From the NCBI GenBank assembly GCA_903834465.1, contig CAILJB010000094.1, positions 1 to 64,000 of the forward strand: 64,000 nt of DNA, given 5' to 3'. This stretch comes from an uncultured Pseudomonadota bacterium (GTDB lineage: Bacteria; Pseudomonadota; Gammaproteobacteria; Methylococcales; Methylomonadaceae). The notes below the pieces were generated by a model. The model had not been told where the DNA came from. It was given only the letters and a program-made list of their open reading frames with translations, and ran no database searches. A program made the translations under genes and the position numbers. Position 1 is the stretch's first letter. Every line of letters begins with the position of its first letter. Shown here one piece after another: positions 1 to 64,000 of the stretch.

Positions 1-51
1 CTCCTGACCTCGCGCTGCTGCAAGGTAGCGCATTTTTTAAGGGTGAAACCA

Positions 52-183
52 ATGACAGTTATAGCAATCGAACTGGCGATTATCGCCGTCATGCTAGTGC
101 TAATCCACAAACAACAAGGTAACAACAATCGCCGTGAAAAATTGATTAAAAAAACATGGCGTGCAATGGGAGCAAACCGATGA
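52..183 (+). CDS. Small single-pass membrane protein of the integrative element
   Basis: A 43-residue reading frame: ATG after an AAGGGTG ribosome-binding-like stretch, a hydrophobic segment at about residues 4-18 (IAIELAIIAVMLVLI), then a basic, Asn/Arg/Lys-rich tail. Its TGA overlaps the ATG of the following exonuclease gene (ATGA), which argues for translational coupling and for a real gene. Frame 3 is also open from the window edge to about base 122 and could be the end of an upstream gene, so this call is not certain. Function unknown; small membrane proteins of this kind are common in phage early regions. Confidence 0.5.
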   Translation: MTVIAIELAIIAVMLVLIHKQQGNNNRREKLIKKTWRAMGANR

Positions 184-986
184 ATACCGCAGTAATTGAA
201 CAACCACAAACCAAACCTGCCACGGTGGGTTATTTCGAGCGACCTGAAATCAACTGCTCAGGGCTGAAACTGATTTTGCAATCTCCCGCGCATTTCAAAC
301 ACGCGCAGACTTCGCCACGAGTGGAAACCAAAGCGATGCAAATCGGCACAGCGGTTCACGCCTTAACGCTTGAACCCGTGAAATTCGCACAAGATTACAC
401 CGTGCTGCTCGATGACATCGACAAGCGCACCAAAGCGGGCAAAGAAGCGTGGGCGGCGTTAGAAGCGCAAAACAAAATTCTGCTCACCCGCGATGAATTT
501 GAACAAATCAAAAATATCAGTGAAGCGGTTAAAACGCACCCAACGGCAGAAAAGATTCTGGAATTCGGATTTGCTGAATTGGAAATTTACACCCAAATCC
601 AAGGCGTACCCGCCAAAGCCAAAATGGACTGGTATCGCAAAGGCATCATCGCAGATTTGAAAACCACCGACGACTCAAGTCCCGCAGGATTTGCCAGAGC
701 GTGTGCCAAATACCGCTATGCGATGCAGGCGGCTTGGTATTTGGATTGTGCCAATGCTCAAGGAATGCAGGCGCGAGAGTTCATTTTTATCGCGGTGGAA
801 AAATCAGCCCCGTATTGCATCGGAATTTACACGCTCGACGACGAGACGTTGGAACGCGGACGAAACGATTATCGACGGGCATTAGCGATGTATCAACGCT
901 GCCTTGAAACGGGCGTGTGGCATGGCTACTCCACCAACATCGAAACCTTAACGTTGCCTACATGGGCATTTAAACAAGCCGCGTAA
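180..986 (+). CDS. RecE-like PD-(D/E)XK exonuclease (DUF3799 type)
   Basis: A 268-residue protein resembling the phage/prophage PD-(D/E)XK nuclease family related to RecE exonuclease VIII. Visible features are the conserved N-terminal stretch with INCSGLKLILQSPAHFKHA, the GTAVHALTLEP segment, and a catalytic core near residues 150-165 with the acidic-lysine pair in IADLKTTDD, followed by a YRYAMQAAWYLD helix. By family it would resect double-strand ends 5' to 3' for strand annealing. I chose the ATG at 180 because it overlaps the upstream stop (ATGA) and has GGGAG eight bases before it; an in-frame ATG at 156 would add eight poorly fitting residues. The next gene follows after 16 bp and is probably its annealing partner. 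Confidence 0.8.
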   Translation: MNTAVIEQPQTKPATVGYFERPEINCSGLKLILQSPAHFKHAQTSPRVETKAMQIGTAVHALTLEPVKFAQDYTVLLDDIDKRTKAGKEAWAALEAQNKILLTRDEFEQIKNISEAVKTHPTAEKILEFGFAELEIYTQIQGVPAKAKMDWYRKGIIADLKTTDDSSPAGFARACAKYRYAMQAAWYLDCANAQGMQAREFIFIAVEKSAPYCIGIYTLDDETLERGRNDYRRALAMYQRCLETGVWHGYSTNIETLTLPTWAFKQAA

Positions 987-1002
987 GCACGGAGAAAAAA
1001 TT

Positions 1003-2028
1003 ATGAGCTTAAATCAATTTCCAACTCAAACCACGCCATCAAATTTAAGTCCGATGGCACAAACTGACCAAAACCGTGCGGTGGCGGAAGTCCAAGCGGC
1101 GATGATGATTGCCAGCATGAATCCGCGTAATCAACGCGGCGCAATGGACAGGATTCTAAACGCCTGCACACGGCAATCTCTGGCAGAAAGCGCGGTTTAT
1201 CAATTCGCTAGAGGTGGCGCAAACGTCTCAGGCGCATCGATTCGACTTGCCGAAGCGATTGCTCAACAGTGGGGCAACATTCAATTTGGAATCCGAGAAC
1301 TCGAACAGCGCACGGGCGAAAGCACGGTTCAAGCCTTTGCATGGGATGTTGAAACAAACACCCGCCGCGAAGTGACGTTTCATGTTGCTCACGAATTGCA
1401 CACGCGAAAAGGCGTGAAAAAACTTACCGACCCGCGTGATATTTACGAGATGGTAGCAAACCAAGGCGCACGGCGGTTGCGCGGCTGCATCTTGGCGATT
1501 ATCCCCAGTGACGTGACGGAAGCAGCGGTAGCGCAATGTGAACGCACGTTAGTCACGACCGCTGATGTCACGCCTGAAGCAATTAAACGCTTAGTGGAAG
1601 CCTTTGAAGCCTTCGGTGTGAGCAAAGAACAAATTGAACTGCGAATTCAACGCAGGCTTGATGCCGTTCAGCCTGCACAGGTGGCGAATTTACGAAAAAT
1701 CTACGCCAGTATTCGTGACGGCATGAGTACCGCCGACGAGTGGTTTGAAAAACCTGTCACTAAATCGCGCAGCGTGGAGAGTTTGATTGAAGTCGAGCTG
1801 CCAAGAGAACCTGAACTGGTGGAAGAACAGTTGCCCATGAGCAACGCTGAACTGCCACCTGACCCTTATGGCGAATGGATTGGCAAAATTGAAACCTGCC
1901 AAACAGTCGGCGACATTGCCAAATTGCTCAACGAAATGCCTGCCAACGTGAAAACCGATTTGAAAGAGTTGGTGGCTAAACGGCAGGATGACATCAAAGC
2001 ACAAACTCAACAAGAAGCCGTGCAATAA
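1003..2028 (+). CDS. Prophage recombination-module protein, probable single-strand annealing partner
   Basis: A 341-residue protein of a family common in proteobacterial prophages, typically starting with QNRAVAEVQAAMMIA and containing the conserved blocks RILNACTRQSLAESA, GASIRLAEAIAQQWGN and DPRDIYEMVANQGARRLR (residues about 45-165). The tail from about residue 240 is acidic and proline-rich. In such elements it lies next to a RecE-like or lambda-exo-like nuclease, as here, so the likely role is single-strand annealing or an associated recombination function; this is inferred from context, since I cannot match it to RecT, Erf or Rad52 by motif. Start ATG follows GGAG by eight bases. Confidence 0.6.
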   Translation: MSLNQFPTQTTPSNLSPMAQTDQNRAVAEVQAAMMIASMNPRNQRGAMDRILNACTRQSLAESAVYQFARGGANVSGASIRLAEAIAQQWGNIQFGIRELEQRTGESTVQAFAWDVETNTRREVTFHVAHELHTRKGVKKLTDPRDIYEMVANQGARRLRGCILAIIPSDVTEAAVAQCERTLVTTADVTPEAIKRLVEAFEAFGVSKEQIELRIQRRLDAVQPAQVANLRKIYASIRDGMSTADEWFEKPVTKSRSVESLIEVELPREPELVEEQLPMSNAELPPDPYGEWIGKIETCQTVGDIAKLLNEMPANVKTDLKELVAKRQDDIKAQTQQEAVQ

Positions 2029-2039
2029 CCCGTTTCAAG

Positions 2040-2065
2040 GCTGCTCGCTTATCAAGGCGAGCAGC
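2040..2065. terminator. Perfect 9-bp hairpin between element genes
   Basis: GCTGCTCGC at 2040-2048 pairs perfectly with GCGAGCAGC at 2057-2065 around an 8-base loop. It lies 11 bp after the stop of the putative annealing gene and just before the RBS of the next gene. It has no T tract afterwards (ACTTTCGG), so it is more likely a transcript-stabilising or attenuating hairpin than a strong intrinsic terminator. Confidence 0.45.
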
Positions 2066-2082
2066 ACTTTCGGAGAAAAATG

Positions 2083-2478
2083 ATGAGTAAAAATTTATCG
2101 AATACCGAGAGCAAGGTTCTCAAATTGATTCAAAAAGAGGGCATTACACGTTATCTGTCGCGCCAAGCGAATGTTGAGCGACGCAACAAAATCCGTGAGT
2201 TTGATAGTTACGTTGGCAGCGACGGCAAAGGTTCAACATCACCCGCAGGCATGGCAATTTCAATCGCTCGTGCCATCAAAGATTCGTTTGGTGTGGCAGT
2301 GGCAGAAATGAATGAGTGGCAATTAAACCAACTCATCATGCTCGAAAACAGCGCGATTCAAATTATCGAAAACGGTATGAAAGCTAATCTGCCGCGTGTC
2401 GAAATTCGCCAGCGCATTTTCGATGTTATCAAGCTCAACAAACAGCAATACGACATTATCAACGGAGATTCAAAATGA
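2083..2478 (+). CDS. Element protein of unknown function
   Basis: 131 residues, mostly alpha-helical by composition and basic at the N-terminus (RYLSRQANVERRNKIREF), with a Gly/Ser-rich break near residue 45 (DGKGSTSPAGM). No family recognised. Two ATG codons lie in tandem; the second (2083) is seven bases from GGAG and is preferred. The 3' end overlaps the next start by four bases (ATGA), showing a tightly packed early-type operon with the exonuclease genes upstream and the coiled-coil protein downstream. Confidence 0.6.
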   Translation: MSKNLSNTESKVLKLIQKEGITRYLSRQANVERRNKIREFDSYVGSDGKGSTSPAGMAISIARAIKDSFGVAVAEMNEWQLNQLIMLENSAIQIIENGMKANLPRVEIRQRIFDVIKLNKQQYDIINGDSK

Positions 2479-3563
2479 ACGAATTACAACAATTACCAGA
2501 CATGACGCTCGAAGAAGCTCAAGCCAAACACGCACAATTAAAATCACTTGAAAGCGTCATGCGTTCAAGTTTGCTTGAAATGCGAGACCGCAAAGGATGG
2601 TTGGTGTTGGGATATGCCAGTTTTTCAGAATACGGTGAAACTGAGTGGGGATTTTCACAGGCTTATTTGTACCGATTAGCAAAAGCCGCAGAAGTTCAAA
2701 AAATAATTTCGCCAATTGGCGAAAATGAAATCCCTGAAAGTACCTTGCGTCCACTTTCAAAAGTAGACGATGCCGATAAAAAAGCATTGTACGAAGAAGC
2801 CGTTGAACGTGCCTTAGCTGAAGGCAAAAAACTCGGTGCAAAAATGATGGAAGAAGTCGTTGCTGAACACCTAGCTAAAAGTTCACAAATGCAAAAACGC
2901 ATTGATTTTCTTGAACTCGATAAAGAAGCTACCACCAAACAAAATGATGAATTGCGAAATGCCTTAGCGTATCAAGTCGATTCAAAAGTTGACGAAAAAT
3001 TAGCTATCGAACGCGCCACCTTAATTCTTGAAAATTCCAATGCGTTACAGAATGCCCAAAAATTGATTGATGACGCGCAAGACACCATCGAACGGCTGCA
3101 ACAAGAGTCCGCTGAACAGCTTGAACGTTTCAAAAAAGAAAAAGACAAAGCCATCAAAGACGGCATCAGTCTTGAAATAAACAAACGTGAAACTGAAATT
3201 CGCCAGCTAGATTACCAAGTGGAATCCTTGCAAAAACAGGCTGCCGAATTACGCGCTGCGCGGGATTTACTCGATACAGAAAATGGCACTATCAAACAAC
3301 ACCAAGAAAGCATCAAAGACATTAACAGTGCGATTCAAACCATCAAAAGTGCGCTCTATCTTGCTGACGAAAGCGGTAACACGCCTGTTGAACTTATCCA
3401 AGCATGGAATGCGTTAAGCCTTGCCATGGCTGAATTAGCAAACCAACTCAGTCTATTTTGTAATCGCGGCGTTGGCAGTGTGGTTATCAACGGAAATTTA
3501 TTGTCCGCAGATACCAACGACGATTTTGGTGTAGATACCTTCAACAACTGGGGGAACGCATGA
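2475..3563 (+). CDS. Long coiled-coil element protein
   Basis: 362 residues. The first ~90 residues (RKGWLVLGYASFSEYGETEW, then AYLYRLAKAAEVQ) resemble the helical, ParB/DUF3102-like N-terminal domains of phage and plasmid proteins. Residues about 130-290 are a long Glu/Lys/Gln heptad-rich coiled coil, and the C-terminus (from about 320) is compact and non-helical. Likely a DNA-binding or scaffold-like protein that dimerises through its coiled coil; the exact role is unknown. It overlaps both neighbours by four bases (ATGA junctions), so it is translated as part of the element operon. Confidence 0.65.
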   Translation: MNELQQLPDMTLEEAQAKHAQLKSLESVMRSSLLEMRDRKGWLVLGYASFSEYGETEWGFSQAYLYRLAKAAEVQKIISPIGENEIPESTLRPLSKVDDADKKALYEEAVERALAEGKKLGAKMMEEVVAEHLAKSSQMQKRIDFLELDKEATTKQNDELRNALAYQVDSKVDEKLAIERATLILENSNALQNAQKLIDDAQDTIERLQQESAEQLERFKKEKDKAIKDGISLEINKRETEIRQLDYQVESLQKQAAELRAARDLLDTENGTIKQHQESIKDINSAIQTIKSALYLADESGNTPVELIQAWNALSLAMAELANQLSLFCNRGVGSVVINGNLLSADTNDDFGVDTFNNWGNA

Positions 3564-3766
3564 ACGAAGAACAACGCGCCACCATCAATCAAAAATTGGA
3601 CAGATTACGACTCAAACCGCGTCGCAAAACTAACTGGGGCAAGGGATTTGTAATTCCAAAAAAGAAAACTGATATTGAATTCGTAGAAGCAGCTCGTTTT
3701 AAACGAATAGCGGTTGCTAAATCAAAGGTGAATAGACGTTATCAGATGGAGACAACTGAATTATGA
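3560..3766 (+). CDS. Small basic element protein
   Basis: 68 residues, strongly basic (RLRLKPRRKTNW, KKKTDIEF, RIAVAKSKVNRR). No family recognised. It overlaps the upstream and downstream genes by four bases each, which supports it being translated. The charge suggests nucleic-acid binding, but nothing more specific can be read. Confidence 0.5.
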   Translation: MNEEQRATINQKLDRLRLKPRRKTNWGKGFVIPKKKTDIEFVEAARFKRIAVAKSKVNRRYQMETTEL

Positions 3767-4110
3767 CTACGCTAGATTTAAAAGAAGCGGCGGCATTTTT
3801 AAAAATTCATCCTGAAACTATGCGGCAAATGGCATTAGCAAAAAAAGTGCGTGGTACAAAAATTGGGCGACGGTGGGTTTTCCTTCAAGAGCATCTTGTT
3901 CAATTACTTACAGGCGATTATCCTAAACAAGGCGGCTTGCGTCTTGTGGTTAATAATGCACAGGAGCAAACCAAGTGGCAATCTACAAAAGAAAAAACGA
4001 CAGAACGAACTACTGGTATATCGACTTCATCGGCGCAAACGGCGAGCGAATACGACGCTCTGCTTGCACCGAAGACAAACAAGCAGCGCAAGAACTTCAC
4101 GACCGTTTAA
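3763..4110 (+). CDS. Excisionase-like HTH protein
   Basis: 115 residues. The first ~60 form a MerR/excisionase-type winged helix (HTH_17 style): LDLKEAAAFLKIHPETMRQM followed by KKVRGTKIGRRWVFLQEHLVQ. Proteins of this kind sit beside integrases and act as recombination directionality factors or repressors. The last ~45 residues are Thr/Ser/Gln-rich and are encoded over the 5' end of the integrase gene (136-bp overlap in another frame), so this tail may not be under protein-level selection. Position directly before int fits an Xis-like role. Confidence 0.65.
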   Translation: MTTLDLKEAAAFLKIHPETMRQMALAKKVRGTKIGRRWVFLQEHLVQLLTGDYPKQGGLRLVVNNAQEQTKWQSTKEKTTERTTGISTSSAQTASEYDALLAPKTNKQRKNFTTV

Positions 4111-5027
4111 AAGCTGAATCATGGCGTATCAAAAATGTAGGCGAAAAGCCAACTTACACATGGGAAGATGCAGTGGTTCGCTACTTATCGGAACAATCAG
4201 AAAAACGCAGTTTAGAAACCGATAAATTTCATTTACGCTGGGTTGATACCTTTTTGCGTGGCAAGTCTTTAAATGAAATCAACAAGCAAGTCTTTGATAA
4301 ATTGAAATACGAAAAATTAAAGACAGGGGTTTCAAATGCCACAGTTAACAGAATGCTTGCGACGGTGAGAAAGATTGTCAACGAAGCGGCTAACGAATGG
4401 GAATGGTGCGATGCACCTCCCGTCGTTAAGATGTTAACAGAGCCGCAATCGCGGGTTCGGTGGCTGACACACGCTGAAGTCGATAGGCTGTTGGTTGAAT
4501 TACCTCAGCATATCAATGTCATGGTTAGATTTTCATTGGCAACTGGACTGAGAGAACGGAACGTGACGCATCTGGAATGGTCACAAATAGATATGGATAG
4601 ACGATGTGCGTGGATTACTGCCGAACAGTCTAAATCAAAGAAGGCTATCGCCGTGCCACTGAATACTGACGCATTGGCTGTTTTACGCGAACAGCGTGGC
4701 AAACACGAAACCAACGTATTTGTGTATCAAGGTAATCCAATAGAAACGGCTAATTCCAAAGCGTGGCGTAAAGCGTTAGTCAGAGCTGGAATTGAGGATT
4801 TTAGATGGCATGATTTGCGTCACACATGGGCGAGTTGGCACGTCCAAAATGGGACACCTTTAAATGTGTTGAAGGAATTAGGTGGCTGGGCTGACTTATC
4901 GATGGTGATGCGTTATGCACATTTGTCTAGTGAGCATCTTGCAGAATATGCCACTAATTCGGCTCGGAAAGTGGCAACGAATGTCCCACATTTGTCACAC
5001 CAGCAAAAAATGAGACGGGTTAAATAG
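3975..5027 (+). CDS. int: Tyrosine-type site-specific integrase
   Basis: 350 residues. N-terminal SAM-like/core-binding region at about 50-160 (YTWEDAVVRYL, TVNRMLATVRKIVNEA); catalytic domain at about 165-320 with the Arg box in ATGLRERNVTHLEW, the beta-hairpin Lys in SKSKKAIAVPL, the box-II HDLRHTWASWHV, GGW as the H/W position, and nucleophile Tyr about 314 in MRYAHLS. All RKHRH/WY positions look intact, so the enzyme should be active. The gene overlaps the HTH gene by 136 bp and ends 20 bp from the 3' end of tRNA-Pro, the usual arrangement when int sits beside attL/attR. The start ATG is after AAGTGGCA, a weak RBS, suggesting low or coupled translation. Confidence 0.9.
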   Translation: MAIYKRKNDRTNYWYIDFIGANGERIRRSACTEDKQAAQELHDRLKAESWRIKNVGEKPTYTWEDAVVRYLSEQSEKRSLETDKFHLRWVDTFLRGKSLNEINKQVFDKLKYEKLKTGVSNATVNRMLATVRKIVNEAANEWEWCDAPPVVKMLTEPQSRVRWLTHAEVDRLLVELPQHINVMVRFSLATGLRERNVTHLEWSQIDMDRRCAWITAEQSKSKKAIAVPLNTDALAVLREQRGKHETNVFVYQGNPIETANSKAWRKALVRAGIEDFRWHDLRHTWASWHVQNGTPLNVLKELGGWADLSMVMRYAHLSSEHLAEYATNSARKVATNVPHLSHQQKMRRVK

Positions 5028-5044
5028 CTGTAACCCGTTGTTTT
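5015..5044 (+). terminator. Intrinsic terminator of the integrase gene
   Basis: ACGGGTTA (5015-5022) pairs with TAACCCGT (5031-5038) around an 8-base loop and is followed by TGTTTT. The left arm overlaps the last int codons and the stop. It ends transcription just before the convergent tRNA-Pro gene. Confidence 0.6.
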
Positions 5045-5047
5045 AAT

Positions 5048-5124
<77 letters not shown>

Positions 5125-5180
5125 ACAATGGTGAAATTGTACCACAGTGCTTTAGACATTTCACAGCGTTACGATGTTTA

Positions 5181-5378
5181 TCAATGATATTCGTAACCTT
5201 CAGTAGCGATTTCAAACATATTTTCGGTTTCAATCGATTCACCGACAATGCGTTTTTCTTCCATCACCCATTCGCCTAAATCAATCAATTTACAACGTTC
5301 GCAACAAAAAGGTTTAAAACGTTGCTCGGCAGTCCATTCAACAGATTTTTGGCAATTTGGGCATTTTACGGTCAACAT
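5181..5378 (-). CDS. yacG: DNA gyrase inhibitor YacG (zinc-binding)
   Basis: 65 residues with the four-cysteine zinc site of YacG: CPNC at residues 6-9 and CERC near 27-30, followed by the LIDLGEW signature. YacG binds GyrB and blocks supercoiling in E. coli. I took the ATG at 5378, giving the usual MLTVKCPNC start, rather than a start six codons upstream. It lies two bases after zapD, in the standard coaE-zapD-yacG order, and is the last gene of that operon. Confidence 0.9.
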
Positions 5379-5380
5379 AA

Positions 5381-6157
5381 TTAAAAAATACAACAAGTTA
5401 AAGTGAAGGGGATGTTTTCGCTACTTTGTGTGGGACGTTGACTATCACGCGAAGGGTACATAAATCGAATCGTGCAACGGTGTTTGCCACCACTAATTTC
5501 AACAAAATAAGGTTGCGATTTGTCTAAACTAACGCAAACCAACTGATTCGGTAAATTCGTATCTAAAGTAATTTGAAAAAATCCCGCCGGCGCAATTTCC
5601 TCGGTAACAGTATGACTATTACGAATAAAACTCAAAATTAGCGCAATTGCCTCTCCAATATCGGCGAATGGGCGACTCCATTGACTTAAATCGTGAACGC
5701 ACGTTGCATCATCCTGATTTAACCAATAATGAAATTCAGGCAAATCAAACGAACACGTTCCACCTGGAATTGCACTGCGTTGCGCGACACTTTGAAATAA
5801 ATCACTTTCCATAATGTGATTACCGATTTTCCCGGTCATCGCATACAATTTTTGACTAATTCCATTCAACTGCGTTAACAATTCTTGCAACTTTTGCGTA
5901 TCCACCCCTTGATTTTGATTGACCGCAATTTTATTTAAAACATTAGCTTGCCGATCTAATTCTTTGAGAATTTCCGATTTTAAATCGTTGCGTTTAAAAA
6001 TTGCGACAATATCAAGTAATAGACTGATTGCGGCACGTTTATCAGCCGATGCTGTACCATGTAGATGGTGATAAAACTGATGGAAAAGTTGTTCGAGACG
6101 AATAAAAACGCGCATGCGTTCATTGAGGGGAAATTCATAACTAATCGGGGTGTTCAC
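5381..6157 (-). CDS. zapD: Cell division protein ZapD
   Basis: About 258 residues, the normal ZapD (DUF1342) length. It has the family start [18 protein letters not shown], an alpha-helical N-terminal half and a beta-rich C-terminal half ending in FTLTCCIF. ZapD crosslinks FtsZ filaments and stabilises the Z ring in the cytoplasm. The chosen start is GTG at 6157, which matches family N-termini; an in-frame TTG at 6178 would overlap coaE by seven bases and add residues not expected for the family. Flanked by coaE and yacG as in most gammaproteobacteria. Confidence 0.9.
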
Positions 6158-6171
6158 AACTTCGGCGTATC

Positions 6172-6768
6172 CTAGCAATGGCTTAATGAAAGGTAGAAAT
6201 TGTGCAGTTTTTTAACCTGTTCTGCAAGCGTAGTATCGTTTTTTGAATTATCAACAATGTCGTGTGCGTGTGCCTTTCGAAAAGTAGACGAGACTTGTGT
6301 TGCAATAATTGCTTGAATACGTTCTAGCGACAAATTATCACGCCTTTGCACCCGCGCAATTTGTGTTGTCTCATCGCAATCAACAACCAAAATACGGTCA
6401 ACAAAGGATTCGGCATGTGTTTCAAATAACAATGGAATACTTAAAATGCAATAAGCTCCTGTGAGCGACCTTAATTGCTCGGCACAACTTGAAAAAACGA
6501 GCGGATGTAAAATGGCTTCTAATTGTTGTTTAGCCTGCGAATTATCAAAAATACGCGCTTTCAACGCGGCGCGATTTAATTCGCCATTTTCAAGTAAAAT
6601 TTCTGAACCAAAAACCTGTGCAATGCGTTGTAATGCAGGCTGACCACGAGCAACTAGCCGATGTGAAATTTCATCTGCATCAATAATAGGCATACCCAAG
6701 TCTGCAAACAAACGTGAAACAGTCGATTTTCCGCAACCAATTCCGCCCGTTAAGCCGATTTTCAACAT
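6172..6768 (-). CDS. coaE: Dephospho-CoA kinase
   Basis: 198 residues. The P-loop GGIGCGKST is at residues 8-16, with the DADEISHRLV acceptor-binding region and FDNSQAKQQLEAILHP in the LID/CoA-binding part. It phosphorylates dephospho-CoA at the 3'-OH, the last step of coenzyme A synthesis. It is the first gene of the coaE-zapD-yacG group; the prepilin peptidase gene pilD that often precedes it is absent, replaced here by a cNMP-binding protein 13 bp upstream. Confidence 0.95.
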   Translation of the reverse strand: MLKIGLTGGIGCGKSTVSRLFADLGMPIIDADEISHRLVARGQPALQRIAQVFGSEILLENGELNRAALKARIFDNSQAKQQLEAILHPLVFSSCAEQLRSLTGAYCILSIPLLFETHAESFVDRILVVDCDETTQIARVQRRDNLSLERIQAIIATQVSSTFRKAHAHDIVDNSKNDTTLAEQVKKLHNFYLSLSHC

Positions 6769-6781
6769 AGTACGTTTGACA

Positions 6782-7222
6782 TCATTTGAGCGGTTTTACA
6801 GTAGGAATACCGTTCTCATCTTCTTCAACGCTAAATTCGATGCTTTTGCTTTTAGTCGTAAGTTCGCCGATTTTTTCCAATAATAAATCATTTGTACTGG
6901 CCAAACGATTTCCCATAACGCCCATCATCTTGCCGGCAAACGAAGGATTTTCAGAGATGAATTGTTCTAGCTGCATCCGACTTTTAATAACAACTATTCT
7001 CGAATCCTCGATAACTTTTGCCGATGCGCTACGCGGTCTATTTCTGTAAATGGCCATTTCACCGAAGAAATCATTTTTGTGAATAACAGCAATCTCGACC
7101 TCTTCGCCATTACGTTCGACGTAAATTTTGACGCTACCTTCCAAAACAATAAACATTGTCTTGTCGTAAGCCCCCTCTCTAAAAATGATTGTGTCCGCTT
7201 TAACTTTAATAATGGGTAGCAT
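6782..7222 (-). CDS. Cyclic nucleotide-binding domain protein
   Basis: 146 residues, a single CNB domain at about 5-118 with the phosphate-binding cassette FGEMAIYRNRPRSASA (conserved Glu and Arg present), so cyclic nucleotide binding is plausible. There is no DNA-binding helix-turn-helix afterwards: the remaining ~25 residues are an acidic tail (SVEEDENGIP). It is therefore not a CRP-type regulator but a stand-alone cNMP sensor that presumably acts through a partner. It lies 13 bp before coaE and may be co-transcribed with it. Confidence 0.8.
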   Translation of the reverse strand: MLPIIKVKADTIIFREGAYDKTMFIVLEGSVKIYVERNGEEVEIAVIHKNDFFGEMAIYRNRPRSASAKVIEDSRIVVIKSRMQLEQFISENPSFAGKMMGVMGNRLASTNDLLLEKIGELTTKSKSIEFSVEEDENGIPTVKPLK

Positions 7223-7261
7223 GGCGAAAAACTCCTAAATAGCTTGACGAGGGAAGATTTA

Positions 7262-7286
7262 CGGAGGATTTTTTTAAAATCCTCCG
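7262..7286. terminator. Perfect palindrome after ilvD, possible terminator
   Basis: CGGAGGATTTT and AAAATCCTCCG form an 11-bp perfect stem with a 3-base loop, eight bases beyond the ilvD stop on the minus strand. The strand leaving ilvD continues TAAATCTT, a poor U tract, so efficiency is uncertain. Confidence 0.45.
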
Positions 7287-7294
7287 CTTACTTT

Positions 7295-8980
7295 TTAATT
7301 ATCGGTCACAGCACCAAGCGAGGCAGAATTTACCAATTTGGCATATTTTGCAAGCACACCGCGTGTGTAACGTGGTGCAGGTTGTTGCCATTTTTCTAAA
7401 CGCCGCGCGATTTCGTGTTCATTAACATGCAAAGTTAACGCATTATTTTCAGCATCAATGGTAATCGAATCACCATTTTCAACAATTGCTAACGTGCCAC
7501 CGACATACGCTTCAGGCGTGATATGTCCAACCACAAAACCGTGTGTGCCACCGGAGAAACGACCATCAGTAATTAACGCCACGTCTTTGCCTAACCCTTT
7601 GCCCATAATTGCTGAGGTTGGCGATAACATTTCACGCATGCCAGGACCACCTTTTGGGCCTTCGTAACGAATGACAATCACGTCACCTTTGACAATATCG
7701 CCATTCAAAATAGCTTGCAATGCTTGCTCTTCGGCATCAAAGACTTTCGCGTTACCTGTGAAACATAAGCCTTCTTTGCCTGTGATTTTTGCAACCGAAC
7801 CTTCGGCGGCTAAGTTTCCGTATAAAACAACTAAATGGCTGTCTTTTTTAATCGGGTGTTCTAAATCGTGAATCATATCCTGACCGATTGGATAAGGCTG
7901 AACATCGGCTAAATTTTCAGCAAGCGTTTTGCCTGTCACAGTCAAACAGTCGCCATGCAACAAACCTTTGTCGAGCAAAATTTTCATTAACGGTTGAATG
8001 CCGCCAATTTCAATCAATTCTGCCATTTGATAACGACCGCTAGGTTTTAAATCCGCAAGCATTGGTACACGTTTCCCAATGCGAGTGAAATCGTCGAGGG
8101 TAATATCAACTTTCGACGCATTCGCCATCGCTAAAATATGTAGCACCGCGTTTGTCGAACCGCCTAACGCAATCACAACGGTAATCGCATTTTCAAAGGC
8201 TTCTTTCGTCATGATGTCGCTTGGCAAAATACCTTTTTCAAGCAAATTCAAAACTGCCGCGCCGGCACGTTCACAATCGAGTTTTTTATCTTCTGAAACC
8301 GCCGCTTGCGCTGAACTGTTTGGCAAACTCATACCTAACGCTTCGATTGCCGAAGCCATGGTATTTGCGGTGTACATGCCGCCACACGAACCCGCTCCGG
8401 GAATGGCTTTCGCTTCGATTTCGGCAAGTTCTGCATCATCGATTTTGTTATTTGCGCGTGCGCCAACCGCTTCAAAAACTGACACAACATCGAGTTTTTT
8501 GTCTTTGTGGCAACCAGGCAAAATCGTGCCGCCATAAACGAAAATCGCTGGACGATTCAAACGGGCAATCGCAATCATGCAGCCAGGCATATTTTTATCA
8601 CAACCACCAATCGCCACAACGCCATCAAAGCCTTGGCAACCAACCACCGTTTCAATCGAATCGGCAATCACTTCTCGCGAAACGAGCGAGTATTTCATCC
8701 CTTCCGTTCCCATCGAAATACCATCAGAAATGGTAATCGTATTGAAAATAATGGCTTTACCATTCGCGCCATTTACACCTTTTGCCACTTCATCAGCGAG
8801 TTTGTTAATGTGCATATTGCACGGTGTGACCATGCTCCACGTTGATGCAACGCCGATTTGCGGTTTTTTGAAATCTTCGTTCGTAAAACCTACCGCGTGT
8901 AACATAGCGCGACTTGGCGCACGTTCCATACCGTCAACGACTTGAGAGGAAAAGGTACGGCTATTTTTATTGTCTGTCAT
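7295..8980 (-). CDS. ilvD: Dihydroxy-acid dehydratase
   Basis: 561 residues, the shorter IlvD/EDD class. It converts 2,3-dihydroxy-isovalerate and -methylvalerate to the 2-keto acids of valine and isoleucine synthesis. The iron-sulfur cysteines are visible in [18 protein letters not shown] and [14 protein letters not shown], with the carbamylatable Lys in the middle motif, and the C-terminal [19 protein letters not shown] signature. Single gene here; ilvE, the next enzyme, lies about 10 kb away. Confidence 0.97.
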
Positions 8981-9013
8981 AAATTTTTTATTTTGTTTGA
9001 TTTGAAAAAGAGT

Positions 9014-9688
9014 TTAGTACGAATCCCAGTTGTTACTGCGTCGCCGCCAGCTCAATTTAGGCAAAATGAATCCTAGCAACACACCTACTAACGCTAAAAT
9101 ACCACCGTACAAAAACCAATCTTGATTTGCCGTATCTTGCAACGCTTGATTTTCCAATTTGACTTGTTGCAAATCACGTTCAACATTTACAAATCGTTCT
9201 TGCAACTCATCACGTTCCGTTTTTAACTGCACGGCACTGCCGGATATTTTTTTCAATTCGTTCAATTCACGGCTAAGTTTATCGCGTTCGGTTGCCAGCG
9301 ATTGTTCTAATGTCGTTCCGGGCGTAATCACTTCTTTTGCGGCTTTTAATTCACTTTCTAATGCTGAAACTTGTCCCTGCAACGCGGCGATATTTTTTGC
9401 CGCAATATCATTTCTGTCGTGTTCGGGAGCTTCTTTTTTAGTGTATTTGGTTTTAATAAAACCTTCAGCACCGTCGATAGTTCGCACTTTGACAAAACCC
9501 GTATGAGATGACGGCTCACCAATCAATGTCAGCGGCGTTCCGGTCGGCAACGATTTAACTTTGCCACTATAACTTGGCGAACTCCACAGCGTTAAATTGT
9601 AATCATCGGCAACATAAACAATATCATTTTGTGCGCCACTGACTGCCGCACTCACAAGCATTAACACAGCAAACAATCGCTTTTTCAT
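9014..9688 (-). CDS. TIGR04211-type SH3/coiled-coil membrane protein
   Basis: 224 residues. Signal peptide (residues 1-19, ending AAVSGAQ), a bacterial SH3 domain at about 22-85 (LWSSPSYSGKVKSLPTGTPL), a coiled coil at about 100-185, and a C-terminal membrane helix (WFLYGGILALVGVLLGFILP) followed by a short basic tail. This matches YgiM-like proteins, periplasmic SH3 domains anchored by the C-terminus. The molecular role is not established; a link to envelope or peptidoglycan functions is inferred from the SH3 domain. It lies between argF and ilvD on the same strand. Confidence 0.85.
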   Translation of the reverse strand: MKKRLFAVLMLVSAAVSGAQNDIVYVADDYNLTLWSSPSYSGKVKSLPTGTPLTLIGEPSSHTGFVKVRTIDGAEGFIKTKYTKKEAPEHDRNDIAAKNIAALQGQVSALESELKAAKEVITPGTTLEQSLATERDKLSRELNELKKISGSAVQLKTERDELQERFVNVERDLQQVKLENQALQDTANQDWFLYGGILALVGVLLGFILPKLSWRRRSNNWDSY

Positions 9689-9701
9689 AAAGTTCTCGCG
9701 G

Positions 9702-10628
9702 TTAATCGTTGAGTAAAGAAATTTTCACGCTACCACACAACAGCAATTCTAATAGAGCTTTTTGCGCGTGCAAACGATTTTCAGCTTCATCAAAAACAAC
9801 GCTTTGCGTGCCATCGATAACGTCAGCACTGACTTCTTCGCCACGATGCGCGGGCAAACAGTGCATAAATAACGCATCAGATTTCGCTACTGCCATCACT
9901 TGTGCATTGACTTGATAATCTTTAAAGGCAATTTCGCGCACAATTGATTCTTCTTCTTGCCCCATGCTCGCCCAAACATCGGTCACAACTAAATCTGCAT
10001 TTTTTGCGGCATCCACCGTATTATCAAAAAAGTGAACCCGCTCTCCGGCTAATGCCACAATTTCGGGGTCAGGCAAATAACCTTTTGGCGCAGCAATATG
10101 CAACCTGAAATCTAACACCATCGCGGCATGAATATAAGAGTGACACATATTGTTACCGTCACCAACCCACGTCACCGTTTTGCCACGAATATCGCCACGA
10201 TGTTCAAAATAGGTTTGCATATCAGCAAGTAATTGGCACGGATGTTCTTTATCCGTTAAACCGTTAATCACAGGAACTCGCGAATTTTCCGCAAATTTTG
10301 TCACGGTTTCATGTTCATGCGTGCGTAACATTACGCAATCAACCATGCGTGAAATCACTTTCGCGCTATCGGCAATTGGTTCACCGCGTCCAAGTTGCGT
10401 ATCGCGGGGCGACAAAAACAGCGCGTGACCACCAAAATGCGCCATGCCCGTTTCAAAGGAAACGCGCGTGCGAGTGGATGATTTTTCAAAAATCATTCCT
10501 AACACCTGCCCTTTCAACGGCTGATAATCATGATCTCTAACGTGTTTTAACGTCGAGGCGCGATCAATTAACTGCCGCAATTCGTCGCCGGTTAAATCCA
10601 GTAAACTTATAAAATGTCTTGGTTTCAT
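9702..10628 (-). CDS. argF: Ornithine carbamoyltransferase
   Basis: 308 residues, normal length. Carbamoyl-phosphate site STRTR at residues 51-55, HPCQLLAD and the ornithine loop [12 protein letters not shown] near the C-terminus. It makes citrulline from ornithine and carbamoyl phosphate in the cytoplasm. The start overlaps the end of argD by four bases (ATGA), so argD-argF is a translationally coupled arginine operon. Confidence 0.97.
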
Positions 10629-11800
10629 TGGTTTGTATACTCTTGAATCAACGTTGATACAGTTTCAACGAGTTGGGAAATTTGGGATGCGTCGATAATT
10701 AACGGCGGCAATAAACGTATTACTTTGTCTTGTGTCACGTTAATGAGCAAGCCTTTTTGCAAAGCAAGAGCCACTAATTTAGTGCAAGGCGTGTCTAATT
10801 CGATACCAATCATTAAACCTAAATGGCGAATATTTACAATATGCGGATTGGTTTGTAATTTTTCTTGAAACGCGCTGCAAATTGCATCGCCTTTTTCTGT
10901 CGCTTGAGCAATTAAATCGCTATCGCTTAACGTATTTAAAACCGCTAATGCCGCGCTACATGCTAATGGATTGCCGCCAAACGTCGAACCGTGATTACCT
11001 GCGGTAAATAAATTCGCCGCTTTGCCATGTGCTAAACACGCGCCGATTGGAACGCCATTACCTAATGCTTTTGCCAATGTACAAACATCGGGAACAATGC
11101 CATTGTGTTGAAATGCTAAGAATTTGCCAGTACGTCCGATGCCAGTTTGAATTTCGTCAAGCGTCATCAAAATATCGTATTCGTCACACAACGCGCGAAT
11201 CTGATTCAAATAATTAGAAGCGGGAATATTCACACCGCCTTCACCTTGAATTGGCTCAACTAGAATTGCCACAATCGAGGTATTTTCAGAAAGCACCGTT
11301 TTAATTGCTTCAATATCGTTATACGGCACACGCACAAAACCTTCAACGAGAGGTTCAAAACCTTGTTGAATTTTGGCATTTCCGGTCGCACTTAATGTCG
11401 CAAGGGTACGTCCGTGAAAACTTTTTTCCATCACGATAATTGCAGGTGTTGCAATGCCTTTTGTATGTCCGAACTTACGCGCTAATTTAATCGCAGCTTC
11501 GTTGGCTTCTGCGCCAGAATTACTGAAAAACACATTTGTCATGCCACTCATTTCAGTGAGTTTATCGGCGAGTTTTTCTTGCGAAGCGACTTGATAGAGA
11601 TTAGACGTGTGTAGCAATTTCGCACTCTGTTGACAAATCGCCTCATGGACAGCCGGATGCGCGTGTCCCAAATTACATACCGCAATGCCCGACAACGCAT
11701 CTAAATAACGCTGCTCTTTTTCGTCCCACAACCATGCACCTTCACCATGTTCAAACGTAACGGAAAGCCGCGCATAAGTGGGCATAATATGACTGCTCAT
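10625..11800 (-). CDS. argD: Acetylornithine aminotransferase
   Basis: 391 residues, class-III PLP aminotransferase. The PLP-site blocks are visible: the [18 protein letters not shown] helix, [15 protein letters not shown], the cofactor-binding [12 protein letters not shown] and the Schiff-base lysine in [13 protein letters not shown]. It produces N-acetylornithine in arginine synthesis and may also act on succinyl-diaminopimelate, as in E. coli. Divergent from grxD across a 141-bp intergenic region that must hold both promoters. Confidence 0.95.
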
Positions 11801-11941
11801 GAGTTTTGCCTGTCAACAAAAAAGGTCGGATTATAGGTTTCAATGTCATTGCAAGCAAGTCTATGAATACACAGATTTCGTTCTGTACCGTAAAGTTGAT
11901 AGAATTTCCCCGTCTTTTATTTTAACTGGAGTTATTTTCTG

Positions 11942-12265
11942 ATGAGCATTACCGTTCGTATCGAACAATTATTACAAAGCCAACCTATACTTTTATTTAT
12001 GAAAGGTACGCCTGATTTTCCACAATGTGGCTTTTCAGGGCAAGCCGTACAAGTGTTAGAAGCCTGTGAAGTCGATTTCCAACATTTCAATATTTTTGAA
12101 GATGCGGAATTGCGCGAAGCCTTAAAAAGTTATTCTAACTGGCCAACATATCCACAACTTTACATTAACGGTGAATTGATTGGCGGTTGCGACATCATGA
12201 TTGATTTATACAAGAAAGGTGAATTAGCGCAACTGTTAGTGGCGGCAAATGCGGCTGAGGCGTAA
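11942..12265 (+). CDS. grxD: Monothiol glutaredoxin (Grx4 type)
   Basis: 107 residues with the CGFS active site at residues 29-32 (FPQCGFSGQAV), preceded by the GSH-binding MKGTPDFP, and WPTYPQLYINGELIGGCDI toward the C-terminus. Monothiol Grx4 proteins bind a [2Fe-2S] cluster with glutathione and pass it to targets. It sits five bases before efpL, so the two are probably co-transcribed. Confidence 0.95.
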   Translation: MSITVRIEQLLQSQPILLFMKGTPDFPQCGFSGQAVQVLEACEVDFQHFNIFEDAELREALKSYSNWPTYPQLYINGELIGGCDIMIDLYKKGELAQLLVAANAAEA

Positions 12266-12270
12266 TTAAC

Positions 12271-12837
12271 ATGGCAAAAGCAGGTGATTTAAAACGCGGT
12301 ATGGTGGTTGAAATTAACGGCGTACCGCACGTTGTTAAAAATGTAGATGTCAAAAGCCCCTCATCGCGCGGCGCATCGACACTTTATAAAATTCGTTTTA
12401 ACAACGTTCAAACCGGACAAAAACACGATGAATCATTGAAAGGCGATGATTCTTTTAAAGATGTCGATTTAGTTCGCGCTAAAGTGCAATTTTCATATAT
12501 CGATGGCGAAAATTATATTTTCATGAATACCGACGATTTTTCGCAATACACGTTGAGCAAAGAAGAATTAGACGATCAAGTTAATTATTTATCCGAAGGT
12601 TTGGAAGGTATTATCGCGTTACTTGTTGATGATGAAGTATTAGGTATTGAATTACCTGCTGCCGTCGTTTTAGAAGTTTTAGAAACACCGCCAGCAATTA
12701 AAGGTGCAACGGCAAGCAGTCGCTCCAAACCTGCACGTTTAAGTACCGGCGCAGAAATTCAAGTTCCTGAATATTTAGAAACCGGCGAATTGATTAAAGT
12801 GAATACTGAAACTGGCAAATTCATGTCGCGTGCTTAA
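12271..12837 (+). CDS. efpL: EF-P paralogue EfpL (YeiP)
   Basis: 188 residues in three beta-barrel domains. It matches YeiP/EfpL rather than canonical EF-P: KSPSSRGASTLYKIRF around the loop, with Arg at position 33 where EF-P has the modified lysine, and the C-terminal motif ATASSRSKPARLSTG then IQVPEYLETGE. EfpL relieves ribosome stalling at polyproline-type motifs without a lysyl modification. A perfect palindrome with a T run directly follows the stop, marking the end of the grxD-efpL unit. Confidence 0.92.
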   Translation: MAKAGDLKRGMVVEINGVPHVVKNVDVKSPSSRGASTLYKIRFNNVQTGQKHDESLKGDDSFKDVDLVRAKVQFSYIDGENYIFMNTDDFSQYTLSKEELDDQVNYLSEGLEGIIALLVDDEVLGIELPAAVVLEVLETPPAIKGATASSRSKPARLSTGAEIQVPEYLETGELIKVNTETGKFMSRA

Positions 12838-12848
12838 TGCCTGAAAAT

Positions 12849-12881
12849 AAACATCGCAAATGTACATTTGCGATGTTTTTT
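12849..12881 (+). terminator. Intrinsic terminator of grxD-efpL
   Basis: A perfect 30-bp palindrome (AAACATCGCAAATG with its complement, centred on TA at 12863-12864) followed directly by TTT. It begins 11 bases after the efpL stop. It covers the first possible ATG codons of the downstream GGDEF gene, which bears on that gene's start. Confidence 0.8.
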
Positions 12882-12908
12882 CTGCAATCCTTGAACGGAG
12901 CAACTCAA

Positions 12909-14744
12909 ATTCGTTTAATTTTTTTCTTTATTCTTTGGTGTCTACTATCAAATTCAGTGTTTGCGGCGGATAAGATGCTAGACGTAAGCCAATTGAATCA
13001 ACCAACCGTTTCACTCTCCGAATATTTTTCTATTCTTGAAGATTCGGACAAGACACTTACGTTAGCCAATATACAAACGTCCGAAATATCTGAACGTTTC
13101 CAATTGAATGAAACGTTGGGAAATTACTTGAATTTTCACTACACCTCATCGGCTTATTGGCTACGTTTGCACCTCAAAAATAGTAGCGACAAACCGAGTG
13201 TGTGGATGTTAGAAATTCCTTATCCACCGTTAGCAAATATTGCGTTTTACCAACCTAGCGGACAAGGTTATCAAACGATTCATTCTGGCTACTCAGTTCC
13301 TTTTGCTCAACGTCCTTACAGAAATCGATTTTTTGTTTTACCTATTTCAATACCTGCTTATGCGAATCAGCTCGTTTATTTACGAATTGAAACGCCAAAC
13401 GCCATGATTATTCCCGCAAAATTGTGGCAACAAAATGCGTTTTATGAACATGAACGTACCGATTACATCATCCAAGCGTTATATTTTGGTATGGTCATCG
13501 CGATGGTTTTATACAACCTGTTGATATTTACCATTCTACGAGACGTTAACTATTTGTTGTACGTCATTTTTTCATGTCTATCCGCATTATCAATGATTTT
13601 TTATTCAGGATTATCCAGTGAGTTGTTGCCGTGGAGTGATTCGACTTTGGGAACAAAAATTGGAGCAAGCACCACAGCGGCATGGTTATTTGTTATTTTT
13701 TTGTTATTTATGCGTCGAATGCTAAGCACTTCGATTATCGTACCAAAACTTGATTATCTGCTCAAACTGTTCATAGGTATAAATATCGCACTTCCTTTTT
13801 TTCTTGTTTTGCTGTTTGAACAAGTCATCAAATATAGAAGCATTATTGTTTTAATATCATCACTGTTGATTTTAGTCGTGAGTTTAATCTGTGCGCTAAA
13901 ACGTCAACGCAGTGCTTATTTCTTTATGGCGGCTTTTTCATTCTTATTTTTGGCAATAACGCTCTCTGCTTTAAGCACATTATCTACATTACAGCTAGAT
14001 ATTTCTGATACCGAGATAGCAATACAATTTGGTTCCGCACTCGAAATGTTACTTTTAGCTTTTGCATTAGCAGACCGTTATAAGACAATTCGTCAAGAAA
14101 AAGAACATGCCCAACAACTTTTGGTTGAAACACTCAAATCCTCTGAACAACTTTTAGAAATGCGCGTTGCAGAACGCACAGCTGAATTACAAATAGCGAA
14201 CTGTAAACTTGAAGCATTGAGCATGACCGATGGTTTAACCGGTATTGCTAATCGCCGTTGTTTCGACGAGGTATTAAAAAGTGAATGGTTTCGAGCAGAA
14301 CGGCAAAATCAACCGCTCGCACTGGGAATGCTTGATGTAGATTGGTTCAAAAAATACAACGATTATTATGGTCATCAAATGGGGGATGAATGCTTGCAAA
14401 ATGTGGCAAAAGTTTTGACGACACACGTTTGCCGTGCAAGTGATTTAGTAGCACGTTATGGTGGTGAAGAATTTGTGTTTATTATACCGGCTGCCGATGA
14501 TGCGAGAGTGCTTCATGTTGCACAAAAAATCTGTGAAACCTTTAAAAAACTGGCATTGGCGCATGAAGCATCTATGTTTGGTTATGTCACGGTTAGTATT
14601 GGCGTAGCAACGATAATTCCAGACAAGGGTCTGTCTCCTGAGACTTTAATAAAAAATGCAGACATGGCACTGTATCGAGCAAAAGAACAAGGGCGTAATA
14701 CCGTGATATGCGCTGGAATAGATATTGGAAAACGACATGACTGA
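12909..14744 (+). CDS. Membrane diguanylate cyclase with 7TMR-DISM sensor
   Basis: About 612 residues: signal peptide (RLIFFFILWCLLSNSVFA), a periplasmic 7TMR-DISM extracellular domain at about 30-170, a seven-helix 7TMR-DISM block at about 185-385, a short coiled coil, and a C-terminal GGDEF domain with GGEEF active site and the RxxD inhibitory site (RASD) just upstream. It should make c-di-GMP from GTP under product feedback. The start is a problem: ATG codons at 12837 and 12873 lie before or inside the efpL terminator. The coordinate given assumes an ATT start at 12909, eight bases after GGAG, which yields an ideal signal peptide. If ATT is wrong, the start is 12873 or 12837. It overlaps rlmG by eight bases. 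Confidence 0.85.
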   Translation: MRLIFFFILWCLLSNSVFAADKMLDVSQLNQPTVSLSEYFSILEDSDKTLTLANIQTSEISERFQLNETLGNYLNFHYTSSAYWLRLHLKNSSDKPSVWMLEIPYPPLANIAFYQPSGQGYQTIHSGYSVPFAQRPYRNRFFVLPISIPAYANQLVYLRIETPNAMIIPAKLWQQNAFYEHERTDYIIQALYFGMVIAMVLYNLLIFTILRDVNYLLYVIFSCLSALSMIFYSGLSSELLPWSDSTLGTKIGASTTAAWLFVIFLLFMRRMLSTSIIVPKLDYLLKLFIGINIALPFFLVLLFEQVIKYRSIIVLISSLLILVVSLICALKRQRSAYFFMAAFSFLFLAITLSALSTLSTLQLDISDTEIAIQFGSALEMLLLAFALADRYKTIRQEKEHAQQLLVETLKSSEQLLEMRVAERTAELQIANCKLEALSMTDGLTGIANRRCFDEVLKSEWFRAERQNQPLALGMLDVDWFKKYNDYYGHQMGDECLQNVAKVLTTHVCRASDLVARYGGEEFVFIIPAADDARVLHVAQKICETFKKLALAHEASMFGYVTVSIGVATIIPDKGLSPETLIKNADMALYRAKEQGRNTVICAGIDIGKRHD

Positions 14745-15876
14745 AAAACGCCACATTCCACAAGGTGAATTTGAACTGCAACGTTTGCCAAAAGAAACTC
14801 ATGAATCGTTACGCGCCTGGGATGCGGCGGACGAATATGTTTTGGAATACATTGCGAATTTGAATTTGCTAAACGATGCCAAAATTTTAATTATCAACGA
14901 CACTTTTGGTGCGTTAGTCGTTGGTTTACATCGTTTTCAGCCACACGCGCAGTCGGATTCGTATCTTTCGCAACAAGCAACACGTTTGAATTTAGCGGCA
15001 AATAATTTGCCTGAAAATGCCGTGACATTGCTAAATAGTTTAGAACCCTTGCCGCAGAATTTTGATTTAGTGATTTTGAAAGTACCGAAAACGCTGGCAT
15101 TGCTGGAATTTCAATTGTTGCAATTGCGTTCGATTATTTCTGCGAATACACAAATCATTGTCGCAGGCATGGTGAAAATTCTCACGCCAAGCGTTTGGAA
15201 TTTATTGGAACGCATCATTGGTAAAACCCAAACATCGTTGGCGCAAAAAAAAGCGCGTTTGATTTTTACAACGTTCGATTCAAATTTGCCAGAACCGAAA
15301 AATCCCTATCCCATTCGCTATGTTTTAGAAAATACAGATTATTTAATTACCAATCACGCGAATGTTTTTTCGCGTGAAAAGTTGGATATTGGCACACGCT
15401 TTTTTTTGGAATATTTGCCGAAATCTGAAAATTATCACGATATTATCGATTTAGGTTGTGGAAATGGAATTGTGGGATTGATTGCCGCAGAAAGAAATCC
15501 CACAACGCAAATTCATTTTGTTGATGAATCCTTGATGGCAATTGCTTCAGCACGGGAAAATTATGAACGGGCATTTAAAACTCGAACAGCACAGTTTTAC
15601 GCAGGTGATTGTTTAACGGATTTTGCCGAAGATTCAGCGGATTTGATTTTATGTAATCCGCCATTTCATCAACAACACGTCATCGGCGACCACATCGCGC
15701 AAACGATGTTTAAACAAGCACATGTCGTCTTACGAAACGGCGGTGAATTGTGGGTGATTGGTAATCGGCATTTGAATTATGGCGTTTCGTTAGCACGTTA
15801 TTTTGGTAAACAAAACGTTGCGCTCATCGCTCAAAATAATAAATTTATGATTTGGAAAGCGCAGTTACGCGGCTAA
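14737..15876 (+). CDS. rlmG: 23S rRNA G1835-N2 methyltransferase RlmG
   Basis: 379 residues. The N-terminal half is the degenerate methyltransferase-like domain of the RlmG/RsmC family. The C-terminal half is catalytic, with SAM motif IDLGCGNGIVGLIA and the base-binding NPPF motif in LILCNPPFHQQ. It methylates G1835 of 23S rRNA. The ATG at 14737 is used because family proteins start near MTEKRHIPQGEFELQR. It overlaps the GGDEF gene by eight bases and converges on the kinase gene, overlapping its 3' end by 12 bases. Confidence 0.9.
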   Translation: MTEKRHIPQGEFELQRLPKETHESLRAWDAADEYVLEYIANLNLLNDAKILIINDTFGALVVGLHRFQPHAQSDSYLSQQATRLNLAANNLPENAVTLLNSLEPLPQNFDLVILKVPKTLALLEFQLLQLRSIISANTQIIVAGMVKILTPSVWNLLERIIGKTQTSLAQKKARLIFTTFDSNLPEPKNPYPIRYVLENTDYLITNHANVFSREKLDIGTRFFLEYLPKSENYHDIIDLGCGNGIVGLIAAERNPTTQIHFVDESLMAIASARENYERAFKTRTAQFYAGDCLTDFAEDSADLILCNPPFHQQHVIGDHIAQTMFKQAHVVLRNGGELWVIGNRHLNYGVSLARYFGKQNVALIAQNNKFMIWKAQLRG

Positions 15877-16749
15877 TAATTTCTGCATCATCTGTTCAGC
15901 TTGCGAGGCATAGCCACCGCCAAACAAATTTACATGATTCAAAATATGATACAGATTGTAAAGCGTTTTACGGGTTTTATATCCTGCGTCGAGTTGCCAA
16001 ACTTCGTTATACGCGCTGTAAAAGTCACGCCCAAAACCACCGAATAATTCGGTCATCGCCAAATCTGTTTCCCTATCGCCGTAATAACACGCGGGGTCAA
16101 ACATTACGGGATTGTTTTCAATATCCATCGCCGCATTTCCACCCCATAAATCGCCATGCAATAACGATGGTTGTGGTGAATAATCGGTGAAAAAATCATC
16201 CAAACGTTCACAAAGTTTTTCACCCAACATTTGCAACTGTCCGCCATAACCTTTTTTCGCGGCAAGTTGTAATTGAAAACCTAAGCGTTGTTCGCGCCAA
16301 AATTTTACCCAATCTTGTGAACGTGCATTCGGTTGGCGCGTCGAACCAATCGTATTATCGATTTGCCAACCAAAATACGATTGTTTTTGCTGATGCAATT
16401 GCGCGAGTTGTTGCCCGAATACTTTTTCCGATTGCGACGTAGCACGTTTTAATTCGACATATTCTAAAACCAAAAAACTGGCTTCTTCCGTTTGCCCGAA
16501 CGTAATTGGACGTGGAATTTTTACCGTTTTGGTTTGAGCTAATTCATTTAAACCTGCAAATTCAGCTATAAACATGTCAACTAAATCCGCGCGATTGAGT
16601 TTGACGAAATAACGTTGTGTATCACTTTGCAACAAAAACGCGCGGTTAATATCGCCACCCGAAAGTGGTTTAGTCACTTTGATTTCAAAAGGAATGTGCG
16701 TGGCGTTACTGATATGTTCAGTAATCGTTTTAAAAGTTTTATCATTCAT
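15865..16749 (-). CDS. Fructosamine/ketosamine kinase family protein (YniA-like)
   Basis: 294 residues with an aminoglycoside-phosphotransferase fold: PLSGGDINRAFLL near the N-terminus, the catalytic LLHGDLWGGN and the metal-binding FDPACYYGDRETDLAM. The family phosphorylates ketosamines (for example ribulosamine or erythrulosamine residues on glycated proteins), allowing deglycation; the substrate here is inferred. I took the ATG at 16749, which removes a 24-base extension that would run into ugd. Confidence 0.88.
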   Translation of the reverse strand: MNDKTFKTITEHISNATHIPFEIKVTKPLSGGDINRAFLLQSDTQRYFVKLNRADLVDMFIAEFAGLNELAQTKTVKIPRPITFGQTEEASFLVLEYVELKRATSQSEKVFGQQLAQLHQQKQSYFGWQIDNTIGSTRQPNARSQDWVKFWREQRLGFQLQLAAKKGYGGQLQMLGEKLCERLDDFFTDYSPQPSLLHGDLWGGNAAMDIENNPVMFDPACYYGDRETDLAMTELFGGFGRDFYSAYNEVWQLDAGYKTRKTLYNLYHILNHVNLFGGGYASQAEQMMQKLLAA

Positions 16750-16762
16750 AAAAACTAAAAAC

Positions 16763-18082
16763 TTAACGTCCAATCGCGTAATAACTTAATCCATACCGTT
16801 TGACGGTCGCGGGTTCATACAAATTACGCCCATCGAAAATCACTTTGTCGGCTAATAATTCACTCATGCGTTGAAAATTTGGACTGGCAAATTGCTTCCA
16901 TTCAGTGACAATTGCTAACGCATTTGCATCGATTAAGGCTTCTTTTGCCGAACTACAAAAACGAATCGCCGCATTTTCACGGTATAAACGTTGCGCTTCT
17001 GTCATCGCTTCAGGGTCGTAGGCTTGAATCGTCGCGCCTGCGTTTAACAATGCCTCAATTAGCACGCGGCTAGGTGCTTCGCGCATATCGTCGGTATCGG
17101 GTTTGAATGCTAAACCCCAAAATGCAAACACTTTGCCTTTCAATTCACCCTGATAATGCGCGGTAATTTTTTCAAATAAGCGTTGTTTTTGACGGTCGTT
17201 TACATTTTCAACCGCTGTTAATAATTCTGGGTGATACCCCATTTCTTGTGCCGTTCGAGCAAGAGCTTTCACGTCTTTGGGAAAACATGAACCACCATAA
17301 CCACAACCGGCATAAATAAAGCTATAACCAATCCGACTGTCTGAACCGATGCCGTGCCGGACGTGTTCGATGTCTGCGCCTAAATATTCGGCTAAATTCG
17401 CCAATTCATTCATAAAACTGATTTTCGTTGCCAGCATCGCATTTGCCGCATATTTCGTCAGTTCCGCAGAACGCACATCCATCACAATAATGCGTTCTTC
17501 ACGGCGATTAAATGGCGCGTATAAGGCTTTTAATAATTCCGCCGTGCGCGGATTATCTGTACCAACAATAATTCGGTCAGGTTTCATAAAATCACACACT
17601 GCCGCACCTTCTTTCAAAAACTCCGGATTCGATACTACGTCAAATTCTAAATTACAGCCTCGTTCATTTAGAATGGTTTGCACCGTGTCTTTCACTTTAT
17701 CTGCTGTGCCAACAGGAACAGTGGATTTATCGATAATGACGCGATAATCATCCATGTTTTCAGCAATACTTTTCGCAACGGCTAACACATATTGCAAATC
17801 TGCCGAGCCATCTTCATCCGGCGGTGTTCCGACGGCGATAAATTGAAATAAACCGTGTGCAACCGCCTCTTTCACATCAGTGGTAAAACGCAAGCGTTCC
17901 ATCGCTTGATTTTCTTTAACCATTTCCTCTAAGCCGTGTTCATAAATTGAAATGATACCTTGCTTGAGTTTTGCAATTTTGTCGGCATCAATGTCCATGC
18001 AAACCACATCGTTGCCCACTTCGGCTAAACACGCCGCCGTCACTAAACCAACGTAACCACTACCAAAAACCGTTATATTCAT
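16763..18082 (-). CDS. ugd: UDP-glucose 6-dehydrogenase
   Basis: 439 residues. N-terminal NAD-binding [15 protein letters not shown] (residues 7-21), central dimerisation domain, and the catalytic cysteine in [14 protein letters not shown]. The C-terminal domain shows [18 protein letters not shown]. It oxidises UDP-glucose to UDP-glucuronate, a precursor of acidic polysaccharides. No polysaccharide cluster is seen around it; it sits between a rhomboid gene and a ketosamine kinase gene. Confidence 0.96.
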
Positions 18083-18094
18083 AATTTAAAAATT

Positions 18095-18796
18095 TTAAAG
18101 TTGCTCACTTTTTTCGACAGGCTCATCGAGTAAAAACCAAGGATGACAAATATATCCCGCAATAAATCCGCCTAAATGCGCCCACCATGCAACGCTTGCC
18201 ATTTGATGCGTGAAAAACATAGCGGTTGTGGCATCGTGTAATTGCACCATCACCCATATTCCCAAAAATGCAATCGCAGGAATCGGAACTAAAACAGGGA
18301 AAATAAAGGGAATCCAGAGGATGACTTTTTCGAGCGGATATAAAAAGAAATAAGCGGCTAAAACACCGGCAATTGCCCCCGATGCACCCACAACAGGAAT
18401 CACTAATTCAGGATCAAAATACCATTGTAAAAATGTCGCCAACGCGCCACAGCACAGGTAATACAACAAAAATCGCCAGCGTCCCATTCGGTCTTCGACG
18501 TTATCGCCAAAAATCCACAAAAACCACATATTCGCCAATAAGTGCATCCAATCAGCATGTAAAAATAAATTGCTGATAAACGAAAAACCATAATCTGGTG
18601 ACAGCCCAAAATCGTGCGCCCATTTTGGATTGGAATAACGAATTGGAATCATGCCAAACTGATTGATTGCCTTATAACTGACGTTGTCTGGCAACACCCA
18701 TTGCATTACAACGAAAATGACAGTGCAAATTGCAATAATTGCCCATGTCATGATGGGACGATGGTTACATGGCGCAGTATCTCGAATGGGAATCAT
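18095..18796 (-). CDS. Rhomboid-family intramembrane serine protease
   Basis: 233 residues with about six transmembrane helices. The catalytic Ser lies in GASGAIAGV (about residue 140) and the partner His in WWAHLGGFIAGY. The HADWMHLLANMWFLWIFGDN segment matches the L1/TM2 region of rhomboids. It would cleave membrane-protein helices in the inner membrane; substrates are unknown. Thirteen bases separate it from ugd, so they may share a transcript. Confidence 0.92.
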   Translation of the reverse strand: MIPIRDTAPCNHRPIMTWAIIAICTVIFVVMQWVLPDNVSYKAINQFGMIPIRYSNPKWAHDFGLSPDYGFSFISNLFLHADWMHLLANMWFLWIFGDNVEDRMGRWRFLLYYLCCGALATFLQWYFDPELVIPVVGASGAIAGVLAAYFFLYPLEKVILWIPFIFPVLVPIPAIAFLGIWVMVQLHDATTAMFFTHQMASVAWWAHLGGFIAGYICHPWFLLDEPVEKSEQL

Positions 18797-18830
18797 GGTT
18801 TTTCTCCGACACAGTTACAGCACTGCATGA

Positions 18831-18858
18831 GGGCAGGCACAAAAAAACCTGCCCCGAC
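18831..18858. repeat. Intergenic palindromic repeat, GCCCCGAC family, copy 1
   Basis: GGGCAGG (18831-18837) pairs with CCTGCCC (18848-18854) and is followed by CGAC. A second hairpin with the same right flank, GCCCCGAC, is at 21931-21954. Both lie between genes, typical of small dispersed palindromic repeats. Confidence 0.55.
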
Positions 18859-18864
18859 GATACA

Positions 18865-19791
18865 TTAAACGTAAGTCAACCAATCTGCGTATTTGTCGCC
18901 GCGTCCGTGAACAGCATCGAAATACAACGATTGCAATCTTTCCGTGACAAAACCACGGCTGCCGTTACCAATTTGACGATTATCGAGTTCACGAATTGGC
19001 GTGACTTCTGCCGCTGAACCAGTGAAAAACGCTTCATCTGCCACATAAATTTCGTCACGGGTAATGCGTTTTTCAATCACTTCATAACCTAAATCACGCG
19101 CAATGGTCATCACAGAATCACGGGTAATACCTTCTAATGCGGATGTCGTTTCAGGTGTATAAAGTTTTCCATTACGCACAATAAATAAATTTTCCGCGCT
19201 ACCTTCGGCGGCAAAACCTTCGTGGTCGAGCATTAACGCTTCATCATAACCATTTGCACGCGCTTCTTGTAATGCCAAAATGGAATTGATGTAGTTGCCG
19301 TTAGCTTTTGCTTTGCACATAGTGCTGTTGTGATGATTTCGCGTATAAGATGACGTGCGAATACGAATGCCGTGTTCAATACTTTCTGCACCCAAATACG
19401 CCCCCCATGACCACGCGGCAACCATAACGTGAACTTTCAAATTATCCGCGCGTAAGCCCATGCCTTCCGAACCCAAAAAGCACATACTACGAATGTACGC
19501 ACTGTCTAAATTATTTTTTCTTAGCGCGTCACATTGCACTTCATTTAATTCATCTTTGCTAAACGGCATTCTCATATTCATGATGTGCGCCGAACGAAAC
19601 AATCTGTCCGTATGTTCTTGCAAACGGAAAATCGCTGTGCCTTTGTCTGCATGATAAGCACGAATACCTTCAAATACGCCTAAACCGTAATGCAACGTGT
19701 GAGTTAAAACGTGAACTTTTGCATCGCGCCAATCCACCCAATTTCCGTCCAACCAAATAAAACCGTCGCGGTCATCCATAGTCATAGTCAT
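18865..19791 (-). CDS. ilvE: Branched-chain amino acid aminotransferase
   Basis: 308 residues, fold-type IV PLP aminotransferase. Visible motifs are THTLHYGLGVFEGIRAY, the lysine-containing CKAKANGNYINSILA and EGSAENLF. It transfers amino groups between glutamate and the keto acids of Val, Leu and Ile. The first of three closely spaced ATG codons is used, as it lies about ten bases after GGAG. Confidence 0.96.
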   Translation of the reverse strand: MTMTMDDRDGFIWLDGNWVDWRDAKVHVLTHTLHYGLGVFEGIRAYHADKGTAIFRLQEHTDRLFRSAHIMNMRMPFSKDELNEVQCDALRKNNLDSAYIRSMCFLGSEGMGLRADNLKVHVMVAAWSWGAYLGAESIEHGIRIRTSSYTRNHHNSTMCKAKANGNYINSILALQEARANGYDEALMLDHEGFAAEGSAENLFIVRNGKLYTPETTSALEGITRDSVMTIARDLGYEVIEKRITRDEIYVADEAFFTGSAAEVTPIRELDNRQIGNGSRGFVTERLQSLYFDAVHGRGDKYADWLTYV

Positions 19792-19831
19792 TTTTTAAAT
19801 CTCCAACTTTATTAAATATATAAATTAAATA

Positions 19832-20740
19832 TTAAGCGCGATTTTCGCCACCAAAAATCGCCAGTAATCGCGGTAAAAACTGTGCTAATTCTGCGGTCAT
19901 AATGGCAAAATCGACATCAAATTTTTCTTCAAACGTTGACGCTTCGGATTCGCCGACTTGTTCTTGAATTAAATCCAGAAATTTCAAGCGTTTCACGGCT
20001 AAATTCTCATCCAAAATAAACGACAAACGGTCTTCCCAATTCAACGCTAATTTGATGACTTGTTTGCCGATGTCTAAATGATTTTTAATTTCGGGCAAAC
20101 TCAAATCATGACGTTTACAACGAATAATCCCGCCATCTTCTTCAGGGGCTCGTAATTCGCATTCATCTTCAATCACAATTTCAGCCGGTGGATTTTGATT
20201 TAACAACCATTGTGTCATGGTCAAAACCGGTTTTTCGACCGTATTTAACGGAATCGCAGGCAATGAACCTAATGTTTTACGCAACGCACTGAGTAAATCT
20301 TCCGCTTTTTTTGTTGACGCACTATCGACCACAACAAAACCATTTTGCGTGTCGATATACGCATAAGTTTTATGTGAAAACGTAAAAGCTCGCGGCAATA
20401 ATTCAAAAATCAAATTATCTTTAAGCTCAGTTTTCGCTTTTTTAGACAGTTTTCGCCCTTCTTGCTCTTCGATTTCGTCGATTTTGTCTTGCAACATTTC
20501 GTTGACGACCGATGTCGGCAACACGCGCTCTTCTTTTTTCGCGCAAATCATCAAAAAACCGTTTGAACTATGCACCAATTGTTCTGCGCCCTTCCCTAAC
20601 GGTGCAGTCCAACCAAAACTAAAGGCTTGTTGCCCCGCGCAAGGATGAAATGCCATTGTTTCAAGTTTTTCAGCGAGCGTTTCCGCATCGAAAGCGAACG
20701 TTTCGGTTACGCGAAATACGTTCAAATTTTTAAACCACAT
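19832..20740 (-). CDS. rdgC: Recombination-associated protein RdgC
   Basis: 302 residues, the usual RdgC length, with the family start MWFKNLNVFRVTE and conserved blocks such as GWTAPLG, LLPRAFTFSHKTYAYID and MTQWLLNQNPP. RdgC forms a ring around double-stranded DNA and restrains RecA-dependent recombination. It stands alone, with 57 bp to apbC upstream on the same strand. Confidence 0.95.
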   Translation of the reverse strand: MWFKNLNVFRVTETFAFDAETLAEKLETMAFHPCAGQQAFSFGWTAPLGKGAEQLVHSSNGFLMICAKKEERVLPTSVVNEMLQDKIDEIEEQEGRKLSKKAKTELKDNLIFELLPRAFTFSHKTYAYIDTQNGFVVVDSASTKKAEDLLSALRKTLGSLPAIPLNTVEKPVLTMTQWLLNQNPPAEIVIEDECELRAPEEDGGIIRCKRHDLSLPEIKNHLDIGKQVIKLALNWEDRLSFILDENLAVKRLKFLDLIQEQVGESEASTFEEKFDVDFAIMTAELAQFLPRLLAIFGGENRA

Positions 20741-20797
20741 TTACTGTTCCTGAAGTTGAGGTGAATGTTTAACAATGGCGCATTATCGCATAGTTTG

Positions 20798-21895
20798 TTA
20801 TTGCTGGCAGGGCGCGGTATTTTGCACCACAATGTTTGGAAATTTGCTACTGAAATCTTTAGGTTTTAACGCCAGTTTCGCGCCCATTTTTCTGGCGATT
20901 TCTCGATAAATTTGCGCGATGCGGCTTTCAGGTTGAGCAATCACAATCGGCGCACCGACATCGGCTTGTTCACGAATGTGAATATCGAGTGGTAATTTGC
21001 CTAAACACTCAATTTTGTTAATTTCAGCCATCGCCACACCACCGCCTGTCCCGAAAATGGCTTCTTCATGCCCACAATTGCTGCAAATATGCACGCTCAT
21101 ATTTTCAACCAAACCCAAAACCGGCACATTCACTTTTTCAAACATACTAAAACCACGTTGTGCGTCGAGCAACGCAATATCTTGTGGTGTGGTGACGATA
21201 ATCGCGCCACTGACAGGAATAGTTTGTGCGAGCGTGAGTTGAATATCGCCTGTGCCAGGTGGCAAATCGATAATCAAATAATCCAAATCATTCCAGCGCG
21301 TTTCTCTGAGTAACTGTAACAACGCATTTGTCACCATCGGGCCGCGCCAAATCATTGCCTGATTTTCTGACACCAAATAACCAATCGACATGGTTTGCAC
21401 ACCAAAAGCAATTTTGGGCTGCATAGTTTTTTTGTCTTGGCTTTCGGGTGCGCCAGAAAGTCCGAGCATCATCGGAATACTTGGACCATAAATATCGGCA
21501 TCCAAAATCCCAACACTTGCGCCTTCTGCCGCAAGAGCTAACGCTAAATTTACCGCTGTGGTCGATTTACCCACACCGCCTTTTCCTGATGCCACTGCGA
21601 TAATATTTTTAATATTAGGTAATGGTTTTAAGGTTTGCTGCACCGCATGCGCCACAATTTTTACCCGCACGAAAACGGTCACATCGCCAATTTCTGGCAA
21701 GGTTTTCAATAGTTGAGTAAGTTCGGTTTTGAGCGTATCTAAATAACTTTGGGCGGCATACCCTAATTCCACATCCACGCGCACATTCGCGTCATCAATT
21801 TCAATTTTTTTTATAGCGTTTGCTAAAATTAAATCCGTGCCATAATGCGGCTCGATGAACGTTTTTAAAAGATTTTCGATGTCTGTTTGGGTCAT
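20798..21895 (-). CDS. apbC: Iron-sulfur cluster carrier protein ApbC/Mrp
   Basis: 365 residues. N-terminal MIP18/DUF59-like domain at about 1-85, then a MinD/ParA-type P-loop ATPase with Walker A GKGGVGKSTTAVN, LIIDLPPGTGD as Walker B, and the cluster-binding CSNCGHEE near residue 265. It is a scaffold and carrier of [4Fe-4S] clusters. Relevant local clients could include IlvD, BioB and SdhB; that is inference only. Confidence 0.95.
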   Translation of the reverse strand: MTQTDIENLLKTFIEPHYGTDLILANAIKKIEIDDANVRVDVELGYAAQSYLDTLKTELTQLLKTLPEIGDVTVFVRVKIVAHAVQQTLKPLPNIKNIIAVASGKGGVGKSTTAVNLALALAAEGASVGILDADIYGPSIPMMLGLSGAPESQDKKTMQPKIAFGVQTMSIGYLVSENQAMIWRGPMVTNALLQLLRETRWNDLDYLIIDLPPGTGDIQLTLAQTIPVSGAIIVTTPQDIALLDAQRGFSMFEKVNVPVLGLVENMSVHICSNCGHEEAIFGTGGGVAMAEINKIECLGKLPLDIHIREQADVGAPIVIAQPESRIAQIYREIARKMGAKLALKPKDFSSKFPNIVVQNTAPCQQ

Positions 21896-21930
21896 GACTT
21901 TAGAATTTCGGTGGAAGTTAAATCTAACGT

Positions 21931-21954
21931 GGGGCGAAATGTATTCGCCCCGAC
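21931..21954. repeat. Intergenic palindromic repeat, GCCCCGAC family, copy 2
   Basis: GGGGCGAA (21931-21938) pairs with TTCGCCCC (21944-21951) around five bases and is followed by GAC, giving the same GCCCCGAC flank as the hairpin at 18831. It lies between apbC and the rhodanese gene and may also help end the rhodanese transcript. Confidence 0.55.
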
Positions 21955-21964
21955 AAAATGCAAT

Positions 21965-22474
21965 TTATTTTTTCGCGGTTTGCACAGGGAAACCTGCGTC
22001 TTGCCAACCTTTAATGCCGCTTGTTACACGATAAACGTGATGATAACCTAATTCTTTTGTCCATAACGCCGCCGTGTTGGAACGACCGCATTTGTTTCCG
22101 CCACAATACACCACGATTTTTTTATTCAAATCATGCCCTAAAAGAGCTTTGTAAGCCTCTTCACTGCCGCCAACGGCATCATCTTTCCAATTGCGGGTAA
22201 ATTTGTTTTGGAATTCAAAATTATTTGCGCCTGCGATATACGCTTCGTTAAATTGATTTTGTGGATGTGCGTCGATGAGAACCAAATGTTCTTTTTCATC
22301 GAGCATTTGTTTCAATTCACCAACTGACAATAATTCGTAACCACCTTGATCGGCTTCGTGATGAATTTTGAGGGCAATTTCTTCGATTTCGTTTTCTTTT
22401 AATGTTTGTGGTTCTGCAAATAAAGGCGAGGCAAAGAAAATGGTTAATGCTAACGCTAATAATGTTTTTTTCAT
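21965..22474 (-). CDS. Periplasmic rhodanese-like protein
   Basis: 169 residues: a signal peptide (MKKTLLALALTIFFASPLFA) followed by one rhodanese domain with the active-site loop VVYCGGNKCGRS, in which the first Cys is the expected persulfide carrier, and the C-terminal SGIKGWQDAGFPV. It probably handles sulfane sulfur or thiol chemistry in the periplasm. The ATG at 22474, with AAGGA eight bases upstream, is preferred to a TTG 15 bases earlier. It follows sdhE on the same strand. Confidence 0.88.
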   Translation of the reverse strand: MKKTLLALALTIFFASPLFAEPQTLKENEIEEIALKIHHEADQGGYELLSVGELKQMLDEKEHLVLIDAHPQNQFNEAYIAGANNFEFQNKFTRNWKDDAVGGSEEAYKALLGHDLNKKIVVYCGGNKCGRSNTAALWTKELGYHHVYRVTSGIKGWQDAGFPVQTAKK

Positions 22475-22492
22475 GAGTAAATCCTTCAAGGG

Positions 22493-22675
22493 TTAAGTTA
22501 AAAAATCCAGTAAAGCTGGCAACAAGTCATCGTCGTCAAGTTTTAACAGCTCTGCAAATTGCTGACGTTTTTGTTCTGAGGCTCTCGAATATTCATTTTC
22601 GAGATAATTTTTCAGCAACAGGTCTAACTCTAAACTACCACGTCGGCATTGCCAATAGAGTTTGGATGATTTCAC
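22493..22675 (-). CDS. sdhE: FAD assembly factor SdhE
   Basis: 60 residues, short for SdhE (usually 75-95) but with the diagnostic [14 protein letters not shown] motif (RGxxE) that contacts SdhA/FrdA. It promotes covalent flavinylation of succinate dehydrogenase. It overlaps the end of sdhB by four bases (ATGA), which matches its function. The C-terminus stops right after the third helix ([10 protein letters not shown]). Confidence 0.88.
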
Positions 22676-23451
22676 GCGCGTTGCAAGACTAATTTTTTAA
22701 TTTCAGCAATGGCTTTTGCGGGGTTTAAACCTTTCGGACAAGTATCAACGCAGTTCATAATGGTGTGACAGCGATAGAGTTTAAACGCATCATCTAACTC
22801 GGCTAACCGTTCTGGCGAATTTTCATCTCGACTATCTACAAGCCAGCGATACGCTTGCAATAAAATCGCAGGACCTAAATAACGCTCGCTATTCCACCAA
22901 TAACTTGGACAGCTCGTCGAGCAACAGGCACATAACACACAATCATAAAGTTCATTTAACGCCGCGCGTTCATTTTCACTTTGCAGGCGTTCACGTTCTG
23001 GCGCAGGATTTTTATTGTCGAGCCACGGTTTAATAGAGGCATATTGATTGTAAAAATGTGTCATATCGACGACTAAATCTTTTACCACGTTCATGTGTGG
23101 CAACGGGTAAATGCGTAAGGTATCGCCCTCAAAACTTTCCAATGCTTTTGTGCAAGCCAAGGTATTTTTGCCGTTCACATTCATCGCACACGAACCACAA
23201 ACGCCTTCACGACACGAACGGCGAAAGGTTAGCGAACCATCTAACTCATTTTTAATTTTGAGCAACACATCCAAAACCATCGAACCAGATTCATCACGCA
23301 AAATATCAAACGTATCAATGCGTGGATTTTTGCCCGAATCAGGCGACCAGCGATAAATTTCGACACGATAAAAATCTCCTCCCTTTGAAGGGGGGCGGGG
23401 GGGATGTGCTTTTGTCACTACAGAATTTTTAGGTAACGTAAATTCCACCAT
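22672..23451 (-). CDS. sdhB: Succinate dehydrogenase iron-sulfur subunit
   Basis: 259 residues. The [2Fe-2S] site is in [16 protein letters not shown] plus a later Cys, and the [4Fe-4S]/[3Fe-4S] sites are in [18 protein letters not shown] and [17 protein letters not shown]. It passes electrons from SdhA to quinone. Residues about 15-25 ([11 protein letters not shown]) do not fit the family and are encoded by a G/C-rich palindromic repeat (23375-23405) inserted in frame. sdhC, sdhD and sdhA are not adjacent; the gene follows bioF by three bases. Confidence 0.93.
23375..23405. repeat. G/C-rich palindromic repeat inside sdhB
   Basis: CTCCTCCCTTTGAAGGGGGG followed by a run of C and G: a near-palindrome around TTTGAA. 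On the coding strand it reads PPRPPSKGG in frame. Such PPxPPSKGG-encoding repeats are known as dispersed small elements in several bacterial genomes; identity with a named family is not checked. Confidence 0.65.
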
Positions 23452-23454
23452 TTT

Positions 23455-24588
23455 TCAATTCTCCAATTTCTGTAAAAGGTGCAACGTTTCCAGTAATCGC
23501 GCCACCTCTTCAAATTCATGCAATGCCGACAATGTAATTCGCAACCGTGCTTTGCCTTTAGGTACAGTTGGTGGACGAATGGCACTGACTAAAAATCCGG
23601 CATCTAAAAGCTGCTCACTCATTCGCGTAGCGCGGGAACTATCGCCAACTAATAACGGTTGAATCGGTGAATCAGACGGCATTAACGGTAAACCCAATTG
23701 CGCCGCACCTGTTTTGAATTGCGTTATTAACGCCTGCAATTTTTCTCTGCGCCATGTTTCTGCAATCACTATTTTCAAACTTTCTCGCGTCGCTTCAGCG
23801 ATTGCTGGCGGTAATGCGGTGGTGTAAATGTAAGTATGTGCAGATTGAATTAAGGTTTCAATCAACATTTCCGAACCGGCGACAAACGCGCCAAATGTGC
23901 CAAACGCTTTGCCTAATGTCCCCATTAAAATCGGCACGTCATCGGATGTTAAATTCAATTGTTCGACTAATCCGCCCCCGTTTTTGCCTAAAACACCAAA
24001 ACCATGTGCATCATCAACCATCAGCCATGCCGCGTTTTGTTTGGCTAAATCCGCTAATTCACGCAATGGCGCAACATCGCCATCCATACTGAATACACCA
24101 TCTGTGACAACCAATTTTTGCCCACTTGCTTTGAATAACAATTTCTCAAGTTGTTCCAAATCAGCGTGCGGATAACGTTTGAATAGTGCGCCAGAGGACA
24201 AGCCACCATCGAGTAACGAAGCATGATTTAACTTGTCTTCAAAAATACAGTCCCCACGTCCAACGAGTGCCGTAATCGTCCCTAAATTCGCCATATAACC
24301 CGTTGAGAATAATAATGCTCGTTCACATCCTGTGAATTCAGCGAGTTCTTCTTCTAAGGCATGATGTGCGGAGGAATGACCACAAATTAAATGCGCCGAG
24401 CCGCTACCAACACCGTAATCATCCGTCGCCTTTTTGAAAGCGGTGATAACTCTGGCATCATTTGCTAACCCTAAATAATCGTTGCTACAAAAATTTACCA
24501 CCGCTTTATTATCAATAATTCTGCGCGAACGGTATAAACCTTGTGATTTTAACGTTTCGAGATGAGTGACGAATTTTGAAAAAGTCAT
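23455..24588 (-). CDS. bioF: 8-amino-7-oxononanoate synthase
   Basis: 377 residues, alpha-oxoamine synthase family. Motifs: [40 protein letters not shown] (PLP aspartate) and the Schiff-base lysine in [17 protein letters not shown]. It condenses pimeloyl-ACP with alanine in biotin synthesis. It lies 13 bp downstream of bioB and three bases upstream of sdhB, so transcription likely continues into sdhB-sdhE. Confidence 0.96.
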
Positions 24589-24601
24589 AAATTGCTTAAA
24601 T

Positions 24602-25576
24602 TTATGCGTAACTCGAACCCGCCGATTTCAGACCTAAACGCTCAAATAAGGCTAAATCACGATTAGTCATAGGATTATCCGTGGTCAACAATTTATCGCC
24701 GTAAAAAATCGAATTCGCACCAGCAAAAAAACATAACGCCTGCATTTCATCGCTCATTTCATTGCGTCCTGCTGACAAACGAATACGCGATTTTGGCATC
24801 ATAATTTTTGCTACCGCAATTGTGCGAACAAACATGAGCGGGTCGAGTTGTTCTGTTCCCATGAGTGGTGTGCCTTCAACTTGTACCAACATATTTACTG
24901 GCACGCTTTCAGGATGTTGCGGCAAATTCGCCAGTTGCATCAATAATTGGGCGCGGTCTAAATCACTTTCGCCCATGCCAACAATTCCGCCACAACATAC
25001 GTTAATGCCTGCATCACGCACCCGTTCTAACGTGTCCAAACGGTCTTGATAAGTGCGGGTGGTAATAACTTCAGAATAATAATCTTCGGACGTATCCAAA
25101 TTATGATTGTAATAATCCAATCCACCTTCTTTTAAACGCGCTGTTTGTTCATCGGTAAGCATTCCTAACGTGACGCAAGTTTCCATCCCTAACGCTTTCA
25201 CGCCTTGCACCATTTCAACCACGCGCTCAATGTCTTTATCTTTGGGTTTACGCCACGCCGCGCCCATGCAAAAACGCGATGCCCCTTGTGATTTTGCCAA
25301 TTGCGCCGCCTGCAACACTTCATCAATGGGCATCAATGGTTCAGATTTTACGCCCGAATCATACCGCGCACTTTGTGGACAATAACCACAATCTTCCGAA
25401 CACGAACCGGTTTTAATACTCAATAAACTGCTGATTTGCACTTCATTAGGATTAAAATTTTCTCGGTGAATGATTTGCGCTTTAAATAACAAATCATTAA
25501 ACGGCAGCGCGTATAACGCTAAAACTTCGTCAGCTTGCCAATCGTGGCGAATTTTTGTAGCGGTTGAATCGGACAT
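24602..25576 (-). CDS. bioB: Biotin synthase
   Basis: 324 residues, radical-SAM TIM barrel. The CxxxCxxC motif is [17 protein letters not shown], and the second-cluster residues appear in [10 protein letters not shown] and [12 protein letters not shown]. It inserts sulfur into dethiobiotin. First gene of bioB-bioF, divergent from comF across only 38 bp, which must hold both promoters. Confidence 0.97.
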
Positions 25577-25614
25577 TAAACTAAAACTCCTGTTAAGCGC
25601 AGAGCGCGAAAAAT

Positions 25615-26307
25615 ATGATTAAAATTATACAAAACGTCCTTTTTCCACCGCGTTGTATTTTGTGCGGTGATAAGGGCGTTGAAAATCGGGATTTATGCGC
25701 GGCGTGTTATGCGGATTTACCACGCAATTCGCCACGCTGTTATCGTTGTGCGAGTGATTTTAACGCGCCACACACTTCAACAATATTGTGTCCAGATTGT
25801 TTATTAAATCCACCGGCATTTGACGAAACGCTTGCGCCATTTGTGCATCTTCGCGCCATTCGCCATTTAATTATTCAACTCAAATTTCACAATCATCAAC
25901 CCAGTGCGCGATTACTTGGCAATTTACTGGCGGATTATCTGCAACACACCGCTGAATTACCCGATTGCATTATTCCCGTGCCGTTGCATAAAAATCGTTA
26001 TCGAGAACGCGGCTTTAACCAATCGATTGAAATTGCTCGCATTCTCTCTAAACGCTTGCAATTGCCGTTAGATGTTCACAGTTGCACGCGCCATCGAGAT
26101 ACCGCCCATCAAGTTGGCTTAAATGCCCAGCAACGCAATGAAAATATCAAAAATGCGTTTTCCGTTTCGCCAAAATTTAAAGCCAAACACGTCGCGCTCG
26201 TCGATGACGTAATGACTACGGGGTCAACGGTTCATGAGCTTGCGGCGGCACTAAAAACATCTGGTTGTCATCGGGTTCAAGTGTGGGTGTGTTCGAAGGC
26301 TCGCTAG
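25615..26307 (+). CDS. comF: ComF family phosphoribosyltransferase-like protein
   Basis: 230 residues. The N-terminal zinc-finger part carries CxxC-type pairs ([26 protein letters not shown]). The C-terminal type-I phosphoribosyltransferase domain has the PRPP motif [17 protein letters not shown]. ComF/GntX proteins are linked to DNA uptake in competent bacteria. Its last 92 bases overlap, on the opposite strand, the 3' end of the L,D-transpeptidase gene. Confidence 0.92.
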
Positions 26308-27796
26308 GCGATTCGGGTTCACGACCAATTAACGCACTATCTGGCACATCGCCCACTTTGGTCAATGCGGCAAGTAATGTCGCGTCATGTCCATAAATAT
26401 CGTTGTAAAACGTCAACTTATCATTCTGTTCATAAAAAGCAGTAGTGTAAAAGAATAAAACAGGGATGGATGTTTTTAAACTGACTTGATGATGTTCATT
26501 CGTTTTGAGCGTATTTGCAATCCGGTCTTGCGTCCAACCTTCTTGATTTTTCAATACAAATTGTGCAAGTTCACTTGGATTTTGAACCCGCACGCAACCG
26601 TGACTAAAATCACGTCGTGGACGACCAAAGAGCGATTTCGACGGGGTGTCATGTAAATAAACACCTTCGGGATTTGGGAAAATAAATTTAATGCGCCCTA
26701 ACGCATTTTTACCACCTGGACGTTGACGAACTCGCATGCCCCCATTTTTTAACGACACCACTTCCATATTTTGTCCCGCTAAATAACTTGGATTTGCCGC
26801 TAATTTAGGCATGATTTCCTTTTTCAAAATACTCGGCGGCACGTTCCAATACGGCATAAATTCGACATAACGCATCTCTGCCATCAGAATCGGCGTTTGA
26901 TTTTTAACCGCTTTACCGACGATAACATTTAAGTTTAAAACCGGCGTGTTGCTTTGCTCGGTGGCATCAATTGCCCATAATTGAAATGCTGGGATATTGA
27001 CAATAATCGATTGCCCCGCTGTCATTTCAGGCAACCAACGCAAACGCTCCATCGCTAATATAATTTTTGTAATGCGTTCAGACGAATTAACTATTTTTTT
27101 AACTTTTCCTTTGCGCGATTTTTCAGTGGCAGGCACATTTGCTAATTCGTGATACGTCGCCAACGCTAAACGTAATTGTCGATACTGCTGTAAATTGGGT
27201 TCAACTTTTAAGGCTAATTGCGACACACTACCTTCTGCGATAGCTGTTTTGATAAGCTGCGATAAATCAACACTTTTTTGAGTGCGTAATTTGACGTTGA
27301 AATTCAAACTGTGCGGATTAACACGACCATAATGAATGTCGTGTAAAAAACGTGTCAAAGAAACGGTTAATGCTGTTTCATACAACGCTAAATCCGTCGC
27401 TGAATCTGGTTTTAAAAGTAAAATAAACGGTAATTTTTGCTGCAATGCGCTGGCTGAATAATCTTCGGCATTTAACCCTTGCGCGGCGGCATTCGAAAGC
27501 AACGCTAACACATCGGCGATATTTTTTTCAGATTGCAAATTTCCTAACCAAAGTGGCGCGTAATTATTGGCTTTATAAAGCGCGTCAACGTCCTCGGCAC
27601 GATTTTCAAAATTAGCGCGAGCAAGCAACACATCCTGCTTTGAACTAATAATTTTGTTAATTTCTTGAGGAATCGTGGTATTTGATGCAACGGATAGCGC
27701 CGAAAAATCTTCGGCGTAAGCGAAAGTTTGCAACAACAGATAAGCTACGAAAATGTAGCGTGATAAAGTGGGGCGAAAAAATATGAATTGGCTCAT
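26216..27796 (-). CDS. Murein L,D-transpeptidase (YcbB/LdtD-like)
   Basis: 526 residues. Signal peptide (ends LLLQTFAYA), a helical and scaffold region at about 40-240, then the YkuD catalytic domain with the Cys of SHGCVRVQNPSELA and upstream HDTPSKSLFGRPRRDF. It should form 3-3 crosslinks in peptidoglycan in the periplasm. The final ~30 residues are proline- and glutamate-rich ([18 protein letters not shown]) and are encoded antisense to the end of comF, so this tail is probably under little constraint. Confidence 0.9.
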   Translation of the reverse strand: MSQFIFFRPTLSRYIFVAYLLLQTFAYAEDFSALSVASNTTIPQEINKIISSKQDVLLARANFENRAEDVDALYKANNYAPLWLGNLQSEKNIADVLALLSNAAAQGLNAEDYSASALQQKLPFILLLKPDSATDLALYETALTVSLTRFLHDIHYGRVNPHSLNFNVKLRTQKSVDLSQLIKTAIAEGSVSQLALKVEPNLQQYRQLRLALATYHELANVPATEKSRKGKVKKIVNSSERITKIILAMERLRWLPEMTAGQSIIVNIPAFQLWAIDATEQSNTPVLNLNVIVGKAVKNQTPILMAEMRYVEFMPYWNVPPSILKKEIMPKLAANPSYLAGQNMEVVSLKNGGMRVRQRPGGKNALGRIKFIFPNPEGVYLHDTPSKSLFGRPRRDFSHGCVRVQNPSELAQFVLKNQEGWTQDRIANTLKTNEHHQVSLKTSIPVLFFYTTAFYEQNDKLTFYNDIYGHDATLLAALTKVGDVPDSALIGREPESPSEPSNTPTLEPDDNQMFLVPPQAHEPLTP

Positions 27797-27868
27797 TATA
27801 AAAAGCAGCGGCGCATGAAAATTATGGTGCTAATCTTATCATTAACCACCAATTTTCTTGATGGGAAT

Positions 27869-28093
27869 TTATCGTTCTATCCATTCGTAAATTTCAGTCA
27901 GCGTGTTATCACATTTACAACAACTTGTGCCGCATGCTTCGTTAGCATTTATTTTTCGGACATAACTTTTCGTAACCAAAATTTGCAACATCCCACGCAA
28001 TGCTTCGGCATCGATGTCAAAATGAAGCATCAAATCGCGTAACGCCACGCTTTTACACGCTTTTAGATAGTGCCGTAAATCGGATAAAATCAT
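27869..28093 (-). CDS. feoC: Ferrous iron transport accessory protein FeoC
   Basis: 74 residues: a small winged-helix (MILSDLRHYLKACKSVALRDLM, given in two parts as MILSDLRHYL and SVALRDLMLHF) followed by a cysteine cluster (CGTSCCKC) typical of FeoC, which may bind an Fe-S cluster or protect FeoB from proteolysis. The ATG at 28093 overlaps the feoB stop (ATGA), so it is the third, coupled gene of feoABC. Confidence 0.85.
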   Translation of the reverse strand: MILSDLRHYLKACKSVALRDLMLHFDIDAEALRGMLQILVTKSYVRKINANEACGTSCCKCDNTLTEIYEWIER

Positions 28094-30399
28094 ACTATTT
28101 TCGCCTCGCGTTGACCGCGCAACCAAAATTCAAAAATCACCGCGAATAACAAACCTATTAAACCTAAAATCCATGTCAAAGAGCTTTCTGGATGCGCTGA
28201 AAACGTGGCGGTTTGGTAAAAAAGTGTAGCGGTTAAATAAGCAATTCCCGTCGTCCAAGCAACAGTAAATGCCGCCCACCCTGCGGAAGTTTCGCGATAA
28301 ATCGCCGCTGTTGCTGCCACGCAAGGTGTGTAAAGTAAAATAAATAACAAATAAGCAAACGCGCCCGCTTGTCCGTCAAAACTGTGTTGCATGGCTGCAA
28401 AGGTTGCCGTTTTTACATTTTGTGCGCTGGCTGCCGCTTCGACATCACCCAATTCACCAACATTTAAACCCAATGGATCGAGCAAACGATTTGCTACATC
28501 ACTTAAATTTTTAGGTACTGTTAAACAGGCTTCGAGCAATGCGTTTTGTAAATCAAATTCGGGCTTTTCAAGTGCCGTATTTGATGTTTCTAATTGCCCA
28601 TAAAGCGCGTCCAATGTTCCGACAACGGCTTCTTTTGCAAGTACACCGGTAAAAATCCCAACCGTTGCCACCCAATTATTTTCAGAAATTCCCATCGGTT
28701 CAAACGCAAACGTTAATTTACGTCCAATTTCACTTAACACCGATTGATTGGTATTTTCACGCCCAAAACTGCCATCTGTTCCCAATGCGTTTAGAAAATT
28801 CAACACCAAAACCATCGGCACAATGATTTTGCCAGCATTCAAAATAAATGATTTCAATCGGTCGCCTGTACGAATGAATACACCTTGCAACGTGGGTAAA
28901 TGGTATGTTGGTAATTCCATAATGAACGGTGTCGCTTCACCTTTGAACAGCGTATTTCGCATAATTAAGCCCGTCAAAATAGCAATACCAATGCCCAGTA
29001 AATACAAACTAAACACCACATTTTGTCCGTTAATCGGAAAAAATGCCGCCGCAAAAAGCGCGTAAACCGGTAAACGTGCGCCGCATGACATAAACGGATT
29101 CATAAGATTGGTTAAAATTCGGTCACGCGGATTTTCGAGCGTTCGCGTCGCCATAATCGCCGGAACGTTACAACCAAAACCCACAATCATTGGCACAAAG
29201 GCTTTTCCAGGAAGACCTAAAAAACGCATAAATCGATCCATGACAAACGCCGCGCGTGCCATGTAACCAGAATCTTCTAATACCGATAAAAATAAGAATA
29301 GAAATCCCACAATCGGAATAAACGTTGCTACGACTTGAATACCGCCGCCAACACCTTGCGTTAATAAAACGTTGAGCCAATCCGGGCAATGATAACTGGT
29401 CAATAAAATACCAAAACCATCAATTAAAAATGCGCCAACCACCTGTTCAAAGAAATCAACAAATGCGCTGCCGATATTGATGGTGAATAAAAACATTGTA
29501 TACATCACCAGCAAAAAAATCGGAATGCCTAAAAAGCGATTTAACACAATTCGGTCAATTTTTTCACTGGTATGCCGGCTCACTTCGCTAAGTTTGCAAA
29601 CCGTTTGTTTTGTCAGTTGATTAACAAATTCATACCGCGCATCGGCGGCTAAAATATCAATTTCATCATCAGTTTCGGTTTCAACTTGTTGCTGCAATTT
29701 TGTTACAAAAGGTAATAATTTCGTACCTGCGATAGATTGAGCAAGCGTATCGCTTTCTAATAAACGCATCGCCAACCATCGACAATCACAGGGATAATTG
29801 TTAGCAGTTTCAACCAAGTGCGGCATTAAAACATTGATAGCATTTTCAAGCGCGGGCGTGTAATGAATTGGCGTATGTGGGATGGGGTGTTGATGTGCGG
29901 CGTGATTGATAGCTGTTTTTAACGCCGGAATGCCTTGTTTGGTTGCCGCTGAAATTGCTAAAACTGGACAGCCTAATTGCTCTGAAAGTGCATCGAGGTC
30001 AATTTTAATGCCGCGCCGTTTCACAGCATCCATCATATTGAGTACGACTAACATCGGCACACGCATTTCAATAAGTTGGGCAGTGAGATATAAATTACGT
30101 TCGATGTTTGAGGCATCAACGATGTTAATAATCAAATCTGCTTCACGAGAAGCGACATAATCACGCGCAATCTTTTCGTCGAGTGACACGTTATCATCAG
30201 ACGATTCGAGCGAATAAGTGCCAGGTAAATCGACACATTGAATATGTTTATCTGAAAAAGTATACTCACCAGTTTTTTTCTCAACCGTCACGCCCGCCCA
30301 ATTACCAACGTATTGTTTTGAACCGGTTAAAACGTTAAATAACGTGGTTTTGCCACAATTCGGATTGCCGACAATACCGACGATAAAATCCATTTTCAT
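28090..30399 (-). CDS. feoB: Ferrous iron transporter FeoB
   Basis: 769 residues. N-terminal G domain: G1 GNPNCGKTTLF, G3 DLPGTYSL, G4 NMMD; then a GDI-like helical part and a membrane domain with two gate regions (for example GFGCNVPAIMATRTLE and CGARLPVYALFAAAFFP). It moves Fe2+ into the cytoplasm. The start overlaps feoA by four bases and the stop overlaps feoC by four, a fully coupled operon under a Fur-box-like site upstream. Confidence 0.97.
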   Translation of the reverse strand: MKMDFIVGIVGNPNCGKTTLFNVLTGSKQYVGNWAGVTVEKKTGEYTFSDKHIQCVDLPGTYSLESSDDNVSLDEKIARDYVASREADLIINIVDASNIERNLYLTAQLIEMRVPMLVVLNMMDAVKRRGIKIDLDALSEQLGCPVLAISAATKQGIPALKTAINHAAHQHPIPHTPIHYTPALENAINVLMPHLVETANNYPCDCRWLAMRLLESDTLAQSIAGTKLLPFVTKLQQQVETETDDEIDILAADARYEFVNQLTKQTVCKLSEVSRHTSEKIDRIVLNRFLGIPIFLLVMYTMFLFTINIGSAFVDFFEQVVGAFLIDGFGILLTSYHCPDWLNVLLTQGVGGGIQVVATFIPIVGFLFLFLSVLEDSGYMARAAFVMDRFMRFLGLPGKAFVPMIVGFGCNVPAIMATRTLENPRDRILTNLMNPFMSCGARLPVYALFAAAFFPINGQNVVFSLYLLGIGIAILTGLIMRNTLFKGEATPFIMELPTYHLPTLQGVFIRTGDRLKSFILNAGKIIVPMVLVLNFLNALGTDGSFGRENTNQSVLSEIGRKLTFAFEPMGISENNWVATVGIFTGVLAKEAVVGTLDALYGQLETSNTALEKPEFDLQNALLEACLTVPKNLSDVANRLLDPLGLNVGELGDVEAAASAQNVKTATFAAMQHSFDGQAGAFAYLLFILLYTPCVAATAAIYRETSAGWAAFTVAWTTGIAYLTATLFYQTATFSAHPESSLTWILGLIGLLFAVIFEFWLRGQREAKIV

Positions 30400-30632
30400 G
30401 GCACTAATTCCGCCAACACAAAAGCCGCTTCGTCTTTACGCAATGTAAGTGAAAAACCGCGTAATTTAATTTCAATCGGATCGCCAAGCGGTGCGAATCG
30501 TGTAATTTTGAATTCCGTACCGCGTGTTAATCCCATAGCCAGTAAACGTTTTCGATACGCTTTTCCGGTGACATCAAACCCCGTAATTTTTCCAGTATCA
30601 CCGACAGCCAAATCTTTTAAACTGGTGGACAT
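30396..30632 (-). CDS. feoA: Ferrous iron transport protein FeoA
   Basis: 78 residues with the SH3-like FeoA fold: LAVGDTGKITGF, KRLLAMGLTRGTEFKITRFAPLGDP split across the beta strands, and IKLRGFSLTLRKDEA. It interacts with FeoB to support Fe2+ uptake. First gene of feoABC. Confidence 0.95.
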   Translation of the reverse strand: MSTSLKDLAVGDTGKITGFDVTGKAYRKRLLAMGLTRGTEFKITRFAPLGDPIEIKLRGFSLTLRKDEAAFVLAELVP

Positions 30633-30673
30633 AAGATGCGCCTCAATGTAAATGAACCAAGATAAAATGATTA

Positions 30674-30692
30674 CTTATCAATAATCATTCTC
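30674..30692 (-). promoter_or_regulatory. Fur-box-like operator before feoABC
   Basis: On the minus strand the 19-mer GAGAATGATTATTGATAAG matches about 13 of 19 positions of the GATAATGATAATCATTATC Fur consensus, 42 bp before the feoA start. It is the expected control element for an Fe2+ uptake operon. Confidence 0.7.
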
Positions 30693-30777
30693 ATTAGACG
30701 TGACTATAGCACACTGTTTTGGGATTTTTAACTGTGAAATGCGGTATTTGAGTTTATTGCAGAAAAAACTGGACTTG

Positions 30778-30851
30778 CGCCCCGAAGCGGAATTGAACCA
30801 CTGACCTGTCTCTTAGGAGGAGACCGCTCTATCCTACTGAGCTACCGAGGC
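30778..30851 (-). tRNA. tRNA-Arg(CCT)
   Basis: Minus-strand cloverleaf: acceptor GCCTCGG/TCGGGGC, D arm GCTC..GAGC, anticodon stem GTCTC/GAGAC with loop CTCCTAA (anticodon CCT, reads AGG), T arm AGTGG TTCAATT CCGCT, discriminator G. The CCA end is not encoded. No integrase is found next to it. Confidence 0.9.
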
Positions 30852-30895
30852 GGTATGGCAGTAAGTTTAGCATAAATTAGAAAGAGATTGGCGTG

Positions 30896-31390
30896 TTAAA
30901 CCGAAATCAATGTGCTGTTTTGAAATTCACTGATAACCCCACCGTCTCGACCATAACTGGTCACGACTTCTGATTTACCTTTGAGAATATGTAACGTACG
31001 CTTATTGTGACGCGCTAAAATTTCAATACTCGCGCCATTCTGTTCATTTAGATGTTTACAGTCGGCACATAATCGCATCAACTGTTCCCAATTCGCTTTT
31101 AGCGTATCGGTTGATAAATTAGCAATTACTGCCATTTGAAAATAAGTGTTAATACCATCTTGCGAATGCGGTAATTGCTCTGCGGCTAAAATTTGTTCTA
31201 ACTGTTTGTTAAACAAATCCAATTGCGTCACCAAATCTCGTTTATTGTTCGCTACGACGCTAATAAAACCTGATTGCGGGGAGCGAACTAAACTATCTGC
31301 TTCTTGGGTCAGTTGCTGATAAAGCCGTTGCGAGAGTTGCAACGCATTACTAATTAACTGTTCTGCAATTGGAAATGTATGTTCAATCAT
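30896..31390 (-). CDS. flgN: Flagellar chaperone FlgN
   Basis: 164 residues, alpha-helical, of the FlgN type-III chaperone family: long helices at about 5-90 and a conserved middle ending in NGASIEILARHNKRTLHIL. FlgN escorts FlgK and FlgL, both encoded in this window, to the export gate. It lies three bases after flgM and is transcribed with it from the sigma-28 promoter upstream. Confidence 0.85.
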   Translation of the reverse strand: MIEHTFPIAEQLISNALQLSQRLYQQLTQEADSLVRSPQSGFISVVANNKRDLVTQLDLFNKQLEQILAAEQLPHSQDGINTYFQMAVIANLSTDTLKANWEQLMRLCADCKHLNEQNGASIEILARHNKRTLHILKGKSEVVTSYGRDGGVISEFQNSTLISV

Positions 31391-31393
31391 AAA

Positions 31394-31714
31394 TTATGTA
31401 CTGTTGCCTTGACCTAAAAAATCAAACTGAAGCATCTTTGCCGCAATCCGATCAGGATTGATTTCGTAAGTGCCGTTCTCGATTGCCTGCTTAATTCGCG
31501 CCAATCGTTCGACATTTCCACTCGATTCCGTAGATGATTCAAAACTTTTTTTAATTTGTGTCACCGTGTTAGTAATCATTACGCTGTCACTTCTTACTGC
31601 AATTTTAGTATCAGTCACCGAAATTTCAATATTTTCGATGGTGTCACTTTGTTTTTGTGACGTTTTAAAAGGGGGAGAAACTGCCCCTCCATTTTTTATC
31701 AATTCAATAGCCAT
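31394..31714 (-). CDS. flgM: Anti-sigma-28 factor FlgM
   Basis: 106 residues, a mostly unstructured N-terminal half and a C-terminal sigma-binding part (VERLARIKQAIENGTYEINPDRIAAKML, seen as ARIKQAIENGTYEI then DRIAAKML). It holds FliA inactive until it is exported after hook completion. The ATG at 31714 lies seven bases from AAGGAG and gives the usual MAIE start; a longer frame upstream is rejected. Confidence 0.93.
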   Translation of the reverse strand: MAIELIKNGGAVSPPFKTSQKQSDTIENIEISVTDTKIAVRSDSVMITNTVTQIKKSFESSTESSGNVERLARIKQAIENGTYEINPDRIAAKMLQFDFLGQGNST

Positions 31715-31750
31715 GCCGAGCTCCTTAAAGTGTCTGTATGATAGACACTC

Positions 31751-31777
31751 GTATCGGCAAGGCAAAGAAATTCTTTA
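31751..31777 (-). promoter_or_regulatory. Sigma-28 (FliA) promoter of flgM-flgN
   Basis: On the minus strand TAAA (31774-31777), exactly 15 bases, then GCCGATAC (31751-31758), against the FliA consensus TAAA-N15-GCCGATAA: 11 of 12 matches with correct spacing. It lies about 37 bp before the flgM start, the expected FlgM-FliA feedback arrangement. Confidence 0.88.
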
Positions 31778-31810
31778 ACCAAATTTATATATTTATCGTG
31801 TATGACGTTG

Positions 31811-32503
31811 TTATTGCGACACACTTACCTGCCCAACATCAGTCACCGTCGCATTGATAATCCTTTCTGAATTTTGATTTTTAACACGAATCACTTGTCC
31901 TTTGCTGCCGTCAGTTTGTGCAATGCCATTCATTTTAATTGCAAGCCCCGCACTATCAGAAGTAATCAACACCCGCTCACCACGTTTAACCAATTTAAGT
32001 TCGACAAAATCTTTTGCCGTCACAATTGTTCCCGCTGATAAATTTCGTGCCACTTGTTTATTTATAACATGGTCTAGCTGCGTTAAATACGCATCACGCA
32101 GTTGCGATACATCTTTGCGTGCTAAAGTAACATGATGTTCTGTTACAGTTCCACCGCGTTGCATCGATTGCGTCAAAATAATGACATTTTCAAAAGGCGT
32201 AATGGTTATCGATACAAAAATTGACCATTTTTTGTCACCATTACAACGCACGTTAATTGACATACGTCCTGCTTTAGGTAAATTCGGTGCAAAAGCCTCT
32301 ATAGGCTGTGGGCATAAAGGTAAATTTAAGCGATCAATTAACGGTGCCACATTGATGTCATACTCGGCAGTGGTATTGATATTGTGGGCAACATAACTCT
32401 TAACGACCTCATAAATCGATTCATGCGTTTGCCATTGTGGCTCGGCATGAGGTGCATTCATTGTCATAAATGCGCTGGCAAAAACTAGCATCAATCTAAA
32501 CAT
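31811..32503 (-). CDS. flgA: Flagellar P-ring chaperone FlgA
   Basis: 230 residues: signal peptide (MLVFASAFMTMNAPHA), then an SAF-type C-terminal domain (VTAKDFVELKLVKRGERV, GLAIKMNGIAQTDGSKGQ, IRVKNQNSERIINATV). FlgA helps assemble the FlgI P ring in the periplasm. Divergent from flgB, with its own sigma-54-like promoter; flgM and flgN follow downstream but have a separate promoter. Confidence 0.93.
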   Translation of the reverse strand: MFRLMLVFASAFMTMNAPHAEPQWQTHESIYEVVKSYVAHNINTTAEYDINVAPLIDRLNLPLCPQPIEAFAPNLPKAGRMSINVRCNGDKKWSIFVSITITPFENVIILTQSMQRGGTVTEHHVTLARKDVSQLRDAYLTQLDHVINKQVARNLSAGTIVTAKDFVELKLVKRGERVLITSDSAGLAIKMNGIAQTDGSKGQVIRVKNQNSERIINATVTDVGQVSVSQ

Positions 32504-32558
32504 AGGTTATTTTAAGAATATCGGTTAATCGTTAATGTAATCGCTTTGCAACATCGAT

Positions 32559-32574
32559 AGCATATTTAATGCCA
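32559..32574 (-). promoter_or_regulatory. Sigma-54-like promoter of flgA
   Basis: Minus strand TGGCATTAAATATGCT: GG and GC separated by exactly ten bases, as in the -24/-12 TGGCAC-N5-TTGC consensus. It is 56 bp before the flgA start, and its first nine bases are the same as those of the flgB site on the other strand. Confidence 0.6.
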
Positions 32575-32814
32575 AGTTAGTCAAACACATTATTCTCAAT
32601 TCCCCAAATAACAAATATTGCCCCTGTATTACGCTTACAACTTTTTCTGACAATTTTTTGACGGCAAACATTGTAAATACTGCGTCAAAAAACAATACAT
32701 TAAATCAAAATAAAGGTTAAAAAAGACTTAACTTTAAATACTTTTTGACGATAACCTACTGGACGAAAAGTGCCAAAATAAGTAACTAAATGATTTTTAT
32801 TGGTTAACTTTTAA

Positions 32815-32830
32815 TGGCATTAAAAGTGCT
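32815..32830 (+). promoter_or_regulatory. Sigma-54-like promoter of flgB operon
   Basis: TGGCATTAAAAGTGCT, with GG-N10-GC spacing, 39 bp before the flgB start. Predicted transcription start near 32842, leaving room for the TAGGAG ribosome-binding site. The 365-bp flgA-flgB interval (32504-32868) holds no gene; apart from these two promoters I see only A/T-rich sequence in which FleQ-type activator sites might lie. Confidence 0.65.
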
Positions 32831-32868
32831 TTTATATTGAGTACAAAAACATTTTAGGAGTTATTATC

Positions 32869-33264
32869 ATGGCAATTAGTTTTGATGCCGCTCTTGGCAA
32901 CAGCCCAAAGCTCTTAGCGTTGCGCGAAAAACGCAGTGAGATTTTAGCGGCAAATCTTGCCAATGCCGATACGCCAAATTTTAAGGCACGAGATTTAGAT
33001 TTTTCGCGTGTCTTAAAAAAATCTATGCCTCAGCCGACGTTGCTTGCACATACGCAACCCGGACATTTTGCGCCAGAGCAGCCATTTTTAGGGGCGCAGT
33101 TGAAATACCGTAATCCTAATCAGGTATCGCTGGATGGTAATACCGTTGAAGAGCATATCGAGCAGGCAAAATACGCTGAAAATTCAATGCAATACCAAAC
33201 CACTTTGCAATGGTTAGGTGGTGAATTTAAAGATTTAACTTCCGCATTTACAGGACAAGTCTAA
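32869..33264 (+). CDS. flgB: Flagellar basal-body rod protein FlgB
   Basis: 131 residues. The N-terminal rod/hook signature is LAANLANADTPNFKARDLDF and the C-terminal helix is EQAKYAENSMQYQTTLQWLG. It forms the proximal rod above the MS ring. First gene of the flgBCDEFGHIJKL operon, with a TAGGAG RBS and a sigma-54-like promoter upstream; one base overlaps flgC. Confidence 0.96.
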   Translation: MAISFDAALGNSPKLLALREKRSEILAANLANADTPNFKARDLDFSRVLKKSMPQPTLLAHTQPGHFAPEQPFLGAQLKYRNPNQVSLDGNTVEEHIEQAKYAENSMQYQTTLQWLGGEFKDLTSAFTGQV

Positions 33265-33680
33265 TGTCAGCATTAAACATTTTTGATATTGCCGGTAGCG
33301 GTATGAACGCACAGTCACTGCGTTTAAATTTAGTAGCAAGTAATATAGCTAACGCCAACAGCGTCAGCAGCAGTCAGGGCAGTGTTTACAAATCTCGTCA
33401 ACCAGTATTTGGTGCAGAATTGAAAAATGTCATTGACGCAGAAAATGCGGCGAGTAAAGTTGAAGTCCGTGGTGTGGTTGAAAGTAAGGCACCCGCCATA
33501 ATGGAATACGCGCCAAATCATCCAATGGCAGACAAAGATGGCTATATTTTTAAGCCAAATGTAAATACCGTTGAGGAAATGGCGAACATGATGTCTGCAT
33601 CACGTTCGTATCAAAATAATATTGAAGTGTTAAACACCGCAAAACAGATGATGTTACAAACACTGAAAATGGGGCAATAA
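33264..33680 (+). CDS. flgC: Flagellar basal-body rod protein FlgC
   Basis: 138 residues. N-terminal GMNAQSLRLNLVASNIANAN motif and C-terminal TVEEMANMMSASRSYQNNIE helix, both forming the rod coiled coil. Proximal rod component, exported by the flagellar type-III system. Start overlaps flgB stop by one base. Confidence 0.96.
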   Translation: MSALNIFDIAGSGMNAQSLRLNLVASNIANANSVSSSQGSVYKSRQPVFGAELKNVIDAENAASKVEVRGVVESKAPAIMEYAPNHPMADKDGYIFKPNVNTVEEMANMMSASRSYQNNIEVLNTAKQMMLQTLKMGQ

Positions 33681-33696
33681 TTTAAAGGGGTATTTT

Positions 33697-34428
33697 ATGA
33701 CGACAAGTACAACCAGTACAACGAGTACAACTCAAAATAATCCGTACGCATTTCTAAATAACAACACAAGCACAACGACAGGCAATGCGGCATCATCGGC
33801 AGCATCGATTGCAGCAGCGAGTAGCGCGATGTCGCTGGGTCAGGCAGATTTTTTAAAACTGATGACCACACAAATGACGCACCAAGATCCAAATAATCCC
33901 ATGACGAATGGCGATTTTTTGTCGCAAATGGCGCAATTCGGTACGGTTTCGGGTATTCAAGGTTTGCAATCATCGTTTGCAACCTTTGCGTCTTCTATTC
34001 AATCAGAGCAAGCATCACAAGCAACAGGTTTGATTGGACACGAGGTTTCAGTAACAGGTACTCAAGGGATTTTGGCGGCAGGCGGCAATGTTACGGGGAA
34101 CGTTAATCTCGCCAGCAGTGCAACCGATGTGACAGTTGCTGTCACAGATTCAACGGGTGCATTAGTTAAAACACTTGATTTAGGCGCTCAAAGTGCGGGG
34201 AAAATTCCCTTTACTTGGGATGGAACAAATACAGCTGGCACAATGCTAAGTCCAGGAACATACAAAATTCAAGCTGCTGCCATGGTGAATGGTACAAGCG
34301 CGGCGCAAACGACAAATATTAACTCAACCGTTCAAAGTGTCACGATGCCAAATGGCACAACGAATATGCAAGTAAATCTCGTTGGCGGAAATAGTGTTGA
34401 TTTTTCACAAGTTCAACAAATTCTTTAA
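33697..34428 (+). CDS. flgD: Flagellar hook capping protein FlgD
   Basis: 243 residues. The FlgD core starts at about 45 (LGQADFLKLMTTQMTHQDPN, then MTNGDFLSQMAQFGTVSG), followed by FLgD Ig-like and tudor-like domains (GAQSAGKIPFTWDGTNTAG). It caps the growing hook and is later lost. The first ~40 residues are low-complexity Thr/Ser/Asn, partly from 12-bp imperfect tandem repeats (MTTSTTSTTSTTQ). Confidence 0.94.
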   Translation: MTTSTTSTTSTTQNNPYAFLNNNTSTTTGNAASSAASIAAASSAMSLGQADFLKLMTTQMTHQDPNNPMTNGDFLSQMAQFGTVSGIQGLQSSFATFASSIQSEQASQATGLIGHEVSVTGTQGILAAGGNVTGNVNLASSATDVTVAVTDSTGALVKTLDLGAQSAGKIPFTWDGTNTAGTMLSPGTYKIQAAAMVNGTSAAQTTNINSTVQSVTMPNGTTNMQVNLVGGNSVDFSQVQQIL

Positions 34429-34449
34429 TTTTATTTTGAGGTACATATT

Positions 34450-35928
34450 ATGAGTTTTTCAACAGCATTAAGTGGCTTGAATGCCGCATCTTCATCGTTA
34501 TCTGTCATGGGCAACAACATTGCAAACTCACAAACGATGGGGTTTAAAGAATCTCGCGCTCAATTTGGTGACGTTTATGCAAACAGTTTAGGCTCACCAC
34601 TTAATACCGCTATTGGTGCAGGCGTTAATGTTGCTACCGTCGCGCAACAATTTACACAAGGTAACATTGAAACAACTGGAAATTCACTAGATTTAGCACT
34701 TAGTGGTCAAGGTTTTTTCTCTATGGCGACCCCGAATTTAGTCGATCCAACTAATTTGACAAAACCATTAGAAGCCACCGCTTTTACTCGTAGCGGTGCA
34801 TTTAGTGTCAATAATGCAGGTGATGTTGTTGATGCCAATGGCAATTATTTATTAGCATTCAAACCCGTTGGTACAACTGTTGCCGAAGGTTTCAACGTGG
34901 GTGTTAAAACACCTGTACAAATTAAAACTGATCAAGGTGCGCCTACTGCGACGAAAAATGTTACCATGGACGTGAATGTGAATGGTTCAGCACCACAAGT
35001 GATTACGCCACTTGCATTTACATCAACAAATCCGCCTTTTATTCCAGATCCAACAACTTACAATAGCACCACATCGATTACGACGTATGACTCATTAGGT
35101 AATCCACACATTGTTTCAACATATTTTTCTAAAACGGCTACTCCAAACGAGTGGAAAGCCTATACGTTCATCGATGGTCATGGCGTAAATCCAGGGCAAC
35201 AAGAAGATACCACAACCAATCCTATTACGCCTGCATCGAGCGCAACAATTTTAGATCCGGGTCTTGTACCTGATGGCATAACGATGACATTTGATGCGTC
35301 TGGCGCATTATTATCTGGAGCGAATGGTACTGCCTCACCGATTACAGATAGTACAGGCGCACCGCTTAATCCTAATATGCCCACATCAACAAAAGTCGAT
35401 TTTGGCTTTGATGCAGCAACATTCAACACACTTTTAAACACGACTGATGCAACAGGTGCGGTAGTTCCGTCAAATAAACAGGTTGCCGCGCAAACTATCA
35501 GTATTGATTTTGCTAGTTCAACACAATTTGCTACGCCTTTTACTGTTAATAATTTAAAGCAAGATGGTTTACCAGTTGGTAATTTAACAGGCGTTGATGT
35601 GGATGCGACGGGGGTTATTTTCGCAAAATACAGCAATGGTGCTTCAGATCCAATTGGTCAGGTCGCGTTAGCTCGTTTCTCAGACTCCCAATCTTTATCA
35701 AAAGTGGGCGGTACAACGTGGCAGGCAACATCGGATTCTGGCGCACCAATTTATGGTGCTGCAGGTGATAATAACTTTGGGTCGATTAAATCCTCCGCAC
35801 TTGAAGATTCAAATGTCGATTTATCATCAGAGTTGGTTAAATTGATTGTGGCACAACAAGCCTATCAAGCAAATTCACAAACAATTACCACACAAAAAAC
35901 AATGATGGATACTATTTTAAGAATTTAG
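34450..35928 (+). CDS. flgE: Flagellar hook protein FlgE
   Basis: 492 residues. N-terminal GLNAASSSLSVMGNNIANSQ and C-terminal VDLSSELVKLIVAQQAYQAN motifs form the D0 domain; the middle (about 100-420) is the surface-exposed, Thr/Pro/Ala-rich hook part. It polymerises into the hook. Length is normal to slightly long. It starts 21 bp after flgD. Confidence 0.95.
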   Translation: MSFSTALSGLNAASSSLSVMGNNIANSQTMGFKESRAQFGDVYANSLGSPLNTAIGAGVNVATVAQQFTQGNIETTGNSLDLALSGQGFFSMATPNLVDPTNLTKPLEATAFTRSGAFSVNNAGDVVDANGNYLLAFKPVGTTVAEGFNVGVKTPVQIKTDQGAPTATKNVTMDVNVNGSAPQVITPLAFTSTNPPFIPDPTTYNSTTSITTYDSLGNPHIVSTYFSKTATPNEWKAYTFIDGHGVNPGQQEDTTTNPITPASSATILDPGLVPDGITMTFDASGALLSGANGTASPITDSTGAPLNPNMPTSTKVDFGFDAATFNTLLNTTDATGAVVPSNKQVAAQTISIDFASSTQFATPFTVNNLKQDGLPVGNLTGVDVDATGVIFAKYSNGASDPIGQVALARFSDSQSLSKVGGTTWQATSDSGAPIYGAAGDNNFGSIKSSALEDSNVDLSSELVKLIVAQQAYQANSQTITTQKTMMDTILRI

Positions 35929-35975
35929 TTTTCCCTCACCTTTGAGTCAGTTACGTTTAGTTTTAGGAGCCTTTT

Positions 35976-36716
35976 ATGGATCGTAGTCTTTTTATTGCCA
36001 TGAGCGGAGCCACGCAGACGTTGCTGGCTCAAACGGCAAATGCCAACAATTTGGCAAATACCCAAACTACTGGTTTTAAATCAGATTTGGAACAATTTCG
36101 CAGTATGCCTGTGTTTGGTGATGGTTATCCGACGCGGGTTTATGCACAAACTGAAAAGCCTGGAACGGATTTTTCATCGGGACCTTTGCAAACGACGGGT
36201 AATGATTTAGATGTTGCCATTAACGGCGAAGGTTTTTTTGCCGTACAAGACAGTAAGGGCAAGGAAGCCTACACTCGCGCGGGCGATTTAAAAATGACAC
36301 CTGATGGGCAATTACAGACCGGTTCTGGTTTGCCGTTGTTAAATCAAAATGGTCAACCCATTAACATTCCTCCGTCAGAAAAATTATCAATTAGCAGCGA
36401 TGGCACGATTAGCATCATTCCATTTGGCTCAGAAACAGGGGCAATGGTTCCCGTCGATCAAATGAAATTGATTAAGCCCGATTTGAAAAACGTTGAAAAA
36501 CGTGCCGATAGTTTGGCTTACATGAAAGATGGAAAACCACAGGCAGATGATCCGACAGTTCGAATTGCTCAAGGCGTTATCGAAGGCAGTAACGTGAGTG
36601 CAATTGGTGCAATGGTCGATATGATTGAATTGGCGCGTAATTTTGAAATGCAAACCAACGTTATGAAAAATGCCAAAGAAAATGCAGCGGCTAGTGCCAA
36701 ATTGCTACAAGCCTAA
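35976..36716 (+). CDS. flgF: Flagellar basal-body rod protein FlgF
   Basis: 246 residues. Start MDRSLFIAMSGATQTLLAQT, NLANTQTTGFKSDLEQFR, a central beta domain and the C-terminal GSNVSAIGAMVDMIELARNF. It forms part of the rod next to FlgG. RBS TAGGAG is visible upstream. Confidence 0.95.
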   Translation: MDRSLFIAMSGATQTLLAQTANANNLANTQTTGFKSDLEQFRSMPVFGDGYPTRVYAQTEKPGTDFSSGPLQTTGNDLDVAINGEGFFAVQDSKGKEAYTRAGDLKMTPDGQLQTGSGLPLLNQNGQPINIPPSEKLSISSDGTISIIPFGSETGAMVPVDQMKLIKPDLKNVEKRADSLAYMKDGKPQADDPTVRIAQGVIEGSNVSAIGAMVDMIELARNFEMQTNVMKNAKENAAASAKLLQA

Positions 36717-36719
36717 TAC

Positions 36720-36735
36720 TGGCATAGATACTGCA
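36720..36735 (+). promoter_or_regulatory. Sigma-54-like internal promoter before flgG
   Basis: TGGCATAGATACTGCA: GG-N10-GC spacing and five of six bases of the TGGCAC block, 43 bp before the flgG start. It would let flgGHIJKL be transcribed independently of flgB-F. Confidence 0.55.
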
Positions 36736-36777
36736 ACTGATTAAGTACACAACAACGATTTACTTAGGAGAATTATC

Positions 36778-37566
36778 ATGACAGAACGTGCATTATGGGT
36801 CGCAAAAACTGGGCTTGATGCTCAACAAACTCGCATGGCGGTCATTTCTAACAACTTAGCAAACGTCAACACCACGGGTTTTAAGAAAGACCGTGCCGTG
36901 TTTCAAGATTTGATGTATCAAAATATGCGTCAAGTTGGCGCACAAACCTCTCAAACGAGTCAATTACCTACCGGTTTACAACTTGGCACCGGTGTCAAAG
37001 TAATGGCGACAGAAAAACTACATATTCAAGGCAACGTTGAACAAACAGGCAATAGTTTAGATTTAGCCATTAACGGACGCGGTTTTTTGCAAGTGACAAT
37101 GCCTGATGGTACAACAACTTATAGTCGTGACGGTTCGTTAAAATTAGATCAAAACGGTCAAATTGTTACGTCAAATGGTTTGCCATTAAACCCCACAATT
37201 ACGATTCCACAAGACGCTCAAAGTATCACTATTGGTATAGATGGTACCGTTTCCGTGTTGCAACCTGGTAATGCTCAACCAGCAAACTTGGGACAAATAC
37301 AAATTGCAAACTTTGTGAATCTCGCAGGTTTAGAACCCGTTGGTGAAAACTTATACCGTGAATCAGGCGCAAGTGGCCCACCGATTGTTGGTACACCTGG
37401 ACAAGGCGAATTTGGTAATATTGTACAAAATTCGTTAGAAACCTCTAACGTCAACGTGGTTGAAGAATTAGTCGGAATGATTGAAACACAACGCGCTTAC
37501 GAGATGAACTCTAAAGCGATTTCAACGACCGATCAAATGTTGTCTTATGTGACACAAAATCTGTAA
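36778..37566 (+). CDS. flgG: Flagellar distal rod protein FlgG
   Basis: 262 residues. Starts [20 protein letters not shown] followed by [20 protein letters not shown], and ends in [20 protein letters not shown]. It builds the distal rod that carries the P and L rings. RBS AGGAG lies eight bases upstream. Confidence 0.97.
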
Positions 37567-37578
37567 CGAGTGAATGAG

Positions 37579-38268
37579 ATGACTCGCAGCCTCAGTTTTA
37601 TTGTGCTACTGCCGTTATTATTAACGGCGTGTAGTTCTCCTTTACCCAAGCGTGAACCGTCATTTTCGCCCGTCGCGCCAGCTGATTTACGTCCACCGCC
37701 ACAAAGTTCTGGCAGTATTTACCAGTCTGGCTACGATATGCGATTATTTGAAGATCATACCGCTCGGCGAGTTGGTGATGTTTTAACCGTTACATTGAAC
37801 GAAAAAACGCAATCTCAAAAAGCGGCAAATAACCAAGATTCTAAAGCCGATAATTTTTCAATGACATTGCCGAGCTATTTAACTGGAATCTTTGGTGGTT
37901 TAGGCGCGATTTTAGGCGCAGGAAAAAGTGTCAGCACCACCTTAGATTCTACAAGAGCTTTTACTGGCAAAGGGAAAACTGATCAGAGCAATGAGCTGAA
38001 TGGTTCAATATCGGTGACAGTCGTTGAATTATTACCAAATGGGTATTTAAAAATTCGTGGTGAAAAACGTGTCACACTCAATCAGGGTGACGAATTTGTT
38101 CGTTTATCTGGCATTGTTCGTCCGGTTGATATTACGCCTTCAAATATTGTTGATTCGAGCAAAATTGCCGACGCGACGTTCACATACACCGGTGAAGGTT
38201 CAATGGCAGATGCAAATGCACACGGTTGGATTTCGCGTGCATGGAATAGTCCTTGGTTTCCATTTTAA
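37579..38268 (+). CDS. flgH: Flagellar L-ring lipoprotein FlgH
   Basis: 229 residues. Lipoprotein signal with lipobox LLTAC near residue 16-20, then the ring motifs RRVGDVLTVTLNEKTQSQK and NGYLKIRGEKRVTLNQGDEF. It forms the L ring in the outer membrane. The ATG at 37579 is preferred over a GTG nine bases earlier because it gives the typical short lipoprotein signal. Confidence 0.95.
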   Translation: MTRSLSFIVLLPLLLTACSSPLPKREPSFSPVAPADLRPPPQSSGSIYQSGYDMRLFEDHTARRVGDVLTVTLNEKTQSQKAANNQDSKADNFSMTLPSYLTGIFGGLGAILGAGKSVSTTLDSTRAFTGKGKTDQSNELNGSISVTVVELLPNGYLKIRGEKRVTLNQGDEFVRLSGIVRPVDITPSNIVDSSKIADATFTYTGEGSMADANAHGWISRAWNSPWFPF

Positions 38269-38284
38269 TTAACGAGCAAATAAC

Positions 38285-39403
38285 ATGAATCTGCGACACA
38301 ACGCCTTATTTTTGATACTGCTATTGGGGATTATTTATACACCTCTAGCACAAGCAGAACGCATTAAAGATATCGCATCCATTGAAGGTGTTCGTGCGAA
38401 TCAATTAGTGGGTTATGGCTTAGTTGTTGGTTTGGATAAATCGGGCGATAGTAGTACCAGCTCACCAACCTCAAAACAAAGTTTAAGCAGTATGTTAAAA
38501 CGTTTTGGTCTCACGCTATCACCCACCGATTTGCAACAACTTAAAGCAAAAAATATTGCCACCGTAGCCGTTCAAGCTGAACTTCCGGCTTTTGCAAAAC
38601 CCGGTATGGCAATTGATGTCACCGTGTCATCAATTGGTGATGCAAAAAGTTTACGCGGCGGTTCACTGCTTATGACACCACTAAAAGGTGCGGACGGTGA
38701 AGTTTACGCAATTGCTCAAGGTAATTTAGTGGTTGGTGGCATGACTGCATCGGGCAAAGATGGTTCAAGCGTTACCGTTAATAATCCGAGTGCGGGGCGA
38801 ATTTCAAATGGCGCATTAGTGGAACGAACTGTTCCGACCTCTTTTTCTGATAGCGATACCTTAGTTTTCAATCTCAACAGAGCAGATTTTACGACCGCTA
38901 ACCGGATGGCAGAAGCCATTAACAAATTACTGGGGGCTAATACTGCAAAACCTATCGATGCCACATCCGTCAGAGTCAATGCACCCAGCGATTTAGGGCA
39001 AAAAGTAATGTTTGCATCTGTTATTGAAAATGTCACCCTGGATATGGATGAAGCCCCTGCTCGGGTCATTGTAAATTCGCGCACAGGAACCGTTGTCGTA
39101 AGTAATAAAGTTCGCGTCTCCCCTGCCGCTGTTTCGCACGGTAGTTTGGTCGTTACGATTGATGAAAATGTAAATGTCAGTCAGCCAAATCCATTATCTA
39201 ACGGCACCACGACGACAACGCCTCAATCTAGCGTAAAAGCCAAAGAAGAGAAAAATCGAATGTTTGCGTTTAGACCAGGCGTTGCACTGGATGATTTAGT
39301 TAATGCCGTCAATCAAGTCGGCGCAGCACCGAGTGATTTAGTGGCGATTTTAGAAGCGTTGAAAACAGCCGGTGCGTTGCACGCTGAATTGATTATTATT
39401 TAA
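38285..39403 (+). CDS. flgI: Flagellar P-ring protein FlgI
   Basis: 372 residues. Signal peptide ([18 protein letters not shown]), then the conserved [20 protein letters not shown] block and the C-terminal [20 protein letters not shown]. It forms the periplasmic P ring with help from FlgA. It is placed between flgH and flgJ as usual. Confidence 0.96.
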
Positions 39404-39428
39404 AGCTAAATATTTGACGGAGAAGATA

Positions 39429-40373
39429 ATGTTAAGCACGCCAGCTAATAATACCTCTGTATATAACGATTTTAGTGAATTCTCAAAATTAAAAGTCCAG
39501 TCCAAAACAGATTCGCCTGCTGCCTTGCAAAAAGTAGCTAAACAGTTTGAAGCCTTATTTTTAAATAATATTTTAAAAGGGATGCGTTCAGCACAATTAG
39601 CAGATGGCGCGTTTGATAGCGATCAAAGTAAAACCTATAACGAAATGTACGATCAACAACTGTCCGTACATTTAGCAGGCAAGCCAGGTGTGGGGCTTGC
39701 CGATTTAATTGTGAAACAACTCAGCCCCAAAGGTGAAACGTCACAAGCACAAACGTTAGAAGATTATTTAAATAATCCTGTAACAATGGTGAAAACGCCA
39801 GATGGCGTAGTGTTTAACGGTAATTCGTTTAATGGTGACAGCGATGAAATTCCATTTAAGAATGGGCGGTCAGTGCCGATACAGTCGGCGGTAGATTTTG
39901 TGAAACAGTTGCAACCGTTCGCACAACAAGCAGCGAAAGGTTTGGGCATTGACCCAAATGCGTTATTGGCTCAAGCCGCCTTAGAAAGTGGGTGGGGTAA
40001 TGCAGTGATTAAAAACAGTGATGGCACGAGTAGTCACAACTTGTTTAATATCAAAGCAGATAGATCGTGGCGCGGTAAACAAGCGCAAGTTTCTACGCTA
40101 GAGTTTGATCAAGGGATTGCAAGAAGAATGAATTCTGGTTTTAGAGCGTACCCTTCTTTCCAAGAAAGTTTCCATGATTATGTGAATTTCATTAAAGACA
40201 ATCCACGTTATGAATCTGCATTAAAAAAAGTCAGTAATGTTGGTCAATATATGCGTGAATTACAAAAAGCAGGTTATGCAACGGATCCCAGCTACGCGGA
40301 CAAAGTCATGCACATTTACCAAAGCAATACGTTAAACGTATTTGCTAGTGATGCAGCGGTTGCGATGAAATAG
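39429..40373 (+). CDS. flgJ: Flagellar rod-cap muramidase FlgJ
   Basis: 314 residues, bifunctional type. N-terminal rod-binding part at about 15-105 (KQFEALFLNNILKGMRSAQL) and a C-terminal glucosaminidase domain at about 160-310 with QAALESGWGNAVIKN and HNLFNIKADRSWRG. It caps the rod and opens peptidoglycan. The ATG at 39429 follows GGAG by eight bases; a TTG 15 bases upstream is rejected. Confidence 0.94.
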   Translation: MLSTPANNTSVYNDFSEFSKLKVQSKTDSPAALQKVAKQFEALFLNNILKGMRSAQLADGAFDSDQSKTYNEMYDQQLSVHLAGKPGVGLADLIVKQLSPKGETSQAQTLEDYLNNPVTMVKTPDGVVFNGNSFNGDSDEIPFKNGRSVPIQSAVDFVKQLQPFAQQAAKGLGIDPNALLAQAALESGWGNAVIKNSDGTSSHNLFNIKADRSWRGKQAQVSTLEFDQGIARRMNSGFRAYPSFQESFHDYVNFIKDNPRYESALKKVSNVGQYMRELQKAGYATDPSYADKVMHIYQSNTLNVFASDAAVAMK

Positions 40374-40418
40374 ACATCGTTTACTTATAATTTCAATATC
40401 TAAAAATAGGTTATTCCC

Positions 40419-42050
40419 ATGCCCAGTGGAATTTTAGGAACAGCGTTGACAGGATTGATGGCTTTTCAACGCGCCATGCAAACAAATAGTAATAATGTCG
40501 CCAATGTTAATACTCCTGGATATAACCGTCAAAATACAAATTTAACGGATGCGGCATCTACGTTTACTGATGGTCATTACCTTGGCAATGGCGTGGACGT
40601 TACTAACGTAACACGCAGTTATGACCAATTTATTAGTAATAATGTCCGCACCTCAGCATCGACGTTAGGTGAGGCGAATCAGTATCAGACCATGACAGCG
40701 CAAGTTGATAACTTGGTATCTGGTTCTAATACAAGTCTTTCAACTGCCATATCATCTTTCTTTAAAGCAGTGAATGGTGTCTCGACAGATCCAACATCCA
40801 TTCCAGCACGACAAACGTTACTATCACAAGCAGGTACCATGTCTGCTCAGTTTAATAGCGTGTCATCTCAACTGGAAAATCTGCGAGAACAAAATAATGG
40901 CTATATGCAGACAAATGTTAATGACATCAACAACTACGCCCAAAACATTGCAGATTTAAATGTTAAAATCGCAACAGCTACTCAGGTTGGTGGAACACAA
41001 ATACCCAATGACCTACTCGACCAACGCGATCAATTGCTAGCAAAACTGTCTGCAAATGTCAATGTTTCTACATTTACACATGCCGATGGTGCGATAGATG
41101 TTTTTGTTGGTCAAGGACAAGCATTGATTTCTGGTGATTCCGTTTCAAAATTATCATTAGCCAATTCAACCACAGATAGTAACCAAAAAGATGTCATGAT
41201 GAATGGTATATCTGTTACGAGTCAGTTTACGAGTGGTTCGTTAGCGGGTTCTTTGAAATTTAGAGACCAAGTATTAGACCCTGCCCAAAAACAATTGGGT
41301 TTAGTGGCGGTGGGATTAGGGACTTCGGTCAACAACGTTCAATCGCAAGGTCAGGATTTGAATGGCGCAACCGGTACAAACATGTTTTCATTTTCACCAA
41401 ATGAAATCCCTGTTTATGCCAGTAATGGAAATCAAGGGGGCGGTATAGGTGCTAGCTTCGATAACTCGACGTTAAACCAATTACAAGCGAGTGATTATCG
41501 ATTGGACTACAATGCCGGATCATATTCCTTAACACGATTAAACGATAACACAAAAATAATGTTGCCTTCTGGCGGACTTCCTGCAACTGTTGATGGCATA
41601 ACGCTTACAGAAACTTCTGCACCGACAGGGGCAGCCAGTTTCATCATTCGCCCAACGTATCAAGCGGCGACAAATATTAGTGTTAACATTACGGATCCAA
41701 AAGAAATTGCAGCATCAACATCTGCTGCTGATGGTGATAATACCAATGCGCTAGCCATGGCAAATTTATCAACGCAAAGTCTACTTACTGGAAACAACAC
41801 TATTAACCAAGCCTACCAAAATATGATAGGACAAGTGGGGACTGCCGCTAGTGCTGCCAATGTCAGTTTATCTGCACAAACAGCATTAAATACTCAAGCT
41901 GTTTCAGCGCAAGCAAACTTTTCTGGTGTAAATCTTGATGAAGAAGCAGCAAATTTAATTCAACTTCAAAATGCTTATCAAGCATCCTCTCAAGTCGTGT
42001 CAATTGCACGAACTTTATTTACTAGCTTACTTACCGCAGTTAATGCTTAA
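40419..42050 (+). CDS. flgK: Flagellar hook-filament junction protein FlgK
   Basis: 543 residues. N-terminal TGLMAFQRAMQTNSNNVANV and C-terminal SGVNLDEEAANLIQLQNAYQ motifs form the D0/D1 helices; the middle is variable. It joins hook and filament and is a client of FlgN. No own promoter seen; 45 bp separates it from flgJ. Confidence 0.94.
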   Translation: MPSGILGTALTGLMAFQRAMQTNSNNVANVNTPGYNRQNTNLTDAASTFTDGHYLGNGVDVTNVTRSYDQFISNNVRTSASTLGEANQYQTMTAQVDNLVSGSNTSLSTAISSFFKAVNGVSTDPTSIPARQTLLSQAGTMSAQFNSVSSQLENLREQNNGYMQTNVNDINNYAQNIADLNVKIATATQVGGTQIPNDLLDQRDQLLAKLSANVNVSTFTHADGAIDVFVGQGQALISGDSVSKLSLANSTTDSNQKDVMMNGISVTSQFTSGSLAGSLKFRDQVLDPAQKQLGLVAVGLGTSVNNVQSQGQDLNGATGTNMFSFSPNEIPVYASNGNQGGGIGASFDNSTLNQLQASDYRLDYNAGSYSLTRLNDNTKIMLPSGGLPATVDGITLTETSAPTGAASFIIRPTYQAATNISVNITDPKEIAASTSAADGDNTNALAMANLSTQSLLTGNNTINQAYQNMIGQVGTAASAANVSLSAQTALNTQAVSAQANFSGVNLDEEAANLIQLQNAYQASSQVVSIARTLFTSLLTAVNA

Positions 42051-42068
42051 AATTTAAGGAGAATTATT

Positions 42069-43460
42069 ATGTCGTTGCGTATCTCTACAGCTTATCCACA
42101 GCAATACAACACCACCAATATGTTGAATTTGCAAACCCAGTTGAACACGACTCAGTTAAAAATTTCTTCAGGAAAGCAAAATTTAACAGCGGCTGATAAT
42201 CCAGCCGCAGCGGTTTCCGCGCTTAGTTTTCAACAGGCCATTGATACAGGAAATCAACACCAAACGAATATTGCGTCAGCAAATCAGCGACTTAGTTTAG
42301 AAGATACTACGTTGACGAGTATCATTTCGACTATTCAGAACCTGCAATCACTAGGCTTACAGGGTGTAAGCGCCCCCGATGCTTCTACAAGCGGAAATGC
42401 GATTGCTGATGCCTTTGACCAAGCAAATCAAGAACTTTTGGGCTTGGCGAACACCGTGAATTCAAATGGCGAATACCTCTTTTCTGGGACAAAATCAAAC
42501 GTCATGCCATTTTCGGAGCAAAATCCCAGCGCCGCAACAGCCTCCACCACAACGCCCGTGATAGCATCAACCATTGACAATGTTCCTGCCTCCGACTGGA
42601 CAACGTATCTCTCAAAACAGGCCACCACAGATGCGCTTAACTATATTGTCACTAATCCAAATGCCACCTTATCAGATGCGTTAGCATGGGCGACAAATCA
42701 AGCATCAACGGTCAGTACCATGGGACAAGCGGCGAGCGCATCGATAACAGCTCCTCCCGCCTCTTTGCAAACGGCATTGGCTGATGCGTCTCCTTACATG
42801 GCGGCGTTCCAAACGGCGTTCACTTCGGCTGGCGCACAAGGAACAACAGCCTCAGCAGTGGCACATATAGCCGTTGTACCTTTAGCAAGTGCTTCTGTTG
42901 ACTCAAGTGCTGCTTACGATGTTTATATAAAATCATTAGCCAATTATGTGCCGCCTGCTGCAACAACGGATACGACAAATCCCGTTGCCACGCCTAATTC
43001 AGGTGTAACGCCTTCATCCACAGCAGGTTTTATTTATTTTGGTTCAAATACACAACGTTCTGTTCAAATCGGAAGTTCACGAACGATTAACGATGGTGAC
43101 ACCGGGACGGCCGTTTTTGGTGATACCGCAACGGGACAATCGCTTTTTGATACTATCAAAACGTTTTCAGCACAATTGCGAGCGGGTACGCCTACGTTGG
43201 CAACGTTAAAACAATTAGATACCGCTCTTACCCAAGTTTCGAACGTTCAATCTGATGTTGGAGCGCGTATGAACGCGTTGACAAGTCAACAATCAATTAA
43301 CCAAGATTTCATTATCAATAACCAAACAGCCTTATCACAAGTTCAAGATTTAGATTACGCTGGTGCAGTTACACAATTGAATTCGCAACAATTATCATTA
43401 CAAGCCGCACAACAATCGTATGCAAAAGTTCAAGGGATGTCGTTATTTAAATATCTTTAA
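42069..43460 (+). CDS. flgL: Flagellar hook-associated protein FlgL (enlarged)
   Basis: 463 residues, longer than most FlgL proteins (about 300-400). The N-terminal flagellin-like helix (LNTTQLKISSGKQNLTAADN) and C-terminal helix (TQLNSQQLSLQAAQQSYAK) are normal. The EYLFSGTKSN block near 140 is followed by an Ala/Thr/Ser/Pro-rich insertion to about residue 315, where IYFGSNTQRSVQIGSSRTI resumes the family sequence. The insertion is probably a surface domain. Last gene of the flgB-L operon. Confidence 0.92.
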   Translation: MSLRISTAYPQQYNTTNMLNLQTQLNTTQLKISSGKQNLTAADNPAAAVSALSFQQAIDTGNQHQTNIASANQRLSLEDTTLTSIISTIQNLQSLGLQGVSAPDASTSGNAIADAFDQANQELLGLANTVNSNGEYLFSGTKSNVMPFSEQNPSAATASTTTPVIASTIDNVPASDWTTYLSKQATTDALNYIVTNPNATLSDALAWATNQASTVSTMGQAASASITAPPASLQTALADASPYMAAFQTAFTSAGAQGTTASAVAHIAVVPLASASVDSSAAYDVYIKSLANYVPPAATTDTTNPVATPNSGVTPSSTAGFIYFGSNTQRSVQIGSSRTINDGDTGTAVFGDTATGQSLFDTIKTFSAQLRAGTPTLATLKQLDTALTQVSNVQSDVGARMNALTSQQSINQDFIINNQTALSQVQDLDYAGAVTQLNSQQLSLQAAQQSYAKVQGMSLFKYL

Positions 43461-43509
43461 AATTTAACTAACAAAGTGTCAAAAAATCGACATAGAAATT
43501 GGACAAAAT

Positions 43510-43536
43510 AGCGCGTTTACCAATATTTAACGCGCT
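43510..43536. repeat. Inverted repeat between flgL and cheY
   Basis: AGCGCGTT and AACGCGCT form an 8-bp perfect stem with an 11-base loop, 50 bp after the flgL stop. An A8 run follows on the plus strand rather than T, so it is not a standard terminator for flgL; it may be an operator or an mRNA end-protecting hairpin. Confidence 0.45.
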
Positions 43537-43632
43537 GACCAAAAAAAACATGGTTATGCTTAACAAGGTAGTGGTAGATGCTGTAATATTCGTCGAGTAT
43601 TTTGCTTTGAATTGATTTATAGGGAGAAAATA

Positions 43633-43995
43633 ATGGCGAGTATTCTTGCAGTTGATGATTCAGCTTCAATGAGAAAAATGGTGTCGTTTACGTTAAAAAC
43701 GGCAGGCTATGATGTAGAAGAAGCCGAAGATGGTGTTGATGCGTTAGAAAAAGCCAAAGTTCGTACCTTTGACTGCATTGTCACAGATGTCAATATGCCA
43801 AATAAAGATGGTATTACGCTAATTCGAGATCTCAGACAATTACCACAATATAAACATGTACCGATGCTCATGTTAACCACAGAATCGGGCATGGAAAAAA
43901 AAATGGAAGGCAAAGAAGCTGGCGCAACAGGCTGGATGGTTAAACCATTTAATCCTGACCAGCTTTTAAAAACGTTGTTAAAAGTGTTGGGTTAA
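43633..43995 (+). CDS. cheY: CheY-like response regulator
   Basis: 120 residues, a single receiver domain: acidic pocket DD in AVDDSASMRKM, phosphoacceptor Asp in CIVTDVNMPNKDG, LTTES (Thr switch) and the lysine in GWMVKPFNPDQL. There is no output domain. Its position at the head of the che cluster suggests the CheY that binds the flagellar switch or a phosphate sink. The start ATG follows GGGAG by eight bases. Confidence 0.9.
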   Translation: MASILAVDDSASMRKMVSFTLKTAGYDVEEAEDGVDALEKAKVRTFDCIVTDVNMPNKDGITLIRDLRQLPQYKHVPMLMLTTESGMEKKMEGKEAGATGWMVKPFNPDQLLKTLLKVLG

Positions 43996-44043
43996 TTAAC
44001 GCCGACATAACTATTTTGTTCACTTAAAGAGAAGGAAAAGACC

Positions 44044-44430
44044 ATGTCCGTTGATATGACACAATTTCACGATGTTTTGTTTGAAGAATGCTTAGAAAAT
44101 TTAGATATTATGCAAACTGAGCTAAATAGCATTGACTTAAATGCTTTTGATTTTGAAAAAATGATGACGATTTATCGTGGCGCACACACTATCAAAGGCG
44201 GTTGTGCGATGTTGGAATTCCACGCCGTTTCCAACTATGCCAAAGAGATGGAACATCTTTTAGCTGAAATGCGTGACAAAACAAAACAGACCAATCCAGA
44301 AAATATCAACGTTATGTTGGAATCTGTTGAGTTTCTTCGCGCCATGATTAAGACACTACAAAATAAAGAAGTGGTTGATGAAGCCAGTGCATTGGCACAT
44401 TGCGCCAAAATGCAGGCAGCTATTAACTAA
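44044..44430 (+). CDS. Stand-alone Hpt protein, duplicate of the CheA P1 domain
   Basis: 128 residues, one Hpt domain with phospho-His 48 in RGAHTIKGG. The N-terminus (MSVDMTQFHDVLFEECLENL) is closely similar to CheA (MSIDMSQFHQVFFEECFEGL), and His 48 is at the same number, so it looks like a duplicated CheA P1 domain. It could act as a phosphorelay donor or acceptor between CheA and extra receivers. It sits between cheY and cheA. Confidence 0.85.
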   Translation: MSVDMTQFHDVLFEECLENLDIMQTELNSIDLNAFDFEKMMTIYRGAHTIKGGCAMLEFHAVSNYAKEMEHLLAEMRDKTKQTNPENINVMLESVEFLRAMIKTLQNKEVVDEASALAHCAKMQAAIN

Positions 44431-44524
44431 TCACTCTTTTTAACCGCTCTGCGTAAGAAGAGCGAATCGTTAAAATACTTAAAAATGCCTTCGATACGGC
44501 TTACAGTCAAACTTAGGCGTTTTT

Positions 44525-44540
44525 AGGCACAGGATTTGCA
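44525..44540 (+). promoter_or_regulatory. Sigma-54-like promoter of the cheA operon
   Basis: AGGCACAGGATTTGCA, a close match to TGGCAC-N5-TTGCA with exact GG-N10-GC spacing, 76 bp before the cheA start. Best -24/-12 site in the window. The 186-bp hpt-cheA gap also holds a short inverted repeat around GCTCT..AGAGC (44448-44465). Confidence 0.7.
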
Positions 44541-44616
44541 CTGAATTAGTGTAGATTTTAGGAATGGTTGAGTTCCAACCTTATTTAAATAAATTCAGGC
44601 GCACACAGGTAAAGTT

Positions 44617-46695
44617 ATGTCTATCGATATGTCACAATTTCATCAAGTCTTCTTTGAAGAATGTTTCGAAGGCTTAGAGGCGATGGAATCTGGATTGTTG
44701 TCGCTCGATATTGGCGACATTGATTCAGAAGTTATCAACACCATTTTCAGGGCAGCACACTCCATCAAGGGCGGTAGTGGCACATTCGGTTTTACCGTCG
44801 TTGCCGAATATACCCATATCATGGAAACGCTACTCGATGAAATGCGTGACGGACGTAGACAGGTAACAAAGCCTGCGGTGGATGTTTTATTAGGCTCTGT
44901 GGATTGTTTACGCGAAATGTTAACATCAATTCAAAATGAAGAAGATGTCAATATGTCGAGCGTGGCAAAACATCAAGCCGCGTTAGAAATAGAATTAAAT
45001 GGAAAAGCCAGCGGTGGCGATCACGCACCAGCAGCAACGCATGCAGCGGCTCCCGCACCTGTTGCTGTCCACGAAGAGCCTGAACCAGAAGAAGAGGAAA
45101 TTGAAGAAGAACAAGGTTGGAAAATTGCTTTCTGCCCGTATTTGAGTTTACTTAAAACTGGCAATGATCCTGTTCGTTTATTTCGAGAACTTAGTGCATT
45201 AGGGACATTGACATCAAATGTCAATATTCAAGACGTACCTCCTTTTGCTGAATTAGACCCCGAAGAATGTAATATTTCTTGGGAATTAAAATTAGTCACA
45301 GATGCCACAGAAGCGGCGGTACGCGAAATCTTTAGCTGGGTTGAGGAAGATTGCGCGTTAGAACTTGCTCCGTTAGCCAAACCAAAAAAAGCTAAAAAAC
45401 CTAAAGCTGCGCCTGCACCGGTTGTTGAGGCAGCTCCTGTACCTGTTGTTGAAGCTGCTCCCGCACCTGCGGCTGCTAAAAAAGCAGCACCAACAGAATC
45501 TGATCCATCCAAAAATGCACCTAAAGCCTCCAGTTCGATTCGTGTTGATACCGACAAAATCGATACCTTAATTAACATGGTGGGCGAAGTGGTCATTACC
45601 CAATCGATGCTTGGTTTGATTGGTGAAAATTTCACGATGGATAAAGTGGGACAATTAAAACGTGGTTTAGCGCAATTAGAACGTCACACCCGTGATTTAC
45701 AACAAAGTGTGATGAATATTCGAATGTTGCCAATCAGCTTCGTTTTCAGCCGCTTCCCGCGCTTAGTACACGATATTAGTACCAAATTAAATAAAAAAAT
45801 TACGCTCAAATTAGTCGGTGAAAACACCGAAGTTGATAAAGCCGTTGTCGAGTTAATTAACGACCCGTTAGTGCATTTAATTCGTAACAGTTTAGATCAC
45901 GGTATTGAAATGCCTGCCGAGCGTCTTGCCGCTGGTAAACCCGAAATGGGAACGATTGAATTAAAAGCCTACCATCGCGGTGGTCACATTGTGATTGAAA
46001 TTGTCGATGATGGTCGCGGTATGGACAAAAGTAAATTACTCGCTAAAGCTATCGAAAAAGGCTTAGTCGATGAATCCACGATTATGTCCGACAAACAAAT
46101 TCTTGAATTGATTTTCATGCCTGGTTTTTCGACCGCCGAACAATTGACAGATATTTCCGGACGCGGCGTGGGCATGGACGTTGTGCGTCGAAACATTCAA
46201 TCACTAGGCGGAAATATCGATATTATTTCTGAACTGGGTAAAGGTTCGACCATTGCGATTCATTTACCATTAACACTGGCAATTTTGGATGGTCAATCGG
46301 TTGCCGTCGGCGATGAAACCTATATTGTGCCGCTAGTTTCGATTATTGAATCGATTAACATCACCGAAAAAATGCTCAACAAAGTTGCCGGCAAAGGTGA
46401 GACATTCAAATTACGCAATGAGTATTTGCCCATCATTCGAATGCGCGAAATTTTCAATGTGAAATCCGGTGCGGCAACGAAATCGAATGAAGGCGTGATT
46501 GTTGTTGTTGAAGGACAAGGCGCATTATGCGGCTTCTTGGTTGATGAATTACTCGGTCAACAACAAGTGGTCATTAAATCCTTGGAAGCCAACTATCGCC
46601 GCGTTGAAGGCGTGTCGGGGGCAACCATTTTAGGCGACGGTTCGGTAGCGTTAATTCTCGACGTGCCTGGTTTAGTGCGCCTTTCAGTGCGCTAA
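44617..46695 (+). CDS. cheA: Chemotaxis histidine kinase CheA
   Basis: 692 residues. P1/Hpt at 1-110 with His 48 (AAHSIKGG); an acidic linker; a middle domain at about 165-255 (GWKIAFCPYLSLLKTGNDP), typical of many proteobacterial CheA proteins in place of the classic P2; an Ala/Pro/Glu linker with VVEAAP repeats; P3 dimerisation at about 305-370; P4 ATPase with DPLVHLIRNSLDHGIE and the G boxes; P5 CheW-like domain at about 545-690. It autophosphorylates and feeds CheY and CheB. A sigma-54-like promoter lies just upstream. Confidence 0.96.
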   Translation: MSIDMSQFHQVFFEECFEGLEAMESGLLSLDIGDIDSEVINTIFRAAHSIKGGSGTFGFTVVAEYTHIMETLLDEMRDGRRQVTKPAVDVLLGSVDCLREMLTSIQNEEDVNMSSVAKHQAALEIELNGKASGGDHAPAATHAAAPAPVAVHEEPEPEEEEIEEEQGWKIAFCPYLSLLKTGNDPVRLFRELSALGTLTSNVNIQDVPPFAELDPEECNISWELKLVTDATEAAVREIFSWVEEDCALELAPLAKPKKAKKPKAAPAPVVEAAPVPVVEAAPAPAAAKKAAPTESDPSKNAPKASSSIRVDTDKIDTLINMVGEVVITQSMLGLIGENFTMDKVGQLKRGLAQLERHTRDLQQSVMNIRMLPISFVFSRFPRLVHDISTKLNKKITLKLVGENTEVDKAVVELINDPLVHLIRNSLDHGIEMPAERLAAGKPEMGTIELKAYHRGGHIVIEIVDDGRGMDKSKLLAKAIEKGLVDESTIMSDKQILELIFMPGFSTAEQLTDISGRGVGMDVVRRNIQSLGGNIDIISELGKGSTIAIHLPLTLAILDGQSVAVGDETYIVPLVSIIESINITEKMLNKVAGKGETFKLRNEYLPIIRMREIFNVKSGAATKSNEGVIVVVEGQGALCGFLVDELLGQQQVVIKSLEANYRRVEGVSGATILGDGSVALILDVPGLVRLSVR

Positions 46696-46735
46696 TTTTT
46701 CCTGAATTAACCACAAACTTACACAGAAAACCGTT

Positions 46736-47257
46736 ATGTCACAAGAAAATGAAACACCCGCCGTTGAGGCTGTCCTAGGACAAAACACACCAGAAATCAC
46801 TAATACAATTCAGTATTTGAGTTTTGTATTGGGTAAGGAAGAGTACGGGGTTGATATTTTGCGTGTACAAGAAATCCGCAGTTGGGAACCTGTCTCGCGC
46901 GTTCCGAACGTTCCGCCTTATGAAAAAGGGGTCGTGAATTTGCGTGGTGCAATTGTACCGATTATCGATTTACGCGAACGTTTTAGTCTGAGCAAAGTGG
47001 AATACACACCGCTGACAGTCGTCGTCGTTTTGCAAACCGGCAGCGGCAGTCACACCCGTATTATGGGCGTAGTGGTCGATTCTGTTTCTGATGTAATTAG
47101 CGTCGATAAAGCTGAAATTCAAGGCGCACCGGATTTTGGTACTAAAGTCAGTAACGAATTTATCAACGGTCTTGTTTCCGTCAGCGAGCGTATGGTGATG
47201 TTGCTCGATGTCGATAAATTATTAACACTCGAATCGTTTGAACAAAACGAAAATTGA
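46736..47257 (+). CDS. cheW: Chemotaxis coupling protein CheW (first copy)
   Basis: 173 residues, one CheW domain: LSFVLGKEEYGVDILRVQEI, VPNVPPYEKGVVNLRGAIVP and DLRERFSL. It links receptors to CheA. A second CheW (49668) is similar in all these blocks, so the two may assemble different arrays or share one. Confidence 0.95.
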   Translation: MSQENETPAVEAVLGQNTPEITNTIQYLSFVLGKEEYGVDILRVQEIRSWEPVSRVPNVPPYEKGVVNLRGAIVPIIDLRERFSLSKVEYTPLTVVVVLQTGSGSHTRIMGVVVDSVSDVISVDKAEIQGAPDFGTKVSNEFINGLVSVSERMVMLLDVDKLLTLESFEQNEN

Positions 47258-47296
47258 TTTTTTGGCATAAATGACCTTTTAACAGGACGCGCTGCA

Positions 47297-49618
47297 ATGA
47301 AAACGAATATGCCAATTACAAATCGCGAAATTGTGATGAAACCGGGAACTATTCTGGTTACTCGAACGGATTTAAAAGGTTTAATTACGTTTGTAAATGA
47401 CGATTTTTTAGAAATTAGCGGTTATTCGCGTGATGAACTAATTGGTAAAAATCATAACATTGTACGACATCCTGATATGCCCGCTGTGATATTTGAAGAA
47501 ATGTGGAATACCTTAAAAAAAGGTAATCCGTGGCATCGCGTCATTAAGAATCGCACAAAATCCGGAGATTTTTACTGGGTAAGCGCGAATATCACGCCCG
47601 TTTTTGAAAATGCCGTCATACGCGAACACATGTCTGTTCGACATGCACCAAGTCGCACTGAAATTGATGCCGCCGACCAGTTATATCGTAAAGTAAACGA
47701 AAATAAAGCCACGCTGCATTCGACAGGTTTTAATGCCCTATGTAAATCTCTTCAAGAAATTGCCGCATGGAAAAAATTAACATTTGCTTCCAGTCTGTTT
47801 CTTGCGCCAAATGCGTTTTTGATGCAAAACCTGTTCAACGATGGCAGTTATGGTTTATTAGCAGGCGTTGCGACACTTTCTGTTCTCGGCGCAATGATTG
47901 TCACGCATGTCGTTAAAGACACCGAACGCTCTTTGGAAGAATCGATTGATAAACTGTATCAATTAAGTGCGAATAAATTTAGTAAATCCCTTAATTTAAG
48001 ACTCGATGATCAATTTGGCGATTTATTTCGGGCGATTTATGCAACGGGCGTTAAATTAGGTGATGATTTAGCACACGTTAAACAATCCAATTCCGAATCA
48101 TTGCGTATCATTCGCGGTTTAGAAACAGTGCAATCAAGTGTTTTGATTACTAATTCAAATTTTGAAATTATTTTTGTGAATTTAGCGGCGAAAAAATTAT
48201 TTGCGAATGCTGAAGCAGATATACGAAAACAATTGCCCAATTTCAGAGCCGATAAATTGCTTGGCACGAGCATCGATATTTTCCATACAAATCCCGCTTA
48301 TCAACGTAATTTATTAAGTAATTTGCGCGATTCAGTTACTGCCCATCTTGAATTAGCTGGTCGAACCATGCAAGTAATTGCACAACCTGTCATCGCTGAA
48401 AATGGCGAACATATTGGTTTTATCGCAGAATGGCAAGACCGAACGTTAGAAAAACAAACGGAACACGAAATTGAAGAACTCGTAAATTCAATTAAAGTCG
48501 GTGATTTAAGTGCGCGTATTAACGTAAACGATAAAGAAGGGTTTACTAAATCATTATCGATTAACATCAATGGCTTAACCGATGTGATTGAAAATGTATT
48601 TAATGACATCAATCGCGTCATTGAACAAATGGCAGGCGGGGATTTAACGCATAGCATTCATGCCGATTACCAAGGTACTTACGCGCAATGCAAAGACAAT
48701 ATCAACGATGCAATTGCCAAAATTAGTCAATTCATTATTCAAATTCGGGATGCCGCAGATTTCGTCAATAATTCGTCACAAGAAATGGCAAGTGGTAACA
48801 ATAATTTGTCACACCGTGTCGAGCAACAAGCTGGAAGCCTTGAAGAAACAGCAGCAAGTATGCACGAGTTGTCCAGTACCGTAAAAAGTAACGCGGAAAA
48901 TACGCAACAAGCTACTAACGTCGTACAAACGGCAACGCAACTCGCTGAAAAAGGCGGGGATGTGGTGAAATCGGCGATTACAGCAATGCAAGAAATTAAC
49001 GAAAGTAGTAATAGAATTGCCGAAATTATTGGTGTGATTGATGAAATTGCCTTCCAAACGAATTTGCTTGCCTTAAATGCGTCGGTGGAAGCGGCACGCG
49101 CGGGTGAGCAAGGACGCGGTTTTTCAGTTGTGGCTACCGAAGTAAGAAATTTAGCACAACGCAGTGCCACGGCTGCCCAACAAAGTAGTGAACTGATTCA
49201 GAATAGTGTACAAAAAGTTCGCGCTGGCACGGCATTTGTTAATGAAACAGGTGCGGCATTGATGGAAATTGTCGACAGTATTATTAAGGTCGGTGACATT
49301 GTGGGGCATATTACCGAATCGAGTAATGAGCAATCGGCAGGAATTAACCAAGTCAATCAAGCCGTTGCACAAATGGACGATATTACGCAGCAAAATGCCG
49401 CATTAGCTGAACAAGCCGCAGCCGGTAGTATGGCAATGAGCGAACAATCCGCCAACATGACAGAATTACTCAGTTTCTTCAAAGTCAGTGGAAAATCGGC
49501 ATCATCTGCTATACGTCAAAATGCCAGCACACCCATAAAATCGATTACTAAACCGAAATCCACTGCCTACGCCCCTTCATCAGCAAAAAATAGTGGCGAT
49601 GATTGGGAAGAGTTTTAA
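47297..49618 (+). CDS. Aer-like PAS chemoreceptor with C-terminal CheR/CheB tether
   Basis: 773 residues. N-terminal Aer-type PAS at about 15-125 (GLITFVNDDFLEISGYSRDE, NIVRHPDMPAVIFEEMW), which in this class usually binds FAD to sense redox or oxygen; two membrane segments around 165-205 without a periplasmic domain; a second PAS-like region at about 275-390; a HAMP-like region; the MCP signalling domain with the tip IAFQTNLLALNASVEAARAG; and the C-terminal DDWEEF, a WxxF-type pentapeptide that binds CheR/CheB/CheD in other bacteria. Located inside the che operon. Confidence 0.92.
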   Translation: MKTNMPITNREIVMKPGTILVTRTDLKGLITFVNDDFLEISGYSRDELIGKNHNIVRHPDMPAVIFEEMWNTLKKGNPWHRVIKNRTKSGDFYWVSANITPVFENAVIREHMSVRHAPSRTEIDAADQLYRKVNENKATLHSTGFNALCKSLQEIAAWKKLTFASSLFLAPNAFLMQNLFNDGSYGLLAGVATLSVLGAMIVTHVVKDTERSLEESIDKLYQLSANKFSKSLNLRLDDQFGDLFRAIYATGVKLGDDLAHVKQSNSESLRIIRGLETVQSSVLITNSNFEIIFVNLAAKKLFANAEADIRKQLPNFRADKLLGTSIDIFHTNPAYQRNLLSNLRDSVTAHLELAGRTMQVIAQPVIAENGEHIGFIAEWQDRTLEKQTEHEIEELVNSIKVGDLSARINVNDKEGFTKSLSININGLTDVIENVFNDINRVIEQMAGGDLTHSIHADYQGTYAQCKDNINDAIAKISQFIIQIRDAADFVNNSSQEMASGNNNLSHRVEQQAGSLEETAASMHELSSTVKSNAENTQQATNVVQTATQLAEKGGDVVKSAITAMQEINESSNRIAEIIGVIDEIAFQTNLLALNASVEAARAGEQGRGFSVVATEVRNLAQRSATAAQQSSELIQNSVQKVRAGTAFVNETGAALMEIVDSIIKVGDIVGHITESSNEQSAGINQVNQAVAQMDDITQQNAALAEQAAAGSMAMSEQSANMTELLSFFKVSGKSASSAIRQNASTPIKSITKPKSTAYAPSSAKNSGDDWEEF

Positions 49619-49667
49619 TTTAATAACTGAATAACGCCAACTAAATAATCCGTAGGGAATGACAGTC

Positions 49668-50189
49668 ATGACAACCGATGTACATAGTAAACAAATTGAA
49701 CAATTTTTGACCTTTGAACTCGCCAACGAAGTGTATGGCGTGGAAATTCTGAAAGTTCAAGAAATTAGGGGCTGGGAAGCGGTGCGCGTCATTCCCAATG
49801 CACCGTCTTTTATTAAAGGCGTATTGAATTTACGCGGTTCGGTGATTCCTATCGTTGATTTACGCGAACGGTTTTCACTTGAACATTGCGAATACACGCA
49901 CAAAACCGTCGTTATTGTGTTGTGCGTCAAACATCATCGCACTGATACATTTGTAATGGGTATTGTTGCCGATGCGGTTTCAGATGTGCTTGATATTAAA
50001 CGTAGCGAAATCAAAAAAGCTCCGAATTTTGGTTCGCAATTAGATACCCGTTATATGCGCGGTATGCACGTTTATAAGCAAAATATGATTATGTTATTAG
50101 ATGTGGATAAATTGCTTAATCCCGATGAAGTGGACGATATGGATGCCATTTCTGATTCTGTTTCTGCTGACTCGGAAGATTTTCTGTAA
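49668..50189 (+). CDS. cheW: Chemotaxis coupling protein CheW (second copy)
   Basis: 173 residues with the same blocks as the first CheW: LTFELANEVYGVEILKVQEI, VIPNAPSFIKGVLNLRGSVI and DLRERFSLEH. The ATG at 49668 lies nine bases from TAGGGA; an ATG nine bases earlier has no room for an RBS. It overlaps parA by one base (TAATG). Confidence 0.94.
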   Translation: MTTDVHSKQIEQFLTFELANEVYGVEILKVQEIRGWEAVRVIPNAPSFIKGVLNLRGSVIPIVDLRERFSLEHCEYTHKTVVIVLCVKHHRTDTFVMGIVADAVSDVLDIKRSEIKKAPNFGSQLDTRYMRGMHVYKQNMIMLLDVDKLLNPDEVDDMDAISDSVSADSEDFL

Positions 50190-50962
50190 TGACCAGATTA
50201 GTCGCCATTATTAACCAAAAAGGCGGGGTTGGAAAAACCACCACCACAGCGAATTTGTGCCACGCACTCGCTGAATTGGGCAAAAAAGTGACGGTTATTG
50301 ATTTTGATCCGCAAGGGCATTTAGCTGTTTCCTTTGGTCTCATTTCGCACAACGTAAGTGGCATTGATGCCGTAATGCTCAAAGAAAAAACCATCGAAGA
50401 ACAAGCATTACTAGTACGCGAAAATTTGCAACTCATTCCTGCTGGTTCACGATTGAAAGATGTTGAGCAAATGAGTAATACAGGCGCACCGCGTGGCGTA
50501 TTATTGCGTGATGCGTTGCGAGGTCAATTAACCGATCAAGATTTTGTCTTTATTGATTGCCCACCGTCATCGGGATTGCTAGTTGCAAATGCGTTAATTG
50601 CCACACGCGAAATTTTAGTACCGATGGCAAGTGATTTTCTTGCACTGCAAGGTTTGTCACATTTAATGGCAACGGTTAAACGTTTTGAAGGCGCATTAAA
50701 AAGACAATATAAACTGTCAGTCGTTATTTCACGTTATATGTCCACGCGCCGCATTTCCGGTCAGGTTTTAAATATTTTACTGTCGCACTTTCCAAATCAA
50801 GTGCTTTCAACAGTAATTCGTGAAACAGCGTTACTGGCAGAGTGTCCGAGTTTTGGACAAACCATTTTGGAATACAGTCCGAAAAGCCGTTCCGCAAGAG
50901 ATTTCCGTAACCTTGCCAATGATTTTCTTGAAGATAGGGTAATGACAAATGACAACAAATAA
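50189..50962 (+). CDS. parA: ParA-type ATPase of the chemotaxis cluster
   Basis: 257 residues. Deviant Walker A KGGVGKTT (residues 11-18), Walker A' DFDPQGHLA and FIDCPPSSGLL as Walker B. Chromosomal partition ParA proteins sit by parB; this one is instead between cheW and a STAS protein, as in the ParC/PpfA proteins that position chemoreceptor arrays. So its role is probably array placement at cell division. The stop lies 14 bases inside the next gene. Confidence 0.88.
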   Translation: MTRLVAIINQKGGVGKTTTTANLCHALAELGKKVTVIDFDPQGHLAVSFGLISHNVSGIDAVMLKEKTIEEQALLVRENLQLIPAGSRLKDVEQMSNTGAPRGVLLRDALRGQLTDQDFVFIDCPPSSGLLVANALIATREILVPMASDFLALQGLSHLMATVKRFEGALKRQYKLSVVISRYMSTRRISGQVLNILLSHFPNQVLSTVIRETALLAECPSFGQTILEYSPKSRSARDFRNLANDFLEDRVMTNDNK

Positions 50963-51668
50963 TTTAATTGGTTACGATCCATTAGCATGGATGGATGGCG
51001 AGGCTATCGAAGAGGAAGTACCACCCGCTCCTCCTGCTAAAAAAGTAACCAAATCCAGAGCAAAAGCCAAAGCAGAGCCTGTTGAAATTGCAGAAGAACC
51101 TGTTACAGTTGCTGTAGAAGACGAAGAACCTACCGCAGAATTATCGGAAGCTACTGTCGAGCCAATCGTTGACAATGTAGAAGCAAGCGTTGAAATGGAT
51201 GTGACCATCGATGAAGACGGCGACATTGAAATTTCTATTGAAGCAAATGAAGATGCTCATGTATCCGTCGAAATTTCTATTGATGCGCCACAAAGTGATG
51301 ACGAAGTCATCGATGCTATTGTCGAAGAGGTCACTGAGGAAGTCAGCGAAACATCTGTCGAAGAAGTTGCAAAAGCACCAGAAGAAAAAATCGAACCGCT
51401 TATTGAGTTAGGCGCAGATGCGACGATTAAAAACATTGCAAAACTTTACAGCACGATAAAACGCGCATTAGACGTTCACAATACGATTGAAATCAACGCT
51501 TCTGATGTAACAACCATCGATACTGCAACCTTGCAATTATTAGTTTCTCTAAAAAAAGATGCGCCGTGTTTGAATAAAACCATCGACATTATTTATCCTT
51601 CTGCACGCTTTATCGAATCGGCAAAATTGCTAGATTTGTTATCAATACTTGATGTAACTGAGTCTTAA
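50949..51668 (+). CDS. Acidic protein with C-terminal STAS domain
   Basis: 239 residues. A short conserved-looking N-terminus (LIGYDPLAWMDGE), then a strongly acidic Glu/Val/Ala linker at about 18-150, and a C-terminal STAS-like domain at about 155-235 (HNTIEINASDVTTIDTATLQ). STAS domains bind partners such as anti-sigma or kinase-like proteins; the phosphorylatable Ser/Thr would lie near VTTIDTATL. It overlaps parA by 14 bases, so it is likely its partner, filling the place of ParP in other systems; this is inference. Confidence 0.75.
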   Translation: MTTNNLIGYDPLAWMDGEAIEEEVPPAPPAKKVTKSRAKAKAEPVEIAEEPVTVAVEDEEPTAELSEATVEPIVDNVEASVEMDVTIDEDGDIEISIEANEDAHVSVEISIDAPQSDDEVIDAIVEEVTEEVSETSVEEVAKAPEEKIEPLIELGADATIKNIAKLYSTIKRALDVHNTIEINASDVTTIDTATLQLLVSLKKDAPCLNKTIDIIYPSARFIESAKLLDLLSILDVTES

Positions 51669-51704
51669 TGTGAGAAATCACCTCAAGGGAAATGCGTTAC
51701 TGAT

Positions 51705-52541
51705 ATGGCTATCGTAGAAAAAGAACGTGAGTTTAAATTTACCGTTGACGATTTCAATGTTTTAAGAAAATTATCGAACACATATTCTGGCATTCAAGTG
51801 CCAGATGAACGTTTTGATATGTTTTACTCTCGCCTGTCTAAACGTGTTAGAAAGTTAGGATTAAGAGATTTCAAAGAATATTGTCAGTATTTAAATAATC
51901 ATCCCGATGATGAATTTACGGAATTTATTAACGCGATTACGACCAACCTAACTTCTTTTTTTCGTGAACAACATCATTTTGATTATTTGCGGGATGTCGT
52001 CATTCCAGAATTATTGATGCGAAACAAAGCTACAAAACAAATTCGCATTTGGTCGGCAGGTTGCTCAACTGGTGAAGAACCTTATTCCATCGCGATGACG
52101 ATGTTGGAAAATATGCCTGCTGATTGGGATATTAAAATTCTAGCCACCGATTTAGATACTAATGTGTTACAAACCGCTTCTGATGGTATTTATACACAAG
52201 ACCGCGTCACAGATTTGTCACCTGATATTTTAAAACGTTGGTTTATGAAAAGTAAGTCATCGCCCAATCACGTCAAAGTTAAATCTGAATTGCAGCAAAT
52301 TATTCAATTTAAACAATTAAATCTCATGCAAGAATGGCCCATGAAAACGCCGTTTGATGTTATTTTTTGCCGCAACGTACTCATCTATTTCGATCGTGAA
52401 ACAAAAGCCACGCTAGCAAAACGATATGCTAAACTGTTGGTCAGTAAATCTTGGTTATTTATTGGACATTCAGAATCATTGAATCAAATTTGTAATGAAT
52501 TCGAATTAGTAGCAACCACCAGTTATAGAAAAAATACATAA
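51705..52541 (+). CDS. cheR: Chemoreceptor methyltransferase CheR
   Basis: 278 residues. N-terminal helical domain, SAM motif IWSAGCSTGEEPYSIAMTM, TDLDTNVLQTA, and the C-terminal DVIFCRNVLIYFD. It methylates glutamates in receptor signalling helices; the Aer-like receptor here ends in a tether motif that CheR proteins of one class bind. Five bases from cheD. Confidence 0.96.
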   Translation: MAIVEKEREFKFTVDDFNVLRKLSNTYSGIQVPDERFDMFYSRLSKRVRKLGLRDFKEYCQYLNNHPDDEFTEFINAITTNLTSFFREQHHFDYLRDVVIPELLMRNKATKQIRIWSAGCSTGEEPYSIAMTMLENMPADWDIKILATDLDTNVLQTASDGIYTQDRVTDLSPDILKRWFMKSKSSPNHVKVKSELQQIIQFKQLNLMQEWPMKTPFDVIFCRNVLIYFDRETKATLAKRYAKLLVSKSWLFIGHSESLNQICNEFELVATTSYRKNT

Positions 52542-52545
52542 ATAA

Positions 52546-53181
52546 ATGAGTTTAAGTCAAATTGATAGACCCTCCATTCGAGGTTTTGATCACGTCAATC
52601 GTTATTTAGACAGAGATCACGGCGTTATCGCAGCGAAAATATTACCCGGTGAATATTACGTTACGTCAGAAAATGAATTGATTACAACGGTGTTAGGATC
52701 GTGCATTTCGGCGTGTGTACGAGATAAAGAATCAGGGATTGGTGGGATGAATCATTTTATGCTGCCAGAAACTACTGAAGCAAAAATGAAACAAGGCAGC
52801 GATGCCATGATTGGTAATGCCACGCGCTATGGCAATTATGCGATGGAACATTTAATCAACACCATTTTATCAAACGGCGGTAAACGTAAAAATTTAGAAG
52901 TAAAAGTGTTTGGCGGGGGAAAAATTATTCCGACATTAAGCGATGTCGGTCAAAGTAACATCAATTTCATTTTGGATTATATTGACCAGGAAGGATTGTT
53001 ACTCGTTTCTCAAGATTTAGGGGATATTTATCCGCGCAAAGTCATTTATTTTCCGCAAACAGGAAAAGTCGGTATGAAGAAAATTCAAGATTTACATAAC
53101 GACACTATTGCACAACGTGAACGTCAATATTCAAGAAATATTAAAGATTTACCTGTCGAAGGTGATGTTGAGCTATTTTAG
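52546..53181 (+). CDS. cheD: Receptor glutamine deamidase CheD
   Basis: 211 residues. Catalytic Cys in TVLGSCISACVRD and His in GGMNHFMLPE, plus the FGGGKIIPTLSDVGQ region. It deamidates receptor glutamines and in some bacteria works with CheC or CheB. Start ATG is preceded by AAATA with little RBS signal, so coupling to cheR is likely. Confidence 0.95.
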   Translation: MSLSQIDRPSIRGFDHVNRYLDRDHGVIAAKILPGEYYVTSENELITTVLGSCISACVRDKESGIGGMNHFMLPETTEAKMKQGSDAMIGNATRYGNYAMEHLINTILSNGGKRKNLEVKVFGGGKIIPTLSDVGQSNINFILDYIDQEGLLLVSQDLGDIYPRKVIYFPQTGKVGMKKIQDLHNDTIAQRERQYSRNIKDLPVEGDVELF

Positions 53182-53228
53182 TGTCTGGTACAAAACGCAA
53201 ATAAAATTCCCATTTTTTAGAGTCATAT

Positions 53229-54302
53229 ATGAATAAAATCCGCGTTTTGATTGTTGACGATTCATTGTTAATTCGAAAAGTATTGACCAGTATACTCAGC
53301 ACCGCCCCCGATATTGAAGTGGTTGGAACGGCTGAAGATGCTTTTGTTGCAAGAGAGATGATTAAGCAACTCAACCCTAACGTACTGACGTTAGATATTG
53401 AAATGCCGCACATGGATGGCATTACGTTTTTGCGTAATTTGATGCGTTTACGTCCGATGCCGGTGGTCATGATTTCGACCTTGACCGAACACGGTGCAGA
53501 AGCCACATTAGATGCTTTGGCATTAGGCGCAGTCGATTTTGTATCAAAACCTAAAATTAACGCTGAAAATACATTAGCTGCTTATTCCGACGAAATTATT
53601 TCTAAAGTTCGCAGTGCAGCACGCACAAATGTGAGTGCAATGACATCGCGCGAACAACCACCGCCAGTTATAAAAGAAGTCGATAACGCCATGCAACGCA
53701 TCATTTCAGCACGGACAGTAGGCTTTAATAAAATTGTCGTGCTAGGTTCCTCTACGGGCGGCACGGAAGCGATTAAAGTGGTCATGAGAAATATGCCTGC
53801 GGACAGTCCGCCTATTTTAATTACCCAACATCTGCCTGCCGCGTTTAGTGAATCATTTGTTAATCATATTGATTCGATAACCCAAATGACCGCCAGTATT
53901 CCTGTGCATGGTCAAGTGGTGGAATGGGGCAATATTTACCTCGCACCCGGAACGCATCACATGGAAGTGATTCGTAGCAATAATCAATACGTTATTCAAC
54001 TACAAAATGGCGACCCCGTTAATCGTCATAAACCGTCCGTCGATGTGTTATTTCATGCGGCGGCAAAATGTGCAGGTGAAAATGCGGTATGCGTTTTGCT
54101 TACAGGAATGGGAGCAGACGGCGCGGTTGGCATGCAAGCCATGAAAGCCGCTGGGGCAAAAACAATTATTCAAGATGAAGCGTCGAGTGTGGTTTGGGGA
54201 ATGCCCGGTGCGGCATTTAAACTGGGTTGTGCCGATCATGTTGTGCCATTGGATGACATTGCCGCTAAAATTTTGACGCTGGTTAAATCCGGTTTGCGCT
54301 AA
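53229..54302 (+). CDS. cheB: Chemoreceptor methylesterase CheB
   Basis: 357 residues. Receiver at about 1-120 (VDDSLLIRKVL, LTLDIEMPHMDGITFLR, VDFVSKP) and the esterase domain at about 165-355 with Ser in LGSSTGGTEAIK, His in ITQHLPAAF and Asp in LLTGMGADGAVG. It removes methyl groups from receptors when phosphorylated by CheA. Confidence 0.96.
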   Translation: MNKIRVLIVDDSLLIRKVLTSILSTAPDIEVVGTAEDAFVAREMIKQLNPNVLTLDIEMPHMDGITFLRNLMRLRPMPVVMISTLTEHGAEATLDALALGAVDFVSKPKINAENTLAAYSDEIISKVRSAARTNVSAMTSREQPPPVIKEVDNAMQRIISARTVGFNKIVVLGSSTGGTEAIKVVMRNMPADSPPILITQHLPAAFSESFVNHIDSITQMTASIPVHGQVVEWGNIYLAPGTHHMEVIRSNNQYVIQLQNGDPVNRHKPSVDVLFHAAAKCAGENAVCVLLTGMGADGAVGMQAMKAAGAKTIIQDEASSVVWGMPGAAFKLGCADHVVPLDDIAAKILTLVKSGLR

Positions 54303-54361
54303 ACGAAAAACTGCTCGATTGACCAGCATTAACGCTATTATTTTCAAGTGAAAGAGACACT

Positions 54362-54970
54362 ATGAACAGTCAGACAAAATCACAATTTATTGCCGTTGCC
54401 TCGATTACGTCGGAATTGAGTGCGGTTATGGTCGTGGCAAAAGAAATTTCTTTAGCTGCTGCTAATGCGAAGGCAATTGCGTTTCGCGCAGGTGACAAAG
54501 CAAAAGGCTTTCAACCCATTACCGATTTTATTAACGAACTTGCTAAAGAAACAATTGAGTTAGTCACAAATATCAACGTGTACGCGCTGTTATTGTATCG
54601 TTTGACGGTGAACGAATATCGCCGCACTGCCGCGTACAATCGTTTTGAACAAGTGGCAAAACTCGCTGTTGGCGCAGAATATGCCGATTCGATGCAAGAA
54701 CCCATCGCTCAAGCAAAAACCATCATGCAAGATTGCCAACGCCAGTTTAAACGTGACGTGACGCAATTGTTGGGGCAATTAGAAGCGGTCATGCACCACG
54801 CGCGAGCGGCACGCGTTATTGCGGCGAACTCGCGAATTGAAGCCTCACAAGCAGGTGAATATTTGCAAAGTTTACAAGCCGTCGCAGAAAGTGTCGATAA
54901 AGCCGCACACACCATTCATGATAATGTGCAACGGTGTCGAATCGCATTATCGATTTATCGCAATAGTTAA
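54362..54970 (+). CDS. MCP-like protein with two degenerate hairpin-tip repeats
   Basis: 202 residues, all helical, with no signal peptide, membrane helix or sensor domain. Residues about 29-61 (ISLAAANAKAIAFRAGDKAK, then GFQPI..NELA) match the MCP signalling tip of the form LLALNASVEAARAGEQGRGF. Residues about 150-182 (ARVIAANSRIEASQAGEYLQ) are a second, weaker copy. A normal receptor monomer has one tip, so this looks like a soluble, minimal or decoy receptor fragment that could contact CheA/CheW. The next gene (ODP-like) starts 19 bp later, suggesting they work together. Confidence 0.7.
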   Translation: MNSQTKSQFIAVASITSELSAVMVVAKEISLAAANAKAIAFRAGDKAKGFQPITDFINELAKETIELVTNINVYALLLYRLTVNEYRRTAAYNRFEQVAKLAVGAEYADSMQEPIAQAKTIMQDCQRQFKRDVTQLLGQLEAVMHHARAARVIAANSRIEASQAGEYLQSLQAVAESVDKAAHTIHDNVQRCRIALSIYRNS

Positions 54971-54989
54971 AAAGAGGAGCATTATTTCC

Positions 54990-55718
54990 ATGAAAATGAC
55001 CAAGATTTACGAAGGAGCGCACCAATGGGTAATGTTTGGACGCGACGAAAATAAACCCGATAATATTATTGATAGCAATCAATACATTGTTCGGACTGCA
55101 AACAAATGTTTGTTGCTTGAACCAGGTGGCACGGAATTATTTGCGCCGATGATGGCAGCCGTTTTACATCATGCGCCTGTTGAACAAATCACCGATTTGT
55201 TTGCCTCACACCAAGACCCTGACGTGATTTCGTCATTGGGTTTGTGGGATCAAGCATTATCAAATGCAAAATTACACGCCCCTGCCCTTTGGGAAGGTTA
55301 TATTCGTCACTTTGGCTGTGAATCAATCGAATATGTGCCGATTCCTGATAATGGCGAAACGATTAAATTAGAATCGGTCGAGTTACAAATTATTCCCGCG
55401 CATTACTTGCATTCGCCTTGCAACTTCCATGTTTATGATCCTGTCGCTAAAATTTTAATGACCGGAAGCGTGGGGTCTGCTTGGGAAGGTGCGAACGCGC
55501 CTGTATTTGTCGAACGCTTTGATAGTCACGTTGAAAAAATGCGTTATTACCATCAACGTATGATGCCGTCGAACCAAGCTAAACGCGCGTGGATTGATCG
55601 CGTTAGAAATTTAGACATCGAAATTTTAGCCCCTCAACACGGTCGTATGTTTAAAGGCGACGATGTTAAACGTTTCTTAGATTGGTTTGACGCACTGCAA
55701 GTCGGTACGGGTGTGTAA
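54990..55718 (+). CDS. ODP-type metallo-beta-lactamase-fold oxygen/iron sensor protein
   Basis: 242 residues of the ODP family (oxygen-binding di-iron proteins related to the MBL part of FprA flavoproteins), some of which report O2 or Fe2+ to chemotaxis kinases. Putative ligands are seen in SHQDPD (His 74, Asp 76, Asp 78), AHYLHSPCNFHVYDP (His 138, 141, 147) and APQHGRM (His 217). The usual bridging Asp in the TGDxG motif is replaced by Ser 160 (TGSVGS). The ATG at 54990, after AAGAGGAG, avoids a 171-base extension overlapping the previous gene. Last gene of the che operon. Confidence 0.82.
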   Translation: MKMTKIYEGAHQWVMFGRDENKPDNIIDSNQYIVRTANKCLLLEPGGTELFAPMMAAVLHHAPVEQITDLFASHQDPDVISSLGLWDQALSNAKLHAPALWEGYIRHFGCESIEYVPIPDNGETIKLESVELQIIPAHYLHSPCNFHVYDPVAKILMTGSVGSAWEGANAPVFVERFDSHVEKMRYYHQRMMPSNQAKRAWIDRVRNLDIEILAPQHGRMFKGDDVKRFLDWFDALQVGTGV

Positions 55719-55753
55719 TTAGTTTTAGCAATTCGTGGTGAAATTGATAATAA

Positions 55754-55790
55754 AAAGCGGTATTCGTCAGAGTGTGGCGAATATCGCTTT
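55754..55790. terminator. Bidirectional terminator after the chemotaxis operon
   Basis: AAAGCGGTATTCG (55754-55766) pairs with CGAATATCGCTTT (55778-55790) over 13 bp with one G-U pair and an 11-base loop. It lies between convergent genes (odp-like and the ycgR-like gene) and is A/T-flanked on both sides, so it can serve both. Confidence 0.8.
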
Positions 55791-55803
55791 ATCTAAATTA
55801 CCA

Positions 55804-56607
55804 CTACTGCCGTTCTATCTTGAGAAATTCAACACCAATTAGTTCATTAAACGCATCATCACCGTCCGTAATTTCATGGAATCGTACAGTTCGTTTCGAC
55901 ATAATTTTAAAAGAGACGTTAATTTCATCTTGATTAGGCGTGACAATTCTGCACTTTTCATAAGTGGTATGCGGTGTCAAAAAGTAAGAAAGCTCCTCGT
56001 CGCAATTTAACATTGAGCAACCCGATTGACTAATGTCATACAATTCCAATTGAACCAAGTTTATTAAAATCTCACTTGCTTTAGCGTTGAATTTACGACT
56101 TTTCTCAGATTTATCAAATAATTTTTGTCTTATCTTATCAGTAGCTGCTGTATAGTTTTGCTTGTATTCCAAAGCCGAATCGTGTTGCGGCATAGGCAGT
56201 ACAATTTCACAAAAACAAAAAATAGAGTCATGCACAGGAATTTTCATTCGTGAATGTCTGCGGCGATTGCACCAATACAACGAACTTGGAATATACATCA
56301 AAAATACAGTGTGACCTTTATAATTTACTTTCTTAATAGCTAAACCAGTGAACGCAACGTGAATATTGCGAAATATCGCGTTAAATTCAACACTAGACAC
56401 ACTTACCATTTTCGTATTCAACTGACTCGATCCGCTGCACTTTAAAATAAGTCTGCTATCTTCAATATTTATTTCAATAATAGACGTTAATAAACTTTCA
56501 TTCTTACCAAAATTTGCCGTTATTTCGCATTTATGCTCAACAAGTATCGATAATTTTTCAATTATCGTCATTCGATTGTGAATCATTGAAAATCTATCGT
56601 TATTCAT
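55804..56607 (-). CDS. YcgR-like PilZ protein (flagellar brake type)
   Basis: 267 residues. N-terminal YcgR-like beta domain at about 15-110, then a PilZ domain with the c-di-GMP site RRRHSR (residues 115-120) and LYDISQSGCSML (D/NxSxxG type) near 201. An insertion rich in Lys and Glu separates them (about 140-190). YcgR proteins slow the motor when c-di-GMP binds. Its setting beside flagellar and che genes, with a GGDEF protein elsewhere in the window, fits. Confidence 0.82.
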   Translation of the reverse strand: MNNDRFSMIHNRMTIIEKLSILVEHKCEITANFGKNESLLTSIIEINIEDSRLILKCSGSSQLNTKMVSVSSVEFNAIFRNIHVAFTGLAIKKVNYKGHTVFLMYIPSSLYWCNRRRHSRMKIPVHDSIFCFCEIVLPMPQHDSALEYKQNYTAATDKIRQKLFDKSEKSRKFNAKASEILINLVQLELYDISQSGCSMLNCDEELSYFLTPHTTYEKCRIVTPNQDEINVSFKIMSKRTVRFHEITDGDDAFNELIGVEFLKIERQ

Positions 56608-56778
56608 TTGTAATCTAAATTTTAGTCAGTTTATTGTAGGTGTATTTTGTCATTTTAAATTCAATTTATGCCGTCATGTTAATCTTTAAATTCTATTTCT
56701 GTGACGCAGTTCCGATAATTTATTGAAAAATTCTTACAATAGGAAATTTTTAATAAAAATAACACATGGTATTGCATT

Positions 56779-58479
56779 ATGATTGATGGAATAGAAAATG
56801 GGCTGGCTTTTAAATTAAACTCAAACAGTCTCAAATTATTTGCAGTTGTTACACCTTGCAACGATAAAATTGAACTGACTGCAGCAATTGTCAAAGCACA
56901 TTTAGAACAAAAGCATTTTTCACATTTATTTATCAATGACTATTTAGTTTTTGATTTAGTGTATCGCTATAACCACGCCACCAGCGAAAGTTTTGAATTC
57001 GAAATTGGCGAACAACGAGACGCGACTTGTGAAATCTCTCTTTCTGACGATATGATGCAAGCCTATTTGACGCTAACACCAAATTTCGGTGGTAAGAATG
57101 TTACACTTTCTGACGCGCAGAAATTATTACAGGAAAAAGGGATTGTTTGGGGCGTTGTATCTACAGAAGAAATTGAAGCAGCTTTAGCAGAAGGACAGGT
57201 TTCTAAATTTGTTATCGCACAAGGATTTGAGCCTGTTGAAGGTGTTGATACACAATTTTTAAGTTTGATTCCAGAAATTGAACAAAACGAACGTAAACCA
57301 CTCGTTAATGAAGATGGGGTTGTCGATTACCGCGAATTAGGCGACATCGTCATTGTACATAAAGATGCTGTATTGGTTCATCGTATTCCACCTGTAAAAG
57401 GTGAAGATGGTCGCAATGTTTTGGGGGAAATTGTTAAACCTAGTGGTGGGGCAGATATTCCCTTTTCAGGTGATAAAAAAGGCGTTTGCATCAATCCTGA
57501 AGACGAAAACCAACTCATTTCAACTATTACTGGACAACCTGTTTTAGTGCCGCATGGCATGATTGTATTACCCGTTTTGACGGTAAAGCGCGTCGATTTA
57601 TTGTCGGGAAATATTCGTTTTAATGGTTCGGTCGTCGTTAATGGCGATGTTAAAGAAGGCATGAAAATTTTTGCACTCGAAGATATTACAATTGATGGTA
57701 ATGTTTTCAGTTCAAGAATTGAGTGTATGGGAAATTTGGTTATTAAAGGAAGTGTGACAGGAAATACCGAATTACTTGCAGGTGGCGGTGTAATTGTTAA
57801 AGGCGGTCTTCAAGGCTATAGCAAAACCGAAAATCAAAAAGACGAAGAACACGCAGCAAAAATTATTACCCGTGGTTCGGTCTGTATTGGTTTTGCAGAA
57901 AATTTTGTTATTGAAGCAGGCGTGGATATTGTTATTGATAAATACTCAATGAATAACCATTTAATGGCGCAAAACAAAATCGTCATCGGTAGCAAGATGG
58001 GAGGGACAAAATCAGCCATTATTGGTGGTGTGACGTGGGCAATGATGCTAGTAAAAGCAACCCTAATAGGTTCAAGTTCGGGTATGAAAACACGCATTCA
58101 AGTTGGTAGCAATCCTCATGTTCAAAAACGCGTGGCAGAAATAAAGAGTGCATTTGCATTAAATGCAAAAAGTCAAAGTGATATTAAAACTGTTTTGACA
58201 TTTATTGAAAATCACCCTGAAAAAAGAAACGAAGAAACACTGGAAAAATTACATCACACATTGAGTAAATTGATTATTGAAGCCGATGCGTACCATGCCG
58301 AATTAGGAGAGTTAATCGAAAATATGACGAACATTGAAGATGCAAAAGTTATTGCCACTTTCGGTATTTACACAGGCAGTGAGATTCAAATTAACAACGT
58401 ATCCTGGAAAGCACAAGAAAACCGTGGTAAAAGTGTTTTTAGACTTGTCAGACGCGAGATGAGCATCACAACTCGTTAA
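56779..58479 (+). CDS. FapA family protein (DUF342)
   Basis: 566 residues. N-terminal domain at about 1-170, then the DUF342 core with LVHRIPPVKGEDGRNVLGEI, a Gly/Val-rich right-handed beta-helix region at about 290-440 (GNIRFNGSVVVNGDVKEGMK), and a C-terminal helical/coiled region at about 450-560. FapA-like proteins are linked to polymer-forming or cell-division/motility scaffolds; the precise role here is unknown. The 171 bp before it contain only A/T-rich sequence and no clear promoter. Confidence 0.85.
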   Translation: MIDGIENGLAFKLNSNSLKLFAVVTPCNDKIELTAAIVKAHLEQKHFSHLFINDYLVFDLVYRYNHATSESFEFEIGEQRDATCEISLSDDMMQAYLTLTPNFGGKNVTLSDAQKLLQEKGIVWGVVSTEEIEAALAEGQVSKFVIAQGFEPVEGVDTQFLSLIPEIEQNERKPLVNEDGVVDYRELGDIVIVHKDAVLVHRIPPVKGEDGRNVLGEIVKPSGGADIPFSGDKKGVCINPEDENQLISTITGQPVLVPHGMIVLPVLTVKRVDLLSGNIRFNGSVVVNGDVKEGMKIFALEDITIDGNVFSSRIECMGNLVIKGSVTGNTELLAGGGVIVKGGLQGYSKTENQKDEEHAAKIITRGSVCIGFAENFVIEAGVDIVIDKYSMNNHLMAQNKIVIGSKMGGTKSAIIGGVTWAMMLVKATLIGSSSGMKTRIQVGSNPHVQKRVAEIKSAFALNAKSQSDIKTVLTFIENHPEKRNEETLEKLHHTLSKLIIEADAYHAELGELIENMTNIEDAKVIATFGIYTGSEIQINNVSWKAQENRGKSVFRLVRREMSITTR

Positions 58480-58502
58480 CTTAACTATAAACTATACACT
58501 TT

Positions 58503-59432
58503 ATGCTTTCTGAGTTTTCTCTAATCGATAAATTTTTCAAAAAATCTGCGCCGCAAAATTCCGAAACACGTTTAGGTATTGGTGACGATTGTGCGTTGCT
58601 GTCAATTCCTAATGGCTACGAACTTGCCATCACTACTGACACGATGGTTGAAAATGTTCACTTTTTTGCCAATGCAAATCCAGCGCAATTGGGTCATAAA
58701 TTACTGGCAGTAAATCTAAGCGATTTAGCGGCAATGGGAGCAAAACCGTTAGCGGTTACGTTAGCATTGACCTTGCCGAATGTTAATGAAGCGTGGTTAA
58801 GTGAATTTTCTAAAGGTTTTTTAAATTTAGCACAACGTTATGGCGTTGATTTAATTGGCGGCGATACCACAAAAGGTGCTTTAACTTTAACTGTGCAAGC
58901 GATGGGGTTAGTGCCATGCGGACAAGCATTAAAACGTTCTACCGCACGAGTTGGTGATTTAATTTACATGACGGGATTATTAGGCGAAGCAGGATTAGGT
59001 TTAAAAATTGAACAAGGTTATGACTGCAAAGCAGAAAATGCCGAAGCGCATTTCCATACGCCATTGCCACGCATTGAAACCGGTTTAGCGTTACGCGGCA
59101 TCGCCAACGCGTGTATTGATATTTCGGACGGTTTAGTCAGTGATTTAGGACATATTTTAAAACAAAGTAACGTGGGCGCATGTTTGGAATGGGAAAAATT
59201 ACCACTTTCGGACGAGGTTAAAACTTATCTTGAAAAAACTGGCGATACGTTTATGCCGCTCATTGCAGGGGATGACTACGAATTATGTTTTACCGTTCCG
59301 GCACAACACGCGCATCGTGTCCCTGAAAATTGCACTGCCATTGGTATTATCGAAGCGCAATCGGGTTTACGTTTAAAAAAATTCGGTTATATTGAAACAT
59401 TCACAGCAAAAGGTTATGAACATTTTTCTTGA
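58503..59432 (+). CDS. thiL: Thiamine-monophosphate kinase
   Basis: 309 residues, AIR-synthase fold. Motifs LGIGDDCALL, NLSDLAAMGAKPLAV, LIGGDTTKG, CIDISDGLVSDLG and IAGDDYELCF. It makes thiamine pyrophosphate from thiamine monophosphate with ATP. First gene of thiL-pgpA-proA-nadD-rsfS. Confidence 0.96.
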   Translation: MLSEFSLIDKFFKKSAPQNSETRLGIGDDCALLSIPNGYELAITTDTMVENVHFFANANPAQLGHKLLAVNLSDLAAMGAKPLAVTLALTLPNVNEAWLSEFSKGFLNLAQRYGVDLIGGDTTKGALTLTVQAMGLVPCGQALKRSTARVGDLIYMTGLLGEAGLGLKIEQGYDCKAENAEAHFHTPLPRIETGLALRGIANACIDISDGLVSDLGHILKQSNVGACLEWEKLPLSDEVKTYLEKTGDTFMPLIAGDDYELCFTVPAQHAHRVPENCTAIGIIEAQSGLRLKKFGYIETFTAKGYEHFS

Positions 59433-59928
59433 GCATTACGGTAAAAATCAACTCACACCGAAACAGATTCTAAAAAATCCAATGCTATTTTTAGCATTCG
59501 GTTTTGGTTCGGGTTTAGTCAAAAAAGCTCCGGGAACGTGCGGCACGCTTGCGGCAATTCCAGTGTATTTGTTATTAGCACAAACGTCATTTATGGTTTA
59601 TAGCCTGCTAACAGTGATAGTCACGTTAGTCGGCATTAAAATTTGTGACGATGCGGCGAATTTACTGGGCGAGCATGATTTTAATGGCATTGTTTGGGAT
59701 GAAATTGCCGGTTATTTAATCACGTTATGGTTTGTACCGTTTAGCTGGCAAGCGGTTTTATTGGGATTTGTGTTATTTCGCTTTTTCGATATTTTAAAAC
59801 CATTCCCAATTAAATGGATTGACCAACACGTTCAAGGTGGTTTTGGTATTATGCTCGATGACGTTTTAGCAGGTATTTTTGCAGGCGGCGTATTACTTTT
59901 ATGTAAAATGACAGGAATTATTTCTTAG
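59416..59928 (+). CDS. pgpA: Phosphatidylglycerophosphatase A
   Basis: 170 residues from the preferred ATG, with several membrane helices. Family motifs [34 protein letters not shown] and IVWDEIAGY. It dephosphorylates PGP to phosphatidylglycerol in the inner membrane. An earlier in-frame ATG (59392) would overlap thiL by 41 bases; either way the two genes overlap and are coupled, as in many gammaproteobacteria. Confidence 0.94.
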
Positions 59929-59941
59929 CGTGGACAAAAAT

Positions 59942-61198
59942 ATGAATATTGAAAATTATATGCAAACGTTAGGGCGACGCGCCAAAGAAGCGGCGCGTAT
60001 CCTAAGTCAGACTGAAACAAACCATAAAAATCGGGCGTTGATTGCCATTGCCAATGCGTTGCAAGATAAACAAGCGGATTTAATTGATGAAAATAAAAAA
60101 GATTTGATTGCAGGAAAAGCCAATGGTTTAGACGATGCCGCGTTGGACAGATTGACGCTTACTCCAAAAGGTATTCGCGCCATGATTGACGGGCTAATTC
60201 AAGTCGCATCGTTGTCTGATCCCGTTGGTGAAATCACCGATTTAAGTTATCGTCCAAGCGGTATTCAAGTTGGACAAATGCGCGTGCCACTGGGTGTCAT
60301 TGGCATTATTTACGAATCTCGTCCGAATGTAACCATCGATGCCGCCGCGTTGTGCTTGAAATCGGGTAATGCCTGTATTTTACGAGGCGGTTCGGAGGCG
60401 ATTCATTCAAATCAAGCCATTGCCGCATGTATTGCAGAAGGATTGCGAGAAGCTGAATTTCCAGCCGCAGCGGTGCAAATTGTTGAAACGACAGACCGTG
60501 CAGCCGTTGGCGAATTGATTACCATGAAAGAATTTGTCGATGTCATCGTGCCACGCGGTGGAAAAAGCCTTATTGAACGTATCAGCAAAGAAGCTACTAT
60601 TCCGGTCATCAAACATTTAGACGGGATTTGCCATGTTTATATTGACGATAAAGCCGACATTAACAAAGCCATTCGCATCGCTGTGAATGCGAAAACGCAT
60701 CGTTATGGTGTTTGCAACGCGATGGAAACGTTACTCGTCGCAGAAAGTATCGCGCCAACGGTGTTGCCACTACTCGCAGAACAATATCGCGCCAAAGAGG
60801 TGGAATTACGAGGCTGTGCAAAAACCTGTTCATTACTTATCGATTGCATTCGCGCGACTGAAACCGATTGGCAAACCGAATACCTTGCGCCAATTTTATC
60901 AATAAAAATTGTCAGCGGTATTGACGAGGCCATTAACCATATTCATCAATACAGCTCGCAACATACCGAAGCAATTGTGACTGAAGATTACACGTTAGCA
61001 CGTCGTTTTTTGCGTGAAGTGGATTCCAGTTCGGTGATGGTCAATGCCTCGACTCGTTTTGCCGATGGTTTTGAATACGGTTTAGGGGCGGAAATTGGTA
61101 TTAGCACTGACAAGTTACACGCACGAGGCCCTGTCGGTTTGAAAGGCTTAACATCTCTTAAATATATCGTGTTGGGCGATGGGCATATTCGGCAATAA
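59942..61198 (+). CDS. proA: Gamma-glutamyl phosphate reductase
   Basis: 418 residues, normal for ProA (417 in E. coli). NADPH-binding [26 protein letters not shown], the catalytic cysteine in [14 protein letters not shown] and the C-terminal [15 protein letters not shown]-like block ([20 protein letters not shown]). It makes glutamate-5-semialdehyde in proline synthesis. The ATG at 59942 is preferred to a GTG 12 bases before. Confidence 0.96.
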
Positions 61199-61818
61199 TG
61201 ATTGGTATTTTCGGCGGTACGTTTGACCCTATTCACTACGGACATTTACGTTCTGCGCTAGAACTGAAAGAATTATTTGCACTTGAACACGTCCGTTTAA
61301 TTCCCTGCGCCCAACCCGTACATCGAGATGAACCGATGGCAAATGCCATAAGACGTTTAGATATGTTGCATTTAGCAACGGCTAATCAAACGGATTTAAT
61401 TGTTGATGCACAAGAATTGCAACGTTCGGGTGGTTCTTATACTTTCGACACATTGACTGCTCTGCGCGGCGATTATCCTAATGTGCCGTTATTGTTGTTT
61501 ATTGGTAGTGATGCGTTTAATGATTTAACGACATGGTATCGTTGGCAGGAATTATTTGATTTGGCGCACATTGTGGTCATTACGCGCCCAAATGCCGCAT
61601 TGCATCCATTGACCGATTTTTTCAAAGCGCGATTGACTGAAGATAAACAACTCTTAAAAAAACAACTTTCTGGACACTTATTTTTTCAACAAATTACGCA
61701 ATTAGCCATCTCTGCAACAGCAATTCGCGGTATGATTACCGCACAACAAAATCCGCGTTTTCTATTACCTGACGCGGTTATTAACTACATTACGCAACAT
61801 CAGCTTTATCAAGGCTGA
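61198..61818 (+). CDS. nadD: Nicotinate-nucleotide adenylyltransferase
   Basis: 206 residues. GGTFDPIHYGHLRSAL holds the HxGH-type nucleotidyl-transfer motif and ISATAIRGMI the C-terminal SxTxxR-type motif. It joins NaMN and ATP to give NaAD in NAD synthesis. The start overlaps the proA stop by one base (TAATG). Confidence 0.96.
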   Translation: MIGIFGGTFDPIHYGHLRSALELKELFALEHVRLIPCAQPVHRDEPMANAIRRLDMLHLATANQTDLIVDAQELQRSGGSYTFDTLTALRGDYPNVPLLLFIGSDAFNDLTTWYRWQELFDLAHIVVITRPNAALHPLTDFFKARLTEDKQLLKKQLSGHLFFQQITQLAISATAIRGMITAQQNPRFLLPDAVINYITQHQLYQG

Positions 61819-61846
61819 TTTTTATTGATTTTAGAACAGGAACACA

Positions 61847-62194
61847 ATGCAAACAGATACATTATTAGCTTTAGTTGAAGGCGAATTAAACGAACGTAAA
61901 GCACAAGATATGGTTGTTTTAGACGTGCGTGGCAAAACCAGTTTTACCGATTACATGGTTGTGGTAACAGGCACATCGAATCGTCAAGTAAAAGCCTTGT
62001 GCGATTATGTCGAAGCGAAAGTGAAAGAAAACGGCGTGCGCCCACTGGGAATGGAAGGCGATATGACTTCAGATTGGGTACTTCTCGATTTAGGCGATGT
62101 GATTGTTCACGCCATGACACAACAATCGCGTGAACATTATCAATTAGAAAAATTGTGGACAGTTGGTGGCGAACCTGAAAGTCTCGCCGCGTAA
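61847..62194 (+). CDS. rsfS: Ribosomal silencing factor RsfS
   Basis: 115 residues with the family blocks DVRGKTSFTDYMVVVTGTSN, SDWVLLDLGDVIVHAM and REHYQLEKLW. RsfS binds uL14 and blocks joining of the 30S and 50S subunits in starvation. It commonly follows nadD, as here (28 bp gap). Confidence 0.95.
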   Translation: MQTDTLLALVEGELNERKAQDMVVLDVRGKTSFTDYMVVVTGTSNRQVKALCDYVEAKVKENGVRPLGMEGDMTSDWVLLDLGDVIVHAMTQQSREHYQLEKLWTVGGEPESLAA

Positions 62195-62254
62195 ATTGGT
62201 TTAATATTTCACTGGGCAAGGTATTTTTTGAAGGTGAAACAATAAAAGTTTCAT

Positions 62255-63601
62255 TCAGTTAATACCATGCTGCTGATATATATCTAAAATTTTCCGCGTT
62301 AATTTTGGATAATTTTTATCAAAATGGTGTCCACCTGGTAATTCCAGAATTTTAGCCTCGCTATTTTGTAACGCAGTACAAGCCGTTTCGGCTTTTTCTT
62401 CTTTGCCGTAAATGCAGAGGATTTTATTTTTAGGAATTTGAGTTAGTTCTGGCGCAATAGGTCGTTCACCCGCACTTTTTCCCAGCCAACCAGAAACATG
62501 AATTTCAAAATCCGCACTCTTGGCTAATCCTAACAATACCAATAGAGAAACACTGTCTTTGTCTTCTGTTGACAGATGATTGTAAACAGCGGGTAAAATA
62601 TCTGCTCCAAATGAATAACCTGCCAATACAAAAGTTTTTGTCCCCCATTTTTCTCGATAATATGCCATTGTTGATGCTAAATCGGTAGCCGTTTGCTCTG
62701 GTGTTTTAGGTTTCCAAAAATAACGCAATACATCAATGCCTACGACGGGATAATTTAAAGCCGCCATTTCGTTTGCAACAGTTCTATCCAAATCGCGCCA
62801 ACCGCCATCACCAGAATAAAATAGCGTCACATTATCACTTGGTCTGGTTGCCAGAATTTCTATTATCGGCATAGATGGTAATGATTGATTGACGTGTCCA
62901 AGAGCCGCCTTCAATTCCTCAATCAACAACGTATCTAGCGGTGTATCGTAAGCGGCAATTCGCGTATCAATATTTCCCAACGTTCTGATAAAAACGCCCG
63001 TTTCTGCTGCGGGTTGATCTGCCCAAACTGCCCGCCAATGACCATTCAAAATAGAAAACGATACCAAACGATGTTTTGAATTCTGATATTGGCTAACGAA
63101 TGGCGGACATAAAACTAATTCGTTAGGTAAATCGACCGTAAAACCAATTGAAAGATTAGTCGCATCACTAGCAGATTGTGCATTGATAAAGGGTATGGGC
63201 GCACCATCGGCAATCCCTGTAACAATTAAACGGTTTTCTGTGAATTTCGGGAAACTTTTGGTGAGTATTTCTATAAACGCTGCAATATGTTTGGCATCGA
63301 GACATTGCCCTGTTTGGCTATTGAAGCCTTTAAAAAATTGTGTCGAATCAATGATGGCTGCCGAAATACCTGTTGCGGCTATTTGTTGCCCTAGATTGAT
63401 GACTGGAAATTTCTTTGTATCAACAAAAACTAATGCGAGACCTTTCGTATTCCACATCCGTTCAGCCGTTGCTACATCGCCAAAATTTTCAACAGTTATT
63501 GATTTTTGCAAAATAGGCGGATGATTATAAATCACCAAACCAATGCCCATTACCGTTAGACTTAGTAGAACATAAATCAATAAAGTTTTTTTGCTTTTCA
63601 T
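62255..63601 (-). CDS. AcvB/VirJ-like alpha/beta hydrolase
   Basis: 448 residues. An N-terminal signal anchor (TLLIYVLLSLTVMGIGLVIY), a first VirJ-like domain at about 30-215 and a second at about 245-445 with FYSGDGGWRDLD and the nucleophile elbow LAGYSFGADILP. AcvB-type proteins of Agrobacterium and Rhizobium hydrolyse lysyl-phosphatidylglycerol in the periplasm and are usually near an lpiA/mprF synthase, which is not seen here. The ATG at 63601 is preferred over a GTG 12 bases upstream. Confidence 0.82.
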   Translation of the reverse strand: MKSKKTLLIYVLLSLTVMGIGLVIYNHPPILQKSITVENFGDVATAERMWNTKGLALVFVDTKKFPVINLGQQIAATGISAAIIDSTQFFKGFNSQTGQCLDAKHIAAFIEILTKSFPKFTENRLIVTGIADGAPIPFINAQSASDATNLSIGFTVDLPNELVLCPPFVSQYQNSKHRLVSFSILNGHWRAVWADQPAAETGVFIRTLGNIDTRIAAYDTPLDTLLIEELKAALGHVNQSLPSMPIIEILATRPSDNVTLFYSGDGGWRDLDRTVANEMAALNYPVVGIDVLRYFWKPKTPEQTATDLASTMAYYREKWGTKTFVLAGYSFGADILPAVYNHLSTEDKDSVSLLVLLGLAKSADFEIHVSGWLGKSAGERPIAPELTQIPKNKILCIYGKEEKAETACTALQNSEAKILELPGGHHFDKNYPKLTRKILDIYQQHGIN

Positions 63602-63624
63602 AAGTCCAGTCACATTTGGTTAAA

Positions 63625-64000
63625 TTACATTGGTGGTTTAATGCCTAAAAACGCCGCAATTAGTTGATTGATTTGCTCCGCATGAGTAATTGGCGTGGCG
63701 TGACCCGCACCAAGCACAATTTCAATTCGACCATTTGCTAGCATTTGTGCTAATTCACCTGAATGTGACATTTCAATAATGTCATTTTCTGCTGTAATCA
63801 CAAGTGTTGGTGCCGTAATAGCGCGTAAATCGGCATGAACAAGTAAGGGAGCGGTTCGCCATAATTCTTTTATTTCAGCTTCAAGAATAGGATGCGCGTC
63901 ACCCGCGCCAGACCACCAACTACGCAGCCAATCGGTAAATTTTTTGGGGGAAAAATAAGAAGATTCATTTTGAATTTCACTGGCTTCAGGAATTAAGCCA
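63625..64000 (-). CDS. Alpha/beta hydrolase, C-terminal part (runs off the window)
   Basis: About 125 residues of an alpha/beta hydrolase; the start is beyond the window edge. The late blocks are visible: a catalytic-acid-type strand APTLVITAENDIIEMSHSGE and the catalytic-His region GAGHATPITHAEQINQLI, ending in GIKPPM. It lies 24 bases upstream of the AcvB-like gene on the same strand, so the two may be one operon. Substrate unknown. Confidence 0.75.
   Translation of the reverse strand, partial: GLIPEASEIQNESSYFSPKKFTDWLRSWWSGAGDAHPILEAEIKELWRTAPLLVHADLRAITAPTLVITAENDIIEMSHSGELAQMLANGRIEIVLGAGHATPITHAEQINQLIAAFLGIKPPM

Follow-up and report, generated by a model that had tools for sequence, protein, structure and literature searches.

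A conserved gene pair for a double-tip, chemoreceptor-like protein and an ODP-family protein with a replaced metal ligand in a methanotroph chemotaxis locus

The two genes that follow cheB in the chemotaxis operon of a gammaproteobacterial methanotroph form a real module that is kept across many gammaproteobacterial families. The first encodes a small protein with two degenerate tips of the methyl-accepting chemotaxis protein (MCP) type, referred to below as the double-tip protein, and the second encodes a member of the ODP family. Both were found in a contig stretch of 64,000 nucleotides (the window) from a Methylobacter-like host, whose nearest matches are Methylococcaceae MAGs and Methylobacter. 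We consider it probable that the pair acts as a cytoplasmic, bipartite module that provides input to the chemotaxis array, with the double-tip protein as the docking part and the ODP as the predicted sensor. A broader proposal is offered tentatively. According to it, the double-tip protein would represent a class of single-chain, pseudo-dimeric receptor tips, whose hairpins are specialised for different array contacts and plug a separate sensor into CheA/CheW arrays, while the ODP of freshwater methanotrophs would have been rebuilt around a lost bridging ligand and would give a different signal.

The coordinates of the pair and of the neighbouring che genes are summarized in Table 1. Open reading frame calls agree with the first-pass annotation in placing a 202-residue frame directly after cheB, which ends at position 54302, and 19 bp before the ODP gene. 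In the che operon upstream of cheB, the receptor and the STAS protein were named by Pfam, cheA has its dimerisation domain at 45529-45720, and the other names come from reading of the sequence and from shared synteny. The ParA-like gene and the acidic STAS-domain gene occupy positions 50189-51668 within this operon, and ParA also adjoins cheW in distant che operons. Downstream of the pair are a gene for a YcgR N-terminal (PilZN) family protein (55807-56607, minus strand) and a gene for a FapA-family protein (56779-58476, plus strand).

Table 1. Coordinates of the double-tip/ODP gene pair, of selected sites within it and of the upstream che genes in the window
Feature	Position	Strand	Details and evidence
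Double-tip mini-chemoreceptor gene (putative)	54362..54970	+	202 aa; ORF, Pfam, family profile, AF2 model
Tip 1	54425..54535	+	residues 22-58; centre N35 = Tsr N381, R42 = R388, G49-F50 = G395-F396
Tip 2	54788..54895	+	residues 143-178; centre N156/E160 = Tsr N381/E385
ODP-family metallo-beta-lactamase-fold gene	54990..55718	+	242 aa, ATG at 54990; PF19583, PDB 6qrq/6qnm
ODP codon 160 (AGC, Ser), bridging Asp metal ligand in other ODPs	55467..55469	+	alignment to 6qrq/6qnm
ODP codon 144 (Cys)	55419..55421	+	fixed in Ser160 clade, Ala/Gly elsewhere
cheB, last gene of upstream che operon	53229..54302	+	Pfam CheB_methylest and Response_reg
Rest of che operon: cheA, cheW, PAS-PAS-HAMP-MCP receptor, cheW, ParA-like, STAS protein, cheR, cheD	44617..53181	+	ORFs

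The pair recurs as a unit in other genomes, a point on which the first-pass annotation had let its reading depend. Altogether 22 strong matches to the double-tip protein were detected in a sample of 369 gammaproteobacterial genomes, and all 22 adjoin an ODP gene, on the same strand and directly upstream of it. Such strong matches are confined to Gammaproteobacteria in the phylum sample. At Methylococcales loci, the ODP gene directly follows the double-tip gene wherever the contig continues. The genomic surroundings of the pair vary: relatives at 33-36% identity carry it just upstream of cheY-cheA, in other che clusters a paralogous pair at about 25% identity separates cheW from cheR, and many genomes have it away from che genes within the 2.5 kb examined. 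When the ODP genes were taken as the starting point (80 loci fetched), a short helical gene was found upstream in all 26 loci of the double-tip-linked subfamily. The double-tip profile matches 25 of these upstream genes; the remaining one, at locus L182, is divergent, and its assignment was made by visual inspection. No MCP-like neighbour was found within about 2.5 kb of ODP genes from other subfamilies, at roughly 54 loci of the class sample. In a 127-leaf ODP tree, the double-tip-linked ODPs group together in a single clade (n=51, support 0.97), to which those of T. denticola and T. maritima do not belong. Both genes of the pair are under strong purifying selection, with dN/dS of 0.01-0.04 at dS of about 1 or more.

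Several variants of this gene arrangement were also noted. Two tandem double-tip genes are followed by one ODP gene at L096:3431-4638. The genome of the window has a second ODP gene of another subfamily (G000 C86:9555-10136, L158), which lies between exonuclease-like and GGDEF-EAL genes and has no receptor partner. ODP genes from outside the class adjoin genes for roadblock/LC7 proteins and GTPases or occur near those for GGDEF proteins. For instance, ODP genes at loci L248-L257, from one family of the same phylum, are located between roadblock/LC7 proteins and, at several loci, an MglA-like GTPase, hinting at an ODP input to a different signalling system.

The first-pass annotation described the first protein as carrying two MCP tip-like repeats, and profile searches were positive, with both tips in register at the level of the family. 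On the basis of these comparisons, the similarity to MCPs is weak but real. The MCPsignal family of Pfam matches the double-tip protein in two stretches at E=1e-4, with 22.6 bits versus a gathering score of 34.6, and the curated cut-off of PF00015 is thus not reached. MCP tips in the PDB are matched at E of about 2e-4 by the single sequence and at E=4e-10 by the family profile. This profile was built from 29 non-redundant members and was slid ungapped over the MCP profile, whereby the exact MCP tip register came out as the best of 169 offsets for tip 1 and of about 175 offsets for tip 2 in every window tried; for tip 2, its score was 1.5 to over 2 times that of the runner-up, depending on the window. 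Compared with each other, the two halves of the family likewise score highest in the matching tip register. When members were tested singly, most had tip 1 in the tip register, whereas single-sequence HMM scores placed most of the tip-2 halves out of it, so the second tip is a claim about the family. The double-tip protein contains no membrane, sensor or other domain detectable by Pfam, its helices are about 50 residues each in the AlphaFold2 (AF2) model, and the methylation helices of MCPs are missing as well.

This register also bears on the idea that the similarity to MCPs reflects coiled-coil background and that the first gene encodes some unrelated helical protein of chemotaxis, for example a phosphatase of the CheZ type. 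CheZ is likewise helical and about 200 aa long, and since a CheZ (PF04344) match was found nowhere in the genome, its role could be vacant. However, the double-tip protein itself gave no Pfam match to CheZ, and both tips stand in exact MCP register, including the NA, G..GF and EA motifs, when compared with shuffles and offsets. We regard this explanation as highly improbable, and the CheZ identity was rejected for lack of a match in either the protein or the genome.

The predicted shape agrees with a receptor tip folded within one chain. The AF2 model of the window protein (pLDDT 86, pTM 0.74) has helices at residues 2-47, 50-101, 108-161 and 165-200, and a divergent subfamily was also modelled as a bundle (pLDDT 93, pTM 0.84), for which DSSP merges helices 1 and 2 into one at 2-98. 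About 170 residues of each model can be superposed at 2 A on up-down four-helix bundles made of a single chain, including 5vju, with Z of about 17, and 1yo7; high Z-scores against designed helical bundles are evidence of fold only. The fold search yielded generic four-helix bundles, with no MCP tip chain prominent among them, a result of little weight, since Foldseek works on one chain at a time. In a bundle running up-down-up-down, both tips lie at one end, as in the tip of an MCP dimer but within one chain. The double-tip protein is modelled as a compact single-chain four-helix bundle with its tips at the same end by topology, and it is presumably a monomer.

The residues retained in the two tips differ considerably among the 29 non-redundant members. 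In Tsr numbering, tip 1 keeps the equivalent of N381 in all 29 members, R388 in 20 and F396 in 26, with G395-F396 conserved along with N381, while E385 is kept in none. Tip 2 has the equivalent of E385 in 25 of 29 members, N381 in 11 and R388 in only 7, and the position of F396 is occupied by Leu in 25. Alignment to Tsr thus indicates that the tips diverged in opposite ways and that the canonical contact set is divided between them. The tips appear to be specialised, and this division may bear on docking. In receptor trimers, the ionic lock between dimers is made by E385 and R388', and F396 stacks there as well (PMC8144572). With E385 and R388' placed on different tips, the usual trimer packing may not be achieved, and a role as a decoy is conceivable. 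As a decoy or brake, it would fill receptor positions or CheW/P5 sites in the array without activating CheA, and the ODP would control its availability, so that the logic would be a spacer added or removed and not a conformational signal. The absence from each tip of some residues needed for canonical contacts speaks for such a role, as does the more ordered CheA that was seen in T. denticola arrays upon deletion of the ODP (PMC7666581). On the other hand, tip 1 shows strong conservation of its interface residues, which would be expected if binding is productive, and the reported precedent modulates CheA activity. A decoy seems unlikely to us.

The second protein belongs unambiguously to the ODP family, as the first-pass annotation had it. 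PF19583 matches it at E=1.8e-66 over profile positions 1-194 of 194, and the solved structures 6qrq and 6qnm are matched at E=1e-58 and E=1e-50, respectively. The same cannot be said of the proposal, made along with this assignment, that a di-iron site provides an oxygen or iron input. The di-iron O2-sensor subtype is defined by six ligands (H, D, D, H, D, H), of which the window ODP keeps five (H74, D76, D78, H141 and H217), and the bridging D160 is replaced by Ser. Around the bridging Asp, the two solved ODPs and the majority of relatives share the motif SGDIGAA, where the window ODP has TGSVGSA. Among 57 Methylococcales ODPs, residue 160 is Asp in 42, Ser in 14, all from the genus of the window, and Lys in one, from Methylocucumis (L090). 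Within this genus, every ODP of the double-tip-linked type that was examined has Ser160 (14 distinct sequences). The proposed di-iron input is thus not supported, and O2 sensing of the Treponema type cannot be assumed for the window genus.

A pseudogene explanation for Ser160 was rejected. In the Ser clade dN/dS is 0.013-0.042 at dS of about 1 or more, and all 18 genomes of the genus carry the gene, so decay does not account for the substitution. In Methylocucumis oryzae Sn10-6, the double-tip gene is spread across two frames by a frameshift (L090:5995-6607) and the ODP has Lys160; here, decay of the pair is possible.

An alternative is that the ODP of the window genus is no longer a metal sensor, and that the pair was repurposed with the ODP as a structural subunit or as the receiver of some other signal. 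This fits the substitutions at position 160 in the genus and in Methylocucumis, as well as the ODPs of two Methylobacter-like species (L081 and L083), which have lost H74 and H141 instead of D160. Every ligand loss in the 127-leaf tree falls within this group of methanotrophs, and the Ser clade is still under strong selection. However, the other five ligands are kept in the window ODP. In addition, B3 metallo-beta-lactamases retain a two-metal site with Ser at the position corresponding to ODP 160, so metal binding by a Ser160 ODP is still feasible. Cys144, located three residues after the ligand H141, is fixed together with Ser160 and is Ala or Gly elsewhere; it might, speculatively, act as a compensatory ligand. 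Taken together, we view repurposing as possible but doubtful.

In the bipartite input module that we favour, the double-tip protein would be a receptor stub lacking sensor and membrane parts, and two tip hairpins of its one chain would mimic, as a monomeric four-helix unit, the kinase-binding end of an MCP dimer. Homology and strict gene coupling suggest the receptor/CheA-P5/CheW layer as its probable docking site and the double-tip protein as the binding partner of the ODP, such that the state of the ODP metal site would change CheA activity; we infer its direct contacts with CheA/CheW and with the ODP on these grounds. The ODPs of most of the family have the full set of six di-iron ligands, and O2/Fe(II) sensing is likely for them. 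In the window genus, the signal would probably be a changed state of the metal site, such as another metal, a single metal, or altered O2 chemistry or redox, and a peroxo di-iron signal of the Treponema type is less likely. Action of an ODP on a chemotaxis kinase, which the first-pass annotation stated as known, has an experimental precedent in T. denticola. There, the ODP is linked to TDE2496, a homologue of MCPs that lacks membrane and sensing parts and modulates CheA (PMC7666581), and the ODP reportedly binds to its receptor in a manner that depends on conformation (PMC6978683).

According to the summary in PMC7319448, a 2019 paper reported operons that combine ODP and MCP genes in either of two orders, and coupling between ODPs and receptors is thus known. 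What seems to be new is a partner with two tips in a single chain, along with a lineage whose ODP has lost the bridging ligand; no description of either was found in a limited literature search. The same operons agree with a more ordinary interpretation, namely that the pair is the gammaproteobacterial version of sensorless receptors paired with ODPs and that the double tip is nothing special; TDE2496 might itself share the double tip. Against this interpretation, which we find rather unlikely, Tm14 of Thermotoga maritima has one central tip per 213-aa chain, and here two tips are accommodated in 202 aa. Should the double-tip protein indeed dock like a receptor dimer within one chain, it would represent a chemoreceptor reduced by nature to a minimal form, in which sensing is separate from array contact. 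It would then aid the understanding of how arrays accept non-standard members and offer a small tool for structural work. The strongly selected Ser160 clade is a natural experiment on the role of the ODP metal site, and it sits beside close methanotroph relatives in which this site is intact.

Several known systems resemble the pair in part. Flavodiiron proteins share with the ODP a beta-lactamase-like di-iron fold and the spacing of the ligands; in contrast to them, the window ODP stands alone without a flavodoxin domain and lacks the bridging Asp. DosM of Vibrio cholerae, a long receptor with two full signalling domains, likewise has two MCP signalling tips in one polypeptide, but the tips described here are about 40 aa, degenerate and, as modelled, folded side by side. 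A 644-aa frame in the same genome (G000 C8:34721-36073) has two separate MCP signalling-domain matches and is reminiscent of DosM. The T. denticola system of ODP (TDE2498) and TDE2496 is similar in that an ODP gene is paired with a receptor gene whose product lacks membrane and sensor parts, as observed for all 22 strong matches and at the Methylococcales loci. However, the T. denticola and T. maritima ODPs keep all six ligands and do not cluster with the double-tip-linked ODPs, whereas the window ODP has Ser160. Tm14 (PDB 3g67, 3g6b and 4jpb) is the other close counterpart, being a small cytoplasmic receptor of similar length without a sensor domain, and it is among the best PDB sequence matches of the double-tip family profile. 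The Tm14 assembly is dimeric and its helices are about twice as long, whereas the double-tip protein would combine its two tips on short helices into a single-chain pseudo-dimer.
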